In this document: in pieces, positions 1 to 64,000 of the stretch | How positions within the stretch are numbered: the first letter of the stretch is position 1 | Layout of the letters: each line of letters opens with the position of its first letter | DNA from: Vulgatibacter incomptus | GTDB lineage: Bacteria; Myxococcota; Myxococcia; Myxococcales; Vulgatibacteraceae | Direction: 5' to 3' | DNA length: 64,000 nucleotides | Assembly: GCF_001263175.1 (NCBI RefSeq) | Contig: NZ_CP012332.1 | Location: 1,795,501-1,859,500 of the forward strand | The notes under the pieces: generated by a model | The model's input: only the letters and a program-made list of their open reading frames with translations | Databases searched by the model: none | Told to the model about the DNA's origin: nothing | Program-made: the position numbers and the translations under genes

Positions 1-141
1 GCTGCGTACGAATGCGTGGGCGGGGCTCAACCAGAAGCACGCGATCAACGCCGGGAGCCAGACCCCACTCCGTACCGCCGTGCCCCCGCCCCCCGAACGC
101 GGAGACCCGCCCCCCCGATCCCCCATCCCGCCCTCCCCGAC

Positions 142-1050
142 CTACACCCTTCGAGCCTCCTTCCCGCGCGCGAGGCGGATGATCGCCGCCGCCGCGAAGA
201 GGAGCCCGAAGAGATCCGTCGCGCCGCCCGCCGACGAGCACCCGACGGTGCTCGCGTTGCTGCGCGATCGGCCGGTGCCGCACTCGGCGTCGTCGCGGTG
301 CGTGCCGCAGGTGCGCGTCGCCCGCCCCGAGGGATAGATGGCGCAGAGCGCGTCGAGGTCGTCCTTGCCGAGCACGCGCTTGCTCGTCTCCCCGATGGCC
401 GCGCTCGGATACATGGAGGCGTCGGCGAATCGGCTGTGATCCAGGCCGATGAAGTGGCCGATCTCGTGAACGAGCGTGTTCTGCAGATCCATCGAGACGC
501 AGCCGCGCTCGTCCGTCTTCTTGCAGGCCGGCCCGTCGACCGCCGTGAAGCGGAACGAGGCCGCGTTGAACTCGACGTCCGCGTCTTTGATCTCGCCCGT
601 GCAGCTCGAGTAGGTGACGGTCGTCACGGCGATGAGCGCGTCGTCGAAGTCCCAGCAGTCGTGCTGGGCCGCGCAGCTCCCCTTCTTGAGGCAAGGGTCG
701 CCCGGGGAGACGACGTCGGCGCAGCGCGCGTCGCGGAAGAGGATCGTGTTCGAGTTCGATCCACCCTGCGAATAGCCCACCGACCGCGGGACCGACGACT
801 GCTCGGAGAACGAGAGGTCCGTGCAGCCCTGGCTCTCCCACGCCCGGAACGACGCGCGGAAGGCCGCGAGGCTCTCATTGGTGGAGAGGGGCCCACCCAG
901 GGGCGAGGCGGGTGCCCAGGAGAGGCGGCGCTCCGGCCAGGAGAGGCAGATGCCGTAGCCGGGGACCGTGGACTGCTGCCATGCCGCAGCCGGCAGCGCG
1001 ATGCCGCCCGCGACGAGCGCCACCAGGAAGGCGAGAAGGGATCGGGTCAT
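142..1050 (-). CDS. Matrixin-like zinc metalloprotease with MYXO-CTERM-like tail
   Basis: Probable secreted metalloprotease of 302 residues. A signal peptide (MTRSLLAFLVALVAGG) is followed by a body with several Cys residues and the zinc motif HEIGHFIGLDHS, which matches HExxHxxGxxH of metzincins of the M10 type. The C-terminus has a Gly-Cys-Ser motif, a short hydrophobic segment and a basic end, the layout of MYXO-CTERM sorting tails that are processed and anchored at the myxobacterial surface. The start at 1050 is chosen because the frame upstream of it lacks a signal peptide and because it overlaps the stop of the upstream gene as ATGA. Family knowledge supports proteolysis; the substrate is unknown. 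Confidence 0.85.
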   Translation of the reverse strand: MTRSLLAFLVALVAGGIALPAAAWQQSTVPGYGICLSWPERRLSWAPASPLGGPLSTNESLAAFRASFRAWESQGCTDLSFSEQSSVPRSVGYSQGGSNSNTILFRDARCADVVSPGDPCLKKGSCAAQHDCWDFDDALIAVTTVTYSSCTGEIKDADVEFNAASFRFTAVDGPACKKTDERGCVSMDLQNTLVHEIGHFIGLDHSRFADASMYPSAAIGETSKRVLGKDDLDALCAIYPSGRATRTCGTHRDDAECGTGRSRSNASTVGCSSAGGATDLFGLLFAAAAIIRLARGKEARRV

Positions 1051-1646
1051 GGTCTGACCGCCCTTACCTTTGCCTGGAGCTTGCCCACGGGCACGGGCTC
1101 GCGGAGCGGCGACTCCACGGGCTTCAGCGTCCCCGGCTCGACGAGCTCGAGGCCCGAGAGCTGCTGGACCGCGAGCTCGTTCCCCGCCGAATCCACCTGC
1201 ACCGAGAGCTTGCCCTGGGCCATGCCCACGATGCTCGAGACCTTTCGGGACGTGCCGAGGCGGCGAAGGAAGACGACCGCGTCCTCCCCGACCTCGAAGC
1301 TGGGCGCGCCCATCACCTTCTGGTCGATCCCGTCGAGGGAGCCGCCGGGCACCTGAATCTCCAGGGTGGACCCCGGGTTTCCCTTCCACGCCTCCGAGAC
1401 CTCGAGGGTCACCACCGTGTAGACCCGCTTCCCGTCCGGGGTGAACCTCGACTCGGTGGCCTTCACCTTCCCGCGGACGACGGTGTCCGAACGCTGCGTG
1501 AGCGCGTCCACCGAGAGGGGAAGCATCAGCGACGCGCCGGCCGGAACAGCGGCGAGAAGGAGCCCGAGAAGGACCAGTTGCAGGAGTCGTCGTGCCAATC
1601 GGGCCTCCGAGGGAGCCGTCCTTGGGCCGGTCGATGCGGGAACCAT
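1047..1646 (-). CDS. Exported protein co-transcribed with matrixin-like protease
   Basis: A 199-residue exported protein of unknown function. The ATG at 1646 is preferred because it is followed within about 15 residues by a hydrophobic signal-peptide core (LLQLVLLGLLLAAVPAGAS). The mature part is beta-rich and includes DTVVRGKVKATESRF and a VYTVVTLEVSEAWKG strand typical of small exported domains found next to matrixin-like proteases. The stop overlaps the protease start by four bases, so the two are translationally coupled. It may act as a chaperone, inhibitor or partner of the protease; that role is inferred from position only. Later starts could also fit. Confidence 0.7.
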   Translation of the reverse strand: MVPASTGPRTAPSEARLARRLLQLVLLGLLLAAVPAGASLMLPLSVDALTQRSDTVVRGKVKATESRFTPDGKRVYTVVTLEVSEAWKGNPGSTLEIQVPGGSLDGIDQKVMGAPSFEVGEDAVVFLRRLGTSRKVSSIVGMAQGKLSVQVDSAGNELAVQQLSGLELVEPGTLKPVESPLREPVPVGKLQAKVRAVRP

Positions 1647-1765
1647 GCCGGGCTCTCCGGCACCTCGTCGATCGAGCCGAACCGGGGCGGACGATAGCAC
1701 GGGAAAGGCGTGCGCGGCCGCAGGCGACCTGCTAAATCGGGCCCAATTCCATAGAGGTAGAATCC

Positions 1766-3178
1766 ATGTCCGACAAGCCTCGCGTCCGATTCGCCCCCTC
1801 CCCCACGGGGTATCTCCACATCGGCGGCGCCCGCACCGCCCTCTTCAACTGGCTCTACGCCCGTCACAACGGAGGAACCTTCGTCCTCCGGATCGAGGAC
1901 ACGGACAAGGAGCGGAGCACCGACGAGAACACGGCGGCGATCCTCGAGGGTCTGCGCTGGCTCGGCCTCGACTGGGACGAGGGCCCCGACGCGGGCGGCC
2001 CCCACACGCCCTACTTCCAGTCGCAGCGCGGTGACCTCTACCGGGGCTACATCCAGCGCCTCCTCGACGAGGGCAAGGCCTACCCCTGCTACTGCACCGC
2101 CGAGGAGCTCGAGGCGAAGAAGGCGGCTGCCCAGGCGGAGAAGCGCCAGTACCGCTACGACCGCACCTGCCGCGACCGCACGGATCGGCCCGACCTGCCC
2201 CACACCGTGCGCCTCAAGGTGCCCCTCACCGGCACCACCGGCTTCGACGACCTGGTCTACGGCCGGATCGAGGTGGCGAACGAGAACCTGCAGGACTGGA
2301 TCATCGCCCGGACCGACGGCTCCCCCATCTACAACTTCGTCGTGGTCATCGACGACATCGAGATGGGCATCAACCTCGTGATGCGGGGTGAGGACGGCCT
2401 CAACAACACGCAGCCGCAGCTCACCCTCTACCAGGCCCTCGGCGTCACGCCCCCCCGCTTCGCCCACCTGCCCTTCATCCTCGGTCAGGATCGCTCGAAG
2501 CTCAGCAAGCGCCACGGGCCGGTCTCGGTGACCAAGTATCGGGACGAGGGCTTCCTCCCCGAGGCGATGGTGAACTTCCTCGCCCGCATCGGCTGGAGCC
2601 ACGGGGATCAGGAGCTCTTCACCCGCGACGAGCTGATCGAGAAGTTCTCCGTGGAGGCCGTCGGCAACACCGCCGGTGTGTTCCCCGCGGACAAGCTCGT
2701 GTGGATCAACCACGAGCGGATCAAGTCGATGGCGCCGTCCGACCTCGCCAGCCGCGTGGCCCCGTTCGTCGCCAGCGCAGAGCTCCCGGAGCTGCCCCGC
2801 GAGAAGCTCGAGGAGGTCTGCAGGCTCCAGCAGGAGCGCGCCAAGACCCTCGTCGAGCTCGTGGACATCTCCCGCTACTTCTTCGTCCGGGTCCAGCCCG
2901 AGGAGAAGGCGGCGGCCAAGTTCCTCACCGGCCCCTCGCTCGACTACCTGCGCGAGGCCCGCGAGGCGATCGCGTCGGCGGCGGGCCTGGACGAGGGAAA
3001 CCTTGGCCCTGCCTTCACCGCCCTGGCCGAGAAGCACGCCGTGGGCCTCGGCAAGATCGCCCAGCCCCTGCGCGTCGCCCTCACCGGCGGAACGGCCTCG
3101 CCGGGGATCTACGACGTGATCGGCCTGCTGGGTCGCGAGGAATCGCTCGCCCGGATCGACGCCGTCCTTCCCGCGTAA
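1766..3178 (+). CDS. gltX: Glutamate--tRNA ligase
   Basis: Class I aminoacyl-tRNA synthetase of 470 residues that charges tRNA-Glu with glutamate in the cytoplasm. The N-terminus has the RFAPSPTGYLHIGGARTALF segment, which contains the HIGG signature; the KMSKS-like loop is seen as SKLSKRHG. An SR-type insertion with Cys residues (CYCTAEELE) lies between the Rossmann halves, and the C-terminal half is the helical anticodon-binding domain. Length is normal for the family. A purine-rich GAGGTAG stretch lies just upstream of the ATG. The gene sits directly upstream of tRNA-Gln and tRNA-Glu, a sensible grouping because many bacteria of this type make Gln-tRNA through Glu-tRNA-Gln. Confidence 0.97.
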   Translation: MSDKPRVRFAPSPTGYLHIGGARTALFNWLYARHNGGTFVLRIEDTDKERSTDENTAAILEGLRWLGLDWDEGPDAGGPHTPYFQSQRGDLYRGYIQRLLDEGKAYPCYCTAEELEAKKAAAQAEKRQYRYDRTCRDRTDRPDLPHTVRLKVPLTGTTGFDDLVYGRIEVANENLQDWIIARTDGSPIYNFVVVIDDIEMGINLVMRGEDGLNNTQPQLTLYQALGVTPPRFAHLPFILGQDRSKLSKRHGPVSVTKYRDEGFLPEAMVNFLARIGWSHGDQELFTRDELIEKFSVEAVGNTAGVFPADKLVWINHERIKSMAPSDLASRVAPFVASAELPELPREKLEEVCRLQQERAKTLVELVDISRYFFVRVQPEEKAAAKFLTGPSLDYLREAREAIASAAGLDEGNLGPAFTALAEKHAVGLGKIAQPLRVALTGGTASPGIYDVIGLLGREESLARIDAVLPA

Positions 3179-3254
3179 GACGCGTCTGCGAGCGGGTTTC
3201 CGCCGCCTGTAGCGGGGCGGCGGAGAAAAAGTGACGAGTGCCGAATCTTTCCCG

Positions 3255-3283
3255 TTGACCGGAAACGCGGCCTCGCCTAAACA
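3255..3283 (+). promoter_or_regulatory. Probable sigma-70 promoter of the tRNA cluster
   Basis: TTGACC at 3255-3260 and TAAACA at 3278-3283 are separated by 17 bases. The -35 box is one base from consensus and the -10 box is weaker. It lies about 85 bases upstream of tRNA-Gln, in the gap after gltX, and is the best promoter candidate for the tRNA transcript. Confidence 0.5.
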
Positions 3284-3366
3284 CCCTCTCGTCGTCGCGG
3301 CGGCACCGACCAACGGCGAGGAAGACTCCTCACCCGGTCAGTGTTCACCACGAAAGCGAGTCCCGT

Positions 3367-3440
3367 TGGGGGATCGTCTAACGGCAGGACGTATGACTCT
3401 GACTCATACTATCTAGGTTCGAATCCTAGTCCCCCAACCA
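3367..3440 (+). tRNA. tRNA-Gln (anticodon CTG)
   Basis: Acceptor stem TGGGGGA (3367-3373) pairs perfectly with TCCCCCA (3430-3436), followed by discriminator A and an encoded CCA. The anticodon arm is TATGA-CTCTGAC-TCATA, giving anticodon CTG for codon CAG. The T arm is CTAGG-TTCGAAT-CCTAG. All four arms are intact, so this looks functional. Confidence 0.96.
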
Positions 3441-3446
3441 GATTCC

Positions 3447-3478
3447 CAAGCGGTCCACGAAGTAAAAAGGACCGCTTG
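3447..3478 (+). other. Hairpin between the two tRNA genes
   Basis: A perfect 10-bp inverted repeat, CAAGCGGTCC and GGACCGCTTG, with a 12-base loop follows tRNA-Gln by 6 bases. No T tract follows, so it is more likely an RNA-processing or stability hairpin than a full intrinsic terminator. Confidence 0.5.
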
Positions 3479-3559
3479 ACAGCAAAGGGAAGCGGAAGTA
3501 GAAGCCTCCCCCACAGACGGTCAACGAAGGGGAAACCCCGAGTTACCAAAATGATGTGT

Positions 3560-3634
<75 letters not shown>

Positions 3635-3646
3635 CCAGTAGTTGAA

Positions 3647-3682
3647 GGGCCAGCCAGTGAGAGGCTGGCCCTTCTTTTTTTC
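3647..3682 (+). terminator. Intrinsic terminator of the tRNA operon
   Basis: GGGCCAGCC and GGCTGGCCC form a 9-bp G+C-rich stem with a short loop, followed within two bases by a run of T residues (3674-3682). It ends the transcript just after tRNA-Glu and separates it from the kinase gene. Confidence 0.9.
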
Positions 3683-3749
3683 AGCGTACCAATCGCTTCG
3701 GAAGCCTGCGAGTCTGGCACTTGTTTCCTTGTGCTCAGGAGGCCCGAAC

Positions 3750-5453
3750 TTGGAAATCCAGGCAACGCTCTCCGGATCGCGGGGACGGGACGGCGGCTCC
3801 ACCCCGGCCCGTGCCGAGCGGATGGCCTGGCTGGTGCGGCTGCGCTGGACCGCGCTCAGCGGCGTCCTCTTCGCCGCCCTCCTCGCCCCCTTCCTCGGGA
3901 TCGACCGGATCAACGTCCCGGTCCTCTTGGGCGCCGTCGCGGCGGGGGCCCTCTACAACGCCTACCTCGTCCTCGATCTGCGGGAGCACCCGGACCGGAC
4001 CTGGGACCCCTTTTCCCAGGCGGTGGCGGACTTCGGCGCCCTGACCGTCGTCCTCTGGGCCTCGGGCGGCGTCCGCAACCCCTTCATCTCGCTGTACTTC
4101 GTCCACGTGCTCCTGGTGAGCGTGCTCTCCGGCAGGAGGGCCGCCCTCGCGGCCTCCGCGGTCGCGCTCCTCTGCGCCGGGCTGCTCGTGGCGGCCGACG
4201 CCGTTCCCTTCCTCCGGATCTCCTCCTTCACGGTCGATCCGAATCTCTCCGGGCTGCTCGACACGTCGGCCTTCGTGGTCACGCTCCTCGCCGCGGCCTA
4301 CGTGGCCAACCGCGCCGCGAGCGAGCTGGAGCTGCGGCGGCGGGAGGCCAAGGTCCTCCGCCGCGCCCAGGAGCGGGACGCCGAGATCCTGCTCGCCGCC
4401 CTCGACCGGCTCGAGGTGGGCGTCGAGATCCTCCAGCCGGACGGCAGCCCCACCTTCCGAAACCGCCACCTCCTCGAGGGCAGCGCCCTCTCCCCTGCTT
4501 GCCCGCGGCACTCCCAGGCGTGCGAGACGTCCGGCACCGGATGCCCAGTGGACGAGGCGCGTGACGGGCGGAGCGGCTCGTGCCGCTTCTCGAGGATCGA
4601 CGCGGGCGGGCGCGAGCGCGTCATCGAGCTCCTCTCCTTCCCCCTCTCCGACGATCTGCCGGCCCCCGTGCTGCGCCTCCACCTCGACCGGACCGAGAGC
4701 GTCCTCGCCGAGCGGAAGCTCCTCTTCGCCGAGCGCCTGGCCAGCCTGGGACGGACCGTCCAGGCCGTCGCCCACGAGCTCAACACGCCCCTCGCCACCA
4801 TCCAGACCCTCGCCGCCGACATGCGAGCCGCCCTGGAGAGCGCGCCTCCCGAGGCCGCGGAGCTCGCGAAGGATCTGGACGAGTCCGCCCTCGTGATCCT
4901 CGACGAGATGAGGCGCTGCCGGGCCATCACCCAGGATCTCCTCGCCGGCCGGGAGCAGCTCAACGGAGGCGCCGCCAGCGGCCCTGCCAACGTCGCCGCT
5001 GCCGTGCGCCGCGCCTCCACCCTGGTCTTCGGGACCAGCGCATCAAGGAATCGCCTCGTCCTCGATCCGGCCCTCGATCGGATCTCGGTCTGGATGGGCC
5101 CCGACTCCCTCGTGCAGGTCTTCGTGAACCTGCTCCAGAACGCCGCCGACGTCATCGCGGCGCGCGCCGACGCCAAGGTGAAGGTCCACGGCCTCGCCCG
5201 CGACGGGCGCGTCTCGATCTTCGTCGACGACGAGGGCCCCGGCCTGCCGCCGGGCGCCAAGGACCGGGTCTTCGAGGCCTTCTACACCACCAAGCCGCCG
5301 GGAAAGGGCACCGGGCTGGGCCTCTACACCGCCCTCAGCCTCGTCCGTGAAGCCGGCGGCGAGCTCGCCCTCGGGCCCGCCCCCGGAGGCGGCGCTCGCG
5401 CGACCCTCGAGCTGCCGACCCTCCCGCCGCGCGCAGCAGGTATCGACGAATGA
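3750..5453 (+). CDS. Membrane sensor histidine kinase, RegB/PrrB-like
   Basis: A 567-residue sensor kinase. About six hydrophobic segments fill residues 15-190, and GGVRNPF at about 106-112 matches the GGxxNPF box that binds quinone in RegB-type redox sensors. A PAS-like stretch rich in Cys (around ACPRHSQACETSGTGC) precedes the catalytic core. The H box is AVAHELNTPLATI with the phospho-accepting His near 342; the ATPase has NLLQNAADV, DEGPGLP and GTGLGLY. TTG at 3750 is chosen because AGGAGG lies 7 bases upstream, and an earlier ATG would sit inside the tRNA terminator. It overlaps the regulator by ATGA. Redox sensing is inferred from the box. Confidence 0.9.
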   Translation: MEIQATLSGSRGRDGGSTPARAERMAWLVRLRWTALSGVLFAALLAPFLGIDRINVPVLLGAVAAGALYNAYLVLDLREHPDRTWDPFSQAVADFGALTVVLWASGGVRNPFISLYFVHVLLVSVLSGRRAALAASAVALLCAGLLVAADAVPFLRISSFTVDPNLSGLLDTSAFVVTLLAAAYVANRAASELELRRREAKVLRRAQERDAEILLAALDRLEVGVEILQPDGSPTFRNRHLLEGSALSPACPRHSQACETSGTGCPVDEARDGRSGSCRFSRIDAGGRERVIELLSFPLSDDLPAPVLRLHLDRTESVLAERKLLFAERLASLGRTVQAVAHELNTPLATIQTLAADMRAALESAPPEAAELAKDLDESALVILDEMRRCRAITQDLLAGREQLNGGAASGPANVAAAVRRASTLVFGTSASRNRLVLDPALDRISVWMGPDSLVQVFVNLLQNAADVIAARADAKVKVHGLARDGRVSIFVDDEGPGLPPGAKDRVFEAFYTTKPPGKGTGLGLYTALSLVREAGGELALGPAPGGGARATLELPTLPPRAAGIDE

Positions 5454-6835
5454 CCGAACTTCGCCCCCGCATCCTCGTCGCCGACGACGACGCCGCCTTC
5501 CGCCTCGCCATGTCCAAGGCCCTCGGCCGCCTGCGCTTCCAGGTGGAGGAGGCCTCCAGCGGCGAAGAGGCCGTCGCCGCGCTCCGCGCAGGCCGCTCCG
5601 ATGTGGCTTTGTTGGACCTCCAGCTCGGCGACCTCGACGGCCTCGAGGTGCTCCGCCGCGCCAAGGGGAGCCCCACCCGCGTCATCGTCGTCACCGGTCA
5701 CGGCACCATCGCCGCCGCCGTCGAGGCCATGCGCCTCGGCGCCGTCAACTTCGTCCAGAAGCCCGTCGACGCCCCTGCCCTCCTCCCGCTCCTCGAGGAC
5801 GCCGCCGCCATCCGCCCCGAGGCGCCGGAAGCGGCCACCACCGACGCCGCTGCGCTCGGCATGGCGGGCAGCAGCGCCGCCCTCGAGAAGATCCGCGGCC
5901 GAATCCGGAAGGCGGCGCCCACCGACGAGACCGTACTAGTCACCGGCGAGAGCGGCGCCGGCAAGGAGCTCATCGCGCGGGCGCTCCACCAGGAGAGCAC
6001 CCGGGCCTCCGGGCCCTTCGTCGCGATCAACTGCGCGCAGGCCCACCGGGATCTCTTCGATGCCGAGCTCTTTGGATATGTGAGGGGCGCCTTCACCGGC
6101 GCGAGCCAGGATCGCCCTGGCCTCTTCCGCGAGGCCGCCGGCGGATCGCTCTTCCTCGACGAGGTGGGCGAGCTGCCCCTCACCGCCCAGGCAAAGCTCC
6201 TCCGGGTGCTCGAGACCCGCACCGTGAGGCCCGTGGGCGGCACGCGGGAGGTGCCCATCGACGTCCGTGTCATCGCCGCCACCAACCGCGACCTCGCCGC
6301 CGAGGTGCGCTCCGGGGCCTTCCGCGAGGACCTCTTCTTCCGCTTGAACGTGCTCTCGATCGAGGTCGTCCCCCTGCGCGAGAGGCGCGAGGACATCGAG
6401 CCCATCGCGCGGCACCTCCTCGGCCGGATGCGCAAGGAAGGCGGCCGCGAGCTGGCGCTGGACCCCGACGCTCTCGCCGAGCTGTTGCGCTACGACTGGC
6501 CGGGCAACGTGCGCGAGCTGGCCAACGTGCTCAAGCGCTCCGCCATCTTCGCCCAGGGCGCTACCATCCCCGCCGACGAGGTACGAGAGGCAATCGGCGC
6601 CTCGATCTTCGGGCACCCGGAGGCGAGGGCCGCACGCGAAGCGCCGCCGCCCCGCGAAGCCCACGAGGCGGACTCAGACCTCACCCTCGCCGACCTCGAG
6701 AAGCGCCACATCCTCGATACCTTCGAGCGGATGGGCGAGAACGTGACGCGGACTGCCCAGGCTCTCGGGATCGACCGGCGCACGCTGCAGCGCAAGCTGA
6801 AGAGCTTTGGCCGAGAGACCGCCGACGAGGGTTGA
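5450..6835 (+). CDS. NtrC-family sigma-54-dependent response regulator
   Basis: A 461-residue regulator partnered with the upstream kinase through a 4-base ATGA overlap. The receiver domain (about 1-120) has the acidic pair after ILVADDD, phospho-acceptor Asp near 56 (LLDLQ), Thr near 82 and Lys near 104 (FVQKPVD). The AAA+ domain has Walker A GESGAGKE, the sigma-54 contact loop GAFTGA and Walker B FLDEVGEL. A Fis-type helix-turn-helix (TRTAQALGIDRRTLQRKLK) closes the protein. Classical members bind upstream sites and open sigma-54 promoters after phosphorylation. Unlike true RegA partners, which lack an AAA+ domain, this pairs a RegB-like sensor with an NtrC-like output. Targets are not visible here. 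Confidence 0.93.
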   Translation: MTELRPRILVADDDAAFRLAMSKALGRLRFQVEEASSGEEAVAALRAGRSDVALLDLQLGDLDGLEVLRRAKGSPTRVIVVTGHGTIAAAVEAMRLGAVNFVQKPVDAPALLPLLEDAAAIRPEAPEAATTDAAALGMAGSSAALEKIRGRIRKAAPTDETVLVTGESGAGKELIARALHQESTRASGPFVAINCAQAHRDLFDAELFGYVRGAFTGASQDRPGLFREAAGGSLFLDEVGELPLTAQAKLLRVLETRTVRPVGGTREVPIDVRVIAATNRDLAAEVRSGAFREDLFFRLNVLSIEVVPLRERREDIEPIARHLLGRMRKEGGRELALDPDALAELLRYDWPGNVRELANVLKRSAIFAQGATIPADEVREAIGASIFGHPEARAAREAPPPREAHEADSDLTLADLEKRHILDTFERMGENVTRTAQALGIDRRTLQRKLKSFGRETADEG

Positions 6836-7412
6836 GCTCGCTTCTTCGCGGCTATTAGACGCCGCACCTCATCTAGGGTTGGTGTCCACAAAGGGGGAGC
6901 AGGGCGACTGTAGCGCAGGAGCCCTCCTTCGCCCGGTCGCGAAAACCCGAGGGCTGACCCGCGCCATACGTGGCGGATCGATTTCGGTTCTATCCCATCG
7001 CCGCATAGCTCCCGCAGCAATCAGGCACCGGCAGAGCATTCAAAGACCCGAGGTTGACCTACGAGTGGGCCGGCAGTGGGGAGCCAGCTCTTGCAAGAGC
7101 CATTATCGCAGACGCCCAAAGGCACACCGTCCTTCGCAGCCAAAACAGTCGGAGAATAGGGCAAACGGCGCCTGCAGACTACAAACTCAACTGCCAAATA
7201 AATTAACAATAAATCAATATACAATCAGCCAATATCAGCAGGCAAAGAATCTCCATTGCCCGAGATTACAAGATCGCCGATGAAAACCAGTTTTGCTCCT
7301 TCACCGAGACGGCGCAATCGGCGTCAGGAAGGATGAATACTTCTTGAGAGTTCAACCAAAAGGGGCCAGTAGTCGGAGTCCGGGACTAAGGCTCGAACGA
7401 TGCTGGAGCCGA
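6836..7412. other. Gene-poor, lower-GC junction at left edge of the accessory island
   Basis: No convincing gene. Composition drops sharply from about 7150 onward, with A/T-rich stretches around 7190-7260 unlike the flanking core. GGTGTCCACAAAGGGGGAG near 6881 resembles the right terminal repeat of IS3-family elements (GGTGTCC followed by a G-rich run). The junction marks the change from core genes to the Lamassu-like operon, whose last stop codon is at 7413. Confidence 0.5.
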
Positions 7413-9101
7413 TCAACTAAAGATGGACCTGAGCATTGGGCCGATCTCCTCAAACACCGAATCATACTCCGCCACAGACAGGACTTCATACTTTCTCTCC
7501 AACTCAATTCGCAGTCCACCGAAATCCACGTCGCAATCATCGACAAGTCCCATGATAAGCTGAGAGTCCTTGGGTCTATTTCGCTGAATAAAACTCAGCA
7601 TTGACCTCAGATTCTCAGGATCCTGCTCCTGCTGATTGACGGTGTCAATAACGACAGGAAAGAACGAGTGACTCTCTTTTTCCCTTATCATCTTCAGAAT
7701 TGAAAACACGTACGCAAGAACCAGGCGCGGCCCGTCGCTACCGGTGCCAGAAACAGAGCCGGCAACGCTCTTGTACGTGTGCTCGGGGACCGAGTGGACA
7801 TTGAGCTCGAACAGGTGACTACGCATGTGCTCCAGATACCGTTCATTCAGCTTCCTCTGTCGCTTAGTATCAGTAAGAGCATTCCGTTCGAGTGTCGCTT
7901 GGCGAAGGCCCTCCTCGATCTCTGTCACCATTGTCTGAAGCACCGAAAGATCTTCGGTGATTATAGTTTGAACCTCGCGACGTCCCTCGTTGCGGATTAA
8001 CTCCTGTAGCGTCACCTCCCCTTGTTTGGCCGAAAGCAGGGCCATTGTCTCTTCGAAAATGGACCGATGGGAGTCAAGATTCGACTGAATTGAGATTCGC
8101 TCCTTTTCGATGCCATCGAGATCAATTTCCAACTGCTCTTTAAGCTGAATGCACCGGTCTTCGTCAATCGCGATAGAAAAAAGCTCGACGAAGCCATTGT
8201 CGTGCTCAACTCCGCAGGTAGGACAGGCTATGGTCTCTGGCAACCTTGCGGAATACTCAAAATCACGATGAAGCTCGGCCTGCGAAACCTCCAGCATCTG
8301 CTGTTGCGTCCGAATTGCCGTCGCTCGCAACTCGCAATCAACCAGTTGATTTCTGAACTCTTCCTCCTTTGTCTTGATTTCGTTACATCGGGACAAGAGA
8401 TCTTGAATCTCTGCCCTATACTCATCAAGATTGACGTTGAAGCTTCCGACCCTCAACCGAACGCCAACCTGAGACTGTATGCCTTGTAGCGCATCTCGCT
8501 TTTGTCGAGGCTCTTCAACAAGGGAGTTCAATCGCGCGATCTCGCCGTTGGCTTCATAGTATTCATCAGGCTTGAGTCCCGAATGATACTGCGCGACTTG
8601 GACGCGAGGGTTCCGGAACTGGTTGAGGTTCGCGAACGAATTCCAGGGAGCTCCCCAGCCCGTATCCTGATCGATATAGAACGGCAGAAAGAGAAAGGCG
8701 GGCGTGGCGCCGAGCGGCCTTTTCGATTGGTCGATCAACTGGAGGTTGAAGTTGAACGCTTTTGCGATGAATGGTGCAAGTCCAGCCGTCACCGACTTAA
8801 AACGGCCCAAAAACTGCATGTCGCCAGAAAACAATCCAAACGTCGACTTACTCCGAACGATCGCATACGAGAGTCCGTCGATGTCGAATTTGAGCATGGC
8901 AATTGGATCGGCCATCTTCCACTTGTTGCTGATTTTTCCTGGCTCTGCACCCAGCGCCCAGTAGAGTGACTTAATCAGTGACGACTTACCGGTGTCGTTC
9001 TTCCCTGTCAGGAGCGTCGCGCTTGGGTGGAAGCTCACTCGGCGCGCCTTTTTTTCCACCATCGAGAGGAGGCTGAGCTCGCGGAACTTGCAGTCTTTCA
9101 T
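7413..9101 (-). CDS. lmuB: Lamassu-like LmuB, SMC/Rad50-like ATPase
   Basis: A 562-residue ATPase of SMC/Rad50 type. Walker A is TGKNDTGKSS at about 32-41. A long charged, coiled-coil-like middle is interrupted by CPTCG at about 293-297, which fits a Rad50-like zinc hook. Near the C-terminus, FFPVVIDTVNQQEQD (about 480-494) is the Walker B region in the form seen in LmuB-type proteins, and SGTGSDGPRLVLAYV is the likely ABC signature. It overlaps the stop of the nuclease gene by four bases (ATGA). In Lamassu, LmuB is thought to sense aberrant DNA ends and license the LmuA nuclease, causing abortive infection. GC is lower than the neighbours, suggesting transfer. Confidence 0.85.
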   Translation of the reverse strand: MKDCKFRELSLLSMVEKKARRVSFHPSATLLTGKNDTGKSSLIKSLYWALGAEPGKISNKWKMADPIAMLKFDIDGLSYAIVRSKSTFGLFSGDMQFLGRFKSVTAGLAPFIAKAFNFNLQLIDQSKRPLGATPAFLFLPFYIDQDTGWGAPWNSFANLNQFRNPRVQVAQYHSGLKPDEYYEANGEIARLNSLVEEPRQKRDALQGIQSQVGVRLRVGSFNVNLDEYRAEIQDLLSRCNEIKTKEEEFRNQLVDCELRATAIRTQQQMLEVSQAELHRDFEYSARLPETIACPTCGVEHDNGFVELFSIAIDEDRCIQLKEQLEIDLDGIEKERISIQSNLDSHRSIFEETMALLSAKQGEVTLQELIRNEGRREVQTIITEDLSVLQTMVTEIEEGLRQATLERNALTDTKRQRKLNERYLEHMRSHLFELNVHSVPEHTYKSVAGSVSGTGSDGPRLVLAYVFSILKMIREKESHSFFPVVIDTVNQQEQDPENLRSMLSFIQRNRPKDSQLIMGLVDDCDVDFGGLRIELERKYEVLSVAEYDSVFEEIGPMLRSIFS

Positions 9102-10240
9102 GCGTTTGCTTTCTGAGACTTCTGATTAGAGTCCTTGTTCCCGGCGACCTCAGCATCTTGATAGACCTCAAACAGGATTGCTGCAACGAGCTCCTGATGG
9201 CTGTATCCAGCGGGCTTCTGTGGGAAGTCATTTGCGATTTCGACTGCCATCGCATGTAGCCCAGAGTCCGGGTTTTGGACCTGATGGTTTCCCGCCCGTT
9301 CGCGGATTCTATGGCCCATTTTGCGAAGATCCGGACGATCCGATCTTACTGACAGCGCATAATGGCGCCGCCAGTTTTTTTTAATTATCTCAAGCTGCGC
9401 CCACGGCACCTTCTCCATTTGAAGCTGTTTGATGCATTCCGCCAAGCCATGATCTCGGGTCAAAGGAAGAGAACCGAGAATCATTGCCTCGAACTGTTCC
9501 CGAGTGATCGCGCGGCATCTGAGCAAGTCTTCGAAGGATGAGAAATTGCCTTCATAATTGCTTCGCCGCCTGATTTCCGCCGAGATCGTCTTAAAGAATG
9601 CCACATGGCCTTCCTTGAACCCCCTAGTCTCAGCAAACTTGACGACTCGGCCGAGGGTATGTGTCTCATGGTCCCCAACCGAAAGAACGGTCATTTCGAA
9701 TGATGTCGAATCTTCGGCGGTTGAGATGTCAGCACCCAGTTCGGTCAGCAGTTTAGAGCGGAAGGCGCTTTTCTCGTCGTCGGACAGGCTCAGGAATTGA
9801 ATTTTGGTCAACTCCGTAGCTTTCGATCCGTTAGGAAGCTTAAGGGCGAAAGTCTTGTCGGACACGAAAACGAGGTGTTTCAACTTTTCCTGAAAGCGAA
9901 GTCCGTTAGTAAATAGGCGACCAAGAATCGATGGTTTGAGGCCTTTGGCACCTTTCACTCTCCGAATTAGCCTTGTGTTGGTCCAGGGAGCGCTGCTTGT
10001 TTTGACCTGGTAGAGCGAAATGGTGGACGGACTGGATGACGAGTCGACGACTGCAACATCCTCGAAGTGTTCAAGAAGCAATGCGTAGTCGGCGTCGGCT
10101 GAATGCAGGTCAATGAGAAGGCATAGGGCCCACGATTTCTGGAAGTCGTACCGATTGCTTCCGCGGGCTCCGCTCTGATCGGGCGGGCATTCGCCGACTA
10201 GCAAGTCTTTTAGGTCCCCTACGCTTGGCCCTGAGATCAC
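9098..10240 (-). CDS. lmuA: Lamassu-like LmuA, DUF4297/Cap4-type nuclease
   Basis: A 380-residue protein whose N-terminal 100 residues match the DUF4297/Cap4 endonuclease fold: FQKSWALCLLIDL, an acidic residue in LLLEHFEDV, Asp in VAVVDSS and the QVKTS strand near 78-82 supply PD-(D/E)xK-type residues. The rest is helical and unassigned, as in LmuA proteins where it contacts the SMC partner. The start is GTG at 10240, preceded by GGGGGAGG. It is the first gene of a two-gene operon with the SMC-like ATPase; no LmuC-like third gene is present. Expected role: DNA cleavage on phage sensing. DUF4297 also occurs in CBASS Cap4, but no cyclase gene is nearby. Confidence 0.83.
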   Translation of the reverse strand: MISGPSVGDLKDLLVGECPPDQSGARGSNRYDFQKSWALCLLIDLHSADADYALLLEHFEDVAVVDSSSSPSTISLYQVKTSSAPWTNTRLIRRVKGAKGLKPSILGRLFTNGLRFQEKLKHLVFVSDKTFALKLPNGSKATELTKIQFLSLSDDEKSAFRSKLLTELGADISTAEDSTSFEMTVLSVGDHETHTLGRVVKFAETRGFKEGHVAFFKTISAEIRRRSNYEGNFSSFEDLLRCRAITREQFEAMILGSLPLTRDHGLAECIKQLQMEKVPWAQLEIIKKNWRRHYALSVRSDRPDLRKMGHRIRERAGNHQVQNPDSGLHAMAVEIANDFPQKPAGYSHQELVAAILFEVYQDAEVAGNKDSNQKSQKANA

Positions 10241-10287
10241 GCGACCTCCCCCGAATTTTCCGAGAGCTGCCGAACCGAAGGAGCTCC

Positions 10288-10305
10288 CAAGACTATTTGG
10301 TCTTG
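10288..10305. promoter_or_regulatory. Palindrome upstream of the Lamassu-like operon
   Basis: CAAGAC and GTCTTG form a perfect 6-bp inverted repeat with a 6-base spacer, about 48 bases upstream of the lmuA GTG. It could be an operator or part of a promoter-proximal hairpin. No regulator is identified. Confidence 0.3.
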
Positions 10306-10416
10306 AGTGTACCGATGTTTTAAGCGTCGCGAAAGTCTTCTTCCTTGGCGTGAGTTCCCATCAGTCGGCGTGTGGAGGAAAGGGGCTCTCATCACATGTT
10401 CATGGGAGTGTGGGCT

Positions 10417-10580
10417 TGAGCCGCCCTCATGGACACCGACCGAGAGTCAGGTAGAGTGTCGAACATGGGCGATCAGTAGAGGAAGAGGCGGCTACGGAGG
10501 CAGTTCTCCGATGACGGGCGGGGGCCGCCCGCCTCGTCGTCGAGAAGGGCTAGTCGGTTTCGCAGGTGTCTAGAGACCTA
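10417..10580 (+). pseudogene. Remnant of an IS3-family element (left end and start of orfA)
   Basis: TGAGCCGCCCTCATGGACACC at 10417-10437 resembles an IS3-family left terminal repeat. It is followed at 10465 by an ATG opening a decayed orfA: MGDQ, then a TAG, then RKRRLRRQFSDD, and in a shifted frame AGAARLVVEKG, another TAG, and SVSQVSRDL. These pieces match the N-terminal helix-turn-helix region of IS3 OrfA proteins but contain two stops and one frameshift. The rest is missing: the sequence is cut by the IS5-like element at 10578. Confidence 0.6.
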
Positions 10581-11948
10581 GCAGGTTGCTGATGAACTCG
10601 ATTCTCGAGCACTCCGCCGCCTGAGCCCCTCCTCGAGCTCAGGGAGGCGGATGATGAAACTGTGGACCTCGCGTGCCTGGGGCGCAGGATGCGGGTCGAG
10701 CCATGAGAGCAACGAGGGCGAGGCCTCGTTGAAGGCGCGCCTCCACTCCAGGATCCTCGCCGTTTTCATGCTGCGCTCCAAATCAGCAGCGACATTCGCA
10801 GCAGGTTGTAGGCCGCTCCTGTGAAGTAGGCGCAGAGTTGGGTGCGGGCGACCCCGCGATAACGCGTCTTCCGGAGCCCTCCGACGGTCTTCATCCAGCC
10901 GAGAATCTCCTCGACCTTTTTCCTGCAACGGTGGCTGTGGAGGTAGCCGACCTGTCGCGCGAGCCGAGCGTCCACGCTGAAGTGCCGGCGCTTGCGAGCC
11001 ACATGCGGCACGACGCCCTCGACGTAGACGTCGCGCACGAAATCAGCGGCGTCGTAGCCTCGATCGGCGCCCAACGTTGCGGGGGAGAACCCGCTCTCCC
11101 GTTGGCGCTTCAGCATCCGAAGTGCCTCGCGGCGCTCGGCGCGGCCGTCCGCCTGCGAGATCGAGATGTCGAGGCAGAGGCCGTTTCGGTTCTCCATGAG
11201 CACGTGCCCGGACAGCGCGAGCTTCGCCTCCTGGCCCATGCCCTTGCGTGCGAGGCGAGCCTCCGGATCGGTGGAGGACTCGTGGGTCTGGTTGCTGCGC
11301 CTTTCCCCGTGGAAATCGACCGGCGGGTTGCCCGGATCGTCCGGCGGCTCGACGTCCTTCCCGCCCTATTTCTTGAAGCTCTTCATGGACGCCCACGCCT
11401 CGATGAGCGTGCCGTCGACAGTGAAGTGCTCGGCGGAGATCAGCCCCGCGTCTTTCGCCTGGCGAACCACGCCCTCGAAGAAGAGGCGCGCGACATCGGC
11501 CTTGATCAGCCGCTCCTTGTTCTTCGAGAAGGTCGAGGCATCGAAGCTCTCCTCGGTCATCCCCATGTCGAGGAAGAATCGGAACATCAGGTCGTAGTCG
11601 AGGCGCTCGCAGAACTGGCGCTCGCTTCGGACACTGAAGAGCGCGATGAGCAGGCACGACTTGAGGATGGTCTCCGGAGGGATCGACGGGCGGCCGGTGC
11701 CGCCGTACATGGACTCGAAGACGGGCGAGAGGCGCTCCAACTCGCGGTCGGCCAGCAGCTTGATCCGTCGGATCGGGTGGTCCTTGGGAACCCGCTGGTC
11801 GGGTCCGACCAGGGTGAGCATCGAGGCCTGTCGTTCAACCTTGCCGCGCATCGCATCCTCCACGAAGAGGCGCGATTCTACGCAGGCGCTCAGGAGCGGT
11901 CGATCCGTCCGGGGGCTCCCGGCGCTGGTTTTTTCAGCAGCCTGCTAG
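10578..11948 (-). mobile_element. IS5-like insertion sequence
   Basis: Element of about 1.37 kb. The ends CTAGCAGGTTGCTGA (10578-10592) and, on the other strand, CTAGCAGGCTGCTGA (11934-11948) form a 15-bp terminal inverted repeat with one mismatch. The outermost CTAG at both sides may be a palindromic 4-bp target duplication instead of part of the element. It inserted into an IS3 orfA remnant on one side and abuts the end of an HNH gene on the other. Its transposase reading frame carries an internal stop. Confidence 0.85.
10766..11851 (-). pseudogene. IS5-type DDE transposase interrupted by an in-frame amber codon
   Basis: One continuous frame encodes a DUF772-type N-terminal half (VPKDHPIRRIKLLADREL, RPSIPPETILKSCLLIALF) and a DDE C-terminal half (GADRGYD, VEEILGWMKTVGGLRK). 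A single TAG at 11366-11368 splits it after SMKSFKK; reading through gives GGKDVEPPDDPGNPPVDFHG, as expected for the family. An AAG-to-TAG change would explain it. ATG at 11851 has GGAGG five bases upstream. As written the element should not move by itself, unless the stop is suppressed or a copy elsewhere acts in trans. Confidence 0.85.
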
Positions 11949-12436
11949 AAGCTTGCGTACAGCCGCCCCACGGCATCGCCTCCCTCGGCGGCGTCGTGTA
12001 GCAGACGGTGGCAGGTGCGGCAGACGGCAACCGCGTTTGGGACCGTATCGCGCCCATCGTTCGCGAGCCAGCGTAGGTGATGGACTTCAAGGTTAGGATC
12101 GCCATCGGCTCGCTTGAACGGTGTAGGGTTGCCGCAGCACTCGCACCTGCCTGCCGCCTCGCGGAGAACCCATGCCAGGACCTGCGGCGAGCGAAGAAGT
12201 TGCTCGGACGGCGGGGCTGCGATCTTCGCCGGGAATGCCTGGCCGATCGACTGCAACGGAGGAGGCGGCTGCTTTAGTAAATCACTCGCCGACGCCGTCA
12301 TCTCGCCGGGATCTAAGGTGGGTTCGGCGCTCTCGGTGGACCAGCCGCGCGTCTCGCCATGGACCTTGATGAAGGGCAGCAGCGCCTGCTGTTTGTTCGA
12401 GTGCGGCTTGTAGCGCTTCACCCACGGCCAGCCCAA
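11945..12436 (-). CDS. HNH endonuclease-like protein, possibly truncated at the N-terminus
   Basis: The C-terminal half has the HNH/zinc arrangement CECCG, LEVHHL, NAVAVCRTCHRLLH, typical of McrA-like HNH nucleases that bind zinc with four Cys and cleave DNA with the His-Asn-His core. The first 70 residues (ending PPPPLQSIGQAF) are not recognised. The only start is TTG at 12436, without a good ribosome-binding site, and an in-frame TAG lies 27 bases further upstream, so the 5' end may be lost. The stop codon lies in the terminal CTAG of the IS5-like element, so the IS may have altered the last residues. A restriction or defence role is plausible but unproven. Confidence 0.65.
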   Translation of the reverse strand: MGWPWVKRYKPHSNKQQALLPFIKVHGETRGWSTESAEPTLDPGEMTASASDLLKQPPPPLQSIGQAFPAKIAAPPSEQLLRSPQVLAWVLREAAGRCECCGNPTPFKRADGDPNLEVHHLRWLANDGRDTVPNAVAVCRTCHRLLHDAAEGGDAVGRLYASF

Positions 12437-12590
12437 CTCGTGCGGTAACGAAGAGATGTCCTAGAACTTGAAATCGACCAGGCCCTTGCTTCGGCGATGC
12501 AGCGCGCCTGGTCGGTTCTCCGCTTCGGTCTATTCGTTGGTGCCCACGGTTCCTCGTTTGGTGGGTAGGCCTCGCGGCTCCGAGCGGTGG

Positions 12591-13373
12591 TCAGAACGGA
12601 AGATCGTCAGATCCGGTCTTGGCGGGGCGTGTATTCCGAAGCTGCAGCCGCTCTTCGTTCGCGATGCTCCACTCGATACCCAACTCGGTTGCAATGTAGC
12701 CCGTATAGTCCTCTCCGCTGCTTGGGTCCTCTCTCCGAACCGACTCCACAAAATGCCGTCGCGCTAGCTTGTGTACGGCGACCGCTGTCGCAGCCTGAGT
12801 GAAACCCAAACGTTCCATCTCGTTCTTGAGATACCACACCGAGATGTCGTCATCTTCAGGCACAATCGAGTTCTGGATGACCAGAACGAGCGCCGCAACC
12901 TCGTGCGCCGAGAGCCCGCTTGTGTCCTTCATGGGCGGGAGGGCCGCAAGATTGTCCCTGTTCTGCTGCTGCGTCTTGAGAGATTCTAACCGCGTTTCGA
13001 TCTGCTTTTCGAGAGCATCGAAGTCACTCGCGGACTGCCCGGAGTACGCGATTACCCTGCGATGCTGGATATCGAAAGGGTAGTGCGGATACGCCCCTTC
13101 TTCGCAAACGATCACCACGTCCTTTCGAGCGGCAAGCGCGAACCCCAGCTCGAACCAGACGTTTGGGTTCATCTGCGTCACGTCGGCAAGGCACACGTCA
13201 CTCGTTCGGATCTGCTCCTCGATGGCAGTGATGGGAATCGTCACCGAGGGGTCGTTGTCAACTCGGTAGGCGTCAAAACCGGCGTTCTCTATCGCAGGCT
13301 TGAAGGTTTCTCTGAAGCGGCGATCAAACTTGCCCCCCTTGTCGAAGGGCTGGATCACAAAGCACTGTGGCAC
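12591..13373 (-). CDS. Deoxyribosyltransferase/TIR-like nucleotide-binding protein with C-terminal helical domain
   Basis: A 260-residue protein. The N-terminal 140 residues begin MPQCFVIQPFDKGGKFDRRF and carry ITAIEEQIRTSDVCLADVT followed by NPNVWFELGFALA, the Glu/Asp and N-x-x-x-E-x-G-x-A pattern of nucleoside 2-deoxyribosyltransferase-like and TIR-like folds often used as sensors or NAD-consuming effectors in bacterial immunity. The C-terminal half (ALVLVIQNSIVPEDD onward) looks like a winged-helix domain. GTG at 13373 has GGAGC upstream. It lies between HNH and GIY-YIG-like genes in the defence island. Enzyme activity and ligand cannot be told from sequence; a regulatory nucleotide-binding role is an alternative. 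Confidence 0.6.
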   Translation of the reverse strand: MPQCFVIQPFDKGGKFDRRFRETFKPAIENAGFDAYRVDNDPSVTIPITAIEEQIRTSDVCLADVTQMNPNVWFELGFALAARKDVVIVCEEGAYPHYPFDIQHRRVIAYSGQSASDFDALEKQIETRLESLKTQQQNRDNLAALPPMKDTSGLSAHEVAALVLVIQNSIVPEDDDISVWYLKNEMERLGFTQAATAVAVHKLARRHFVESVRREDPSSGEDYTGYIATELGIEWSIANEERLQLRNTRPAKTGSDDLPF

Positions 13374-13457
13374 GATTTGCTCCGTCGGTCTGGCTTGTCG
13401 CGGCGATCTGCCACGCCGCGCTGCGGTGATTGCACGAGTGTCACGCGACCCATGACG

Positions 13458-14006
13458 TTACTTCGCGTTTAGAAGCGTCAGTTTCTTTCCTCTGCGAAGA
13501 ACGGCCAGTTTCCAAAGGAGGAGCTGTTCGAGGTGCAGGCGAAAGCGCCGCGCAAGCGAAGTAGGTGCATCTGTCGAGCCCTCGCTCTCGAACCAGATCG
13601 GAAGCGCGGCGACGTGCAGGGTCTCCCATTCCGCACCGGACAACTCCCGCCATGCGCGATGCGAATGTCCACCTGAATGGCCCACAAGGCCGTGGAGGGC
13701 TGAACGCTGGAAGGCATACCAGCGACTCTTCAGGTGGCCTCCTTCACCGACGTAGACGACGCTGCTGTGGAGGAAGTCCGCTGGGCCGCGTGGCACACGA
13801 ATCGGGAAGTGAGCGAGCAGGTACACGCCTCCGTGCTCGTGGACATGGCCGCCAAGGCCATCTGGGACGGACAGCCGGTCGGCCCAGCGGATCCACGGCG
13901 TGAACTCACCGGCAATGTTCGGTTCCGGCGCATCGGCATCGATACGCGGCTTCGCAGTTCCTGCCGAAACCCGGCTTGCGGTTCTGGAGCGGTAGGAAAC
14001 GCTCAT
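13458..14006 (-). CDS. GIY-YIG-like protein
   Basis: A 182-residue protein. GGVYLLAHF and SSVVYVGEGGHLKSRW match the two strands that name GIY-YIG nucleases (GVY and VYVGE), and the Arg after KSR is at the catalytic position; FQRSALHGLVGHSGGHSHRAW is conserved in a group of small stand-alone GIY-YIG-like proteins. ATG at 14006 is used because GGGAGG lies 8 bases upstream and the preceding frame is unlike protein. It neighbours the deoxyribosyltransferase-like gene 84 bases away in the same direction, so joint transcription is possible. Nuclease activity is inferred. Confidence 0.65.
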   Translation of the reverse strand: MSVSYRSRTASRVSAGTAKPRIDADAPEPNIAGEFTPWIRWADRLSVPDGLGGHVHEHGGVYLLAHFPIRVPRGPADFLHSSVVYVGEGGHLKSRWYAFQRSALHGLVGHSGGHSHRAWRELSGAEWETLHVAALPIWFESEGSTDAPTSLARRFRLHLEQLLLWKLAVLRRGKKLTLLNAK

Positions 14007-14119
14007 TCGGTCGGCCTCCCATCTGGGGCGTGGTCGTTCAGCAAGACGCACCAGCACGCGAGTTCCCTTCAGGATTGCTGCACGCTTCGCGCAGGGCGTC
14101 ACCCCTCGCGTGCCACTAC

Positions 14120-14326
14120 CTACCGGGCCAGCGCCTCCCGGCTCACCCGCTGTGCCGCTCCAACCCGGATCGATTGCAAATCGCCCGAGGCGTAGAGCTT
14201 GTAGACCGTCGCGGTGGAGACGCCGAGGAAGGTCGCGACCAACCGGACCGAGAGCAGCCCACCAGCAGTGGCCTGCAAGGTGGGGGAGACCTTGGCCCTT
14301 CTCCCCTGTCCGTCACTACCCTGCAC
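14120..14326 (-). CDS. Excisionase-like helix-turn-helix protein
   Basis: A 68-residue protein whose core LLSVRLVATFLGVSTATVYKLY plus the following SGDLQSIRVGAAQRVSREAL fits the MerR-type helix-turn-helix of excisionases and element regulators (HTH_17). It stops a few residues earlier than usual, so the C-terminus may be clipped. The start is GTG at 14326. It lies about 150 bases from a tRNA-Gly 3' fragment, the usual place for an excisionase next to an attachment site; no integrase is visible in this window. Confidence 0.6.
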   Translation of the reverse strand: MQGSDGQGRRAKVSPTLQATAGGLLSVRLVATFLGVSTATVYKLYASGDLQSIRVGAAQRVSREALAR

Positions 14327-14475
14327 CTAGTATGCACCAATCCGGGTGCGAGGCGGTGAGGCCGGTGAAGTGGCGTGCGAAACAGCCGTCTCGGAATCCC
14401 CAGTATTTTCCGGCAATTGCCCATCCGGTTCGACGCCGGGCAATCCCTCGACCCCGGTGACAAGCCCACGAAAGG

Positions 14476-14521
14476 CTTCCCAAGCTGGGGGCCGCGAGTT
14501 CGAATCCCGTTTCCCGCTCCA
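14476..14521 (+). repeat. 3' half of a tRNA-Gly(CCC) gene, probable attachment-site scar
   Basis: GGCTTCCCAAGCTG reads as an anticodon arm with CCC, followed by a T-arm region with GAGTTCGAATC, acceptor strand TTCCCGC (14511-14517), discriminator T and encoded CCA (14519-14521). No matching 5' half (expected to begin GCGGGAA) lies within 60 bases upstream. Elements that integrate into tRNA genes duplicate exactly such 3' halves. With the adjacent excisionase-like gene this suggests one boundary of an integrated element. The other boundary and the intact tRNA are not seen. Confidence 0.55.
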
Positions 14522-14902
14522 TGTAGGGGCCCGGCTTCGCCTTCGTTTTTCGAGCCGCTCCGGGCCATCCTTTTTTCCCGGCGGGCGCGCTGAAACAAGC
14601 GGCGAGGGCCTGGACGCAGGTGCGGCTCGATGGAAGTTGATGCTCGGCCTCACCCTCCACCGTGGCGGTAGAACGCGGGGCCGAGGGCATCGGGCTCACG
14701 GCCTCGTGCAAGTCCTCGACGCCGGCCCCGCACGAAAACTTCATCGCCCGCTTTGCCGCCGTGATGGCCGCCGCCTGTGGAGAATGCGTAGAGCTTGCCC
14801 CTCGGCAGAAGTGCGCGCATACCGTCCACCTCCCGCTAGGCGGCGCCTTGCAGCTTGGTACAAACTATCGGTGCGCCAGAATGCGGCGCAGCGAGGCCTT
14901 CT
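14522..14902. other. Intergenic stretch without recognised genes
   Basis: About 380 bases between the tRNA-Gly fragment and the YaiI-family gene. Several open frames exist on both strands but none has a credible start, ribosome-binding site or family motif. Composition is back to high GC here. Confidence 0.5.
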
Positions 14903-15370
14903 TTGCGGATTTGGATCGATGCAGACGCGTGCCCGGGGCCGGTGAAGGAGATCGTCGTCCGCGCGGCGATTCGACTGAAGGTCCCCGTCGTCTTCGTGGC
15001 GAACCAGCCGCTCAACCTTCCCCGCTCTGAGTTCGTGTCGACGGTTCAGGTGGGCAGGGGCCTCGACGTAGCTGACGCCTACATCGCGGCTCAGGCAGCA
15101 CGCGGAGATCTCGCTGTGACGCAGGACATCCCTCTGGCCTCGCAGCTCGTTCCCAAGGGCGTGGCCGTCTTGGATCCGCGGGGCGAGCTCTTCACCGAGG
15201 AGAACATCGAGGAGCGACTCTCCGTGCGGGACTTCATGCACGAGCTGCGCGAGGGCGGCGTGGTCACCGGGGGTCCAAAGGGCTTCGGCCCCCAGGATCG
15301 ACAGCGTTTCGCGGCGACCCTCGATCGCGAGCTCGACCGCCTGGTGCGAGCCAGCGCGCGGCGAAGCTGA
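14903..15370 (+). CDS. YaiI/YqxD family (UPF0178, DUF188) protein
   Basis: A 155-residue protein matching the YaiI/YqxD family: IWIDADACPGPVKEIVVRAA at the N-terminus, then VFVANQPL, GLDVADAYIAAQAARGDLAV and TQDIPLAS, which together give a PIN-like acidic cluster. The family has no settled function; a nuclease-like fold is suggested by the DADACP and DIPLA acidic residues. TTG at 14903 is chosen because family members begin with this strand and GCGAGG lies 6 bases upstream; an upstream TTG at 14855 would add 16 unrelated residues. Length is normal. Confidence 0.85.
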   Translation: MRIWIDADACPGPVKEIVVRAAIRLKVPVVFVANQPLNLPRSEFVSTVQVGRGLDVADAYIAAQAARGDLAVTQDIPLASQLVPKGVAVLDPRGELFTEENIEERLSVRDFMHELREGGVVTGGPKGFGPQDRQRFAATLDRELDRLVRASARRS

Positions 15371-15411
15371 TGGAGCGGATGGAGCGAATGCCGATCGGCA
15401 TGTGAACTCCT

Positions 15412-16083
15412 TCAGCCCTGCGGAGCCAACGACGCCATCGTCACCCAGCATAGCGGACCACACGCGAGGCCGTTGGGTGCCACGAGGTCGTACTCAGGCG
15501 CGAAGCTCGCTTCTGCGAGCACGGAATCCAACTGGACGACCTGGAGATCCACCGCGCAGAGGACGCCGCGGAACATCAGCTCGGCGTGAACGATCGACTC
15601 TCCGTAGAACCGCCCGTTTTCGAGCGCGATCCCAGAAGACGAGCAGGGTTGCTCCCGACCGAAGCCGGTCGATTCGTCCGCCTCGCACGTGAACTCGTTC
15701 CCATCCGCGAGGCCCCGCACAACGACGGGCCGATCGGTGCGGAAGGTTCCAGTGAGATCGACGACGAACCTGTTGCCGCAGTCAACCAGGGTGCACGCGC
15801 GGGCCCAGCCGCAGCCCTCGGCGGTGCTGTCGAACAGCGCAACCGCCTTGGCCTTCGCGTCGTCGTCGAGCTTCCGCTGCTTCAGGTGAACCTGAATACC
15901 GGAGACGACGCCGTCCCGGATGTACCGCTTGACCGTGCTCCGGGCGATGCCCAGCTCCGCACCAATCCGCTTTGCGCCCCAGCCCAACCCAGCAAGGACT
16001 CGCATCGGCTGGACGACCTCCGCGTCGATCATCGGCACCTCCGCGACCTGCGGGGGTGTCACGACTCTTGCCTCCATCTCCAC
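15412..16083 (-). pseudogene. Truncated IS21-type IstA transposase fused in frame to an unrelated Cys-containing segment
   Basis: The first 75 residues match the N-terminus of IS21 transposases (VLAGLGWGAKRIGAELGIAR, STVKRYIRDG), ending at KAKAVALFDSTAEG. From there the frame continues into an unrelated segment of about 130 residues with paired Cys residues (CGWARACTLVDCGNRFVVDL) that looks like part of an exported protein. The expected DDE domain is absent. GTG at 16083 has GAGG upstream. The best explanation is an IS21 end whose remainder was deleted, joining it by chance in frame with the 3' part of another gene. Confidence 0.65.
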
Positions 16084-16111
16084 TCGAGCCTCCGTTTCAG
16101 AGGCCGGGCGC

Positions 16112-16150
16112 GGGGGTCAGAAGTTCTGTCCCGAGGGGGTCAATAGTTCA
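16112..16150 (-). mobile_element. Terminal repeats of a broken IS21-family element
   Basis: GGGGGTCA followed by an AGTTC block occurs twice, at 16112 and 16135, just upstream of the IstA-like start. Multiple short direct repeats at the ends are characteristic of IS21 elements. Read on the minus strand the end begins TGAACTATTGACCCCC. Only this end is found. Confidence 0.65.
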
Positions 16151-16289
16151 GACGCTCGACACACATTCAGCCTCAGGCGCGACGGGAGTGCAGTCGGACG
16201 CGCGCGGCGACGCGTCGGGAGGCAGCGCCCGCTGATCGTCCGCTGACCCCAGGCAAGACGCCTGCCCGCGCATACGGTATTGTGCTCTG

Positions 16290-17693
16290 ATGAATAACCG
16301 CCTGCGCGCCCATATCCTTCGTTCCTCGATCCTCGCCGTCTTGGTCTTGTCCCTCGGGGGCGGGTGCTCGCCCAGCGTTCCCGATGGTTCGCCGGCAGCT
16401 TCGGCAGGCGCCGGCGGCGAAGGAGGCGGCTCCGGCGGCAAAGGTGGAGGCTCCGGCGGCGTTGGCGGTGGCTCCGGCGGCGAAGGTGGCGGCACCGGCG
16501 GCGTCGGTGGCGGCACCGGCGGCGTAGGTGGTGGCGGCAGCACGCAGAGCCCGGGCACGCACTTCGCTGCGACGGCGAGGGAGTGGTCCCTTCCTCCCGA
16601 TTCGCCCTCTCCGGACGGCTTCTTCACCTTCGGCTACTACGACTGGACCACCATGGATCTCGACGGCGACGGCAAGCCGGATCTCGTGGTCTACACCGGC
16701 GCATCCGAGAGCAATCCGCACTGGCTGCTCTACAAGAACACGGGCAGCGGCTTCGCTGCGACCCCCACGGAGTGGTCCCTTCCTCCCGATTCGCCCCATC
16801 CGGACGGCTTCTTCACCCTCGCCTACTACGACTGGACCACGATGGATCTCGACGGCGACGGCAAGCCCGATCTCGTGGTCAACACGGGCGCATCCGAGAC
16901 CAATCGGCGCTGGCTGGACTACAAGAACACGGGAACCGGCTTCGCTGCGACGGCCACGGAGTGGTCCCTACCTGCCGATTCGCCCCATCCGGACGGCTTC
17001 TTCACCTTCAGCTACTACGACTGGACCACCATGGATCTCGACGGCGACGGCAAGCCGGATCTCGTTGTGAACGCCGGCGCGTCCGAGACCAACCGGCGCT
17101 GGCTGCTCTACAAGAACACGGGCAGCGGCTTCGCTGCGACGGCCACGGAGTGGTCCCTTCCTGCCGATTCGCCCTTTCCGGGCGGCTTCTTCACCTTCAG
17201 CTACTACGACTGGACCACCATGGATCTCGATGGCGACGGCAAGCCGGATCTCGTGGTGTACACCGGCGCATCCGAGAGCAATCCGCACTGGCTGCTCTAC
17301 AAGAACACGGGCAGCGGCTTCGCTGCGACGGCCACGGAGTGGTCCCTTCCTCCCGATTCGCCCTCCCCGAACGGCTTCTTCACCTTCAGCTACTACGACT
17401 GGACCACCATGGATCTCGATGGCGACGGCAAGCCGGATCTCGTGGTCTACACCGGCGCATCCGAGAGCAATCCGCACTGGCTGTTCTACAAGAACACGGG
17501 TAGCGGCTTCACTGCGACGGCCACGGAGTGGACCCTTCCTGCCGATTCGCCCCATCCGGACGGCTTCTTCACCCTCGCCTACTACGACTGGACCACGATG
17601 GATCTCGACGGCGACGGCAAGCCGGATCTCGTGGTCAACACGGGCGCATCCGAGACCAATCGGCGCTGGCTGCTCTACAAGAACACTCCGTGA
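16290..17693 (+). CDS. FG-GAP-like repeat lipoprotein
   Basis: A 467-residue predicted lipoprotein: signal peptide with lipobox LGGGC, a Gly-rich linker made of GGxGGxGG units (about 35-85), then six nearly identical 63-residue repeats. Each repeat contains YYDWTTMDLDGDGKPDLVV, a DxDGDGxPD calcium-binding loop as in FG-GAP/VCBS propeller blades, and a conserved HWLLYKNTGSG or RRWLLYKNTG ending. Six blades would make a beta-propeller exposed on the cell surface or in the periplasm. The family often mediates adhesion or recognition; the ligand is unknown. Repeat identity is so high that recent expansion is likely. Confidence 0.88.
   Translation: MNNRLRAHILRSSILAVLVLSLGGGCSPSVPDGSPAASAGAGGEGGGSGGKGGGSGGVGGGSGGEGGGTGGVGGGTGGVGGGGSTQSPGTHFAATAREWSLPPDSPSPDGFFTFGYYDWTTMDLDGDGKPDLVVYTGASESNPHWLLYKNTGSGFAATPTEWSLPPDSPHPDGFFTLAYYDWTTMDLDGDGKPDLVVNTGASETNRRWLDYKNTGTGFAATATEWSLPADSPHPDGFFTFSYYDWTTMDLDGDGKPDLVVNAGASETNRRWLLYKNTGSGFAATATEWSLPADSPFPGGFFTFSYYDWTTMDLDGDGKPDLVVYTGASESNPHWLLYKNTGSGFAATATEWSLPPDSPSPNGFFTFSYYDWTTMDLDGDGKPDLVVYTGASESNPHWLFYKNTGSGFTATATEWTLPADSPHPDGFFTLAYYDWTTMDLDGDGKPDLVVNTGASETNRRWLLYKNTP
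16563..17693 (+). repeat. Six tandem 189-bp coding repeats
   Basis: Units begin at 16563, 16752, 16941, 17130, 17319 and 17508, each opening TTC(G/A)CTGCGAC and spaced exactly 189 bases. They encode 63-residue propeller units. Near-identical DNA makes unequal crossing-over and copy-number change likely. Two unit types (ending in SNPHW or TNRRW) are mixed. Confidence 0.92.
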
Positions 17694-17946
17694 CGTGCGA
17701 TCTCCACGACCGCCGCTAAGGCGCGTGCCGTCTCGGTGCGCCGGCGGAACCAGCGGATGGCTGAAATCCACGAACAGAGGGGCGCCCGCGCACGAGCAGG
17801 CGCATGATCGAGCGCCCCGGCGCTTCTGGCACCACACTTGCGCCGGCGGCCGAGGCACCACCGATCCGGTTGAAGATTTCTCCCGCCGACGATAGTGCCA
17901 GGGAGGGCGAGTCCATGCGCTCGACTCGCGCGCATTGGAGGAATCA

Positions 17947-18291
17947 GTGAAGACTGGCCGAAACGCCCCCTGCCCCTGTGGAAGCGGCAAGAAGTTCAAG
18001 TTCTGCTGCGACAAGGCGGCCGCCGCCGGCAAGGGCGACTGGTCCAAGGTCCTCCTGGCGGTCTCGGGCCTGGTGCTGCTCCTCGGCGCGGTGTGGATGG
18101 CGACGGTCATCATCGACTCGGACGCCTTCGACCCGAAGGGCCTGGTCTGGTCCGCCGAGCACGGACATTGGCACACGGCCGACGGCCAGGAAGCCGGAGG
18201 GGCCGCGGTCCCGAGGGCCCAGCCGCCTGGGCTCCCGCCGGATGGCAAGGTCTGGTCGCAGGAGCACGGCCACTGGCATGACGCCGAGTAG
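17947..18291 (+). CDS. SEC-C motif protein with one membrane segment and HGHWH repeats
   Basis: A 114-residue protein. The N-terminus NAPCPCGSGKKFKFCCDK is a SEC-C zinc motif (CxCxnCC type) as in the SecA tail. A membrane segment follows (LLAVSGLVLLLGAVWMATVI), then two copies of VWSxEHGHWH near the C-terminus, which could bind metal through His. GTG at 17947 is chosen because GGAGGA lies 5-6 bases upstream; a TTG at 17935 would overlap that site. Function is unknown. Confidence 0.8.
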   Translation: MKTGRNAPCPCGSGKKFKFCCDKAAAAGKGDWSKVLLAVSGLVLLLGAVWMATVIIDSDAFDPKGLVWSAEHGHWHTADGQEAGGAAVPRAQPPGLPPDGKVWSQEHGHWHDAE

Positions 18292-18353
18292 ACGAACACC
18301 TCGCTCCCGATGAAAGTAGGACAAGAGGCGGTCGAAGCCCTACGCGCTGCGCC

Positions 18354-18644
18354 TCAATCCTCGACGCCCAAGGCCGATCCGATCGGAGCGCTCGAGATGC
18401 CAGGCTCCCGTACGATTCTCCTGAGCAGCCGATCGACCGCCTCCCATCCTTGATGGAGCTGGCCGCCGTCCCAGAGCGCGGGAAGCAGCTGCCCGCCCCT
18501 GCTCGAGAAATCGGTCTGCGCCTCGGCGTAGAAGACGTTGCGAAAGGCGATCCGATCGCCGAGTCCGAGATCGGCGACGAGGCGGCGTGCCGCTGCGCAT
18601 CCGGGATCGGCGATGGCGTGAAAGAGCTCGAAGGAGGTCGTCAT
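18354..18644 (-). CDS. Small thioredoxin-fold-like protein
   Basis: A 96-residue protein starting MTTSFELFHAIADPGCAAAR, where a single Cys follows a beta strand as in glutathione S-transferase N-terminal or glutaredoxin-like domains; later LPALWDGGQLHQGWEAVDRL resembles the cis-Pro strand and final helix of such folds. ATG at 18644 is preferred over a longer frame because the N-terminal strand starts there. The assignment rests on weak fold-like signs, and no partner gene is evident. Confidence 0.55.
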   Translation of the reverse strand: MTTSFELFHAIADPGCAAARRLVADLGLGDRIAFRNVFYAEAQTDFSSRGGQLLPALWDGGQLHQGWEAVDRLLRRIVREPGISSAPIGSALGVED

Positions 18645-18788
18645 GGCAAGAGGGCGATTCTCTTCCGATCCTTGTCCCGACCGCAACCGCCGCGCCTGGC
18701 GATCTGCATCCTTGGCCCAGGTTCGGATTCTGCCCGTCACAAACGGGACGGGCATCTCGTCATGCTGGGCCGTTTGACGGCACCGAGC

Positions 18789-19889
18789 CTACGGCAGCGC
18801 GAACGCCTCCACGGCCCATTCGCTCGCGGCGTAGACGGTCGAGCCATCGTGGCTGACGATGATATCGTTGACCGTTGGTATGTCCGTGTCGGAGACGCGG
18901 CCTGTTGCGACCAGCTCGCCGTCGGCAGCGAAAACGCGCACGCGCCCACGCAGATCTGGGTCGAGGTAATCGTAGCCTACGACAATCTGGCGCTTCTCCG
19001 GGCGGAGCGCGAAGCGGATTGGGTTCTCGACCACCAGGTCGCCCAGGCGGCGCATCTCCGCGTGGTTCCCAGAGAGGACGATCTCCGCGAAGCCGTCGCG
19101 GAACTTGCCCTGGTTCAAATCGACGAGCGCCACGATCCAACCGCTCGAGCTCACCACCTCGCGAACGAGATAGGGGAACGACAGGACGGTACTCTCGTTG
19201 GTGCGGTGGTTCCACCGGAGCACCATGCCGCTCTCGTGTGGTTCTTCGCCGTACGGATCGAGGACGTCGTAAAGAACGACGAGGTATTCGTCTCCCTCCA
19301 GGTGGACGACCTGGGTCACGTTCTTCCCGAACGCGAAAGTATTGGTGATCCTACCGTCGCGATCGATCTCGTAGATCGAATCTTCCCACACGCCGGGGCG
19401 TAGGAAGCGAGCGCCGTCGGGAGTGAGCGCGGTGGTCTCCGCGCAGAGTGCAACACTCCGGGATAACGCCTCGGGGTGATCGAGGCGGACCGGCGCCGAG
19501 GTATGTGCGGAAGGGTCGACCCGCCACAACGACCGCTCCGCCGCCTGGGTCTCACCGAACCAGAGCGCGCTCCAGTCGTCGGTGGGGACGGGCCGGCAGT
19601 TGACGGCGGGTGTGTCGCAAAGGGGGCATCGCGTCTCCGAGATGGCCGTGGTCCAAGCGGTCTCTCCATTGGGCGAGAGCGCAACGACCTCTGCCTTCTC
19701 GTAGAAACCAACGCCCACGTAGAGCTCGCGGCTCTGCGGGTTCTCGAGAAGCGAGAGCGCCCTTCCCCACTTCCCCGCGGACTTCCACTCCCAGCGGCGT
19801 TCGAGCGTCGGAGTGTCTGAAGGCGAACCACAGCCGACGAGCGTCAGGAACGCGGTCGTCCACAAAGCGACAAAGAGTGTCTTCCCCAT
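18789..19889 (-). CDS. Beta-propeller-like lipoprotein
   Basis: A 366-residue predicted lipoprotein: signal peptide ending at lipobox LTLVGCG, then repeated strand-rich units such as LYVGVGFYEKAEVVALSPNG, IYEIDRDGRITNTFAFG, and VNDIIVSHDGSTVYAAS. This fits a periplasmic or surface beta-propeller. A Cys cluster (RCPLCDTPAVNC) near residue 85 is unusual. Function and ligand are unknown. It lies 60 bases downstream of another propeller lipoprotein in the same direction, so the two may form one transcript. Confidence 0.75.
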   Translation of the reverse strand: MGKTLFVALWTTAFLTLVGCGSPSDTPTLERRWEWKSAGKWGRALSLLENPQSRELYVGVGFYEKAEVVALSPNGETAWTTAISETRCPLCDTPAVNCRPVPTDDWSALWFGETQAAERSLWRVDPSAHTSAPVRLDHPEALSRSVALCAETTALTPDGARFLRPGVWEDSIYEIDRDGRITNTFAFGKNVTQVVHLEGDEYLVVLYDVLDPYGEEPHESGMVLRWNHRTNESTVLSFPYLVREVVSSSGWIVALVDLNQGKFRDGFAEIVLSGNHAEMRRLGDLVVENPIRFALRPEKRQIVVGYDYLDPDLRGRVRVFAADGELVATGRVSDTDIPTVNDIIVSHDGSTVYAASEWAVEAFALP

Positions 19890-19949
19890 AGGCAGATTGA
19901 AGCAGGACCCACCGCTTCGGTCAAACCGGTCGCGGTCACGGTCGCGCGC

Positions 19950-22355
19950 CTACCGCACCGGCATCTCGAGGACGCCGCCTTCGTTGAAGCCGAGCCAGAG
20001 CGTGCCGTCCGGAGCCGTGGCCATCGCGGTCGGTCGATTGCCAGACCACGTGATCGCCCCGATCTGGAAAGGAGCAGAGAGCGGCACCCAATCCCTTTTG
20101 CGGCCGTCGAACACATAGAGGCGCGTGTCATCGGCACAGTAGGCGTTTCCGTCGGCCCCGACGTGCAACGTCACCAACTGGAAGCTGCAAGGGCCGCTCC
20201 CTGCGGGTCGCCACGCGCCCTCTTCGAGGCGAAGCACTCCATCGTACGTCGTCGCCCAAACGGTCCCTTCCTTGTCGACCTGGACCGAATGGAAACCATA
20301 CCATTGCCGAAACGAGATTGGCCACACGCCCAGGCGTCGGCTCGTGCCGTCGCGAGGTTCGACCGAGAGTGGCCCGTTTGCCGAATCCCCGACGAGCGTG
20401 CCATCGGGGGCAACGGCGACAGGACCAATTCTGTGGCCCAGCTCGATCGTCCTCGCACCTGCACGCGTGAGCTCGAACAGCTGGCCGGACGCGACGACAT
20501 ATCGGGTGCCATCCGCAGCCGTCACGAGGTCGTCGAGGCGGAAGTCTTCAGGGAGCCCATCGAGCGATATCCGCTCCACGACGTTTCCGTCGAGGCCCAC
20601 GCGCAGCAACTGACGCTCGGAACGCGCGAGGACGCTTTGATCCTCCTCGAACGCAACTTGGAGGATCGGAGCCGCGGCTTCTGTCTCGACGGATGCTTCG
20701 AGCCAGGCGCTGCTCCCCTTTGCCCGCAGGAAGAGCAGCGGGGCCGCCCCGCGCCCCTGCCGATTCGATGCCGCGATCGCCGCCGTCCCTTCCGGGCCCA
20801 AGGCAAGGGCAGTGACAGCGAGTCCGCCAGCGGGATCGCCGGCTGCTGCGGCTGGCAGAAACGCGTCACCGCCTGCCGGCAGTCGCCACATGCCGCTACC
20901 ATTGAGCAAGAGAACGTCGCCATCTCCGAGCGCGAGCAGGGACTCGGTCGTGTAGCGATCGGATCGCACCGGCGGAGCAGCTACGAACGGGCTGAAGACG
21001 CCCCCCTCGTCGCGCACGAAGAGCCCCTGCTCGGTCGCAGCGATGTACCGGTCGGGGACATACGCGATGTCCCGGAGAGAGCGCGGAGAGGGCAGCCCTT
21101 CGGAGAGATCTTCCCAAGCGCCATCGAATCCCAGCCTGAGGAGGCCCTGGTTGCCCCAGGCAAAGAGCCGCCCATTGGAATCGCTTCCGACATGATCATT
21201 TCGTGGGGGCGGTAGCGGCTCCCAGGCACCTCCGGCCATCACCAGGCGAATCAACTCCGAGGGGCACAGCGCCGGGCCGCCGCGGCAATGCACGACCAGA
21301 CCGTGATCCGCGGTGAGAAACATCCCAGATACGCTCACCCCTGGATCCGGGAGACGAACCCACGTCGACGCGCCCGCGGCACGGCTCCAGATTCGCCCCC
21401 CGTCACTACTCACCACGACCGCACCGTCGGCACTCACGGACACGAGTCGGCCGATGCCGGAAGAATCCCAAGGCCCGAGCTCCCGTATCCACTGCGCCTC
21501 GACGGGATCCCAATGGGCCACCTCCAGCCGAGAAGAACCCGGAGGGTTGGTTCCGCCGGTCACCCATACGCTGCCATCCGGTCCCGGCGCGATTTTCATG
21601 GGCCGGAAGTCCAATCCATCGTTTGCCGATCGCCACCCCATCGAGCCCGGCTCCCTGCGCAGCAAGGAACGCTGGCCGAGAGCCCAGAGGCTCCCGTCCG
21701 ATGCAGCTACGACGTCCTTCGTGGTACGGGCGTCAGGCTGGCCGAAAGCCCCAGCGAGCGGCTGACCGCGTGCCGCGGAGGTCCGCACCTCCACGCGGTG
21801 GACGATGTCCGCACCGGCTGGGAGGCCGACACGTATCGTGTATTGCCCGGACACGGTTGGCGCTGTCCACAATGCGCTTGCGAATCCGGGCTCCAGCGTG
21901 CCGCCCGACGCGGACCATCTGAAGCGCTTGCTGGACAGGTCGTTCGTCCCCGTGATCCAGAACCTCTGCTGAGCGCCGGGATCGACGACCACAGCAGCCG
22001 TTGGTTCGAGCTGAGGAACGACCTCGATGGTCACTCTTGCCTCCCCTGACTCCTGATCGGCGGTAAACGCTCGGAGGACGTACTCGGTCGTGTACACGGG
22101 GTTGACACGAATCGAATCCACGGGGCTGACAGGGTCCGACCAGCCGCTGGCGTCGGCGAGAGAAACCCAGGCTTGCCCTCCGCTCCGCACGGTCCAGGAC
22201 AGATCGACGGGACCACCAGGTTCGACGGAGCGTGCCGAGGCCCTCAGCGCCACCTGCAACGGCGTCTGCTGCTCATTGCCTGATCGCGACGGTTCTCCGC
22301 CGCGACAGCCGATGAGAACCGACGAGAACGCGACTACCCATGCGATTCGGCGCAT
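19950..22355 (-). CDS. Large lipoprotein with Ig-like domain and beta-propeller
   Basis: An 801-residue predicted lipoprotein. The signal peptide ends at lipobox SSVLIGCRGG. Residues about 35-190 are Ig/fibronectin-like (VDLSWTVRSGGQAWVSL, FRWSASGGTLEPG). The rest is a series of WD-like or two-component-regulator-type propeller strands (DVVAASDGSLWALG, GPDGSVWVTGG, APDGTLWLGFNEGG). It probably sits in the outer membrane facing either side. The role is unknown; such proteins are abundant in predatory and social myxobacteria. The start at 22355 follows a G-rich stretch. Confidence 0.78.
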   Translation of the reverse strand: MRRIAWVVAFSSVLIGCRGGEPSRSGNEQQTPLQVALRASARSVEPGGPVDLSWTVRSGGQAWVSLADASGWSDPVSPVDSIRVNPVYTTEYVLRAFTADQESGEARVTIEVVPQLEPTAAVVVDPGAQQRFWITGTNDLSSKRFRWSASGGTLEPGFASALWTAPTVSGQYTIRVGLPAGADIVHRVEVRTSAARGQPLAGAFGQPDARTTKDVVAASDGSLWALGQRSLLRREPGSMGWRSANDGLDFRPMKIAPGPDGSVWVTGGTNPPGSSRLEVAHWDPVEAQWIRELGPWDSSGIGRLVSVSADGAVVVSSDGGRIWSRAAGASTWVRLPDPGVSVSGMFLTADHGLVVHCRGGPALCPSELIRLVMAGGAWEPLPPPRNDHVGSDSNGRLFAWGNQGLLRLGFDGAWEDLSEGLPSPRSLRDIAYVPDRYIAATEQGLFVRDEGGVFSPFVAAPPVRSDRYTTESLLALGDGDVLLLNGSGMWRLPAGGDAFLPAAAAGDPAGGLAVTALALGPEGTAAIAASNRQGRGAAPLLFLRAKGSSAWLEASVETEAAAPILQVAFEEDQSVLARSERQLLRVGLDGNVVERISLDGLPEDFRLDDLVTAADGTRYVVASGQLFELTRAGARTIELGHRIGPVAVAPDGTLVGDSANGPLSVEPRDGTSRRLGVWPISFRQWYGFHSVQVDKEGTVWATTYDGVLRLEEGAWRPAGSGPCSFQLVTLHVGADGNAYCADDTRLYVFDGRKRDWVPLSAPFQIGAITWSGNRPTAMATAPDGTLWLGFNEGGVLEMPVR

Positions 22356-22475
22356 GCTGAGCCCCCCAATTCGCGCTGAAGCGGCTCAGGCTATCACGCA
22401 GGTTCCGCCTATAAAGCGACAGAACCATCTGACACCCATACGACAGAACGCCGCAGTGCCCGCCTCTGCCGAGCG

Positions 22476-23228
22476 TCAGGGCGGCGTCGGCGCGTCTCGA
22501 ATCGCGTGCTCCAGGTCGAGGAGCAGCTCGCTCACCTTTTCCTCGTCTCGCGCGAGCCCGAGCTCGCCGTTCCGAAATGCCATGGCGAGCGCCTGGAGCG
22601 ACGCAGGGTGCTCATGCTCCGCGGCGCGCATGTAGCAGTCGACGGCCCTTTGCTCGTCGACCTCGACACCATCGCCCATCCGGTAGGCATTCCCGAGCGC
22701 GAAGAGCGCCTCCGGGAGCTCCTGAGCTGCGGCGAGCTTCAGCCACCTCGCTCCCTCGGACGGATCGTAGTCCGGCCCCGGCGTGCGAAACAGCAGGCCC
22801 AGATAATAGGCCGACGCGGCATCACCCGCCTCCGCCGCGGACTCGAGCCAGCGTCGCGCCTCCACCTCATCCTTGCGGATCCCTCCTCGGGCGAAGAGGA
22901 GCGCCTTGCCCAGAATCCGCTGCGAGCCCCGATCTCCGGAGGCCGCGGCGCCGCGCAAGTACATCAGGCCCTCCTCGGGCGGCTTCGAGGTCGCACCGTC
23001 GAGGATGGCTTCGCCGATCATCCGCTTCGCGTCCGCGTGCCCCGCGAGCGACAGGATCTGGAGCTCGAAACGTGCGCGGAGATCGCCTCCGGCGAACGCG
23101 CGAGCCCCGAGCGCGGCGATCCGTGAGGGCTCGCGGACGGCCAGGACCAGGTCGGCGGACGAACTGGCCAGAACAACGGCCGCCGCAACCAACGTTGCGG
23201 CGGCGATCAATCGCTTCGAATTCGACAT
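22476..23228 (-). CDS. Sel1-like repeat protein
   Basis: A 250-residue protein with an N-terminal signal or anchor (LIAAATLVAAAVVLASSSAD) followed by Sel1-type helical repeats: AKRMIGEAILDGATSKPPEE, YLRGAAASGDRGSQRILGKA, WLESAAEAGDAASAYYLGLL, WLKLAAAQELPEALFALGNA, CYMRAAEHEHPASLQALAMA. Such repeats act as protein scaffolds. It starts 11 bases after the stop of the cpdB-like gene in the same direction and is probably in its operon. No partner is known. Confidence 0.82.
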   Translation of the reverse strand: MSNSKRLIAAATLVAAAVVLASSSADLVLAVREPSRIAALGARAFAGGDLRARFELQILSLAGHADAKRMIGEAILDGATSKPPEEGLMYLRGAAASGDRGSQRILGKALLFARGGIRKDEVEARRWLESAAEAGDAASAYYLGLLFRTPGPDYDPSEGARWLKLAAAQELPEALFALGNAYRMGDGVEVDEQRAVDCYMRAAEHEHPASLQALAMAFRNGELGLARDEEKVSELLLDLEHAIRDAPTPP

Positions 23229-23239
23229 GAGCGGTGGCG

Positions 23240-25261
23240 CTATTTGCTCAGGTCGATGGCGTACAGCGCGGTGCCCTTCCCGCTGCCGTCGTCTGCCATC
23301 AGCACGCTGATGTTGTTGAGGCCTGCCGCGGTGGCGACGTCGAGCTTGCCCTGAGCAGAGGCAAACGTGACCTTGCCGGACGTGGTGACCTTGGTGAAGG
23401 ACCAGCTGCGGGCCGAGCCGTTCGCCTCGCGAGTGAGATTCCTCGCCTCCTTGACGAAATTGATCAACACGTCCCGGTTCGCGTCCGGAGAAGCGTAGAT
23501 CACGTTCGTTCCGTCCAGGCCCGGGAACCCGCCGCCGCCGCTGCCGCGGTAGTTGTTGGTCGCGACGATGAGCTCGTCCGAATCCTTCAGGTCGACGCCC
23601 TTGTACTTCAGCGACTTGATCCGGCTGTCGAGCGGCCGGGTGACGTCGATCTCATAGCGAAGATCCGCCGTGGTCGGCACGTCGAAGTTGTAGCCCGGGA
23701 AGGTGCTGACGAGCGGCTGGTCTTCCGTCTTGGTGGGATCGATCTGGTTGAAGCGCGAGGCCGCCTTCTCCAGCCAGGCCTTGAGGCCGGCGCCGGTGAC
23801 CTTCACCGCATAAACGGTGTTCGGATAGAGGTAGAGGTCGGCCGCGTTGTTGATCGCGAGGGAGCCCGCGTTGACGTCCGTGTAGTCACCGCCGCCCGCG
23901 AAGCCGCTCTTGAACGGAGCGCTCACCGAGAGCACGGGGAGGGAGGCGTACTGCGGAAGGTTCGCGTCGACATACGCCTTCACGTAGGCCGCCTGGGCCT
24001 GGTTGACGACCTGGATCGCGCCGACCTCGCCCACGTCCGCGAAGTAGGTGGTCATCCGGAAGTCGGTGCTGCCGATCGGCGTCTTGACGTAGGCGATGGC
24101 GGCCTCGTGCTCGGGCGCGATCAGCGAGGCGATCTCCGCGTCCGCATCGACGTAGGTCGCCGGCTTGTCGCCGGTCTTGGTGGCGCGCGCCTCGGCCTTC
24201 GTCTCGTCCTTGTTCACCGTCCAGTGGCGACCATCGTAGGTGAGCTCGAGCGCAATCACGCCGAGGTGCTTGCCCCAGAAGTTCGCCATCACCGCGGGGA
24301 CGCCGTTGACCGTGCCCGCGACCTTGTCCACGCCAGGGAGGTTGAACTGCGTCGCGGCGCTGTTGGCGTCCGGGAAGGTCTGGTGCGAGTGACCGAGCAA
24401 CAGGGCGTCGATGCCGGGGATCTGCGAGAGGTAGTAGCTCCCGTTCTCCATCGTGTCCGAGTAGGCGCGGTCGTCGAGGCCTCCGTGGGAGATGGCGACC
24501 ACGAGGTCGGCGCCCTTGCTCCTCATCTCGGGGACGTACTTCTCCGCGGTCTCCTTGAGGCCGGCAGTGTAGACCTTGCCTTCGAGCCACCGCTTGTCCC
24601 AGTTCATGATCGTGGGAGGAGTGAAGGCGATGACGCCGACCTTGACGGTCGCGGTGATCGCGTTGCCGTCGGGATCGGTGGCGGAGACTTGCTTGTCGAG
24701 GATCACGTACGGCTGGAAGAGCGGCTTGTTCGTCTTCGCGCTGAGGACATTGGCGAGCACGATCGGGAACTTCGGTCCGGTGCACGACTGACCGCTCGGG
24801 TCGGGCGTGACGTCGACCTCGAAGCGGTTTCCGGTGACCTGGCTGAGGAAGCCGAGCCCGTAATTGAACTCGTGGTTCCCCACGCCGGCGGCGTCGTAGC
24901 CGACCGCGTCCATCACCTTGTACATGGCGAGCTTCTGGTCGCAGGCGATGGGGCTGACGATGGCCTGGTGATCGGCGAGGACCGTACCCTGGATGGTGTC
25001 GCCATTGTCGAAGAGCATCGAGTTGGGGAACTCGGCACGGGCCTGCTTGATGAGGGTGGCGAGGCGCTCGAAGCCGACGCTCTCGTCGTTGGTGAGCTTG
25101 TAGTAGTCGTAGCTACGGATGTTGGTGTGGAGATCCGTGGACTCGAGAAGCGCGAGCTGCGCGGTGGTCCCGGTCGGAGGGACCTCCACCGGATCGTCGG
25201 AGCTCGAGCAGCCGGCTGCGGCCAGAAGCCCGGCGAGGATGAGACTGTGGCGGATTCGCAT
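23240..25261 (-). CDS. cpdB: CpdB-like 2',3'-cyclic phosphodiesterase / 3'-nucleotidase
   Basis: A 673-residue calcineurin-type metallophosphatase with C-terminal 5'-nucleotidase domain, exported as a lipoprotein (lipobox LLAAAGCSS). Metal-binding motifs are LLESTDLHTN (CpdB has TDLH rather than the usual DxH variants), FDNGDTIQGT, GVGNHEFNYG, VVAISHGG and LLGHSHQTFP. The C-terminal half has YNFDVPTTADLRYEIDVTRP and NNYRGSGGGGFPG, typical of substrate binding in CpdB. The expected role is scavenging phosphate and nucleosides from cyclic or 3'-nucleotides outside the inner membrane. ATG at 25261 has GGGAG upstream; an upstream ATG lacks a signal peptide. Confidence 0.9.
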   Translation of the reverse strand: MRIRHSLILAGLLAAAGCSSSDDPVEVPPTGTTAQLALLESTDLHTNIRSYDYYKLTNDESVGFERLATLIKQARAEFPNSMLFDNGDTIQGTVLADHQAIVSPIACDQKLAMYKVMDAVGYDAAGVGNHEFNYGLGFLSQVTGNRFEVDVTPDPSGQSCTGPKFPIVLANVLSAKTNKPLFQPYVILDKQVSATDPDGNAITATVKVGVIAFTPPTIMNWDKRWLEGKVYTAGLKETAEKYVPEMRSKGADLVVAISHGGLDDRAYSDTMENGSYYLSQIPGIDALLLGHSHQTFPDANSAATQFNLPGVDKVAGTVNGVPAVMANFWGKHLGVIALELTYDGRHWTVNKDETKAEARATKTGDKPATYVDADAEIASLIAPEHEAAIAYVKTPIGSTDFRMTTYFADVGEVGAIQVVNQAQAAYVKAYVDANLPQYASLPVLSVSAPFKSGFAGGGDYTDVNAGSLAINNAADLYLYPNTVYAVKVTGAGLKAWLEKAASRFNQIDPTKTEDQPLVSTFPGYNFDVPTTADLRYEIDVTRPLDSRIKSLKYKGVDLKDSDELIVATNNYRGSGGGGFPGLDGTNVIYASPDANRDVLINFVKEARNLTREANGSARSWSFTKVTTSGKVTFASAQGKLDVATAAGLNNISVLMADDGSGKGTALYAIDLSK

Positions 25262-25395
25262 GGAGTTCGCTCCCTGGTGAAAAGGCAGGCTGCTCTGTAC
25301 CCTGCTGCTGAAACAGGGGAGCGCCTGCGAGGTCACGAGTTCGCGGCGGGAGCGGGGCGATGGCGGTGCGGATCGGCGCCGACCATGTTCTTCTC

Positions 25396-25440
25396 AAAGG
25401 CCCGGATTCGCATTCAAGGCGGTCCGGGCCTTTCTCTTTT
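25396..25440. terminator. Probable intrinsic terminator
   Basis: AAAGGCCCGGA and TCCGGGCCTTT form an 11-bp stem at 25396-25433 with a T-rich tail on the plus strand. It lies just after the 25458-26060 lipoprotein gene (minus strand) and upstream of the cpdB-like gene, so it likely insulates the two; it could work in both directions. Confidence 0.7.
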
Positions 25441-25457
25441 CGCGGCGGGCGCTCTGA

Positions 25458-26060
25458 TCAGAGCGGGATCGGGTCGTTGCAGAGGAAGAGCTCCACCGAG
25501 TCGGCGCTGCCCAGGCCGATCAGCTGAAGGCTGGCGCTGTTGTCGAAGGTGGATCGGGCGGTGCCGGGCAGCATGCTCATGCCGCACTCGAGAAGGCCGA
25601 GCGGGTTGTTGGTGGCATAGCGCTTGCCGTCCGGGCAGCTGATCGAATAGCCGGCCCAGTTTGCCTCCAGGTGGACCGTGCCGTTCGGACCGGTCAGCTC
25701 CATCGACGAGTCGCCGGAGTCGGTCTCCTTCTCCACGAAGTGGGCGCAGGTCGCTCCGCCCGAGGTGATGGTGAGATCCCAGTTCGAGAACTCGCCCATG
25801 GGGAGCTGCAGGCCGTCCTTGAAGGTGATCTTGTGGCCGCTCTCGTAGCTGCACTCGGTCCGGCCGGCGTTGAACGTGCCGTCGGCCTCGGCGAAGGCGG
25901 GCGGAGTACAAGCGCGGATGCTGTTGACTGTGGTGCGCCAGCAGTTGTCCTCCCTCGCCAGCCAGGCGCAGTCGAGGGCGTCGGCGGGGCCGCCGTCGTC
26001 GTTGGAAGCACCACAGCCCGAGAGAGCCAGCATCGCAACCGGAACCAACCACTTCATCAT
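25458..26060 (-). CDS. Small Cys-containing lipoprotein
   Basis: A 200-residue predicted lipoprotein: MMKWLVPVAMLALSGCG gives a signal peptide and lipobox. The mature part has several Cys residues in pairs (LDCAWLAREDNCW, CSYESG, CPDGKRY, LLECG) suggesting disulfides, and ends ELFLCNDPIPL. No family is recognised. The start is set at the ATG pair 26060/26057 because only that gives a signal peptide. A terminator follows. Confidence 0.75.
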   Translation of the reverse strand: MMKWLVPVAMLALSGCGASNDDGGPADALDCAWLAREDNCWRTTVNSIRACTPPAFAEADGTFNAGRTECSYESGHKITFKDGLQLPMGEFSNWDLTITSGGATCAHFVEKETDSGDSSMELTGPNGTVHLEANWAGYSISCPDGKRYATNNPLGLLECGMSMLPGTARSTFDNSASLQLIGLGSADSVELFLCNDPIPL

Positions 26061-26454
26061 GACTCGTGCCTTTCGGACGGAGCCGGCCTCCAGCCGGCGG
26101 GTTTGACAGCTCGAACTGCCTCGATTCTCGCCGCGGTCGGCCAGCCTGTTGACGGGCCGAGCGGACTCGGACTGAACGCGCCGGCGGATGCAATCTTCAT
26201 ACACAGATGCAAGCCTGCGGAAAGACGAGGGATCGACCGAAACGCCCAAACGGCGGTTGGGACAGGAATGTCGTGGGCCGGCGCTGGACAGAATCGATCC
26301 CTGGCACCGTGGCTATAGTTGCCCCGGATGCCGGGGCGTCGTCGCGGCGCGGTCCGCCCTGGCACGGGAATCCGAACCAACGGAGGCGCATCCCATCCGA
26401 CCGACGCCGTGGCCGGATGGCCTCGAGCGGCTCGAGTGACGACGAGGTGATCGC
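26061..26454. other. Divergent intergenic region
   Basis: About 390 bases between the minus-strand lipoprotein and the plus-strand SDR gene, where both promoters must lie. A GAGGTGA ribosome-binding site precedes the SDR start. I see no clear -35/-10 pair or operator. Confidence 0.5.
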
Positions 26455-27243
26455 ATGGACCTGGAGTTGAAGGGCAAGCGGGCGCTTGTGACCGGATCGA
26501 CCGCGGGCATTGGATTGGCGATCGCGCGCAGGCTCGCGATCGAAGGCGCCGACGTGATCGTCTGCGGCCGCAGCCGCAAGACGGTCGATGCTGCAGTCGC
26601 GGAGATCGCGGCTGCAGGCGAGAGCGCCCGTGGCGTCGTCGCCGACTTGTCGACTGCGGAGGGCGCAGCGGTCGTGCTGAAGCAGGAGCCGGCGATCGAC
26701 ATCCTCGTCAACAACCTCGGCATCTACGAGACGAAGGATTTCGAGAAGATCACCGACGAGGACTGGCGCCGCTATTTCGAAATCAACGTGCTCAGCGGCA
26801 TCCGCCTCGCGCGCCAGTACCTGCCCGGCATGCTGGAGCGGAACTGGGGGCGCATCGTCTTCATCGCCAGCGATGCGGCGCTCATGGTGCCGCCCGACAT
26901 GATCCACTACGGCATGACCAAGACGGCGCTGCTCGCCATCTCACGCGGGCTGGCCGAGCGCACGCGCGGCACGCGGGTGACGGTCAACGCAGTTATGCCG
27001 GGGCCGACGCGCTCGGCGGGAATCGTCGATTTCCTGAAGAGCGTGGCGAGCGATCCCGACGCCCCGCTCGAGGAGATCGAGAAGGAATTCTTCCGCAAGG
27101 AGCGACCCACCTCGCTCCTCCAGCGGATGATCGAGGCCGACGAGATCGCCAACCTCGTCGCCTACCTGGCGAGCCCTATTTCCTCGGCGACCAACGGCGC
27201 CGCGCTGCGCGCCGAAGGCGGAACCACGCCCACCATCGTCTGA
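26455..27243 (+). CDS. SDR-family NAD(P)-dependent oxidoreductase
   Basis: A 262-residue classical short-chain dehydrogenase. The cofactor motif is TGSTAGIGLAIAR (TGxxxGIG), with NNLGIY, catalytic Ser in FIASDAALM, and the YGMTK Tyr-x-x-x-Lys pair. GMTKTALLAISRGLAERTRG and VNAVMPGPT are typical of the oxidoreductases annotated as FabG-like. An Arg in the sequence CGRSRKTVDAA suggests NADP preference. The substrate is unknown. Length is standard. It is followed 126 bases later by a GNAT gene in the same direction. Confidence 0.92.
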   Translation: MDLELKGKRALVTGSTAGIGLAIARRLAIEGADVIVCGRSRKTVDAAVAEIAAAGESARGVVADLSTAEGAAVVLKQEPAIDILVNNLGIYETKDFEKITDEDWRRYFEINVLSGIRLARQYLPGMLERNWGRIVFIASDAALMVPPDMIHYGMTKTALLAISRGLAERTRGTRVTVNAVMPGPTRSAGIVDFLKSVASDPDAPLEEIEKEFFRKERPTSLLQRMIEADEIANLVAYLASPISSATNGAALRAEGGTTPTIV

Positions 27244-27369
27244 CGCGGGCCACGACGAGCCGCAGATTGCCCTCGAAACCAGGCCTGGATTCGCGTGGCT
27301 ATCGAGCGGTGCCGATCCAGTCGTGATCGCGCTCTCACGGCCCCCGCGCCCCTGTGATACGAAAAGCGA

Positions 27370-27855
27370 ATGGTCGAGCTACGCGCCGTGACCCGGGAAG
27401 ACATCGAGCGGTTCTTCGAGCACCAGCTCGATTCGACCGCCAATTGGATGGCTGCTTCCACGTCCAGCGATCCTGCCGATCGCGCGACGTTCGAGGCGCG
27501 CTGGGAACGGAATCTTGGCGAGCCGACCATCATCATCCGCACGATCGTGCATCGGGGCGAGGCGGTCGGTTACGTGGCCACCTTCCTCCGCAACGATTCG
27601 CGCGAGGTGGCGTACTGGCTCGGCCGGGCGCATTGGGGCCACGGGATCGCTACCGACGCGCTCGAACGATTCCTCACCGAGCTGCAGGAACGTCCGCTGC
27701 ACGCTCGGGTCGTGCAGGACAACGTCGCTTCGCTGCGGGTGCTGGAGAAGTGCGGCTTCCAGCCAGTGGGGCGCGACCGCTTCTTTTCACGTGCCCGCGG
27801 CTGCGAGGTGGACGAGGTGGTGCTCGCGCTCGGGCCGAGCGCCATCAGCCCGTGA
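27370..27855 (+). CDS. GNAT-family N-acetyltransferase
   Basis: A 161-residue acetyltransferase of RimJ/RimL type: VELRAVTREDIERFFEHQ at the start, AVGYVATFLRNDSREVAYWL for the central sheet, WGHGIATDALERFLTEL for the acetyl-CoA pyrophosphate loop (Q/RxxGxG/A as GHGIAT), and NVASLRVLEKCGFQPVGRD as the last strand and helix. It acetylates an amine on an unknown substrate. Its end overlaps the end of the convergent STAND gene by 11 bases. Confidence 0.9.
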   Translation: MVELRAVTREDIERFFEHQLDSTANWMAASTSSDPADRATFEARWERNLGEPTIIIRTIVHRGEAVGYVATFLRNDSREVAYWLGRAHWGHGIATDALERFLTELQERPLHARVVQDNVASLRVLEKCGFQPVGRDRFFSRARGCEVDEVVLALGPSAISP

Positions 27856-30520
27856 CGAGGCGTCGGCCGGACGATCCGGCGCCTGCCTCCGTAGGGGGCG
27901 CGATCGCGAGCTCCGGATCGAGCAGATAGCCGTCGGCATGGCGCAGCAGAACGGGGGCCAACCCCAGCGAACGAAGGATGCGGATGGCGCTCCAGACCCG
28001 GGCGCCCGCAGCGGTGGGGAGGATCTTCTCGCCGGGCCAGCCGATGCTGGCGAGCTCGTCGCTGCTCGTCCCCGTACCTGGGGCACGCAGCCGGTTCTCG
28101 ACGAGGCCACGGAGGATGAGTCGGACCGCGCTCCGCTTCCGCAGGTCCACGGTGGCGCCGTCGCCCAGGGCGAAGAAGGCCGCTTCCGGACCGATGCGCA
28201 AGACGGTCGGCTCGTCCCCTCCCGGAGCCGTCGGCTCGCGCTCGGCGAGCGCCTTTTCGAGGAGACGCCTGGCGACGAACAGCCCCTCGACGGTCTCCGG
28301 CGACGCGTCCGAGGTCGCGCTCAGCCGCTCCCGCAGCCGGGCCTCGACGGATGGCAGGTCCCCGCCGCCTGTGGCCGCGCTCAGCTCGATGATCCCCTCG
28401 AGGAGCGAGAGCATCCGTTCGCTGGCGGGATCGCCGACTTCGCCGAAGGCCGAGCGCGCTTCTTCGATCTCGCGGCGCGCCTCGTCGCAGCGCCCCAGCT
28501 TCGCGAGCGCCGCGGCATGGAACGGCAGCAGCGTGGCCCAATATCGTTGAGCGCCGAGCTCGCGCAAGGTGGCGACGCCTTCGGCGATCCGACGGTCGGC
28601 TTCGCGCAGATCGCCCCGCTCGAAGGACAGGATCCCCAAGTGCCCGGTAGCGATGCCGTGGAGCAGGCGGTTGCCGGATCGCCGATCGATCGACAGGAAC
28701 GCGTGCAGGTGCTTTTCCGCCTCGTCTAGGTCGCCCATGGCGAGGGAGAGAGTGGCCAGGTTGATCGTCGCGTACGCGAGCGAGGCGACGTTCTCGAGGG
28801 AGCCGAAGATGCTGCATGCCTCCTCGAGCGCGTGCCGCGCGGCGCTGAAACGTCCACGATGGGATCGGATGCTTCCGAGGTTGAGGAGCGCCACGCCGCA
28901 GTAGCGGAGGTATCGGCCTTGGCGGAAGACCGCGAGGGCCTCCTCCATCCATCGTGCGCTGGCGTCGAGGGCGCCTCGGCACTCCTCGAGGGCGCCGAGC
29001 ACGAGGAGCGCCTGCCCCTCGAGATAGCGATCCCCCACCTCACGAGCGATGGCCAGCGCCCGCTCGAGCTCCTCTCGCGCTTCGGGCTCCGCCGCCGGAA
29101 CGCGCAGCGCGGCCGACGCGACGAGCAGGGCGCCCTCGCTCCGACCGCCGCGGGAGATGGCGAGCCCCTCGTCGAGGTCCTGCCGGGCGGATGCGACCTC
29201 GCCGCTCCGCTTGAAGAGGCGCCCACGCTCCCACAGCGCCCGCGCCAGGAGGGCTGGGTCGCCGTCGCGACGCGCCGCCTGCACGGTGCCGTCGAGGATC
29301 TCCCGCTCGAACGATGTCTGCCCGCCGCGGGTGAACAACGCCGCGATGGCGATGCCCAACCGGGCGGAGGCTCCGGGTTCGTTGGCGAAGGAACGCTGGT
29401 GGGCCACGAGAAGGTTCTCGCGCTCAAGTGTCAGCCAGCGCAGGGCCTCGCCGGCGTCGGGGCCTTCGACGCGCGCGGCCCACTCCTCGCCGGCAAGCGC
29501 GAAGTGGTGGGCGTGGAGGCGCTCGAGCTCCGCTTCGCCACCGAGGGCCGCGAGCTGCCGGGCGGCGAACGCCCGGATGCTCTCGTACATGGAGAACCTG
29601 TCGCCGTCGAGCTGCAGCAACGCCTTCTCGCGCAGCCCGTCGAGTCGATCGACGATCCCGTCGCCACCCAGGATCGCCTCCGCCGACTCGAGCGTGAAGC
29701 CGCCCACGAAGACCGACGCCCGCGCGAGGACGTGCTGCTCCGCGCGCGTGAGCAGGTTCCAGGAGAGCGACAGCGCCTGCGCGAGGGAGCTGTCTCCGGA
29801 CCGCAGCAGATCGAGCCGCTGGTCGATCCGCTCGAGCAGCTGCTTGGGCGAGAGCACCCGCACCCGGGCCGCCGCCAGCTCGATGGCCAGCGGCACCCGA
29901 TCGAGCCGTCGCACCAGCTCGGCGAGCGGCTCGCGCTCGGAATCGGGGAACGAGCGATCCGCCCACGCCTCCCGCGCTCGATCGAGGTAGAGGGCGATCG
30001 CGTGGGCCTCGTCGAGGGGCCCCAACTCGAAGCGCACCTCTCCCTTCACGCCGAACGGCACGAGCGAGGTCACGAGCAGCCGTAGATCGCGGCAGCGATC
30101 GAGCCACTCCTCGAACACCGGCGCGAGGGCCCGCGCCGCCGGATCGACGTCGTCGAAGAGGAGCAGCATCGGCCCACGGGCGGCCAGGCTGCCGACGATC
30201 GATTCACCGCGCCGCTCCTCTAGGCCGAGGCCGTCCGCGACGGCGGCGCGAAGCTGCGCCTGGGTCCTGCAAGCCCGAAGGCCGATCACGCGGGTCGGCA
30301 CGTCGACCTGTCGGATCAACCGCCGGGCGAGGCGGGTCTTGCCCATGCCCGACGGCCCGGTGATGGTCAGCAGCCTCGTGCCGGCGCCGAGCAGGTCCCG
30401 CGACACCGAGAGCTCCCGGTCCCTCCCTACGAAGGAGGTCCGCTCCGGGAACTCACTGCTCGTGTCCAGACCCAAAGGCGACTCCGCGATGGCGTCGCCC
30501 GAGCATAACAGCCGCCTCAC
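27845..30520 (-). CDS. STAND ATPase with TPR-like repeats and C-terminal winged-helix-like domain
   Basis: An 891-residue regulator. The NB-ARC/AfsR-like ATPase begins near SFVGRDREL; Walker A is TGPSGMGKTRLA, Walker B PMLLLFDDVD, and RLDRVPLAIELAAARVRVLS is the conserved GLPLA-type region. Residues about 340-780 are TPR-like helices (LNLGSIRSHRGRFSAARHAL). The last 110 residues (AVRLILRGLVENRLRAPG, IRILRSLGLAPVLLRHADGY) resemble a DNA-binding winged helix. GTG at 30520 overlaps the upstream lipoprotein stop as GTGA, so it is translationally coupled. A close paralogue lies at 37606-40284. A signalling switch controlling gene expression is inferred. Confidence 0.8.
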   Translation of the reverse strand: MRRLLCSGDAIAESPLGLDTSSEFPERTSFVGRDRELSVSRDLLGAGTRLLTITGPSGMGKTRLARRLIRQVDVPTRVIGLRACRTQAQLRAAVADGLGLEERRGESIVGSLAARGPMLLLFDDVDPAARALAPVFEEWLDRCRDLRLLVTSLVPFGVKGEVRFELGPLDEAHAIALYLDRAREAWADRSFPDSEREPLAELVRRLDRVPLAIELAAARVRVLSPKQLLERIDQRLDLLRSGDSSLAQALSLSWNLLTRAEQHVLARASVFVGGFTLESAEAILGGDGIVDRLDGLREKALLQLDGDRFSMYESIRAFAARQLAALGGEAELERLHAHHFALAGEEWAARVEGPDAGEALRWLTLERENLLVAHQRSFANEPGASARLGIAIAALFTRGGQTSFEREILDGTVQAARRDGDPALLARALWERGRLFKRSGEVASARQDLDEGLAISRGGRSEGALLVASAALRVPAAEPEAREELERALAIAREVGDRYLEGQALLVLGALEECRGALDASARWMEEALAVFRQGRYLRYCGVALLNLGSIRSHRGRFSAARHALEEACSIFGSLENVASLAYATINLATLSLAMGDLDEAEKHLHAFLSIDRRSGNRLLHGIATGHLGILSFERGDLREADRRIAEGVATLRELGAQRYWATLLPFHAAALAKLGRCDEARREIEEARSAFGEVGDPASERMLSLLEGIIELSAATGGGDLPSVEARLRERLSATSDASPETVEGLFVARRLLEKALAEREPTAPGGDEPTVLRIGPEAAFFALGDGATVDLRKRSAVRLILRGLVENRLRAPGTGTSSDELASIGWPGEKILPTAAGARVWSAIRILRSLGLAPVLLRHADGYLLDPELAIAPPTEAGAGSSGRRLVTG

Positions 30521-33111
30521 TCCACCGGGCGAACTCCCACGGCGTGCACGCCGAGGAGCACCTGGACCGCCACCGCGGTCGAGCCGTCGCTCCTGCGCAG
30601 CGGGACGGCGCGCCAGGCCTCGCCGGGCATCGGCACGCGCTCGCCGAGCGTCCCGTCCATCAGGAGGACCACCGCATCGGCGCGCCTGCGGGAGTCGGCG
30701 GACTGCGCGGTCACGAGGTGCGGTGGGACGGAGTCGCTCCCAGGCACGAAGACGATGGGCCCGCCGTTGCGGCGATGGAGGTGCCAATGGGGCTCGACCT
30801 CGGTGTCGACGCTCCAGGCGATGTCCCCTGTGGCGCCGTCGAGGAGGACCGCCTCGTTGTTGCAGGTGGTGGCCGCGATCCGCAGCACTCCCTCCTCCTG
30901 GAACACGTGGCCGAACCACGAGGCGCCCGGCAGGCTCTCGCCGTCGGGATCGACGGGATTCGGCTTGGGTGGCAGGAGAGACTTCCATTGCATGGCGCCG
31001 GTGAGGCCGTCCCGGCGCGCCACGAAGCCGTTGCGTTCGGTCGTAGCGCCTCCGAAGACCAGGCCGCCGGGAACGGCGCGGGCCCAGAGGCTCAGCTCGG
31101 TCTCCTCCGGGACGAGCCAGCGACGCACGCCGTCGGGGTTCACGACCGAGAGCGTGTTGGGGTAGTCGATGAGGCCGGGCTCGGTGCGCACCACGATCGC
31201 CACCTTGCCCGCGCCGTCGACCTCTCCGACCGAGATCTCGCCGTATTGGCAAGGAGCGATTGCGGTCGCCCAGGCCTGGTCGAACCTCTGGCCGTAGCAC
31301 CGCAGAGTGCAGGAGGTCTGACCGGCCCGGCGGCCCTCGAGGACGAGGACTTCGTCCACCCCGTCGCCGTCCAGGTCGGCCACCGCCATTGCGACCGGCT
31401 CTCCGATGAGGGGCAGGGTCGCTTCCCGGATCCCATCGAGGGAGAAGCGCTCGATCACGCCTTCGCCGTCCGACCGCATGGCCCGTGCGGCCGCGACGAT
31501 CTTCGCGGCGCCGTCGCGCTCGACGTGGGCCGCGGCCACTTCGACCACAATGCCCCATCGGCCGACCTCGAGGCGCCGGAACCACCGGCGTGTCCCCGTC
31601 GCGTCGAGAAGGGCGAGGGAGCCCTGGTAGTCGCCCGTCGCCAGCCAATCCTCTGCGCCGATCGGAATCGCCCCGGAGGCGGTGAAGAACGACCCGAGAT
31701 CGTTCTCCCAGCGCAGCGCACCGGCGTCATCGATCGCCCGCAGCATCCCGTCGTCGCCGCCGAGCACGAGGGTGTCGCCGCCCACAGCGAAGGTGCGGAT
31801 CTGCGCCCAGGTGTCGAAGCGGAACCGCACGCGGTCGGTGGCATCGTTGGCGAGCCGAACCGCGATGGCGCCGCCGGGAGTCCCAAGGTCGGGGTAGCCG
31901 GTCGAGAGGAGCAGGAGCGGCTCTCCGCCCCACTCCGCCACCTCCGCATGCGTCACGTAGCCGACCGTGCCCAGGCGCCAGCGCTCGGTTCCGTTGGCGT
32001 CGAGCGCCAGCACGATTGTGGGACTCCTCGCGATGTCGGCGGCCCAGGCGTCCCTGGCCACGACGAGGATCTCTTCCTTTCCGTCGCCGTCCAGATCGCG
32101 GGCGAGGATCTGCGTCACCAGCGTTCGAGTCGGATCGTTGCCGAAGAGCTTGACGTCCCTCTGCCACCTTAGCTCGCCCTGCCCGTCCCAGACGCGCAGC
32201 GGCCGGCCCCAGGTTGCCACCACCGTGTCGTCGATTCCCGAGCCGTCGAGGTCGACCCGCCCCGCCGCGATGGGCTGCTCGCCCGCGCCCAGCGCGAAGG
32301 AGAAGGCGGCTCCACCGTTGCCGGTGAGGCACGCGACCGATCCCGGCCGGCCTTGTCCGGGGCCGCCGACCCACGCGTCTCCCTCGTCCACCAGCAGGAG
32401 GCCATCCGAGCCGCTGCACGAGGAGCGGTGGACGAAGGTCGGCACCATCTGGACGGGGAGTCTCCAGAGCTCCTCTCCGGTCTCCGCCGCAAAGGCTGCG
32501 TCGCCGAAGTGCGGGAAGAAGGTGGGCCCCGCCGCGCTGTCGAAGACGGTGAAGAAGGGGAACTTCGCCTCGATGGGGATGCGCCAGATCACCTGTCCGT
32601 CGCGCCCGTCGAAGAGCGTCGCGTCGCCCATGCTGCTGGCCACCAGGAGGTTGGCGCGGCCGTCGCCGGCCGGTACCGCCGCGAGGTCGTAGACCCAGTC
32701 GTTGTCCCCGCCCAGAAGGAGGTTGTCCGTGGCAGCCCAGTCGGCGAACCAGATGACACCGCTTCCGTCGCCCGAGAACAGCAGGGGACGCCTGCCGCCC
32801 ACCGCGACCTGCGTGGTTCCATCCCCCAGGAAGTCGGCGACCACCAGCGCGCCCACCTCCGCGAAGCCCTGATGGCGCCACTGCCGATCGAAGACGTATC
32901 CGTCCCAGCTGGAACCCGGGGTGCCTGCCGTACCGCCTGCCCCGCCCTCCCCGCCGCCGCCGGCGCTACCGCCCTCGCCGCCCTCGCCGCCCGCATCGCT
33001 GCCGCCGGCGCCGCCCGAGCCACCTTGGCCGTCGACGACGCGACGGCCCGACTCCTCGCCGCAAGCGATCGCGCCGAGGAGGAGGAAAACCAACAGTACC
33101 CACGTTCGCAT
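30517..33111 (-). CDS. PQQ/FG-GAP-like beta-propeller lipoprotein
   Basis: An 864-residue predicted lipoprotein with lipobox LLGAIACGE, a long GGxGG linker (about 30-65) and repeated propeller units. Asp-rich loops such as DLDGSGIDDTVVA, RDLDGDGKEEILVVA and VADLDGDGVDEVLVLEG mark FG-GAP blades, while YVTHAEVAEWGGEPLLLL and LRWENDLGSFFTASGAI resemble PQQ-type blades. It is likely outer-membrane or surface exposed. It lies 10 bases after the RCC1 lipoprotein gene, with GAGG 8 bases before its ATG, and its stop overlaps the STAND gene start, so three genes form one operon. Confidence 0.83.
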   Translation of the reverse strand: MRTWVLLVFLLLGAIACGEESGRRVVDGQGGSGGAGGSDAGGEGGEGGSAGGGGEGGAGGTAGTPGSSWDGYVFDRQWRHQGFAEVGALVVADFLGDGTTQVAVGGRRPLLFSGDGSGVIWFADWAATDNLLLGGDNDWVYDLAAVPAGDGRANLLVASSMGDATLFDGRDGQVIWRIPIEAKFPFFTVFDSAAGPTFFPHFGDAAFAAETGEELWRLPVQMVPTFVHRSSCSGSDGLLLVDEGDAWVGGPGQGRPGSVACLTGNGGAAFSFALGAGEQPIAAGRVDLDGSGIDDTVVATWGRPLRVWDGQGELRWQRDVKLFGNDPTRTLVTQILARDLDGDGKEEILVVARDAWAADIARSPTIVLALDANGTERWRLGTVGYVTHAEVAEWGGEPLLLLSTGYPDLGTPGGAIAVRLANDATDRVRFRFDTWAQIRTFAVGGDTLVLGGDDGMLRAIDDAGALRWENDLGSFFTASGAIPIGAEDWLATGDYQGSLALLDATGTRRWFRRLEVGRWGIVVEVAAAHVERDGAAKIVAAARAMRSDGEGVIERFSLDGIREATLPLIGEPVAMAVADLDGDGVDEVLVLEGRRAGQTSCTLRCYGQRFDQAWATAIAPCQYGEISVGEVDGAGKVAIVVRTEPGLIDYPNTLSVVNPDGVRRWLVPEETELSLWARAVPGGLVFGGATTERNGFVARRDGLTGAMQWKSLLPPKPNPVDPDGESLPGASWFGHVFQEEGVLRIAATTCNNEAVLLDGATGDIAWSVDTEVEPHWHLHRRNGGPIVFVPGSDSVPPHLVTAQSADSRRRADAVVLLMDGTLGERVPMPGEAWRAVPLRRSDGSTAVAVQVLLGVHAVGVRPVE

Positions 33112-33121
33112 TCGTCAATCC

Positions 33122-35059
33122 TCAGGGAGCCGCTACCGGGGTCGGCAAGGGGCGCATCCCGACGCCGCCCGTGCCGAGCTGGCCGGCCTCGCCCGCGCCC
33201 CAGCAATACGCGCCGCCCCCTTCGATCAAGCCGCAGGACGAGTCGCCCCCCGCACGAATCTCCGTGAACGCGAGCGCCCCGAGCGTCCGCGCAGGCAGCT
33301 GGCGGTCATTGAGATCGCCCGTGCCGAGCTGTCCGGACGCGTTGCCACCCCAGCACCACCCTTCGCCCTCGGCGTCGACGGCGCAGGTGTGGAAGGCGCC
33401 AGCGGCAATTCCGTCGAAGATGTGGTCGCCCTCGACCTGCACCGGCTCCGAGACCTCCCCCACCTCGTCGGGCGCGACCCGTGTGCCGAGCTGCCCTTCG
33501 ACCGCGCGCCCCCAGCACCAGGCCGTCCGGTCTCCAGCCAAGGCGCAGACGTGGTTTCCACTGGTGGCCAGCTCGGCGAAGACATGGCCGCCCAAGACCT
33601 CCATCGGCGCGGCGTGGCGGGACGGTTCGCCGAAGAGAAGCGGCCCGATGCCTAGCGCGCCGGTATGGGCGCCCCAGCACCAGGCCCTCCCGTCGACGTC
33701 CAGGGCGCAGGTGAACGACGTCGAGGGGGCGATCTGGCGGAAGGCGTGCCCACCCGCCACATGGGCTGGGGCACGGATCTGGAAATCGGCGGTGCTGCCC
33801 GTCCCCAGCTTGCCGAAGAAGTTGCTCCCCCAGCACCAGGCGACGCCGTCGACGTCGATGCCACAGGTATGTGCATCGCCTGCCGCGATCGACGAAAACG
33901 TCAGACCGCCCGCGACGGGAAGCGGCACGGCGCTGTCGAAGATCATCTGCGATCTCTCGTCGACACCGAGCTGTCCCTCGTCGTTCGAGCCCCAGCAGTA
34001 GGCAGCACCGGCCGCGTCGAGCGCGCACGAGTGGCGGCCTCCGAGGGCGAGGGTAGCGAGCTCCAAACCGCCGGCGACGGGCAACGCGCGGCTCTCCATC
34101 ATCATCTGCGAACCGACGCCGAGCTGCAGCGACGAGTTGTCGCCCCAGCAGAGCGCGCCTTCCGCTCCGAGACCGCAGGCGTGGCGCCCGCCCACCGCGA
34201 TCGTGTCGAGGGAGAGCGCTGGCGCCGGCACGTCCCCGGTGACCGCCTCGAAGTCCATCGTCCCCACCAGGCCGGGGCCCTGGCGGCTGGTGGCGCGAAC
34301 GCGGGTCGTTCCCGCGGCGAGGCCGCGGACCACGATGGTCGGCATTTCGTCCACCACAGCCTGGGACTCGATGGCCGCCACGCTCGGATCCTCGATCTCC
34401 CAGGAGATGTCGAGGAGGACCACGGGACGCGAGAACCAGCCGCCGCCCTGCTGCCCGCGCGCGCGGATTGTGGCGGCGCCCCCCTGGGCCACGACCACCT
34501 CTCCGAGGCCGGACGGTGTCTCCACGAAGATGGCGCTCAGCGGTTCGCCGCCGACCTCCAGCTCGATCGTCGCGGATGCGGCGCCGGCCGACGCCGACAA
34601 ATGGAAGGTCCCGGGCGCGATGCCGGTGACCATCCCGGCGTCCACCGAGGCGATCGATTCGTCGCTGCTCGACCAGATCACGGACACGCCGTCGACGACC
34701 TCGCCGTCGAGGCCGCGCAGCGTGGCGACGAAGGACCGCGGCATCTCCTGGAGGAGGTAGGCGCAATCCGGCGCGCACTCGTCGGGGGCCTCCGGGGCAA
34801 TCTCGATAGTCCCATCGAACTGCGGCATACCGCCGGTTCCGCCGGTGCCTCCGCTGCCGGCGTCGCCTCCCGTACCTCCGCTACCGCCTTCACCGGCGGG
34901 ACCTCCGCTGCCGCCGGCACCGGCGCCTCCGCCGGCGGATCCCCCGGTTCCACCGGTTCCGCCCGAACCGGCGGAACCCGCCGATGAGCCACCGGACCCC
35001 GATGCGCAGCCGCCGGAAAGAACCGCGAGCGCGAGTACACCAGCCAGGATCGTTCGCAA
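33122..35059 (-). CDS. RCC1-repeat lipoprotein with Ig-like domains
   Basis: A 645-residue predicted lipoprotein: lipobox LAVLSGGCAS, a GGTGG-rich linker (about 20-80), one or two BIG2/Ig-like domains (VIWSSSDESIASVDAG, ISWEIEDPSVAAI) and seven RCC1 repeats with the pattern GxxHxCxLDxxGxxWCWGxNxxGQLG. Seven blades make a complete RCC1 propeller, used elsewhere for protein recognition. TTG at 35059 is the start: the signal peptide begins there and GAGGAG lies 7 bases upstream. First gene of an operon with a second propeller lipoprotein and the STAND ATPase. Role unknown. Confidence 0.86.
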   Translation of the reverse strand: MRTILAGVLALAVLSGGCASGSGGSSAGSAGSGGTGGTGGSAGGGAGAGGSGGPAGEGGSGGTGGDAGSGGTGGTGGMPQFDGTIEIAPEAPDECAPDCAYLLQEMPRSFVATLRGLDGEVVDGVSVIWSSSDESIASVDAGMVTGIAPGTFHLSASAGAASATIELEVGGEPLSAIFVETPSGLGEVVVAQGGAATIRARGQQGGGWFSRPVVLLDISWEIEDPSVAAIESQAVVDEMPTIVVRGLAAGTTRVRATSRQGPGLVGTMDFEAVTGDVPAPALSLDTIAVGGRHACGLGAEGALCWGDNSSLQLGVGSQMMMESRALPVAGGLELATLALGGRHSCALDAAGAAYCWGSNDEGQLGVDERSQMIFDSAVPLPVAGGLTFSSIAAGDAHTCGIDVDGVAWCWGSNFFGKLGTGSTADFQIRAPAHVAGGHAFRQIAPSTSFTCALDVDGRAWCWGAHTGALGIGPLLFGEPSRHAAPMEVLGGHVFAELATSGNHVCALAGDRTAWCWGRAVEGQLGTRVAPDEVGEVSEPVQVEGDHIFDGIAAGAFHTCAVDAEGEGWCWGGNASGQLGTGDLNDRQLPARTLGALAFTEIRAGGDSSCGLIEGGGAYCWGAGEAGQLGTGGVGMRPLPTPVAAP

Positions 35060-35312
35060 GTTGACGCTCCTCGAAGAGGGAAACCGCTCGATTGTCCCCC
35101 CTCCGCCCCCGCGTCGCGCCTGATTTCGCCTGATAGTCGATCGAGGGAGCCCGCGTCGCGCCGCCGGCCGCGCGACCCTTTCGAACGAACCGCGGCGTTA
35201 AAGGTGATCAAAGAAGTTTTGTAGAGCCTGCTCCTGGCCGTCTCGTGCGGAATGGACGCCGGTCGCGCATCCGCTCGGACAAGGAGCGACACGACCTGCA
35301 AGGCGGTGGGCA

Positions 35313-37451
35313 ATGAACCTGCGTCGGTGGCTGTTTGTAGGACTACTTCTTCTCGTCTCCTCTTCATGCAAGAACAAGGAGCATCTCGTCGCCGCGCCGA
35401 AGTTCGCGAAGCTCGAAGCGACTCCGAATCCGCTCGTGTTCGGCGATGTAGGCGCGGGTCTCACCCGGCTCATGAGGGTGCGCATCTCGAACACGGGAGA
35501 TCTCGCCGTCGACCTGAAGATTCCGTCGATCGAGGCGAGCGATCCGGAGATCTTCTGGCTGCCGGCACAGGAGTACCCGAGCCGGCTCGACCTGGGCGAG
35601 GACGCGGAGATCACCGTCGCGTTCTCCCCGAAGGCCGACGGCGCGACCAGCGCCGCGCTCCACCTCCTCGACCTTGAAGGCGCCAAGCTCGTGACGGTAC
35701 GCCTCGAAGGCAATGGAGGCGGCCCCTATCTCGCGTTCGATCCACCCTCGCTGGATTTCGGACGACAGCCGGCACGTTCGGAGACCAGGCGTTCGGTCTC
35801 GCTCGAGAACGTCTCGAACCCGACCGGCATCGTCCTCCTCGACTACGAGATCGACGGCGAGAACGCCGATGCGTTCTCGGTCACACCGGTTGGCCTGCCC
35901 TCCGAGATCGGTCTCGAGGACCTCCAGCTCGAAATCGTCTTTCACTCCATTCGAGAGGGGGAGATGTCCGCGAACCTCGTGGTTCACACCTCATCCCCTG
36001 AGCAGCCCGTCCTCCGGCTCCCTCTCCATGGCGAAGGAATGCCTCCGGTCAACTGCCAGGTGACGATCGATCCCGCCGAGGTGCGCTTCGGCATCGTCGA
36101 CTCCGAGGTGCTGAGCCAACGCGACATCCGTCTCGTCAACAAGGGCGCATCGGGATGTCCTTTGTGGGGACTTCAGTTCCAGGGTCCCGACAAATCCCTG
36201 TTCAGCCTGGCCGACCAGCCCCCCGACAACTTCGTCATCGCTCCTTCCGAGAGCCTCGTCCTGACCGTCGGGCTGAAGGCGCCGGGAAGGGACGGCGCGG
36301 TGCAGGCGGGCCTCTCCTTCGGCCTTGGAAACGGTGACACGCCCAGGCGGGAGGTTCTGCTCTACGCCCAGTTGGTCGCGGGTCTCGACCCATACCTCGA
36401 CCCCATCACGCTCGAGTTCGAGCCAACGCCCATCGACCGGCTCACGGTCGGCATGGCGGCGGTTCGCCTGAGGCGTTCCGGCACCGTTAACATGGTGGGG
36501 GCGGGCTGGGGAAACCCCACGTCGGAGGCCTTCGACTTCGGACGATCCAGCAACTACGATGGGGTGATACGGGCAGATAGGCCCTACGCGATCCCCGTCA
36601 TTTTCGAACCAAAGACGCTCGGCCTGCACACCGGCACGGTGGAGTTCCTGATCGAGGGTTTCGCCGAGCCGTTGCGGATGACGATCGTGGGCCATGGGAT
36701 TGCCCCGTGCGGCGACGGTCCCTGCCAGTGGCCCAAGGCCGAATGCTCCCCGGACGGCGAAGTCGTCGCTGGCCGCCAGACAGCGGTCGTCTCCACGAAT
36801 GCCGGCGCAGAGACCTGCCAATGGTCCGTCGCGGTAGGCGACCGGACCTCGAGGATGTCCGACACGGATCCTTCTTCGTGCCAGGCATCCTTCGTGCCCT
36901 GGATCGTAGGCGACTACCTTCTGGACCATATGATCGTCGGGGAAAGCGGGCGAGGCCACCGCTGCCGCATCCCTGTCCACGCGGATCCTCCGAAAGGGAT
37001 CTGGATCGAGGCGAGAGACCAGGCGGAGTGGTTCACTCCCCTCCTCACCCTTCTCCACTCCGACGGTGGAGACCCGGACGACAGGGATTCGTGGATCAAC
37101 TATTCACAGACTTGCAGCGCACAGGGAATGTTTCTGCAGGATTGCAGCTGGGACGACACTCAGGGCGATCCCTCCGGAGTGTTTGCGACCAATATGTATG
37201 GAGTCACCCTGATGGGCATCCGCGATCCCAGCGTCTCGCATCCCTATTTCGTGGGGATGTCCGGGCACGGAACGCCCTTGGAGCCCAGGGCTCTTCGGAG
37301 CCGGATCTATTGTGCGGGACGGCTCGTCAACGACGAAGACGTGAACTTCAAAAACGGAACCGAATTCCAGGTGATCGGTAAGCTCGAGATGACCTCCGCG
37401 ACCACCTGCCAATTCACCCGCGACGACGCCCGCTGGTCTCTAGATTTCTAG
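35313..37451 (+). CDS. ASH/choice-of-anchor-D-like lipoprotein
   Basis: A 712-residue predicted lipoprotein: lipobox LLLVSSSCKN, then several ASPM-SPD-2-Hydin-like beta domains seen as PNPLVFGDVGAG, RVRISNTGDLAVDLKI, ITVAFSPKADG, PSLDFGRQPA and VRFGIVDSEVLSQRDIRLVN. The C-terminal third is Cys-rich (CGDGPCQWPKAEC, CQWSVAVGD) and ends in a domain with DSWINYSQTCSAQGMFLQDC. Such proteins are common in Myxococcota, with unknown partners. It is transcribed divergently from the RCC1 operon and lies 154 bases upstream of the second STAND gene, the same lipoprotein-then-STAND order as on the other side. Confidence 0.8.
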   Translation: MNLRRWLFVGLLLLVSSSCKNKEHLVAAPKFAKLEATPNPLVFGDVGAGLTRLMRVRISNTGDLAVDLKIPSIEASDPEIFWLPAQEYPSRLDLGEDAEITVAFSPKADGATSAALHLLDLEGAKLVTVRLEGNGGGPYLAFDPPSLDFGRQPARSETRRSVSLENVSNPTGIVLLDYEIDGENADAFSVTPVGLPSEIGLEDLQLEIVFHSIREGEMSANLVVHTSSPEQPVLRLPLHGEGMPPVNCQVTIDPAEVRFGIVDSEVLSQRDIRLVNKGASGCPLWGLQFQGPDKSLFSLADQPPDNFVIAPSESLVLTVGLKAPGRDGAVQAGLSFGLGNGDTPRREVLLYAQLVAGLDPYLDPITLEFEPTPIDRLTVGMAAVRLRRSGTVNMVGAGWGNPTSEAFDFGRSSNYDGVIRADRPYAIPVIFEPKTLGLHTGTVEFLIEGFAEPLRMTIVGHGIAPCGDGPCQWPKAECSPDGEVVAGRQTAVVSTNAGAETCQWSVAVGDRTSRMSDTDPSSCQASFVPWIVGDYLLDHMIVGESGRGHRCRIPVHADPPKGIWIEARDQAEWFTPLLTLLHSDGGDPDDRDSWINYSQTCSAQGMFLQDCSWDDTQGDPSGVFATNMYGVTLMGIRDPSVSHPYFVGMSGHGTPLEPRALRSRIYCAGRLVNDEDVNFKNGTEFQVIGKLEMTSATTCQFTRDDARWSLDF

Positions 37452-37605
37452 GAAACCGAATGAGCTGCCCCTCGGCGCAGAGCCTGCGGCCGGGGGGCAA
37501 GCTGATTCCTTCAGTTGCCGGAAAATCTTCCCCTCGTGAATGGACGCGCGTTCGACCCGTTGGTAGCATCGGCCCGAAGTCACACCGGGCCACGCGGGAG
37601 AGTGC

Positions 37606-40284
37606 TTGCGGATCGCGTCGTCGAGGACCACACGGGATCGGACCCCGTTCATCGGGCGCAGGCGTGAACGCGCTCTCCTGGTCGAGGATCTCAGTCGAGG
37701 GACCGGGTGTCTGACGCTCACCGGCCCATCCGGGATTGGGAAAACGCGTCTCGCACGCCAGGTGGCAGCGGAGATGGCCCCCTCCTTCCATGAAGAAGGA
37801 GGTGCCTGGTTTTGCAGCCTCGCTGGTTGCCAGAACCGATCGGATGTCGAGGCCTCCGTCGCTCGCGTCCTCGGAATCCCGCAGAAACAGGGCGAGCAGC
37901 TGGCGCGTGCGATCGCCCTTCGTGGGCGGACGTTGTTGCTCCTGGACAACGCCGATTCGGTGGCGACGTGGGTAGGCGAGCTGACCGGCTCGTGGCTCGA
38001 CAGCTGCATCGAGCTTCAGGTCCTGATCACTTCCATCTTGCCGACCGGCATGGAGGGAGAAGTTCGCGTCGAGATCGGCCCCCTCGAAGCTGCCGATGCC
38101 GTCGCCCTCTATCTGGAACGAGCCCATCGGGCCTGGGCGGATCGGACGTTTTCAGAGTCGGAAAAACCCGCAGTGGAAGAGCTGGTGGTCCGGCTCGATC
38201 GGATCCCGCTGGCGATCGAGCTGGCAGCAGCAAGGGTGCGTGTCCTTCCCCCTCGGGCGTTGTTGTCCCGGTTCGAAGAGCGCTTGGAGCTGCTTCGCTC
38301 TGCAACACCGGGACGTCACGGCTCCCTGCTCGGGGCGCTCACGCTGACCTGGGAGCTCCTCCACTCTCGCGAGAAGACCATTCTCTCCCGCGCTTCGATC
38401 TTCGAGGGTGGCTTTACCTATGAAGCGGCGACGGAGATCCTCGATGAGGACGCGAGCAAGGTCGAGATACTCGATCTCCTCGATGGACTTCGGAGCAAGT
38501 GCCTTCTCCAGCTCGATGACTCGGAGCCGCCTCGCTTCCAACTCTTCGAAAGCGTAAAGAAGTTTGCCGACCGTGAGCTACAACGATCCGGCCTCCAGAA
38601 TGAGACCGTCCGGAGACATTCGGCGTACTTCCTCTCGAACAGCGAACGCCACGTCGAGCGGATCGAGGGTCCGGATGGATTGGATTCGATTCGCTGGCTC
38701 AAGACCGAGCGCGAGAACCTCGTAGCGATCCACTTGCGCTCCATCGACCTTGACCCGGCTCTCGCCGCGAGAGCTGGGCTCGCGCTCGCGCCGGTGATGT
38801 TCCTGGAAGGGCAGCCGCCTTCCGAGACCCATCTCGTGGAGACGACGCTCGATGCCGCGCGGCGGAGCGGCGATCCGAACCTCATCATCCGAGCGCTCGC
38901 AAACCGCGCCAACATGATTACGCCGCACGGGAGGATCGAGGCCGCGCTCGCCGGCGTCGAGGAGGCCCTGGCCTTGTCACGCCGCGTTGGGAACCGAGAG
39001 AGGGAGGGTCACCTGCTCGTTCACGCGGCATCGCTTTACGTTCGCAAGGGAGAGATCGATCCAGCCGCTCCTTTGCTCGAGCTCGCCCTCGAAATCGGTC
39101 GCGCCGAGAGTGAACCACTGATCGAAGGCATTGCGCTGATGGCCCAGGGGACGAGAGAGCTGGCCCGCCTGGTCCTCGACGATGCGGAGCGCCTTTACGA
39201 CCAATCGCTCGAGATCTTTCGCCGGCATGGCTTCGTGAGGCGTGAAGGCGCTGCGCTGACGTGGATCGCTGGAGTCTGGACCAGCCAGGGACGGTTCCGT
39301 GAAGCACGTCGGGCCTTGCACGAAGCGCTCATACTCAGCCGGCAAATGGAGAGCCGCACCTACGAAGGCAACACCCTCATGAATCTGGGCGGAGTGGACC
39401 TGGCTGCCGGCCGGCTGGACGAGGCGGAGAGCTACTCGATCAAGTCCCTCGCGATTCATCGAGAGATGGGAAACCGGCATGGGGAGGGAATCGTAATCGG
39501 GCAGCTTGGCGTCATTGCGCTCGAGCGTGGAGACGTCGAGCTCGCCGACAGTCGCCTGATCCAAGCCGAATCGATCTTGAAAGAATGCGGCGTCAAGGGG
39601 TTTCACGCTGCGCTCCTACCCTTCGTCGCTGTGATGGAGGCGAGGGTCGGGAGATTGGCCGAAGCGCGAAGGAGCCTGAAGGAAGCGAGGGACTATTTCC
39701 TCTCGGTGAACGATCAAGGCAGTCTCTCTGCGGCGAATATCGTCGAGGGGACGTTGGAAGTCGCCACCGCCCGTATTCTTGCCTCCAGCCAAAGGAACGA
39801 GGCGGAGGCCTTGGTCGAGCGCGCCCGCTCGCGGTTGGTCGCCGCGTCGTCGCAGGAGTCCGGGAACGTGGGCGATCTATCCAAGGCCATCCGTCTGCTC
39901 AGACAAGACCTGGATCTCTGGGCTGCCGGCTCACGCGAACCGGGCCCTCAGGCTCCTGCGATGGGCCTCCGGGTTGGATCGGCTGGCGCGTGGTTCGAGG
40001 TAGCGGGAAACGAGCGTGTCGACCTGCGCCGGCGCAGCGCCCTCCGTCGCATGTTCGATGCGCTCGCCGACAAGAGGCTCAGCTCTCCCGGCGTTGGCCT
40101 GGATCCGAACGATCTCTTCGAGCTCGGCTGGCCCGGCGTGCAGCTCCACCCAGAGGTCGCCATGAAGCGGGTTTACCTCGGGATCTGGGCGCTCCGAAAC
40201 CTGGGACTCACCAACGTGCTGCTGCACCAGACCGATGGCTACCTCCTCGATCCCAAGCTCCCGCTGCTGCGACAAAACGAGTAG
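37606..40284 (+). CDS. STAND ATPase, paralogue of the 27845-30520 protein
   Basis: An 892-residue protein with the same plan as its neighbour: IGRRRERALLVEDL, Walker A TGPSGIGKTRLARQ, Walker B RTLLLLDNAD, RLDRIPLAIELAAARVRVLP, TPR-like helices (NLGGVDLAAGRLDEAESYSI) and a C-terminal winged-helix-like region (RRMFDALADKRLSSPG, LGIWALRNLGLTNVLLHQTD, GYLLDPKLPL). The start is TTG at 37606 with GGGAG upstream. Both proteins are nearly equal in length and align end to end, so they arose by duplication. The ligand may be a product related to the lipoprotein encoded just upstream; this is inference. It could alternatively be a defence-type STAND, but no N-terminal effector is present. Confidence 0.8.
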   Translation: MRIASSRTTRDRTPFIGRRRERALLVEDLSRGTGCLTLTGPSGIGKTRLARQVAAEMAPSFHEEGGAWFCSLAGCQNRSDVEASVARVLGIPQKQGEQLARAIALRGRTLLLLDNADSVATWVGELTGSWLDSCIELQVLITSILPTGMEGEVRVEIGPLEAADAVALYLERAHRAWADRTFSESEKPAVEELVVRLDRIPLAIELAAARVRVLPPRALLSRFEERLELLRSATPGRHGSLLGALTLTWELLHSREKTILSRASIFEGGFTYEAATEILDEDASKVEILDLLDGLRSKCLLQLDDSEPPRFQLFESVKKFADRELQRSGLQNETVRRHSAYFLSNSERHVERIEGPDGLDSIRWLKTERENLVAIHLRSIDLDPALAARAGLALAPVMFLEGQPPSETHLVETTLDAARRSGDPNLIIRALANRANMITPHGRIEAALAGVEEALALSRRVGNREREGHLLVHAASLYVRKGEIDPAAPLLELALEIGRAESEPLIEGIALMAQGTRELARLVLDDAERLYDQSLEIFRRHGFVRREGAALTWIAGVWTSQGRFREARRALHEALILSRQMESRTYEGNTLMNLGGVDLAAGRLDEAESYSIKSLAIHREMGNRHGEGIVIGQLGVIALERGDVELADSRLIQAESILKECGVKGFHAALLPFVAVMEARVGRLAEARRSLKEARDYFLSVNDQGSLSAANIVEGTLEVATARILASSQRNEAEALVERARSRLVAASSQESGNVGDLSKAIRLLRQDLDLWAAGSREPGPQAPAMGLRVGSAGAWFEVAGNERVDLRRRSALRRMFDALADKRLSSPGVGLDPNDLFELGWPGVQLHPEVAMKRVYLGIWALRNLGLTNVLLHQTDGYLLDPKLPLLRQNE

Positions 40285-40334
40285 GCCGACTTCATGGACG
40301 AGAGCCCGCGGGAATCCGCGAGCCCTCGCCCGAG

Positions 40335-40394
40335 CGAAGCGAGCGCGAAGGCGATCAACGAGACGATCGCCGCCTCGCTCCGACGCTCGCTTTG
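40335..40394. terminator. Possible bidirectional terminator hairpin
   Basis: CGAAGCGAGCG (40335-40345) and CGCTCGCTTTG (40384-40394) can pair over 11 bp with one G-T mismatch, with a 38-base loop. It lies between the converging ends of the STAND gene and a small exported-protein gene. No T tract is present. Confidence 0.3.
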
Positions 40395-40409
40395 GCCGGG
40401 ATCGTCGCC

Positions 40410-40652
40410 TTAGTCGCAGCGGGCCGCCTTGTTGGCGCAGATATCAACCTTGAGCATGTTCTTCACCTGCTCCGGCATCTTCTCGGGGCGATACGTGTCG
40501 GCCCTGACCTGGTCGTTCCGCCGCACCTCTACCATCTGCACGAACGAGGGGCGGGAACGCTCCGTCCTGATGTCATCCGGGAGGCGCGGGGGGGCCGCAG
40601 ACGCAGCGACCGGGATGGCGAAGGCGATCAGAGCAAAAAGAGCATTTCTCAT
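40410..40652 (-). CDS. Small exported protein
   Basis: An 80-residue protein with a clean signal peptide (LFALIAFAIPVAASAAPP) and a 60-residue mature part ending VDICANKAARCD, with two Cys that may pair. GAGGAG lies 6 bases upstream of the ATG. No family recognised. Small size but good start signals make it credible. Confidence 0.65.
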   Translation of the reverse strand: MRNALFALIAFAIPVAASAAPPRLPDDIRTERSRPSFVQMVEVRRNDQVRADTYRPEKMPEQVKNMLKVDICANKAARCD

Positions 40653-40902
40653 CGTTTTCTCCTCGGCGGAAGGGGCATCCTTCCACCGTTCCGCTCTCGT
40701 GCAGCAGGCATGCCGACCGGGTGAGGCGCCTCTTCGGGCGGTTTTCGGGCCTCTGGTTCGCAGCGCCGAACGCCAGCGGTTCTGCTTCCCGAACCCGTGT
40801 CGAATGGTTCAACAACCGGAACCTGGGCGGCAGTTGATCACACGAGCGGCGAGCCCGAGGCGCCGCCGCTCGTGCGATGAATCTCGTCGGTTCAGGCCGA
40901 GA

Positions 40903-41817
40903 TCACAGCTCCTCGTAGAAGCAAGACATCCAGTCGTCGCATTCGTTCATGCAGGCGTCGACCGCGTCCGCCTCGGCGCCGCAGTGCTCCTGCAGGCAGG
41001 TCCAATCGTCGCTCTCGAGGCAACCCGAGGCCTGGATACAGGCATCGAGAGCCTGGGTCTCGGCACCGCAGGTGACCTGGGTGCAGCCGAAGTAGGCCGC
41101 ATCCAGGCAGCCCTGGCACTCCGGGCTATCGGGATTGGCGCAAGCGCCGGTGTACGTCACCTGGCACTGGACCTCGTCATACCAGTCATCGGTCGCGGGG
41201 AACTGCGAGCTGGGCTCGAAGGTCCGAACCGCGAGAACCGTTCCCGGCGCCAGGATCTCGAACCGTCCGTCGCAGGGCGCCCAGCGCACGAGATGGAACC
41301 CGGCGCTCGCGTTCTCCGGATTGGAGAACATCCCCTGGGCCAGCTCCTGCGACGGGGCTGCGTCGAGGTAGACCAGGAAGTCGAGCCAGGAGATCCCGAA
41401 CATCCGGTCCGGAGCGTCGATGCCGTAGTCGTTCACCGTGAAGGTGCCGTCGCCGTTCACGTCCTCGAAGGCGAAGATCTCCGCGAAACCGAGGTGAACA
41501 ACCGCGTCGCCGTCCTCGATCGTCGCGAGGATCTCGCTGGGCGGCAGGGAGAATACGGACAGGTTGAACGCCTCGGGGAAGTTCCCCTGCAGCGGCGCCG
41601 ACTCCGTCGCGAACAGCGGCTCGAAGGCCACGTCGTCGACCCTCGTCCAGACCAGCCCGACGTGAGGATTCACGAGGCCGTCGTTGGCCTGGGCAACCTC
41701 ACCGGCGACGACGGCCAAGGCGACGTGCCCGGTCTTCCTCTCCACCTCCTCGTTGCACCCCGCCAACAGGGCCACCAGCGTGCTGGTCACCAGGATGTTC
41801 CCAATCAAACTCTTCAT
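40903..41817 (-). CDS. Lipoprotein with Cys-rich C-terminal domain
   Basis: A 304-residue predicted lipoprotein: MKSLIGNILVTSTLVALLAGC gives signal and lipobox. The body has an EF-hand-like loop, FEDVNGDGTFTVNDYGID, and the last 90 residues carry about 14 Cys in spaced pairs (CQGCLDAAYFGCTQVTC, CMNECDDWMSC) suggesting a disulfide-rich module. ATG at 41817 has GGAGG 5 bases upstream. It shares its plan with the adjacent 41896-42789 protein: lipobox, calcium-like loop, and Cys-rich end. The two probably arose by duplication. Function unknown; position suggests it could be a target of the upstream sigma/caspase locus. Confidence 0.75.
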   Translation of the reverse strand: MKSLIGNILVTSTLVALLAGCNEEVERKTGHVALAVVAGEVAQANDGLVNPHVGLVWTRVDDVAFEPLFATESAPLQGNFPEAFNLSVFSLPPSEILATIEDGDAVVHLGFAEIFAFEDVNGDGTFTVNDYGIDAPDRMFGISWLDFLVYLDAAPSQELAQGMFSNPENASAGFHLVRWAPCDGRFEILAPGTVLAVRTFEPSSQFPATDDWYDEVQCQVTYTGACANPDSPECQGCLDAAYFGCTQVTCGAETQALDACIQASGCLESDDWTCLQEHCGAEADAVDACMNECDDWMSCFYEEL

Positions 41818-41895
41818 TGCAACCTCCTCGAAGGCGTCCTTGCGCCTCATGCGTTGCAATTCCTTGGACACCCGATGCCGCGAAACGGGCAAGGT

Positions 41896-42789
41896 TCACG
41901 GCTTACAAAATGTGTTCATGCTGCACGACTTCACGATGCAATTCTCGTAGGCAGCCGCCTCCTTCTCGCACAAGCTCGTGATGCAGGAAGACGACCAATC
42001 GCCGCTGCAGTGGCGTTCGACGCACTTCGCGAACCGTTCCTCGTCTCGCACGCAGATACCCTCGATACACGGGACGATGATAATCTCCTCCTTGCACCAA
42101 TACGGCTCGCCCGGCTGCCCACACTCCGCCGAGCAGTCAGGTCCCTCCGGATCTCCTTCGGCCCCGGGAACCGTGGACAGGTCCGAAGCCGGAGGGAACA
42201 TGGAGATCTCGAGGGGCGTGTCCTTTGACAAAAGAGGAAAAGGAGCCGAGCACTCGTCCGTGCTCGTGAGATACACTCCTGGCACCACGCCTTGCTTGCC
42301 GAAGGCGATCTCCTGGCACTCCGCCCTGCCCGTGGAACCGACGAAGATCAGCCACTGGCTGAAGGCTCCGCCGAAGGCGAGATCGGGGGGCGCGATCGTG
42401 TTGGTCAGAGGATCGATCTCCACCCGCCCGTTTCCGTCCACGTCGTCGATCGCGACTGCGACTCCCAGAGCCATCTCGCTTCCGTACGACGTTCCAATTG
42501 CCTTCCGTGGCGGAGGGTCCCAGAGATCGACCGTGAATTCCCTAGAGAGGGGACCGGCCGAAATCGGAGCCAGGATCGTCACCGCCTCGGGCTCGCCCAT
42601 GCTGAGATCGCTGATGTTGAACCAAACGATCGCCAGATACGGATGGCGGATCGACGAGGTGCCGGCGTCGCCGACGAGGGTTCCGTGGAGGCGAACCAGC
42701 GGCTCTCCGCGGTAGGTTCCGGCGGCAATCGGATCGCCGCATCCGACGACGGCAGCGGCCATCAAGGGGAACAGTAGCTTTTTCTGCAT
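41896..42789 (-). CDS. Lipoprotein with Cys-rich C-terminal domain (relative of 40903-41817)
   Basis: A 297-residue predicted lipoprotein beginning MQKKLLFPLMAAAVVGCGD. It has a strand-rich middle (YLAIVWFNISDLSMG), an Asp-rich loop DDVDGNGRVEIDPLTN, and a C-terminal Cys-rich part (CSAECGQPGEPYWC, CVERHCSGDWSSSC, CIVKSCSMNTFC). The start at 42789 follows GGAAGGG. It is 11 bases downstream of the caspase-like gene in the same direction, so likely in the same operon. The parallel layout with the next gene suggests paralogues. Confidence 0.75.
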   Translation of the reverse strand: MQKKLLFPLMAAAVVGCGDPIAAGTYRGEPLVRLHGTLVGDAGTSSIRHPYLAIVWFNISDLSMGEPEAVTILAPISAGPLSREFTVDLWDPPPRKAIGTSYGSEMALGVAVAIDDVDGNGRVEIDPLTNTIAPPDLAFGGAFSQWLIFVGSTGRAECQEIAFGKQGVVPGVYLTSTDECSAPFPLLSKDTPLEISMFPPASDLSTVPGAEGDPEGPDCSAECGQPGEPYWCKEEIIIVPCIEGICVRDEERFAKCVERHCSGDWSSSCITSLCEKEAAAYENCIVKSCSMNTFCKP

Positions 42790-42800
42790 CGTGTCCCTTC

Positions 42801-44324
42801 CTAGAAGAACATCCCCAAACCCGCTCCCGCGCGGAACGTCACCGGCGTCTCGGTTCGCCCCTGGCCCGGGAGGAAATACGTGAGGAGCGCGCCGTCGATG
42901 CGAAGGTGGAGCGGTCCCGCCAGCGGCGCCTCGATGGTGGCCAGGGGCCCCACCTGCAGTCCATAGGACCTTCGGTCGGGGGTCTGGCGTTCGTGGAAGG
43001 CCTGGTCGAACCACGAACCTCCCGCCTCGACGCCGGCGCCGAGACTGAAGAAGCCCAGGTCGAAGGCGTGGAGGGCGCCTAGGGAGAGCGAGAGCTCCCG
43101 GGTGTCGATCCGAAGGCGTTCGCCGGTCGTACTCGACGTCGATCGTCCGACGCGCCCTTCGATGGCGAGCAGAGGAAGGTCGAAGCGGATCCCGACGCCC
43201 ATCTGGAACGCGCCGCCGAGCTCGAGGAGAGAACCGCGTACGCCGCTCTGGACGAAGGCGCTCCAGGTCGACGCCCTCTCCGTCCCTCCCTTGCGCACCA
43301 CCTGGGCGTAATCGATCCGCCGCAACGAGCCGGGCTCGACCTGGGTGGTGGCGGATTCGGTCACGGAGATCTCCCCCTGGAGCAGGAAGTCGCGGCCGCG
43401 CTTGATCACCGAATACGAGCCGGGCCGCAGCGCGAGCCGGGCCCCCTTGGCATCGGTGGTCACCTCGGCGACCACCGACTGACGCGATCCTCCTTCGCTC
43501 ACCAGCCACGATCCGCCTTCGGAAAAGGCGAGGATCCCCATCCGCCTCCCCGCCTGGACCGGCTGGGTGAGGACGAGATCGTCGCGTCCTCCGAGGTCGA
43601 AGCGGTAGGTGGGGTGTTGGGGACCGGCGGCGGTGGAGACCGAGGCCGAGAGGGTCCTCTCGGACGCGTAGGCGAAGGCCTCGCCCAGGGTCACGCGGCC
43701 GTCCCCGTCGTGGTCTGCCGCGCCGAGGAGGGCGGAGGCGAGGTAATGGGTGAAGATCGAGGCCCCGAGTGAATCCGACTCCTGAGAGTCCTCACCAGCG
43801 GCACTCGAGGTGAGAATCGCAACGCCTTCGGCGCTGGGCCTGTCGAACGCGATTCGGAAGGCGGGCCCAGGGCTTCCACCCTTGATTCGGGTGATCGCGC
43901 CGGAGCGACAGGAGTCGATCACCAGGACCCGGGCCGTCGCCGGCGAACCGGCCACCAGATCGCGAAGCTCCCGCATGTCGAGCCGGGTGCCGCCGAGGTG
44001 GAGCGATTCGGCGTCGCCGTGGCCGGAGTAATAGACGAAGAGGAGGGCCCCGCCAGGCTCCGACCGTACCCGGGCGTTGATCCCGATCAGGGCCCGGCGC
44101 ACGCTCTCGGCGTCGGCCTGGGTGACGAGGAGCACGTCCTGCGCCTCGAAATCCCCCACGTCCCGGAGGATCCGGGCCAGGCGCTCTGCATCCGACTCGG
44201 CGTAGCGGAGCTGCACCTCGCTGCGATCCCCGGCGTTGGACCCCACCACCAACGCGAAACGGCGGGCGCCCTGGGCAGGCCCCGCCGCGAGGAGAACGAA
44301 GAGGAGCGCGAGGAGCCCCCTCAT
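42801..44324 (-). CDS. Exported caspase-family (C14-like) protease with C-terminal beta-barrel-like region
   Basis: A 507-residue protein. After a signal peptide (MRGLLALLFVLLAAGPAQG) comes a caspase/metacaspase fold: RFALVVGSNAG, catalytic His in FVYYSGHGD, and catalytic Cys in VLVIDSCRSGAI. An EF-hand-like DHDGDGRVTLGEAF follows. The last 180 residues are strand-rich and end in Phe (GAGLGMFF), as in outer-membrane or autotransporter-like barrels. The start at 44324 overlaps the anti-sigma stop by ATGA. Caspase-like enzymes of this type cleave after basic residues and often act in signalling. Substrates here are unknown. Confidence 0.85.
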   Translation of the reverse strand: MRGLLALLFVLLAAGPAQGARRFALVVGSNAGDRSEVQLRYAESDAERLARILRDVGDFEAQDVLLVTQADAESVRRALIGINARVRSEPGGALLFVYYSGHGDAESLHLGGTRLDMRELRDLVAGSPATARVLVIDSCRSGAITRIKGGSPGPAFRIAFDRPSAEGVAILTSSAAGEDSQESDSLGASIFTHYLASALLGAADHDGDGRVTLGEAFAYASERTLSASVSTAAGPQHPTYRFDLGGRDDLVLTQPVQAGRRMGILAFSEGGSWLVSEGGSRQSVVAEVTTDAKGARLALRPGSYSVIKRGRDFLLQGEISVTESATTQVEPGSLRRIDYAQVVRKGGTERASTWSAFVQSGVRGSLLELGGAFQMGVGIRFDLPLLAIEGRVGRSTSSTTGERLRIDTRELSLSLGALHAFDLGFFSLGAGVEAGGSWFDQAFHERQTPDRRSYGLQVGPLATIEAPLAGPLHLRIDGALLTYFLPGQGRTETPVTFRAGAGLGMFF

Positions 44325-45130
44325 CGCCTGGCCACCTTTCGAATCAGCACCGACGACTGGCTGCAGCGGGGAACCTCGAGCTCCATCGCCTGAGCCGGAT
44401 CGCCGCCTGCCTTGGTCAAGGCCTCCCAGCCGGCGAGCACCAGCGATTGGGCCGGGACCGGTCGTTCGCAGAACAGCGCCACGATCCGCTCCGGTCCCAG
44501 GGTCCCGTCGAGGACGATGCTCCCCGGTAGGACCTGGGCCTTCCCGCCGCCGACTTCGGCGCCGACCACGTAAGTCGTCACCGCGTGGGCTGCGTCGATC
44601 CCCACGATCGACACCGAGACCGTGGCCGGAGACGACACCTCGAAGCGGATCGCGTCCCCCGGAGCGAGCTCGTCCCCCGGCAGCACCCGATCGACGCGCC
44701 CCGCCGAAGAGCGGACGATCAGAGCGAGGGCGCCGCCCCCCTTCGACCGGAGCCCTTCCGTCGGCTCTTTCGAGGGAAGGATCACCACCAGCGAGATCGC
44801 CGCCACAGCGGCGCCTACGGCGAGCACGATCCGTCCGCCTGCCCTCAGGCCCAACCACTCCCGCAGGCGATCACCCCACGGTCGAGAGGCCTTCGTCTCT
44901 CTATCCGCCCGGCACAAGAGCTCGGCTGGAAGGCTCTCCTCCGAGACGCTTCGCGCCAGGGAAGAGAGCTCGGCACGGCGGCCGTCGCATCGGGAGCAGC
45001 TCCGCAGATGGGCGGCGACGCGCCAGGCGTCGGTCGTGCCGGCGAGCTCGCCGGCCAGATGCCGGTCGAGGACCAGATCCGAGAGGCAATCCTCCCTGCG
45101 GGCGGTAATGAAATCCAAGGACCCGCTCAT
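44321..45130 (-). CDS. Membrane anti-sigma factor with zinc-finger-like domain and DUF4384-like C-terminus
   Basis: A 269-residue protein. The N-terminus has the anti-sigma zinc motif in HLRSCSRCDGRRAE (HxxxCxxC). A membrane segment IVLAVGAAVAAISLVVIL lies near residue 110. The C-terminal extracytoplasmic part (LPGDELAPGDAIRFEVSSPA, VALFCERPV) resembles DUF4384 domains found with ECF sigma genes. ATG at 45130 is used because GGAGG is 7 bases upstream and the TGA of the sigma gene overlaps it as TGATG; GTG at 45133 is the alternative. It should hold the ECF factor inactive until a signal arrives. Confidence 0.85.
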   Translation of the reverse strand: MSGSLDFITARREDCLSDLVLDRHLAGELAGTTDAWRVAAHLRSCSRCDGRRAELSSLARSVSEESLPAELLCRADRETKASRPWGDRLREWLGLRAGGRIVLAVGAAVAAISLVVILPSKEPTEGLRSKGGGALALIVRSSAGRVDRVLPGDELAPGDAIRFEVSSPATVSVSIVGIDAAHAVTTYVVGAEVGGGKAQVLPGSIVLDGTLGPERIVALFCERPVPAQSLVLAGWEALTKAGGDPAQAMELEVPRCSQSSVLIRKVARR

Positions 45131-45621
45131 CACACCACCTCCGCGACGGGCTCGGCAGCTGCAAGGGCCAGACGACGGAACTCCTCCAACCGGTTGCCCA
45201 CCGTTCGGCGCGACGTCTTCACCAGGGCAGCTATCTCGTCGTGGCTCATCTGATCCACGTAGTAGTAGACCGCGATCTCACGCAGACCGTCAGGCACACG
45301 CCGGAGGATCCTCGCAAGGGTGAGGCGCTCGTCCGCGGTGGCAGGTCGGGCTTCCTCGTCCCTGGCGACGTGCTCGTCGAGAAGTCGGGCCCTACGGCCC
45401 TCGTCCCGGATCCGGTTCAGGCAGAGATTGGTGGTGATCCGGTACATCCAGGTCATTGGGGAGGACTCGCCACGAAAGCTGCCGCCCTCCTCGATCGCCC
45501 GGATGAAGACTTCCTGGAGCACGTCCCTGGCCCCCTGCTCGTCCCGGAGAATGGCCCGCGCCCTGCGGAGAACCGCGGGACCGTACCGGCGATAGAGCTC
45601 GTCGATGGCTCTTCCGTTCAT
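45130..45621 (-). CDS. ECF-family RNA polymerase sigma factor
   Basis: A 163-residue extracytoplasmic-function sigma factor. Region 2 is seen as DELYRRYGPAVLRRARAIL and DVLQEVFIRAI, with SPMTWMYRITTNLCLNRIRD; region 4 as LREIAVYYYVDQMSHDEIAA and VKTSRRTVGNRLEEFRRL. Length and order fit. It is the first gene of an operon with its cognate anti-sigma and the caspase-like gene. It probably directs transcription of this operon and the following Cys-rich lipoproteins, although I cannot mark its promoter motif. Confidence 0.93.
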   Translation of the reverse strand: MNGRAIDELYRRYGPAVLRRARAILRDEQGARDVLQEVFIRAIEEGGSFRGESSPMTWMYRITTNLCLNRIRDEGRRARLLDEHVARDEEARPATADERLTLARILRRVPDGLREIAVYYYVDQMSHDEIAALVKTSRRTVGNRLEEFRRLALAAAEPVAEVV

Positions 45622-45708
45622 GCGCAGCTACTAGGACACGCGGGGGCCGAAAACGGGCAAAGGTGATCCGAGAAAGAGATCGAAAGTTGAATCGGATCCC
45701 ATGCGGGA

Positions 45709-46413
45709 TCATGCCACGGGAGGCGTCTCCGCCTCTTTGGCCGGACGCCGCGAACGCCCTTCGAATCTCCAGCGGTAGAAGCGGGTCCAGAAGATGATCG
45801 CGATCCCGCCCAAGATGCCCGGGCCCATCCAGAAGTAGAGCGCGTATCGCTGCAGACCGAATCGCGGAACGTTGACGACAAGAAAGGCCGTCACGGTGCC
45901 GATGCACGCCCCGAGCATGTTGCCCATGTGCGTGTACCACCAATCCATCTTGGTGGCCGGGCCCTTGAGCCAGTATCGGAGCTGTCGGATCGCGAGGAAG
46001 ACACCGAGCGCGGAGAACACGATGTGGAGCGTCGAATGCTCGACGATGCCCACGCCGCCGAGCGCAACCGCAGCCACGAGGAGGAAGGCAGAGGAGCCGG
46101 TGTCGAAGATGCTCGCTCTTTCGGTCGCTCTCGATTTCCTTCTCAACACCCGAATGCCGGTCGCCGCGCCATTTGCTGCGAGCAAGCCAACGAATGCCAG
46201 GAACCGTGCCCCGGCGTCGTTCGCCTCATTGTCATCCAGCAACCGTGCTGCGCAGATCGCCCAAGCGGCGAGCGCAGCGGCCCACATGGCGAAGGCATAG
46301 ACCCAGCCGGCGCGCCGATGAACAGGGCTGCCCTTTCTGGCCACCAGCGGGATCCAGAAGGCGCCAAGAGCCACAACACCGGTAACGATGTGCGCCCACC
46401 TGATGACATTCAC
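45709..46413 (-). CDS. DUF2306-like integral membrane protein
   Basis: A 234-residue membrane protein with about six hydrophobic helices. RWAHIVTGVVALGAFWIPLV and SPVHRRAGWVYAFAMWAAAL at the N-terminus are typical of the DUF2306 family. WYTHMGNMLGACIGTVTAFL follows. The start is GTG at 46413. Function is unknown; a heme- or quinone-linked role is only speculation for this family. It stands alone in its direction between the ECF gene and Tag. Confidence 0.75.
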   Translation of the reverse strand: MNVIRWAHIVTGVVALGAFWIPLVARKGSPVHRRAGWVYAFAMWAAALAAWAICAARLLDDNEANDAGARFLAFVGLLAANGAATGIRVLRRKSRATERASIFDTGSSAFLLVAAVALGGVGIVEHSTLHIVFSALGVFLAIRQLRYWLKGPATKMDWWYTHMGNMLGACIGTVTAFLVVNVPRFGLQRYALYFWMGPGILGGIAIIFWTRFYRWRFEGRSRRPAKEAETPPVA

Positions 46414-46518
46414 AGGCCCACAGCATACCTGGCGGCCAGCCCTAGTGCGTTGGAAACAGGGTGCGAATGGACTTCACCCAAGCGCGTGGGTTCCGACGCC
46501 AAGCGGTCTTCATTACTT

Positions 46519-47190
46519 CTACCTGCGCGAGGCGCCGTTCGCCGATCGACTGGAGGGCCAGAGCCCCGAAGTGCCTCGCCGATGGCTGCCGACCAGATGC
46601 GTGTCGACCATGCCGATCGCCTCCATGAGCGCGAACATGTTCGTCGGACCGACGAAACCGAATCCTCGAGCCCGGAGCGCATGGGCGAGCGCGGTGGACT
46701 CCGCCGACGAGGTGGGGATCTCGCCGACGGTGCGCGGGGCCGGAGTCGTGGGCGGCATGAACGACCAGATGTGAGCGTCGAGGCCACCCGCTACACGTAG
46801 GGCGAGGGTCGCTCGAGCGTTGGAAATGGTCGCGAGGATCTTGGACCGATTGCGGACGATCGCCGGGTCCCTCATGAGCTCATCCACCCGCGTTTCGTCG
46901 AACGTGGCGACGAGCTCCGGCTGGAAGGCCCGGAAGGCCGCGCGAAACGCCGCGCGCTTTCGAAGGATCGTCGCCCAGGAGAGGCCGGCCTGGAAGACCT
47001 CGAGGCTGATCCGCTCGAAGAGCTCTCGCTCGCCGTGGACAGGCATCCCCCACTCCGTGTCGTAGTAAGACCGGAGCAAGGGATCGGTCGCGGCCCACGG
47101 CGGCCTCGCCAGACCGTCTTCGCAGACGATCGCGCCGGAGCCCATCGGCTCGGCGGCAACATTGTCGGCCATTCCAGGCGTCGCGTTCAT
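46519..47190 (-). CDS. tag: DNA-3-methyladenine glycosylase I
   Basis: A 223-residue base-excision glycosylase that removes 3-methyladenine from alkylated DNA. Typical motifs are CEDGLARPPWAATDPLLRSY, DTEWGMPVHGERELFERISL, FQAGLSWATILRKRAAFRAA and FGFVGPTNMFALMEAIGMV. The usual zinc ligands include a Cys in the C-terminal loop; here that loop reads THLVGSHRR, with Ser where many members have Cys, so metal binding could be altered. The C-terminus (about 20 extra residues) looks low-complexity. The start at 47190 could be 18 bases later. Confidence 0.9.
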   Translation of the reverse strand: MNATPGMADNVAAEPMGSGAIVCEDGLARPPWAATDPLLRSYYDTEWGMPVHGERELFERISLEVFQAGLSWATILRKRAAFRAAFRAFQPELVATFDETRVDELMRDPAIVRNRSKILATISNARATLALRVAGGLDAHIWSFMPPTTPAPRTVGEIPTSSAESTALAHALRARGFGFVGPTNMFALMEAIGMVDTHLVGSHRRGTSGLWPSSRSANGASRR

Positions 47191-47496
47191 CGTCGTATCC
47201 CGTTCACCCCGCCTTGCGGCCAGGAGTCGTTCGACGCTCGAAAGGGTCCATCAGGCGTCGGAACCTAAAGCCGGCCGGAACGCCCCGCACTCCGAATCTT
47301 GCGGTCGATCTCGCGAACCGACGGGAACCTCCGGCCCGCCTCTGCGGGGGATGCATGGGCGCGTTCCTCTGCGCGAAAAAGGCAGACGCTCGCCATGGTC
47401 GCCGCACGATCGTCCACCCCGGGTGAGACCGAGGGAAACACCATGAAGATCCGCCATATCGCCAACCGACCAATCGGCCACGCCGCCGATGGGCGG

Positions 47497-47527
47497 CCGA
47501 CGATCGGCTTCCTATGCCGATCGTCGG
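47497..47527. terminator. Perfect hairpin downstream of the YnfA-like gene
   Basis: CCGACGATCGGC and GCCGATCGTCGG form a perfect 12-bp stem with a 7-base loop, 20 bases after the stop of the minus-strand YnfA-like gene. There is no T tract, so termination efficiency is uncertain. The rest of the 355-base gap up to the tag start (47191-47546) shows no convincing gene. Confidence 0.45.
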
Positions 47528-47546
47528 AAGCGAGCTGTGCGGGACC

Positions 47547-47885
47547 TCACGACGCTCGCGGGGCGAACGCGATGAGCGCGGCCCCCGCGAGTGTCAAAGC
47601 GGCTCCCGCGATGTCCCAGCGGTCGGGGAGCTGGCCTTCGACGAGCCAGAGCCACACCACCGCACAGGCCACATAGACGCCGCCATAAGCCGCATACGCT
47701 CGTCCGGCGGTCGGGTGGAAGGTCAGCAACCACGCGAAGGCGGAGAGGCAGACCAGCGCCGGGAACAGCAACCATGCGCTCCGATCCTGCCGCAGGACCA
47801 TGAAGGCGAGAAAACAGCCGCCGATCTCGGCAAGCGCCGTGAGCACAAAAAGGCTGGCGGTGACCGGGTAGGAGAATGCGCTCAT
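47547..47885 (-). CDS. YnfA-family small membrane protein
   Basis: A 112-residue protein with four membrane helices, matching Ynf[73 protein letters not shown]. The family resembles small multidrug resistance transporters, and an SMR-like exporter role is plausible. Its ATG overlaps the HxlR gene stop as ATGA, so the two are coupled. Confidence 0.9.
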
Positions 47886-48292
47886 GCGCCCTCCCCTACA
47901 GCCGACCGGGAGGAGGCGGGAGCGAGCTCGGCCGTGGTCCTCCGATCGAAGTCCTCGCGCGCACGCTGGATCTCGAATCGATTCTCGTCCGCCCACGCGC
48001 CCAGCGCGCGCACGGGCTCGATGAGCGTGTGTCCCAGCGACGTCAGCGAGTAGTCCACGCGCGGCGGATTCGTTGGGAAGACCGTGCGTGCCACCAGGCC
48101 ATCCCGCTCCAAGCCGCGCAGCGTGAGCGTCAGCATCCGCTGTGAGATCCCCTCGATCGCGCGTTTGAGGTCGCTGAAGCGCCTGGGACCGTCGCCGAGG
48201 AGCATGACGACGAGGACGCTCCACTTGTCGCCCACCCGGTTGAGAACCTCGCGGACGGCCAGACAGGACTCAGAGGTGTGCGTTGGTGACAT
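47882..48292 (-). CDS. HxlR-family transcriptional regulator
   Basis: A 136-residue winged-helix regulator: [80 protein letters not shown] are standard HxlR motifs. Cys near the N-terminus (ESCLAV) is conserved in redox- or aldehyde-sensing members. ATG at 48292 has AAGGAGG 7 bases upstream. It is divergent to a DoxX gene and coupled to YnfA; it likely controls both through the palindrome in the shared 176-base region. Confidence 0.92.
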
Positions 48293-48339
48293 GGGTGTGC
48301 CTCCTTGCGCCATTTCCGGCCGTCGTTATCCTGCCGCCG

Positions 48340-48354
48340 GTTACCAAAGGGAAC
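48340..48354. promoter_or_regulatory. Probable HxlR operator
   Basis: GTTACCAAAGGGAAC is a near-perfect palindrome (GTTxCC-AAA-GGxAAC, one mismatch) in the middle of the divergent HxlR/DoxX promoter region. Short inverted repeats of this size are typical binding sites for dimeric HxlR proteins. Confidence 0.55.
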
Positions 48355-48468
48355 TATCCACCAAGAAGTGACCGGAGTGAACCCCATGGGTTCCGCCCTC
48401 GCAAGGTCCGCGAGAGGTCACTTCGCGGCGCTTCCCCGCTTCCGAGTCGACACACGCAGGAGAACCTG

Positions 48469-48885
48469 ATGTCCATTGCAGCAGCCGCCGTAGCCCCCAC
48501 TCCCTCGAAGGCCTGGGGGATCTCTCTCTGGATCGCCCAGGTGCTCCTCGCCGTCATGTTCGGGATGGCAGGCCTGATGAAGCTCGCTACGCCCATGGCC
48601 GAGCTGGCAGAGAAGATGCCCGGGTTGCCGATCGGCCTCGTCCGCTTCATCGGCGCCTCGGAGGTTGCCGGGGCGCTCGGAATGATCCTGCCGGCCATCA
48701 CCCGAATCCGCCCGATCCTCACCTCGGTCGCAGGGGCCTGCCTCGTGATCGTCATGATCCTCGCGGCGGGATTCCACGCGATGCGGGGCGAGCTCCCCGC
48801 GGTGCCGATGAACTTCGTTCTCGGGGCGCTCGCAGCGTTCGTTGCGTGGGGACGCCTCCGCAAGGCGCCGATCCCCCCGCGCTGA
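48469..48885 (+). CDS. DoxX-family membrane protein
   Basis: A 138-residue protein with four predicted helices, fitting DoxX-like proteins: SLWIAQVLLAVMFGMAGLMK, ATPMAELAEKMPGLP, RFIGASEVAGALGMILPAIT, ILTSVAGACLVIVMILAAGF. Such proteins are often induced with HxlR regulators in electrophile or oxidant responses. ATG at 48469 is chosen because the residues encoded before it are unlike a membrane protein and AGGAGA lies 6 bases upstream. It converges with ytfE with a 16-base gap. Confidence 0.85.
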   Translation: MSIAAAAVAPTPSKAWGISLWIAQVLLAVMFGMAGLMKLATPMAELAEKMPGLPIGLVRFIGASEVAGALGMILPAITRIRPILTSVAGACLVIVMILAAGFHAMRGELPAVPMNFVLGALAAFVAWGRLRKAPIPPR

Positions 48886-48901
48886 CCCATCGCCCTTGCT
48901 C

Positions 48902-49582
48902 TCAGGCGGCGACGAAGCGCGGCATGAGCACGTGGTTCTCCAGGTGAACGTGCTCGAAGAGATCCGCCTCGATCTTCTCTAGCTCGGCGAAGAGAGTGCG
49001 GTAGCTGTTACACGCCCAGTCAGGGAGCCGGAAGTCCTCGGCGGCGGCCCGCATGCGCTCGAGGAGGCCGGCGACCTCCAGGTGGTCCGCCTGCATCGCC
49101 TGGAGCTCGCGGGCGACGACGGCTACGTCTGGCGCCTCGGCGAGCAGCGCCGGGAAGAGGGTCTCTTCCTCGACGTCCATGTGCTCGACGAGCGACTCCG
49201 CCAGCTCCGTGACCACAGCGTCCAGCTCGACGAGGAGCGGGTTGTGGTCCCCGTGCACGCGGCGGACCTTCATCGCGAGGGGCTGCACGAAGCGCAGGCT
49301 CGCGCGGAGGGGGACGTGGTACCGGGCGATGACGAATCCGATCAGATCCTTGGTCGAGCGAGTTCGCGGATCGGTTCCGGTCCCGGCGCGGTCCGCGCGC
49401 TCTTCGATCGCCTGGCCGAGCTCGGAGAGGAGCAGGTGGAGGTCGACCCGCTTCTCCTCCGCCGCTGTGGCGATCGTCGCCTGTCCGCTGCAGCAGTAGT
49501 CGATGCGATGGCGCTGGAACACCGCGGCGCATTCGGAGTGGTCGAGAACGAGCTGGGCGACGGTCTTCTGAGAGTCGAGCAT
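48902..49582 (-). CDS. ytfE: YtfE/ScdA-type iron-sulfur cluster repair di-iron protein
   Basis: A 226-residue RIC protein. The N-terminal DUF542 part has HSECAAVFQRHRIDYCCSG with paired Cys; the C-terminal hemerythrin-like domain has His/Glu ligands in RYHVPLR, HGDHN, VEHMDVEEETLFP, DHLEV and FEHVHLENHVLMPRF. RIC proteins repair clusters damaged by nitric oxide and hydrogen peroxide. ATG at 49582 has GGAGG upstream. A good sigma-54 promoter lies 32 bases further, and the divergent gene encodes a sigma-54 activator, so NO-induced control is likely. Confidence 0.93.
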   Translation of the reverse strand: MLDSQKTVAQLVLDHSECAAVFQRHRIDYCCSGQATIATAAEEKRVDLHLLLSELGQAIEERADRAGTGTDPRTRSTKDLIGFVIARYHVPLRASLRFVQPLAMKVRRVHGDHNPLLVELDAVVTELAESLVEHMDVEEETLFPALLAEAPDVAVVARELQAMQADHLEVAGLLERMRAAAEDFRLPDWACNSYRTLFAELEKIEADLFEHVHLENHVLMPRFVAA

Positions 49583-49613
49583 GGAGCCTCCTCGGTTGTC
49601 CGACGTCTGGCAT

Positions 49614-49630
49614 TGCACGGCTGGGGCCAA
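49614..49630 (-). promoter_or_regulatory. Sigma-54 promoter of ytfE
   Basis: On the minus strand TTGGCCCCAGCCGTGCA matches the sigma-54 consensus (TGGC at -24, TGC at -12) with GG and GC exactly 12 bases apart. It would start transcription about 20 bases before the ytfE ATG. The divergent NtrC-like activator fits. Confidence 0.7.
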
Positions 49631-49632
49631 CG

Positions 49633-49668
49633 CGAATCGCGCCGGATATCGACGCGCTATCGGATTCG
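49633..49668. promoter_or_regulatory. Inverted repeat, possible activator binding site
   Basis: CGAATC at 49633 and GATTCG ending at 49668 flank an inner GATA...TATC repeat, giving a nested inverted repeat just upstream of the -24 element. It is well placed for an enhancer-type site of the divergent sigma-54 regulator, though closer to the promoter than classical sites. Confidence 0.4.
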
Positions 49669-49786
49669 ACGGGCCGGCAGTGGCAGCTGCCCATCGGGGA
49701 AGGCCGTTGCTGCCCGCCCGATCGACACACGCGCGTTCGAGCAACTCGCCTTGACAGGATGTCCCCACAGCTCCATTTCGTAACGC

Positions 49787-50893
49787 ATGGAACACGAACA
49801 CGGGAGCACCTGCTCGATCTGCGGGCTCGTCCCCCTCGCCCGAGGCCTGCGCCGGGCGGACCGCGTGATCGCCCGGAGCGCGGCGATGCAGGAGCTCCTC
49901 AAGCGCGCGGCGCGATTCGCACCGAGCGAGGCGCCGGTGATGGTGCGGGGGGAGACGGGCACGGGGAAGGAGGTCATCGCCCGCACGCTTCACGCGAACG
50001 GCCCCAGAGCGGGCAAGCCCTTCGTCGCCGTGAACGTCGCGGCGCTCCCAGCGGAGCTCCTCGAGTCGGAGCTCTTCGGCCACGGCAAGGGGGCGTTCAC
50101 GGGCGCGGCGGCCTCGCGGAGGGGGCTCTTCGAAGAGGCGAACGAAGGCACGCTCTTCCTCGACGAGATCGGCGAGATGGCGCTGCCGCTCCAGGCAAAG
50201 CTGCTGCGCGCGCTCCAGGACGGCGAGGTCCGCCGCGTCGGCGAGAACCGCTCGTTCGCGGTCGACGCGCGCATCGTCTGCGCCACGCACCGCGACCTCG
50301 CTTCGCGTGTCGCGGCTGGGCAGTTTCGCGAGGATCTCTACTTCCGGCTCAAGGTGCTCACCCTGAACGTCCCTCCCCTGCGCGAGCGGCCCGAGGACGT
50401 CCTCCCCCTCGCCCTGCAGTTCCTGGGCGAGGAAAAGCGCCCGCTAACGGGCTTCACGGAAGCCGCGAAGGCCCGGCTCCTCGCGCATTCCTGGCCGGGC
50501 AACGTCCGGGAGCTCCAGAACGCGGTGAAGCACGGTGCCGCGCTTGCGCAGGGCGCGCTCGTGGACCGCGACGATCTCCCCGAGGACCTCGAGTCCTCGG
50601 ACCGGACACCCAGCGCAGCACGAGGGCAGGACGACGCGGACGCGCTCCAGGCAGCCGATGGGCGAGGGGCCGTTCGCGAGGGCACGACGCTGGATCGCGG
50701 CGGTCCGTCGGAGCACGAGCTGCGATCGCTTGCCGAGGTCGAGCGCGAGCACATCCTGCGGGTTCTCGACGCTTGCGGCGGCTCCCAGGCCGAGGCAGCG
50801 CGGGTGCTGGGGATCGCCAGGAACACACTCTGGAGAAAGCTGCGCGGCTTCGCCGAAACCGAGGCGGGCGGCACGCAAGGTGCACGGTCGTAG
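49787..50893 (+). CDS. Sigma-54-dependent activator with short Cys/His N-terminus
   Basis: A 368-residue regulator without a receiver. The first 30 residues contain MEHEHGSTCSICGL (HxH and CxxC), which could bind metal and sense a signal. The AAA+ domain has Walker A GETGTGKEVIA, GAFTGA and Walker B FLDEIGEM; the Fis-like helix-turn-helix is SQAEAARVLGIARNTLWRKL. Placed divergently from ytfE and followed by a hemerythrin gene, it is a functional analogue of NorR but lacks the GAF domain. Control of ytfE is inferred from the sigma-54 promoter. Confidence 0.88.
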   Translation: MEHEHGSTCSICGLVPLARGLRRADRVIARSAAMQELLKRAARFAPSEAPVMVRGETGTGKEVIARTLHANGPRAGKPFVAVNVAALPAELLESELFGHGKGAFTGAAASRRGLFEEANEGTLFLDEIGEMALPLQAKLLRALQDGEVRRVGENRSFAVDARIVCATHRDLASRVAAGQFREDLYFRLKVLTLNVPPLRERPEDVLPLALQFLGEEKRPLTGFTEAAKARLLAHSWPGNVRELQNAVKHGAALAQGALVDRDDLPEDLESSDRTPSAARGQDDADALQAADGRGAVREGTTLDRGGPSEHELRSLAEVEREHILRVLDACGGSQAEAARVLGIARNTLWRKLRGFAETEAGGTQGARS

Positions 50894-50986
50894 TGGCTCG
50901 AAGTGCGGAGATGTTTCCGCGCTGCGAGGCTGTTTCCAAAGCAGGTGCTCGACGAGGTCGAGCGCCGCGCGCCAAAGGAGAGCTGA

Positions 50987-51505
50987 ATGATCGTGCGAAT
51001 CGGTGGAGGCCGCGAGGAGCTGGCCGATCTGGTCGACCTGCTGCTGGACTGCCACGCCCGGATCCGCAGTTTCGCCGCGCTCGCTCGGATCGCGGGCGAG
51101 CGGGCGGACGCAACCCACGCCGAGGTGGTGGACGCGTGCGAGCGGGTCGAGCGCTACTTCGGGATCGCCCTGCCCCTCCATGTCGCCGACGAGGAGGAGA
51201 GCATCCTCCCCCGCCTGCGCGGCGTCTCCCCGGAGGTGGACCGCGCACTCGCCGACATGCACGCGCAGCACGCGGCGCACCAGGCGGGCCTGCACGCCAT
51301 GCTGTCGGCTTCGGCTGCCGTGCGGCAGGATCCGGGGGACGCCGCGAAGCGGGCCACGCTCGTCGCAGCCGCAGCGCCGCTGGAGCGCGAATTCGCCGAA
51401 CACCTCGCGCTCGAGGAGACCGTGCTCTTCCCGGCGATCCGCCGCGAGTGGTCTGCCGACGTACAGGCCGAGGTGGTCCGGGAGCTGCGCGCACGCCGCG
51501 CGTAG
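50987..51505 (+). CDS. Hemerythrin-like protein
   Basis: A 172-residue four-helix protein with hemerythrin-type ligands: LLLDCHARIR, LPLHVADEEESILP, MHAQHAAHQAG, EFAEHLALEETVLFPAI. The pattern (His, HxxxE, His, HxxxE) suits a di-iron site for oxygen or NO binding. AAAGGAG lies 6 bases before the ATG. It follows the sigma-54 activator by 93 bases and fits a NO/oxygen-handling cluster with ytfE. Confidence 0.85.
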   Translation: MIVRIGGGREELADLVDLLLDCHARIRSFAALARIAGERADATHAEVVDACERVERYFGIALPLHVADEEESILPRLRGVSPEVDRALADMHAQHAAHQAGLHAMLSASAAVRQDPGDAAKRATLVAAAAPLEREFAEHLALEETVLFPAIRREWSADVQAEVVRELRARRA

Positions 51506-51745
51506 CGGGCCCCGCGAGCGCCTTGCGTTCCCGGCCTGGTCCGACCACCATCAAGAGCCTTCCGAGGACACCCGAGGAGCGTCCCCATGCCCGATCGCGA
51601 AGACCGGCTCCGCGCGTTCACCGTCGGCGAGCCGCAGGTGCTCGAAGGTCCCGTTGAGCTCGTCGAATAGGACCCCGCATGGCCCGAGCAGTTTATCCGC
51701 CAAGCCGCGTCCATTCAGCGCCGACACTCGGGATCCAGGTGAAAC

Positions 51746-52318
51746 ATGCCAGACGAAGAAATGAAATTCTTTCGGCTGCAGGACGACGTTTACTACCTGA
51801 ACCGCTGGTACCTGGGGGACGTGAAAGACATCGACAACTGGTCGCTCGTAGCCGGCACGCCGCAGCCAGACGCGCCGTCAGATTCAGAAGTGGAAGTGTA
51901 CGTCGCAGGAGAAGCGATGGACTTCACATCTTCGGAGGCCTACGGCGTACCGATCGTGAGCGCCAGAATGCGAAATGCGCTTGGGAATCCGCCGGGTGTC
52001 CGCTTTTTGAACGCGCGGATTGAGGGACAGGACGAAAGCGACAGGTATTTCGTCCTGTTGATCGAGTCGACGGTGGAGTGCGTCGACGAGTCCCACTCCG
52101 AATTCGAGCAGTTCACGGTCGATGATCCCGTTCGTCCCGACAAGGCAGGGCAATTCAAGGCGTTTTTCAAACTTGTCCTGGACAAGGCGAAGGCCAGCGC
52201 GTCGGGTCGACCCATATTTCGGCTAGCTCGTTTCGATTTGGCGATCATCGTCAACGCTGATGTGAAGAGGGCGATTGAGGAAGCGAGGGTCGTCGGTGCG
52301 GAGATAGAGGAGGTCTAA
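51746..52318 (+). CDS. Imm11-like (DUF1629-type) protein
   Basis: A 190-residue acidic protein. MKFFRLQDDVYYLNRWYLGD at the start, SSEAYGVPIVSARMRNAL in the middle, and PIFRLARFDLAIIVNADVKR at the end fit the imm11/DUF1629 group, which is common in myxobacteria and includes immunity proteins of polymorphic toxins. No adjacent toxin gene is visible, so it may be an orphan immunity gene. GC of this gene is somewhat lower than its neighbours. AGGTGA lies 6 bases upstream. Confidence 0.65.
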   Translation: MPDEEMKFFRLQDDVYYLNRWYLGDVKDIDNWSLVAGTPQPDAPSDSEVEVYVAGEAMDFTSSEAYGVPIVSARMRNALGNPPGVRFLNARIEGQDESDRYFVLLIESTVECVDESHSEFEQFTVDDPVRPDKAGQFKAFFKLVLDKAKASASGRPIFRLARFDLAIIVNADVKRAIEEARVVGAEIEEV

Positions 52319-52473
52319 GGACGGCATTCCCCCGCCCCGCTTGCCGGGACGCTCGAGACGATGTGCTGCTCCTCACCCGATTCGGAGCGGTCCAAGAAGG
52401 GGCCGGTCTCGCCCCGGACGAGAATGACCGACACTCCCCCAATCCATCGACTGGGAGGCGCCGGCAAAAACCG

Positions 52474-52580
52474 CTACTTCGCGGCGGCGACGATCTTCGC
52501 GACAAAGGCCTCGTTGGGCTGCCGGACGCCCTCGAGCTTGCGAGCGATCGCGACGGTCGGGCTCCTCCTGCCCACAGCGC
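52474..52580 (-). pseudogene. 3' remnant of an unidentified gene
   Basis: The minus strand reads PTVAIARKLEGVRQPNEAFV then AKIVAAAK and a stop at 52474-52476. This looks like a genuine C-terminus (a helical end with conserved-looking composition), but no start or upstream part exists. The rest of the gap 52319-52746 holds only the second remnant below. Confidence 0.35.
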
Positions 52581-52613
52581 TCGTTCGCGCGAGCGCCGGG
52601 TGCGCGGGCGCGG

Positions 52614-52733
52614 GGCAGGTACGTGGCCAGCGGCCTCAGCTTCTCCATGGCAGACCAGTGGGCGCTGAAGCTCGACTTCGCCCGGCCTCTCGAGGACACC
52701 GCAACGTCGCCGACTTTCGAGGTTCTCCCGTAA
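52614..52733 (+). pseudogene. 3' remnant of an outer-membrane-type protein gene
   Basis: The plus strand reads GRYVASGLSFSMADQWALKL then DFARPLEDTATSPTFEVLP and a stop. The alternating pattern resembles the end of a beta-barrel protein. It ends 13 bases before the next gene, which is also barrel-like, so it is probably what is left of an upstream operon member. Confidence 0.4.
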
Positions 52734-52746
52734 CCGGAGGTGCGTG

Positions 52747-53631
52747 ATGAGCCCCGCGCTGTTCCGGCTCCTTCTCGCAGTAGTTATCGCCCTTTTCGCA
52801 CCGTCGGCCGCACAGGCAATGTCTTGCTGCTCCGGCGGCCCGGCGGCGCTCACGCGCGGCAGGCTGATGGTCCTCGAGGACGCGCTTGTCGGCCTGGACC
52901 TACGAGCGAGCCACGAGCTCGGCTCCCACGACAGCGCCGGCAGCTTCGGCTCGAAAAGCGGCAGCGAGCTCGGCTTCGAGCAAGGCCTCTTCGCCGCGAC
53001 GCGACTGTTCGGGCGGGGGCAGCTGTCTTTCCGCGCGCCGTTGGTCCAGACTTGGCGACACGAGTCGCGCTACCGGCAGCTGGGCGGAGGCCTTGGCGAC
53101 CTCCAGCTCGCCGCACGGTGGGACCTCGTCTGGCCCAACGACGCCTTCGGGATCCCGGGCGTAGGCATCGTCGCCAGCGCCGTCCTGCCAACGGGCCGCG
53201 CGCCCGAGGATGCCACGGGGGTCCTCGGTGCCGACGCCACGGGCGCCGGCACGCTACAGCTCGCGGGCGGCCTCTCGGCGGAGCACACCTTCGGTGGTCG
53301 TTTCCTCGCCAGCTTCGCCGGTACCGTCGGTACGCGCGCCGCCCGGACCGTCCGCGGCACGGAGGTCCCGGCGAGCCTGCTCTGGTCGGCGAGCGGTGCC
53401 GCAGGCCTCGAGCTGCCGGGCGACTCCGTCGTCTCGTTCGGCGCGTCGTGGCTCGCGGAGCCGTCCGCCAGACGCACCTCGCTACGGCTCGCGCTCTCGC
53501 TCGGGACGCAGGTCACCGACGAGTGGAGGGTGAACCGCGGCGTCTTCGCCGATCCGCCGATCGACGGAATCGCCCGCAACCAGCCCGCGTCGCTGGGCGC
53601 GACCTTCCTGCTGATCCGCTCTTGGTCGTGA
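52747..53631 (+). CDS. Exported outer-membrane-type protein with Cys-Cys near mature start
   Basis: A 294-residue protein with signal peptide (LLLAVVIALFAPSAAQA) directly followed by MSCCSGG, and then amphipathic strands (LGFEQGLFAATRLFGRGQLS, GLGDLQLAARWDLVWPND, VVSFGASWLAEPS) as in transporter-like barrels. GGAGG lies 6 bases before ATG 52747. The Cys pair could bind metal or be disulfide-linked. No exact family is recognised. It follows a remnant of a similar gene. Confidence 0.7.
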   Translation: MSPALFRLLLAVVIALFAPSAAQAMSCCSGGPAALTRGRLMVLEDALVGLDLRASHELGSHDSAGSFGSKSGSELGFEQGLFAATRLFGRGQLSFRAPLVQTWRHESRYRQLGGGLGDLQLAARWDLVWPNDAFGIPGVGIVASAVLPTGRAPEDATGVLGADATGAGTLQLAGGLSAEHTFGGRFLASFAGTVGTRAARTVRGTEVPASLLWSASGAAGLELPGDSVVSFGASWLAEPSARRTSLRLALSLGTQVTDEWRVNRGVFADPPIDGIARNQPASLGATFLLIRSWS

Positions 53632-53698
53632 GCCCCCGCGCCGTCCGGAAGACGAATTCATCCACGTTCGGATGCACCTCGCTGGCGTTGCGAGAATC

Positions 53699-54127
53699 TC
53701 AGAAGGTGGCTCCCCAGCGCGGCGCCTGGCCGTACAAGTTGCTTCCCCAGCAGCGGATCAGTCCGTCGATACGCACGCCGCAGCTGAACATGTTGCCCGA
53801 GGTCACGACGGAGAATGAATCCTCGCTCGGGGCGAACAGGACGCCGCCCCAGTTCTCGCCCCAGCAGACGGCCCGCCCGTCGGAGCGCACGCCGCATGCG
53901 TGGCTCTTGCCGGCACTCAAACTGGAGAAGCTATCGACCGATGGTCCAGGGGGCGCCCGGCCTGTGCTGTTGTCGCCCCAGCACAGGACCTTTCCATCGC
54001 TGCGCAGGCCACACGAATACCGGTTCCCGGCGCTCACCTCCGAGAAGGAATCCCCACTGGGCAGCGAGGGAGCTTCCCCCTGTGTCAGCGTAGTTGTCGC
54101 CTCGTCGTGACAGCGTAGGTCGATCAA
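53699..54127 (-). pseudogene. C-terminal part of the broken FN3/RCC1 lipoprotein gene
   Basis: Three RCC1-like repeats (VSAGNRYSCGLRSDGKVLCW, LSAGKSHACGVRSDGRAVCW, VTSGNMFSCGVRIDGLIRCW) and the end APRWGATF with a stop. From 54076 upward the frame enters the IS3 element, so its first ~17 residues are not native. It joins the 55624-56733 part when the IS and one copy of its 4-bp duplication are removed. Confidence 0.85.
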
Positions 54128-54152
54128 GTAGGGGGCGAAGAGCAGGTTGGAG

Positions 54153-54665
54153 ATGGGTCGGACTCAGTACTCCGAGGGGTTCAAGGCGAAGATGGTGGAG
54201 AAGCTTACGGGGCCGCACGCGATGTCGGCGACTGCGCTTGCAAGGCAGTCCGGGATTGCCCAGGCGACGCTCTCCCGTTGGCTGCTGGATGCGGGTAGGC
54301 TCGGCGTCAAGATGGACGACCGCGACGACAAGAGCACCCGCCAGTGGACCAGCGAGGAAAAGCTGCAGGTCCTGATCGAGACAGCGAGCTTGAGTGATGA
54401 CGAGCTCGGCTCGTACCTCCGCCAGAAGGGACTGCACAAAGCCCAGCTCGATGAGTGGCGCGCAACTGCCGTCGCTAGCCTTGGGAGCGCAGCAGCGCGT
54501 CGTTCTGTTGGGCCTGATGCGAAGCGGGTTCGCGAGCTCGAGCGCGAGCTCAGGCGTAAGGAGAAGGCGCTCGCGGAGACCGCCGCGCTCCTCGTCCTCA
54601 AAAAAAAAGTGCAGGAGATCTGGGGGGACGAGGACGACGACACAGACGGGAAGAGCGGAAGATGA
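54153..54665 (+). CDS. IS3-type OrfA
   Basis: A 170-residue DNA-binding subunit. The N-terminal helix-turn-helix is YSEGFKAKMVEKLTGPHAMS plus ATALARQSGIAQATLSRWLL; the C-terminal part (RVRELERELRRKEKALAETA) is a coiled coil/leucine zipper for oligomerisation. ATG at 54153 has AGCAGG 6 bases upstream; an earlier TTG at 54147 is possible. OrfA regulates transposition and supplies end binding in the OrfAB fusion. Confidence 0.85.
   Translation: MGRTQYSEGFKAKMVEKLTGPHAMSATALARQSGIAQATLSRWLLDAGRLGVKMDDRDDKSTRQWTSEEKLQVLIETASLSDDELGSYLRQKGLHKAQLDEWRATAVASLGSAAARRSVGPDAKRVRELERELRRKEKALAETAALLVLKKKVQEIWGDEDDDTDGKSGR
54600..54608 (+). promoter_or_regulatory. Probable programmed -1 frameshift site (A9)
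   Basis: Nine A residues in orfA (read LKKKV). A -1 slip here enters a frame that stays open through to the orfB start at 54662 and continues into OrfB, as expected for OrfAB transposase production in IS3 elements. Confidence 0.65.
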
Positions 54666-55666
54666 TCCTCGAGCTCCTCGACGAGGCTGTCGTCAGCGGC
54701 GCAAGATTCGAGAGAGCCTGCGAGGAGATTGGCTTGAGCGCTCGGTCGGTGCAGCGATGGCGCGCAGGAGCCGAGGACGATCTCCGATGTGGGCCGCTGA
54801 CGGCGCCGCGAAACAAGCTCAGCGAGGCCGAGCAGCAGAGGATTCTCGCGCTCGTAACCTCGCCCAAGTTCCGGGATTTGTCGCCCGCGCAGATCGTTCC
54901 GCTCCTTGCGGATGAAGGCATCTACGTCGCTTCCGAGGCGACGATCTACCGCTTGCTCCGCAGGGAAAAGCTTCTGAAGCACCGGCAGGCGTCGCGGCCT
55001 CCGATGCGTCGCAAGCGGCCTGAGCATGTCGCCACCGGGCCGAACCAGGTCTGGGTTTGGGACATCACGTATCTGCGGGGACCGATTCGCGGCATGTTCT
55101 TTCGCCTCTACACGATCCTCGATCTCTGGAGTCGGAAGGTAGTTGGCTGGGCCGTGCACGACGTCGAGTCCGAGGAGCTTGCGAAGGAGCTCTTCGTCGA
55201 GGCCTGCCGGCGTTTGGACGTCAATCCGAACGGCATGGTGTTCCACGCCGACAACGGCGCGGCGATGAAAGGCTCGACCTTGCAGGCCACGCTTCAGGTG
55301 CTCGGCGTCGTCCCGTCGTTCAGCCGCCCCCGGGTGAGCAACGACAACGCGTTCGCGGAGGCGCACTTCCGCACGATGAAGTATCGGCCTGACTTCCCGT
55401 CGAGGCCGTTCGCCTCGCTCGCCGTGGCACGTGCCTGGGTCGAGAGTTTCGTCGCTTGGTACAACGCGACGCACCTCCACAGTGGAATCCGGTTTGTGAC
55501 TCCCGCGCAGCGCCATGCCGGACAGGACCTCGCGATTCTCGAGAAGCGTGCTGGCGTCTATGCGGCTGCGCGCGAGCGATGGCCCGAACGCTGGAGCGGT
55601 TCTACGAGAAACTGGTCTCGCATTCAGCACGTAAGGCTCACGCCAGAGAGGACCGCGGCCGCATGA
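54662..55666 (+). CDS. IS3-type OrfB, DDE integrase-core transposase
   Basis: A 334-residue catalytic subunit. The HTH-like N-terminus (LSARSVQRWRAGAEDDL) is followed by the rve core with Asp in VWVWDITYL, Asp in VFHADNGAAM and Glu in NDNAFAEAHFRTMKY: the complete DDE triad. The C-terminal FVAWYNATHLHSGIRFVTPA is typical for IS3. The start overlaps the orfA stop (ATGA). No internal stops, so the element is probably active. Confidence 0.93.
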   Translation: MILELLDEAVVSGARFERACEEIGLSARSVQRWRAGAEDDLRCGPLTAPRNKLSEAEQQRILALVTSPKFRDLSPAQIVPLLADEGIYVASEATIYRLLRREKLLKHRQASRPPMRRKRPEHVATGPNQVWVWDITYLRGPIRGMFFRLYTILDLWSRKVVGWAVHDVESEELAKELFVEACRRLDVNPNGMVFHADNGAAMKGSTLQATLQVLGVVPSFSRPRVSNDNAFAEAHFRTMKYRPDFPSRPFASLAVARAWVESFVAWYNATHLHSGIRFVTPAQRHAGQDLAILEKRAGVYAAARERWPERWSGSTRNWSRIQHVRLTPERTAAA

Positions 55667-56733
55667 CCGGGGAGGCGACAACTATGTTGACACTCACCGG
55701 CTTGGCCAGCGACATTGTCCCCCCAGCAAACCACCTTCTGGTCCGACCGTACGCCGCAGGCGTGCCCGCTGCCCGCGCTCACCCTTACGAAGAGGTCGTC
55801 ACTGGGCGAGGGCGGTGCCTGGCCGTCTCCATTCCAACCCCAGCAGACCCTCCTTTCGTCCGAGCGCAGACCGCACGAAAAACTGCGTCCGGCGGTCACG
55901 GCCACGAACGAATCGGCGCTGGGCTCGACGGGGGCCTCCCCTGAAGAGTTTCCCCCCCAGCAGATCACCTTGCCGTCGGTGCGCAGGCCGCAGCCGTGGC
56001 CCTCCCCTTCGCTCAAGCTCACGAAGTTGTCGACGCTCGGCCCAGGGGGCGCCGCACGGTAGGCACTGAGCCCTCCCCAGCAGAGGATCTTGCTGTCGTC
56101 ACGTAGAGCGCAGGCCTGCTGATCGCCCGCGCTCACGCTCGTGAATATCCCGAGATGCGACCCAGTTGGCGCCTGACCGTACTGATCGTAACCCCAGCAA
56201 CGTACTCGTCCGTCCACGCGCACGCCGCACGTGTGCATGTCACCAGAGCTCACGCTCGAGAACGTCTCGACGGTCGGCCCGGCTGACCCCGCATAGGCAA
56301 TCTGGCCCCAGCAAATCAACCTTCCGTCCGGGCGCATTCCGCAGGAATGCCTGGACCCGGAGCTCACGCTGGAGAACGTCCCTCCGGCAGGCGACGACGG
56401 CGCTTGACCCCATTCGTTGTCGCCCCAGCATGTGACGCTTCCGTCCACTCTCAGGCCGCAGGTGTGGTCGAAGCCGGCGCTGACGCTCGTGAAGAGCTCC
56501 GCGCTCGGCTCGGTGGGCGCCTGTCCGTAGTAGTTGTAGCCCCAGCACATGACCCTTCCGTCGGTTCGAAGGGCGCAGGTATGCCGACCCCCAGCGCTCA
56601 CGCTCACGAACGAGTCCGCGGTCGGCTCCCTCGGGGCGGTGTCGAAGGTGTAGCCCCAGCAGACCACCTTTCCGTCGAGCCGAACTCCACAAGAAAAGTC
56701 GTCGCCGGCACTCACGCTGGAGAAGGAATCCAC
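55624..56733 (-). pseudogene. Middle part of the broken FN3/RCC1 lipoprotein gene
   Basis: Nine RCC1-like repeats, each a GxxHxCGVRxDGxVxCWG unit (for example VSAGDDFSCGVRLDGKVVCW and VSSGDMHTCGVRVDGRVRCW). It is out of frame with the upstream part by one base: at the junction near 56755 the DNA has TGGGGCAGG where the repeat pattern needs one more G (TGG GGG CAG). Below 55704 the frame runs into the IS3 end, so the last 27 residues are foreign. By itself it lacks a signal peptide and would not be exported. Confidence 0.85.
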
Positions 56734-58994
56734 GCTCGGCGCCGTGGGAGCCTGCCCCAGTCGTTCCTTCCCCAGCAGATCACCTTGCCGTCCGAGCGAA
56801 GACCGCAGGAATGACGGGCTCCCGCGCTCACGCTCGTGAACGTCGCCGTGCTTGGCTGCCGGGGCGCCTGCCCGTACGTATTCGATCCCCAGCAGAACAC
56901 CTGTCCATCCAATCGGACGGCGCAGCTATGCGATTCGCCCGAGCTGACGACGGAGAACGCGTTCCCCATCGCTCGCACCGCCGGTGTAACCCCCTGCGCC
57001 CCTTCGCCGACGAACGACGCGCGGTAATACCGGCTACCGGAGGTCGGCGGATCGAGATCGATCGCCGTCGTCAGAACCGCGCGGGGCAGGTCTGAATAGT
57101 CGGCGTCCGCGTCGGCTGCCGAGCGCTGCCACTGAATCTGGACGTTCGTCCCGACGCGACGGAACCCGGATACCGGCGCAGAAGCGGAACCGACGCTCGA
57201 CGCCGCCACCGCTCGAACCCGATATTGGCTGGGAGCCGGTGGAGTCACTGACGGATTAGCGGTGAGACGCAGTTCGATGAAGCCCCTGACGCGATCCGGC
57301 ACCGGGTACGGCGCAGGCACCACGACCGACCCCTTCGGCGCGTCGGTGTCATCGTACGTAGTCACGTCACCGATCGCGAGCCATGCCCTTCCGTCCCGTT
57401 GCAGCTCGTAGCCGGCGATCGCGGGCGCGGTACGAGCACCCGACCGCTCGTCTGACGGCGTCGTCTCGCCGAAGGCCGAGCGCGCGACGACACGATAGAG
57501 GTGCGCGAGTCCCGAACGGGACGCAGCGGGATTCCACTGGAGGGTGACCGAATCGGCCTGGGTGCCCTGGCTCGCCACGAGCCCGGTGGGCGCATCGATC
57601 GCGCCAGCGGTAGCGCCTTCGTCGTCGAACGAGGTCTCGTCCGGGCCGAGCTCGGCGATGCGCTCGTGGTCCCTAAAGACCTTCCAGCCGAGGATCCGCG
57701 GAGCGGCGCGTCCCGCCGTCGCCGGCTCCGAGGCGCTCGACGTCACAGCGGAGAGAGCGACCACCTCGTATCGATACGCGCGGCCCGCCGTTGCAACGGG
57801 AGGCGCCCAGCTCAAGCCAACCGCCTCTTCGCGCGGATCGACGATCAGCGACGGAGGCACCAGCTCGCCCGGCTCCGCCTCTTCATCGCGATAGAAGAGA
57901 GTGTCGACGATACCGAGCTCTACCCCGTCCCGCAGGACCCTGTAGGCCGTGACGTCCGGGGCTTCCCGATTCGCGCTCCGCTCCGGGCTCCATGCGCTGG
58001 GACCGAGCGTCGTCAGGGCGGCGATGGCATACCGATGCAAACGTCCCGGGCGGACTTCGGATGGGAGCCAGGAGAGCACGACCGAGTCTTCCCGCTCCTC
58101 GATCTGGACAAGCGGGGCCGCAAGGCTTCCCGGCGAGGCGGTTCGATCCAGGAAGGAGGTCTCGGAGACCTCGAGCGACGCCAGGGTCTCTCCGTCCCGC
58201 GCGAGTTGCCATCCGATGATCGTCGGTGCGCTTCGGCCCGCCTCCAGTGGCTCGGAGCGGCTTGCGCCCATCGCGCTGATCGCGTCGAGGTAGTACGCGT
58301 GCTTCGCCCCCGCGGCCGGCGCGGAGGACGTCCAGGCGAGCGCAATGGCTTCGGGTAGAGCCTCGAGCGAGGAGAGGGCAGGCGCCTGCACCGATCCCGC
58401 CGCGGCGGTCATGTCGACGTAAGCGGTCTCGGTCGCCGGGATCCGTGCGAGCTCCGCGCCGTCGCGGAACAAGCGAAGCTCGTCGACAATGGGCGCCGAC
58501 CTTCGCCCTCGAACCGGCTCGGAGACCGCTTGGCCTCCGGCGCTGTAGTCCGCCACGAGCGAATAGGCGTACTCGCGTCCCGCTCGTGAGGTGGGCGTTT
58601 GCCACGAGACGCTCACGGCGTGGTCGTTCGCTTCGGCCGCGAGACCGGTGGGCGGCTCGAGCGATCCGGGCTCCGCGCTGAGATCGTCGAAAGAGGTCGA
58701 ATCGCCGGGGAGCGCCTTGAGCTCGGTCCCGTCGCGCTGCACTCGAATGCTCCGCGGCGCGGCGCCAACCGGGAGTTCCCAAGAAAGCCGAACCCGATCG
58801 TCGAGATCCTGGCTCGCGGCCAGACGAAGGGGCGAGGGGTCGTCGCCGCCCGTTCCGGGGTTTCCTGGGTTGCTGCAGGCCGCGATGACGGCGATGGCGA
58901 TGCCCGCCGTCAGGGCAATGGCTCCCCGTCGCACGGCGCTGGCCGAGCGAAGCAAAAGTGGAGCGCGCTCGTCGGTGGTCGCGTCGAAATCCAT
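56712..58994 (-). pseudogene. N-terminal part of the broken FN3/RCC1 lipoprotein gene
   Basis: ATG 58994 opens a lipoprotein (lipobox IAVIAACSN) with about six fibronectin-type III-like units of roughly 95 residues, each with an RDGxELxx linker strand and a Pro-Gly-Ser-Leu joint (TSFDDLSAEPGSLEPPTGL, TSFLDRTASPGSLAAPL). Two RCC1 repeats follow before a frameshift at about 56755 ends the frame as RLPRRRAWIPSPA. GAGGGGGG lies upstream of the ATG. As it stands it makes a 760-residue truncated protein that could still be exported. Restoring the G and removing the IS gives 1,222 residues with 14 RCC1 repeats. Confidence 0.8.
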
Positions 58995-59148
58995 GGAATC
59001 CCCCCTCGAGGTCCAAGACTCGTATCGAATGCGGTCGCGCACTCTATACCATGCAACGTCGCATCACATTTGGATCTTGGGTCCCGGGGAGATCGATCGA
59101 GCTTCGCTACGGCGACTTCTCGAACGATTCGAGGAAGGGATGCCGGCC

Positions 59149-60834
59149 CTACCCGAGATCGAGCAGGCGGAAGACGGGAACGCGCAGGTATTCCGGCTCA
59201 CGGTAGCGCTGGCACGCGTCGAAGAGGAAGCCGAGGACGCTCTCGGCGCTCGAGAGCAGGGACGGATTCTCACGCTTCCATGCGTCGAAGCGCTCCCGCA
59301 GCCCCGGCTCCACCTCGAGGAGCCGCTCCGCCTCGTCCTCGAAGACGTAATCGCTGAAGCGCTCCTTGCGGTTGAGCACGGCGTCGAAGAAGCCCCAGCG
59401 GAAGAAGCTGTCGTGGGCGAGGGGCTCGAGCGTCTCGACGACGTAGCGGGCGCGATCCTGGTCGAGCGGGACGATCCAATCGCCCGGCTGCGCCTCCCAG
59501 GCGAAGGCGTCCCGATCGAGCTCCAGCTCCTCGTGGAGGTGGCGTCCCTCGAACGGCGTCGGTCGGGTGCGGAACGAGCGAACGCGATACGCCTCCACCT
59601 CGAGGCGCGTCGGCACCACGATCCTCCGCAGCTCCACGCCGTTCAGCCGCAGCCGCTCCACCACTTCGCGCCACGCCTGCGGGATCGCGTACCCGGCCGG
59701 CGCATCCACTTCATCCGCCGGCACGAATCGATCGAACCAGGGGATCTCCTTTTCGAAGGGCGCGTTCCTGTCGTAGCGGAGCCGCTGGTAGGTCCCGAGA
59801 CGGCTCGCCTCCCAGCGCGCCTCGTAGCCCTTCAGGCGGAAGGTCCTGGAGCGCGACTCGTCGAGCCGCCATCGCAAGGGCCACGTGCGCCGGCTGCGAT
59901 CCGTCGCGCGGGTCTCGGCGCGAAGCCGCATGATCTCCGGCCCGTTCGCCACGGTGAAGTCGAGGGCCGTCTCGATGAGCGCCCTCATGCTCCGGAGGCG
60001 CTCGCCGAAGGGCTTGAGCATATGCGTCTCGGGCATGAAGCCGATTGTCTGGTGCAGCGCCGCCCAGCCGGTGGAGAACCGTGGCGTGTCGAGGAAGTCC
60101 TCGATGCCGTCGTCCGGAATCTCCTTTCGCGTGTTGATGTACGGGCACATGGGAAAGCCGCGCCCCGCCATCTCCTCGTACAGGTGCGGCAGCATCCGCT
60201 CGCGCAGGAAGCTCCCGAGAGCGCCTCCGAGCTTGTCCGGCTGGGTCGCGATCAGCGTCATCGTGTGCTGATAGTCCGCGCCGTTGGACGTGTGCGTATC
60301 CACGAAAACGTCCGGATCCCAGGAGGCGAAGAGCTGGTTGAACGTCCGCGCGTTGGCGCTGTCGCACTTCACGAAATCGCGGTTGAGGTCGAGGTGGCGG
60401 GCGTTCCCCCGGAAGCCGAAGAGCTCTGGGCCGAGCTGGTTCACGCGGCTGGAGTCGTTGCGGTTCAGCGCGCCATCCACGTTGTAGATCGGCATGAAGA
60501 CCAGCACCGTGCTTCCCAGCGCGTCGAGTCGCGCCGGCTCGGCGCAGAGGTCACGCACCAGCATCATCGTCGCGTCGATCCCCTCCGGCTCCCCGGGATG
60601 GATCCCGTTGTCGAGGAAGAAGACCGTACGACCGGCCCGCTTGATCGCTTCGCGGTCGAAGACCCCGTCCGACGAGACCACGCCCACGTGGAGCGGTAGC
60701 CCTACGTCCGTGGTCCCCACCGCCTCGAAGCGCAACACGCCGGGATGGGCCTGGGCGAGCACCTCGAAAAACCGGATGCACTCCGCCCAAGTGGTTGTCT
60801 GGTTCCCGTTTCCGAGCTCGTAGGGTGTCCGCAC
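59149..60834 (-). CDS. M14-like zinc carboxypeptidase family protein
   Basis: A 561-residue protein. The zinc-binding HPGEPEG (HxxE, about residue 79) and the later THTSNG His are the M14 carboxypeptidase ligands; LDLNRDFVKCD contains the NRD Arg that binds the substrate carboxylate, and GFMPETHMLKPF the catalytic Glu region. No signal peptide is present, so it is probably cytoplasmic. The C-terminal 200 residues are extra and of unknown role. GTG at 60834 has GAGG upstream. Members with such long tails are usually annotated as M14 peptidases of unknown substrate. Confidence 0.85.
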   Translation of the reverse strand: MRTPYELGNGNQTTTWAECIRFFEVLAQAHPGVLRFEAVGTTDVGLPLHVGVVSSDGVFDREAIKRAGRTVFFLDNGIHPGEPEGIDATMMLVRDLCAEPARLDALGSTVLVFMPIYNVDGALNRNDSSRVNQLGPELFGFRGNARHLDLNRDFVKCDSANARTFNQLFASWDPDVFVDTHTSNGADYQHTMTLIATQPDKLGGALGSFLRERMLPHLYEEMAGRGFPMCPYINTRKEIPDDGIEDFLDTPRFSTGWAALHQTIGFMPETHMLKPFGERLRSMRALIETALDFTVANGPEIMRLRAETRATDRSRRTWPLRWRLDESRSRTFRLKGYEARWEASRLGTYQRLRYDRNAPFEKEIPWFDRFVPADEVDAPAGYAIPQAWREVVERLRLNGVELRRIVVPTRLEVEAYRVRSFRTRPTPFEGRHLHEELELDRDAFAWEAQPGDWIVPLDQDRARYVVETLEPLAHDSFFRWGFFDAVLNRKERFSDYVFEDEAERLLEVEPGLRERFDAWKRENPSLLSSAESVLGFLFDACQRYREPEYLRVPVFRLLDLG

Positions 60835-60936
60835 GTCGACCTCACCAGCCGTGCCCGCCTGACGGCGGAGCGCCCGACTTTCGTCGACACCCTACCCGTT
60901 TTTGGAGGCAATTGGCGCAGGCGGACGAGCGCGACC

Positions 60937-61683
60937 TCAGACGTGTCGCGGCTCGCGCGGGCCCGCCACGACCCTCTTCTCCGCTCGCGCCTTGGAGCGC
61001 ACCAGCGAGTATACGCCGCCCGCGATGAGCCCGCCGACCAGCGGCGCGAGCCAGAAGAGCCAGAGCTGCCCGAGGGCCGCGCCGCCCGCGATCACCGCGG
61101 GGCCCGTAGAGCGCGCAGGGTTGATCGAGGCGTTGGTGACGGGGATTACTGCGAGATTCGCGAGGAAGAGCGCGAGGCCGATGGCGAGCGGGGCCAAGCG
61201 CGCCGGCGCGATCTTGCTGGTGCTCCCGATGATGACGGCGACGAACATCGCGGTGAAGACGACCTCCGCAATCAGCCCCGAGATGAACGAATATCCGCCC
61301 GGCGAGTGGGCGCCGAAGCCGTTGGTCCCGAAGCCTGCGTGGACCGAGAACCCCGGCTGCCCGTTGGCGATGAGGAAGACGATTGCGGCAGCAGCGATCG
61401 CTCCGGCGACCTGCGCGACCACGTAGGGGAGCACGTCCTTGCCCGGGAACTTGCCGGCCGCCCAGAGGCCGACCGTCACGGCCGGGTTGATGTGGCAGCC
61501 GGAGATGCCGCCGATCGCATACGCCATCGTGAGCAGGCTGAGGCCGAACGCGAACGACACGCCCAGGATGCCAACGCCCGTCTGCGGAAACTTCGCCGAG
61601 AGCACGGCGGTCCCGACGCCGCACAGCACCAGCCAGAACGTCCCCAGAGCCTCCACCACAGTCTTCTTGGACAGATCGCTCAT
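60937..61683 (-). CDS. aqpZ: Aquaporin Z-type water channel
   Basis: A 248-residue MIP-family channel with six membrane helices and two NPA boxes: [11 protein letters not shown] and [10 protein letters not shown]. The second box is followed by Ser, not Asp, which favours a water channel over GlpF-type glycerol facilitators. [18 protein letters not shown] opens helix 1. The end is rich in basic residues ([19 protein letters not shown]). ATG at 61683 is chosen by homology of the N-terminus. It is close to but not overlapping the carboxypeptidase gene, with which it may be co-transcribed. Confidence 0.93.
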
Positions 61684-61832
61684 CGTGTCCCAACCTGCGG
61701 ACACGCACGTCGAGTCGGCAAGGGTCCCCCGGCCGCCTTCCGAGCGCCGAGCGAGTCGCCTTCGGGCATGGTCCTTCCGCGAAACGAGGATAGCTCCACG
61801 GGATTCGATCCGAACCTTAGGCCGGAGTGGGC

Positions 61833-61975
61833 TGGCGGGAGGTCGTGTCGGCGGTGATCGGGCCGCGTTATCCCCTCGACGATGCGCCCACCGGGCTTGC
61901 TGACGCCGGGGAGCTCCACGTCACCGTGGTTCGAGACGAGCCAACTTCCGTCCCATGCTCGCAGCCTCTTCGCCT
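61833..61975 (-). pseudogene. Degraded duplicate of the C-terminal part of the 63500 gene
   Basis: The minus strand reads [20 protein letters not shown] then [11 protein letters not shown], which aligns with VRAWAGGWFVENHGAIELPG and TPRCVVEG of the protein encoded at 63500-64000. Beyond VEG the DNA is still about three-quarters identical but an indel shifts the frame. No start and no remaining N-terminus are present. The rest of 61684-62059 holds no gene. Confidence 0.6.
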
Positions 61976-62059
61976 CCCTATCCACTGACTCGAGCGGCCA
62001 AGGTGCACCGGGCGTGCGGCGCCAAATACGCTGGATCAGAGCCACCCGGCCAAATGGCC

Positions 62060-62653
62060 TTACACAGCGAGCCGAAACTCCTCGAGTCGCTGCCGTACCA
62101 CGTTTTCAGCCGGCTCTCCGGCATCCTTCGCTTCGAGCATTGCCTTCAGGTCCTCATCCGTGAGGACCAAAATCAATTTCCCCTCCAAGAACCATCTCTC
62201 TCGAATCGTGTAAACGCACGCCTTGTCTGCTCCTTTGCGGCAAACAATAATACCAAACAGTCCTACGCCCTCTTCCTTTAGATAGTTGGAAACCTGAAGA
62301 GCGTGAGCCTTGGCGATCATCCCACTGTGGTTCTTTGCATCAACCACGACATAATCCGCACAGTACCTTTCGCGCAAGAAACGCCAGAATCCACCTTCCG
62401 CATAGTTTGCCATGATGATATCACGTCGGTTGTGACGCGAGGAATCGGAATGCTCACTTCTTGGTGGGCCTAGAGCCGGGCAAAAGAGGTGCTCCAGAAT
62501 CCGCTCGACCACTTTCTGGTAGATGGCCGCATCAGCTTTCCCTGGATTGCAATTATTCAAATCCGACAACAGAGCCTGACCACGAGGATATCCAGCTGCG
62601 CCAGAGAGCGCGAAGAACATCGCCTTGAGCCACAACGGCTCAATCTTGTGCAA
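62060..62653 (-). pseudogene. Second nuclease-like domain of a frameshifted restriction endonuclease-like gene
   Basis: A 197-residue frame with PD-(D/E)xK-like residues in RRDIIMANYAEGGFW and DYVVVDAKNHSG, as in Mrr-like restriction enzymes. Translation of this frame upstream of 62653 continues as AIELWDIHWIVSQFASQLHK without a stop back to about 62720, and fits directly onto the N-terminal part of the 62557-63189 frame. So the two are halves of one 376-residue gene. Lower GC than the flanks suggests transfer. A TTG at 62653 is a poor independent start. Confidence 0.65.
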
Positions 62654-63189
62654 CTGCGATGCAAACTGACTAACGATCCAATGAATATCCCACAGCTCAA
62701 TTGCCCCAAAGGCTTTCGAGCTTCGGTGCTAACAGTCCCTGCGACAGCTAGGATTACCCTCTGCTTCTGCCTTCCCCGACTTCGAACTTTGGCGAGTCTC
62801 TCGGTCATCAAACCAACAATAACGTCAGCCCTCGGTTCGGTATGAATACCGGATGCCTTGCATTCTATCCATAGATTCTCCCACTCACCATCTGGCCCTT
62901 GGCGCTCGGCGGCAATGTCGAACGCCAAATCCCTCAGATTGACGTCATTCGACATTCCTGCGACTCGCACATTCCGATAGCGGGAGTCCGACTGGAGCAA
63001 TTCGGCAAGAGCCACTTCGAATTCAAACGATCGGATAGGATTCCGCTCTGAAAGCTCTCTAGAGCAGCGCTCGCAAACGTCCGACCGAACACCCAGTCGC
63101 GGATCATGGTAGGTAAGTACGCGTTCGGTCTCGAGGCCGCAAAGCGGACATTCAAGGTTCCTTCTTTTCCCGGATTTTGCCGTCGACAC
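62557..63189 (-). pseudogene. N-terminal part of the frameshifted restriction endonuclease-like gene
   Basis: Starts at GTG 63189 (GAGG 5 bases upstream). It has a zinc-ribbon-like part with CPLCG and CERCSRE, then a first PD-(D/E)xK-like fold: FEFEVALAELLQSD, LAFDIAAERQGPDGEWENLW and IECKASG supply the Glu-Asp-ExK residues. Up to VILAVAGTVSTEAR it is protein-like; after about 62717 the frame degenerates (CTRLSRCGSRRCSSRS), marking a one-base loss. Intact, the protein would carry two nuclease-like domains and a zinc ribbon, consistent with a modification-dependent or standalone restriction enzyme. Confidence 0.65.
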
Positions 63190-63499
63190 TGATACCTCTT
63201 GAGACCGCAATCTTGACGGTCAATGCGTTAGGAATTCGCCTGTGGCCGACTATTGGCCAACCCAGAGAACAGGACCATCGGAAGCATGAGCCTCCGCTGT
63301 CGGTAGGAGGACGCACCAGCGAGCGAACTTCCTTCAGGAAAATGACCTTGCATCGGAGAAGGGCGTGACGGCGAGCTTCCCGAGGAAGAGGGCAAAGCCA
63401 TGGCGAGCGGGAGAACGTGCAGACGAGAAGCCCGGTGAGACGGGGGAGATGGCGGCAGCGTCCCGTCGGCCGTCGGCTACTCGAGTCTTCGGCCAAGAC
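63190..63499. other. Intergenic stretch
   Basis: About 310 bases between the nuclease-like gene start and the end of the gene to the right. Composition returns from low to high GC near 63360. No credible gene, terminator or promoter motif is seen, although the nuclease promoter must be here. Confidence 0.4.
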
Positions 63500-64000
63500 T
63501 CAGAACGGCGTGAGCTGACCGTGGGTCGTGTAGGCGGTTATCAGGCCGCGCGACGCCCCCTCGACGACGCACCTCGGTGTCCCTCCGCCCGGAAGCTCGA
63601 TGGCACCATGGTTCTCGACGAACCAACCGCCGGCCCACGCCCGGACGCCAGGCCCCACGACCACCGGCGCCGGCGGGGAAGAGAGGGGAGCGAAACCGCC
63701 TACGACCGCGAAGAGACGTCCCCATCCCGGTCCCCGGCAGTCGTCGGGCGACTCCTCGGGAAAGGGGAAGTGGCATTGGATGGCCAGCAGGACCTCGGAG
63801 AGCTCTCCAGGGATTGCCCCGAATCTCCCGCCGAAACTGTAGTCCTTGCGCAGTACGGCCAGAGTTCCAGCCTCGGTCGCGATCATCTGCCAGTCGCCCA
63901 TCAAGTTGATTCGAGCCTCGCTCCCGACGGACACCTCGACGGGGAGCTCTCGAGGCCAGGTGAACCAAGCCTCGTAGCCCGAGGCGTCACGAACCCGGAG
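63500..64000 (-). CDS. Hypothetical protein, partial (start beyond the window)
   Basis: The frame is open from the stop at 63500 to the right edge, covering at least 166 residues; GTG at 63934 is a possible internal start but the part before it (SGYEAWFTWPRELPVEV) is protein-like, so the true start is probably outside. Visible parts include ARINLMGDWQMIATEAGTLA, GVRAWAGGWFVENHGAIELP and the end AYTTHGQLTPF. No family is recognised. A degraded duplicate of its end lies at 61833-61975 on the other side of the nuclease gene. Tandem decay of this kind is common for immunity-type genes, but that is only a suggestion. Confidence 0.55.
   Translation of the reverse strand, partial: LRVRDASGYEAWFTWPRELPVEVSVGSEARINLMGDWQMIATEAGTLAVLRKDYSFGGRFGAIPGELSEVLLAIQCHFPFPEESPDDCRGPGWGRLFAVVGGFAPLSSPPAPVVVGPGVRAWAGGWFVENHGAIELPGGGTPRCVVEGASRGLITAYTTHGQLTPF

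What the first reader, a model, noticed from the sequence alone, without database searches (positions are those of the whole stretch)
7413..10240. Two-gene Lamassu-like defence operon without LmuC
A DUF4297/Cap4-type nuclease (QVKTS strand) is translationally coupled (ATGA) to an SMC-like ATPase with Walker A, CPTCG zinc hook and the VIDTVNQQEQD Walker B form. This fits Lamassu LmuA-LmuB. There is no third LmuC-like gene, and the hook is unusually early (residue ~293 of 562), so the coiled coil is short. The operon is of clearly lower GC.
Basis: partly seen in the sequence, partly recalled or inferred. Interest (0 to 1): 0.7.

Follow-up and report, generated by a model that had tools for sequence, protein, structure and literature searches.

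The report
Ordinary two-gene Lamassu defence operon
This is a normal, horizontally acquired copy of the already known two-gene form of the bacterial antiphage system Lamassu (a DNA-cutting enzyme plus an SMC/Rad50-like DNA sensor), so the missing third gene and short coiled coil are typical of its type and not unusual.

Summary
In detail: on the minus strand, a GTG-start 380-aa gene (10240-9098) overlaps by ATGA a 562-aa gene (9101-7413), with 51.8% GC against 66.2% for the window. The 380-aa protein is a Cap4/DUF4297 nuclease matching PADLOC LmuA models (1e-67); the 562-aa protein matches PADLOC LmuB models over its full length (5e-184). Walker A, the CPTCG zinc hook at residue 293 and the QQEQD Walker B form are present. 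The genome has a single Cap4 nuclease and no detectable SMODS cyclase, so CBASS is not supported. In all 29 relatives where the junction could be read, LmuA lies directly upstream of LmuB (gap -4 to about 110 bases, usually under 60), leaving no room for LmuC. Their zinc hook lies near residue 293 in all but a few hook-less members. A two-component LmuAB-DNA complex with a 562-residue LmuB is already in the PDB (9ux7), separate from the entry titled 'type II Lamassu, LmuACB' (9uxh). Verdict: new member of a known kind; low interest.

The parts
9098..10240 (-). lmuA: Cap4/DUF4297-type dsDNA endonuclease effector, 380 aa, GTG start
   Evidence: PF14130 3e-32; PADLOC LmuA PDLC00238 9.6e-68; invariant D61, Q78, K80 in 15 LmuA proteins; AlphaFold model pLDDT 85.7 matches LmuA 9ux7_C, 9hr5 and Cap4 6wam
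7413..9101 (-). lmuB: Rad50/SMC-like ABC ATPase with zinc hook, 562 aa
   Evidence: PADLOC LmuB PDLC00249 5e-184 over 1-560 of 562; Walker A 33-40, CPTCG 293-297, Walker B-like VIDTVNQQEQD 484-494; model matches LmuB of the LmuAB-DNA complex 9ux7_A, E 3.7e-20
9098..9101 (-). ATGA start/stop overlap joining lmuA and lmuB
   Evidence: the same overlap in L002, L004, L005, L006, L016, L017, L019, L027, L032, L036

Best explanation
A two-gene Lamassu (LmuAB; the kind without LmuC) acquired by horizontal transfer. Inferred mechanism, from what is known for the family: an LmuB dimer (ABC heads plus a short coiled coil closed by a zinc hook) holds LmuA inactive, binds a DNA end or structure made during phage or plasmid replication, and releases or activates LmuA. 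LmuA then oligomerises and cuts DNA without telling host from invader, giving abortive infection. Shown here: gene identity, order, intact motifs, predicted folds. Inferred: sensing, activation, cell death.
For: LmuB and LmuA profile matches over nearly full length; Cap4 nuclease domain; LmuA directly next to LmuB in all 29 relatives whose junction could be read, in Myxococcota, Pseudomonadota, Campylobacterota, Bacillota and viral contigs; conserved Walker A, hook, Walker B form and D/QxK nuclease residues; solved LmuAB-DNA complex as best structural match of LmuB, with LmuA also matching that entry; the review PMC10586767 states that LmuC is lacking in some systems, that LmuB is short with a CPxCG hook in many homologues, and that its Walker B Glu is generally replaced by Gln.
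Against: Nothing specific. Identity to the solved members is low (LmuB 18%, LmuA 14% in the structural alignments), no activity was tested, and the operon's expression is unknown.
Confidence: 0.96

Rival explanations
1. A CBASS effector (Cap4) activated by a cyclic nucleotide, with an unrelated SMC-like neighbour.
For: The nuclease domain is the Cap4 family and its fold also matches CBASS Cap4 structures.
Against: No SMODS cyclase in the genome; Pfam finds no SAVED domain; the C-terminal part matches LmuA profiles to residue 361; LmuB is the fixed partner in relatives.
Confidence: 0.01
2. A three-gene Lamassu (LmuACB) that has lost LmuC, or whose LmuC lies elsewhere.
For: Many Lamassu systems have LmuC.
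Against: All relatives with a readable junction are also two-gene, and a two-component LmuAB-DNA structure exists. The LmuB is closer to 9ux7 (LmuAB) than to LmuB of LmuACB complexes.
Confidence: 0.02
3. A decaying island remnant, no longer active, next to a broken IS.
For: The neighbouring transposase is split into two frames.
Against: Both genes are full length and keep all conserved motifs.
Confidence: 0.05

Closest known systems
Two-component Lamassu LmuAB (PDB 9ux7/9ux8; PADLOC PDLC00249 and PDLC00238)
   Same: Two proteins, LmuA nuclease and a LmuB of exactly 562 aa; same domain order; full-length profile match
   Different: Sequence only: about 18% (LmuB) and 14% (LmuA) identity in structural alignment to the solved one
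Three-component Lamassu LmuACB / DdmABC (PDB 9hqu, 9hqx, 9uxh; V. cholerae DdmABC)
   Same: Cap4-type LmuA; Rad50-like LmuB
   Different: Those have LmuC and a longer LmuB (about 630-660 aa in 9hqu, 9hqx, 9uxh); this operon has neither
CBASS Cap4 (PDB 6wam, 6vm6)
   Same: Nuclease domain family and fold
   Different: No SAVED domain match, no SMODS cyclase in the genome

Membership tests
Lamassu (two-gene LmuAB form) | LmuB: Rad50/SMC-like ABC ATPase matching LmuB profiles | tested here: met
   PDLC00249 5e-184, 13 LmuB models below 1e-20
Lamassu (two-gene LmuAB form) | LmuA effector directly next to LmuB | tested here: met
   PDLC00238 9.6e-68; ATGA overlap
Lamassu (two-gene LmuAB form) | No middle gene LmuC | tested here: met
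   4-base overlap leaves no space; same in relatives
Lamassu (two-gene LmuAB form) | Fold of LmuA and LmuB | tested here: met
   Foldseek: 9ux7_A 3.7e-20 (rank 1), 9ux7_C 1.6e-6 (rank 2)
Lamassu (two-gene LmuAB form) | Anti-phage or anti-plasmid activity by abortive infection | not testable with these tools
   Needs an experiment
Lamassu LmuACB | LmuC present in the operon | tested here: not met
CBASS with Cap4 | CD-NTase cyclase encoded nearby | tested here: not met
   No SMODS domain in the genome at E <= 0.1; other cyclase families not searched
CBASS with Cap4 | SAVED domain in the nuclease | tested here: not met
   Pfam finds only Cap4_nuclease 23-227

The most novel reading that the evidence does not exclude
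A divergent LmuAB lineage whose Walker B (VIDTVNQQEQD, where most relatives have VIDSP, VIDTP or VIDAP) or whose divergent LmuA C-terminal part gives it a different trigger or activation than the solved LmuAB.
Probability: 0.05. Interest if true: 0.35.

Novelty: new member of a known kind. Interest (0 to 1): 0.1.

Why it matters
It adds one more host lineage, a myxobacterial-order genome, to the two-gene Lamassu. Its main use is as a check that the absence of LmuC and the hook near residue 293 are general features of this type. It opens no new question.

Tried and rejected
CBASS Cap4 was rejected. A hidden third gene beside the operon was looked for in the window and at the LmuA-LmuB junction of the relatives; no conserved one was found. 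Repeats or ends marking an island around the operon: only weak, chance-like pairs. Phmmer of LmuA alone against the PDB found nothing; a profile of 15 relatives found 9ux7_C and Hachiman 8zue. A scan of viral contigs with the LmuA alignment failed because it is not conserved enough. Paper searches found mainly reviews; no open paper on the LmuAB structure was found.

Full report
Observation. The operon has 51.8% GC in a 66.2% GC window; its GC3 is 59-61% against 91% in the adjacent histidine kinase and response regulator genes. The window is a piece of a complete 4.35-Mb one-contig genome. By size and GC I take it for Vulgatibacter, order Myxococcales; that naming is from memory and was not tested beyond looking up the taxon.

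Identity. The 380-aa protein carries the Cap4 nuclease domain (PF14130, 3e-32, residues 23-227) and matches PADLOC LmuA models over residues 9-361 (PDLC00238, 9.6e-68). The 562-aa protein matches PADLOC LmuB over residues 1-560 (PDLC00249, 5e-184). In alignments of 15 LmuB and 15 LmuA proteins, N35, G38, K39 and S40 of Walker A and D486 of Walker B are invariant in LmuB, and D61, Q78 and K80 (read as the PD-(D/E)xK-type site) are invariant in LmuA.

Relatives. LmuB relatives were found in three other genomes of the same order (about 38% identity to the window copy), among 195 phylum genomes searched at E <= 1e-60. More came from two metagenome-assembled genomes, 33 plasmid records and 15 viral contigs. 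The patchy occurrence, the low identity within the order and the low GC fit horizontal acquisition. In the 29 relatives whose junction could be read, LmuA lies directly upstream of LmuB with a gap of -4 to about 110 bases, usually under 60; no gene fits between. In L011 the LmuB starts at the end of the record, and in L024 both genes are broken, so those two junctions were left out. The CPxC hook lies near residue 293 in nearly all intact copies. So neither the missing LmuC nor the 'early' hook is unusual.

Structure. AlphaFold2 models (mean pLDDT 85.7 for LmuA and 86.8 for LmuB) show a mixed alpha/beta nuclease core followed by a helical C-terminal part, and an ABC head with two coiled-coil arms (helices within residues 179-286 and 304-408) meeting at the hook. 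The best PDB match of LmuB is 9ux7_A, 'LmuAB-DNA complex' (E 3.7e-20), ahead of LmuB from LmuACB complexes. LmuA matches Hachiman 8zue, 9ux7_C, the Salmonella LmuA tetramer 9hr5 and CBASS Cap4. TM-scores are moderate (0.3-0.5) and rmsd large, as expected where long coiled coils and flexible domains are compared globally. A sequence profile of LmuB finds the same entry at 1.3e-54.

Alternatives. The genome holds one Cap4 nuclease and no SMODS cyclase, so CBASS is not supported. A lost or distant LmuC cannot be fully excluded, because no genome-wide LmuC search was run, but the type as a whole lacks it at the locus.

Mechanism. The review PMC10586767 describes Lamassu as an SMC/Rad50-like sensor with an LmuA effector, LmuC being absent in some systems, a short LmuB with a CPxCG hook in many homologues, and a Walker B Glu-to-Gln change that should slow or stop ATP hydrolysis. 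The sequence here fits each point. PDB titles record LmuACB in a 'nuclease sequestration state' and an LmuA tetramer bound to DNA, so I infer: LmuA held by an LmuB dimer, release on binding a DNA end or structure, LmuA oligomerisation, DNA cutting and cell death. None of these steps was tested here for this operon.

Verdict.

Noticed in passing
window 10766-11863 (-): DDE transposase split into two frames (DUF772 part and DDE_Tnp_1 part), a probably broken insertion sequence just upstream of the operon.
   Followed up: partly
window 12591-13373 (-): 260-aa protein with weak nucleoside deoxyribosyltransferase (PF05014, below cut-off) and PADLOC TIR-effector (1.7e-9) matches; possibly another defence or nucleotide-cleaving gene.
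   Followed up: partly
window 11945-12436 (-): Short HNH protein matching the C-terminal part of a PADLOC type IV restriction model (1.2e-19); may be a truncated or stand-alone HNH endonuclease.
   Followed up: no
L016:4001-5650, L017:4001-5665, L029:3437-5089, L030:750-2402: LmuB relatives of about 549-554 aa, among them Vibrio europaeus and Klebsiella plasmid copies, lack the CPxC zinc hook but keep the two-gene order with LmuA. How they close the coiled coil would be worth a look.
   Followed up: no
L021:4001-8863, L012:4001-5728, L024, L026: Broken LmuB genes on mobile elements: in L021 (Mesorhizobium plasmid) the LmuB match is split by about 3 kb with transposase genes in it; in the others the LmuB reading frame is interrupted.
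   Followed up: no
L022-L036: 15 IMG/VR viral contigs carry a LmuB of this type, all with LmuA found by profile just upstream (split in L024 and L029), so proviruses or phage-like elements may spread it.
   Followed up: partly
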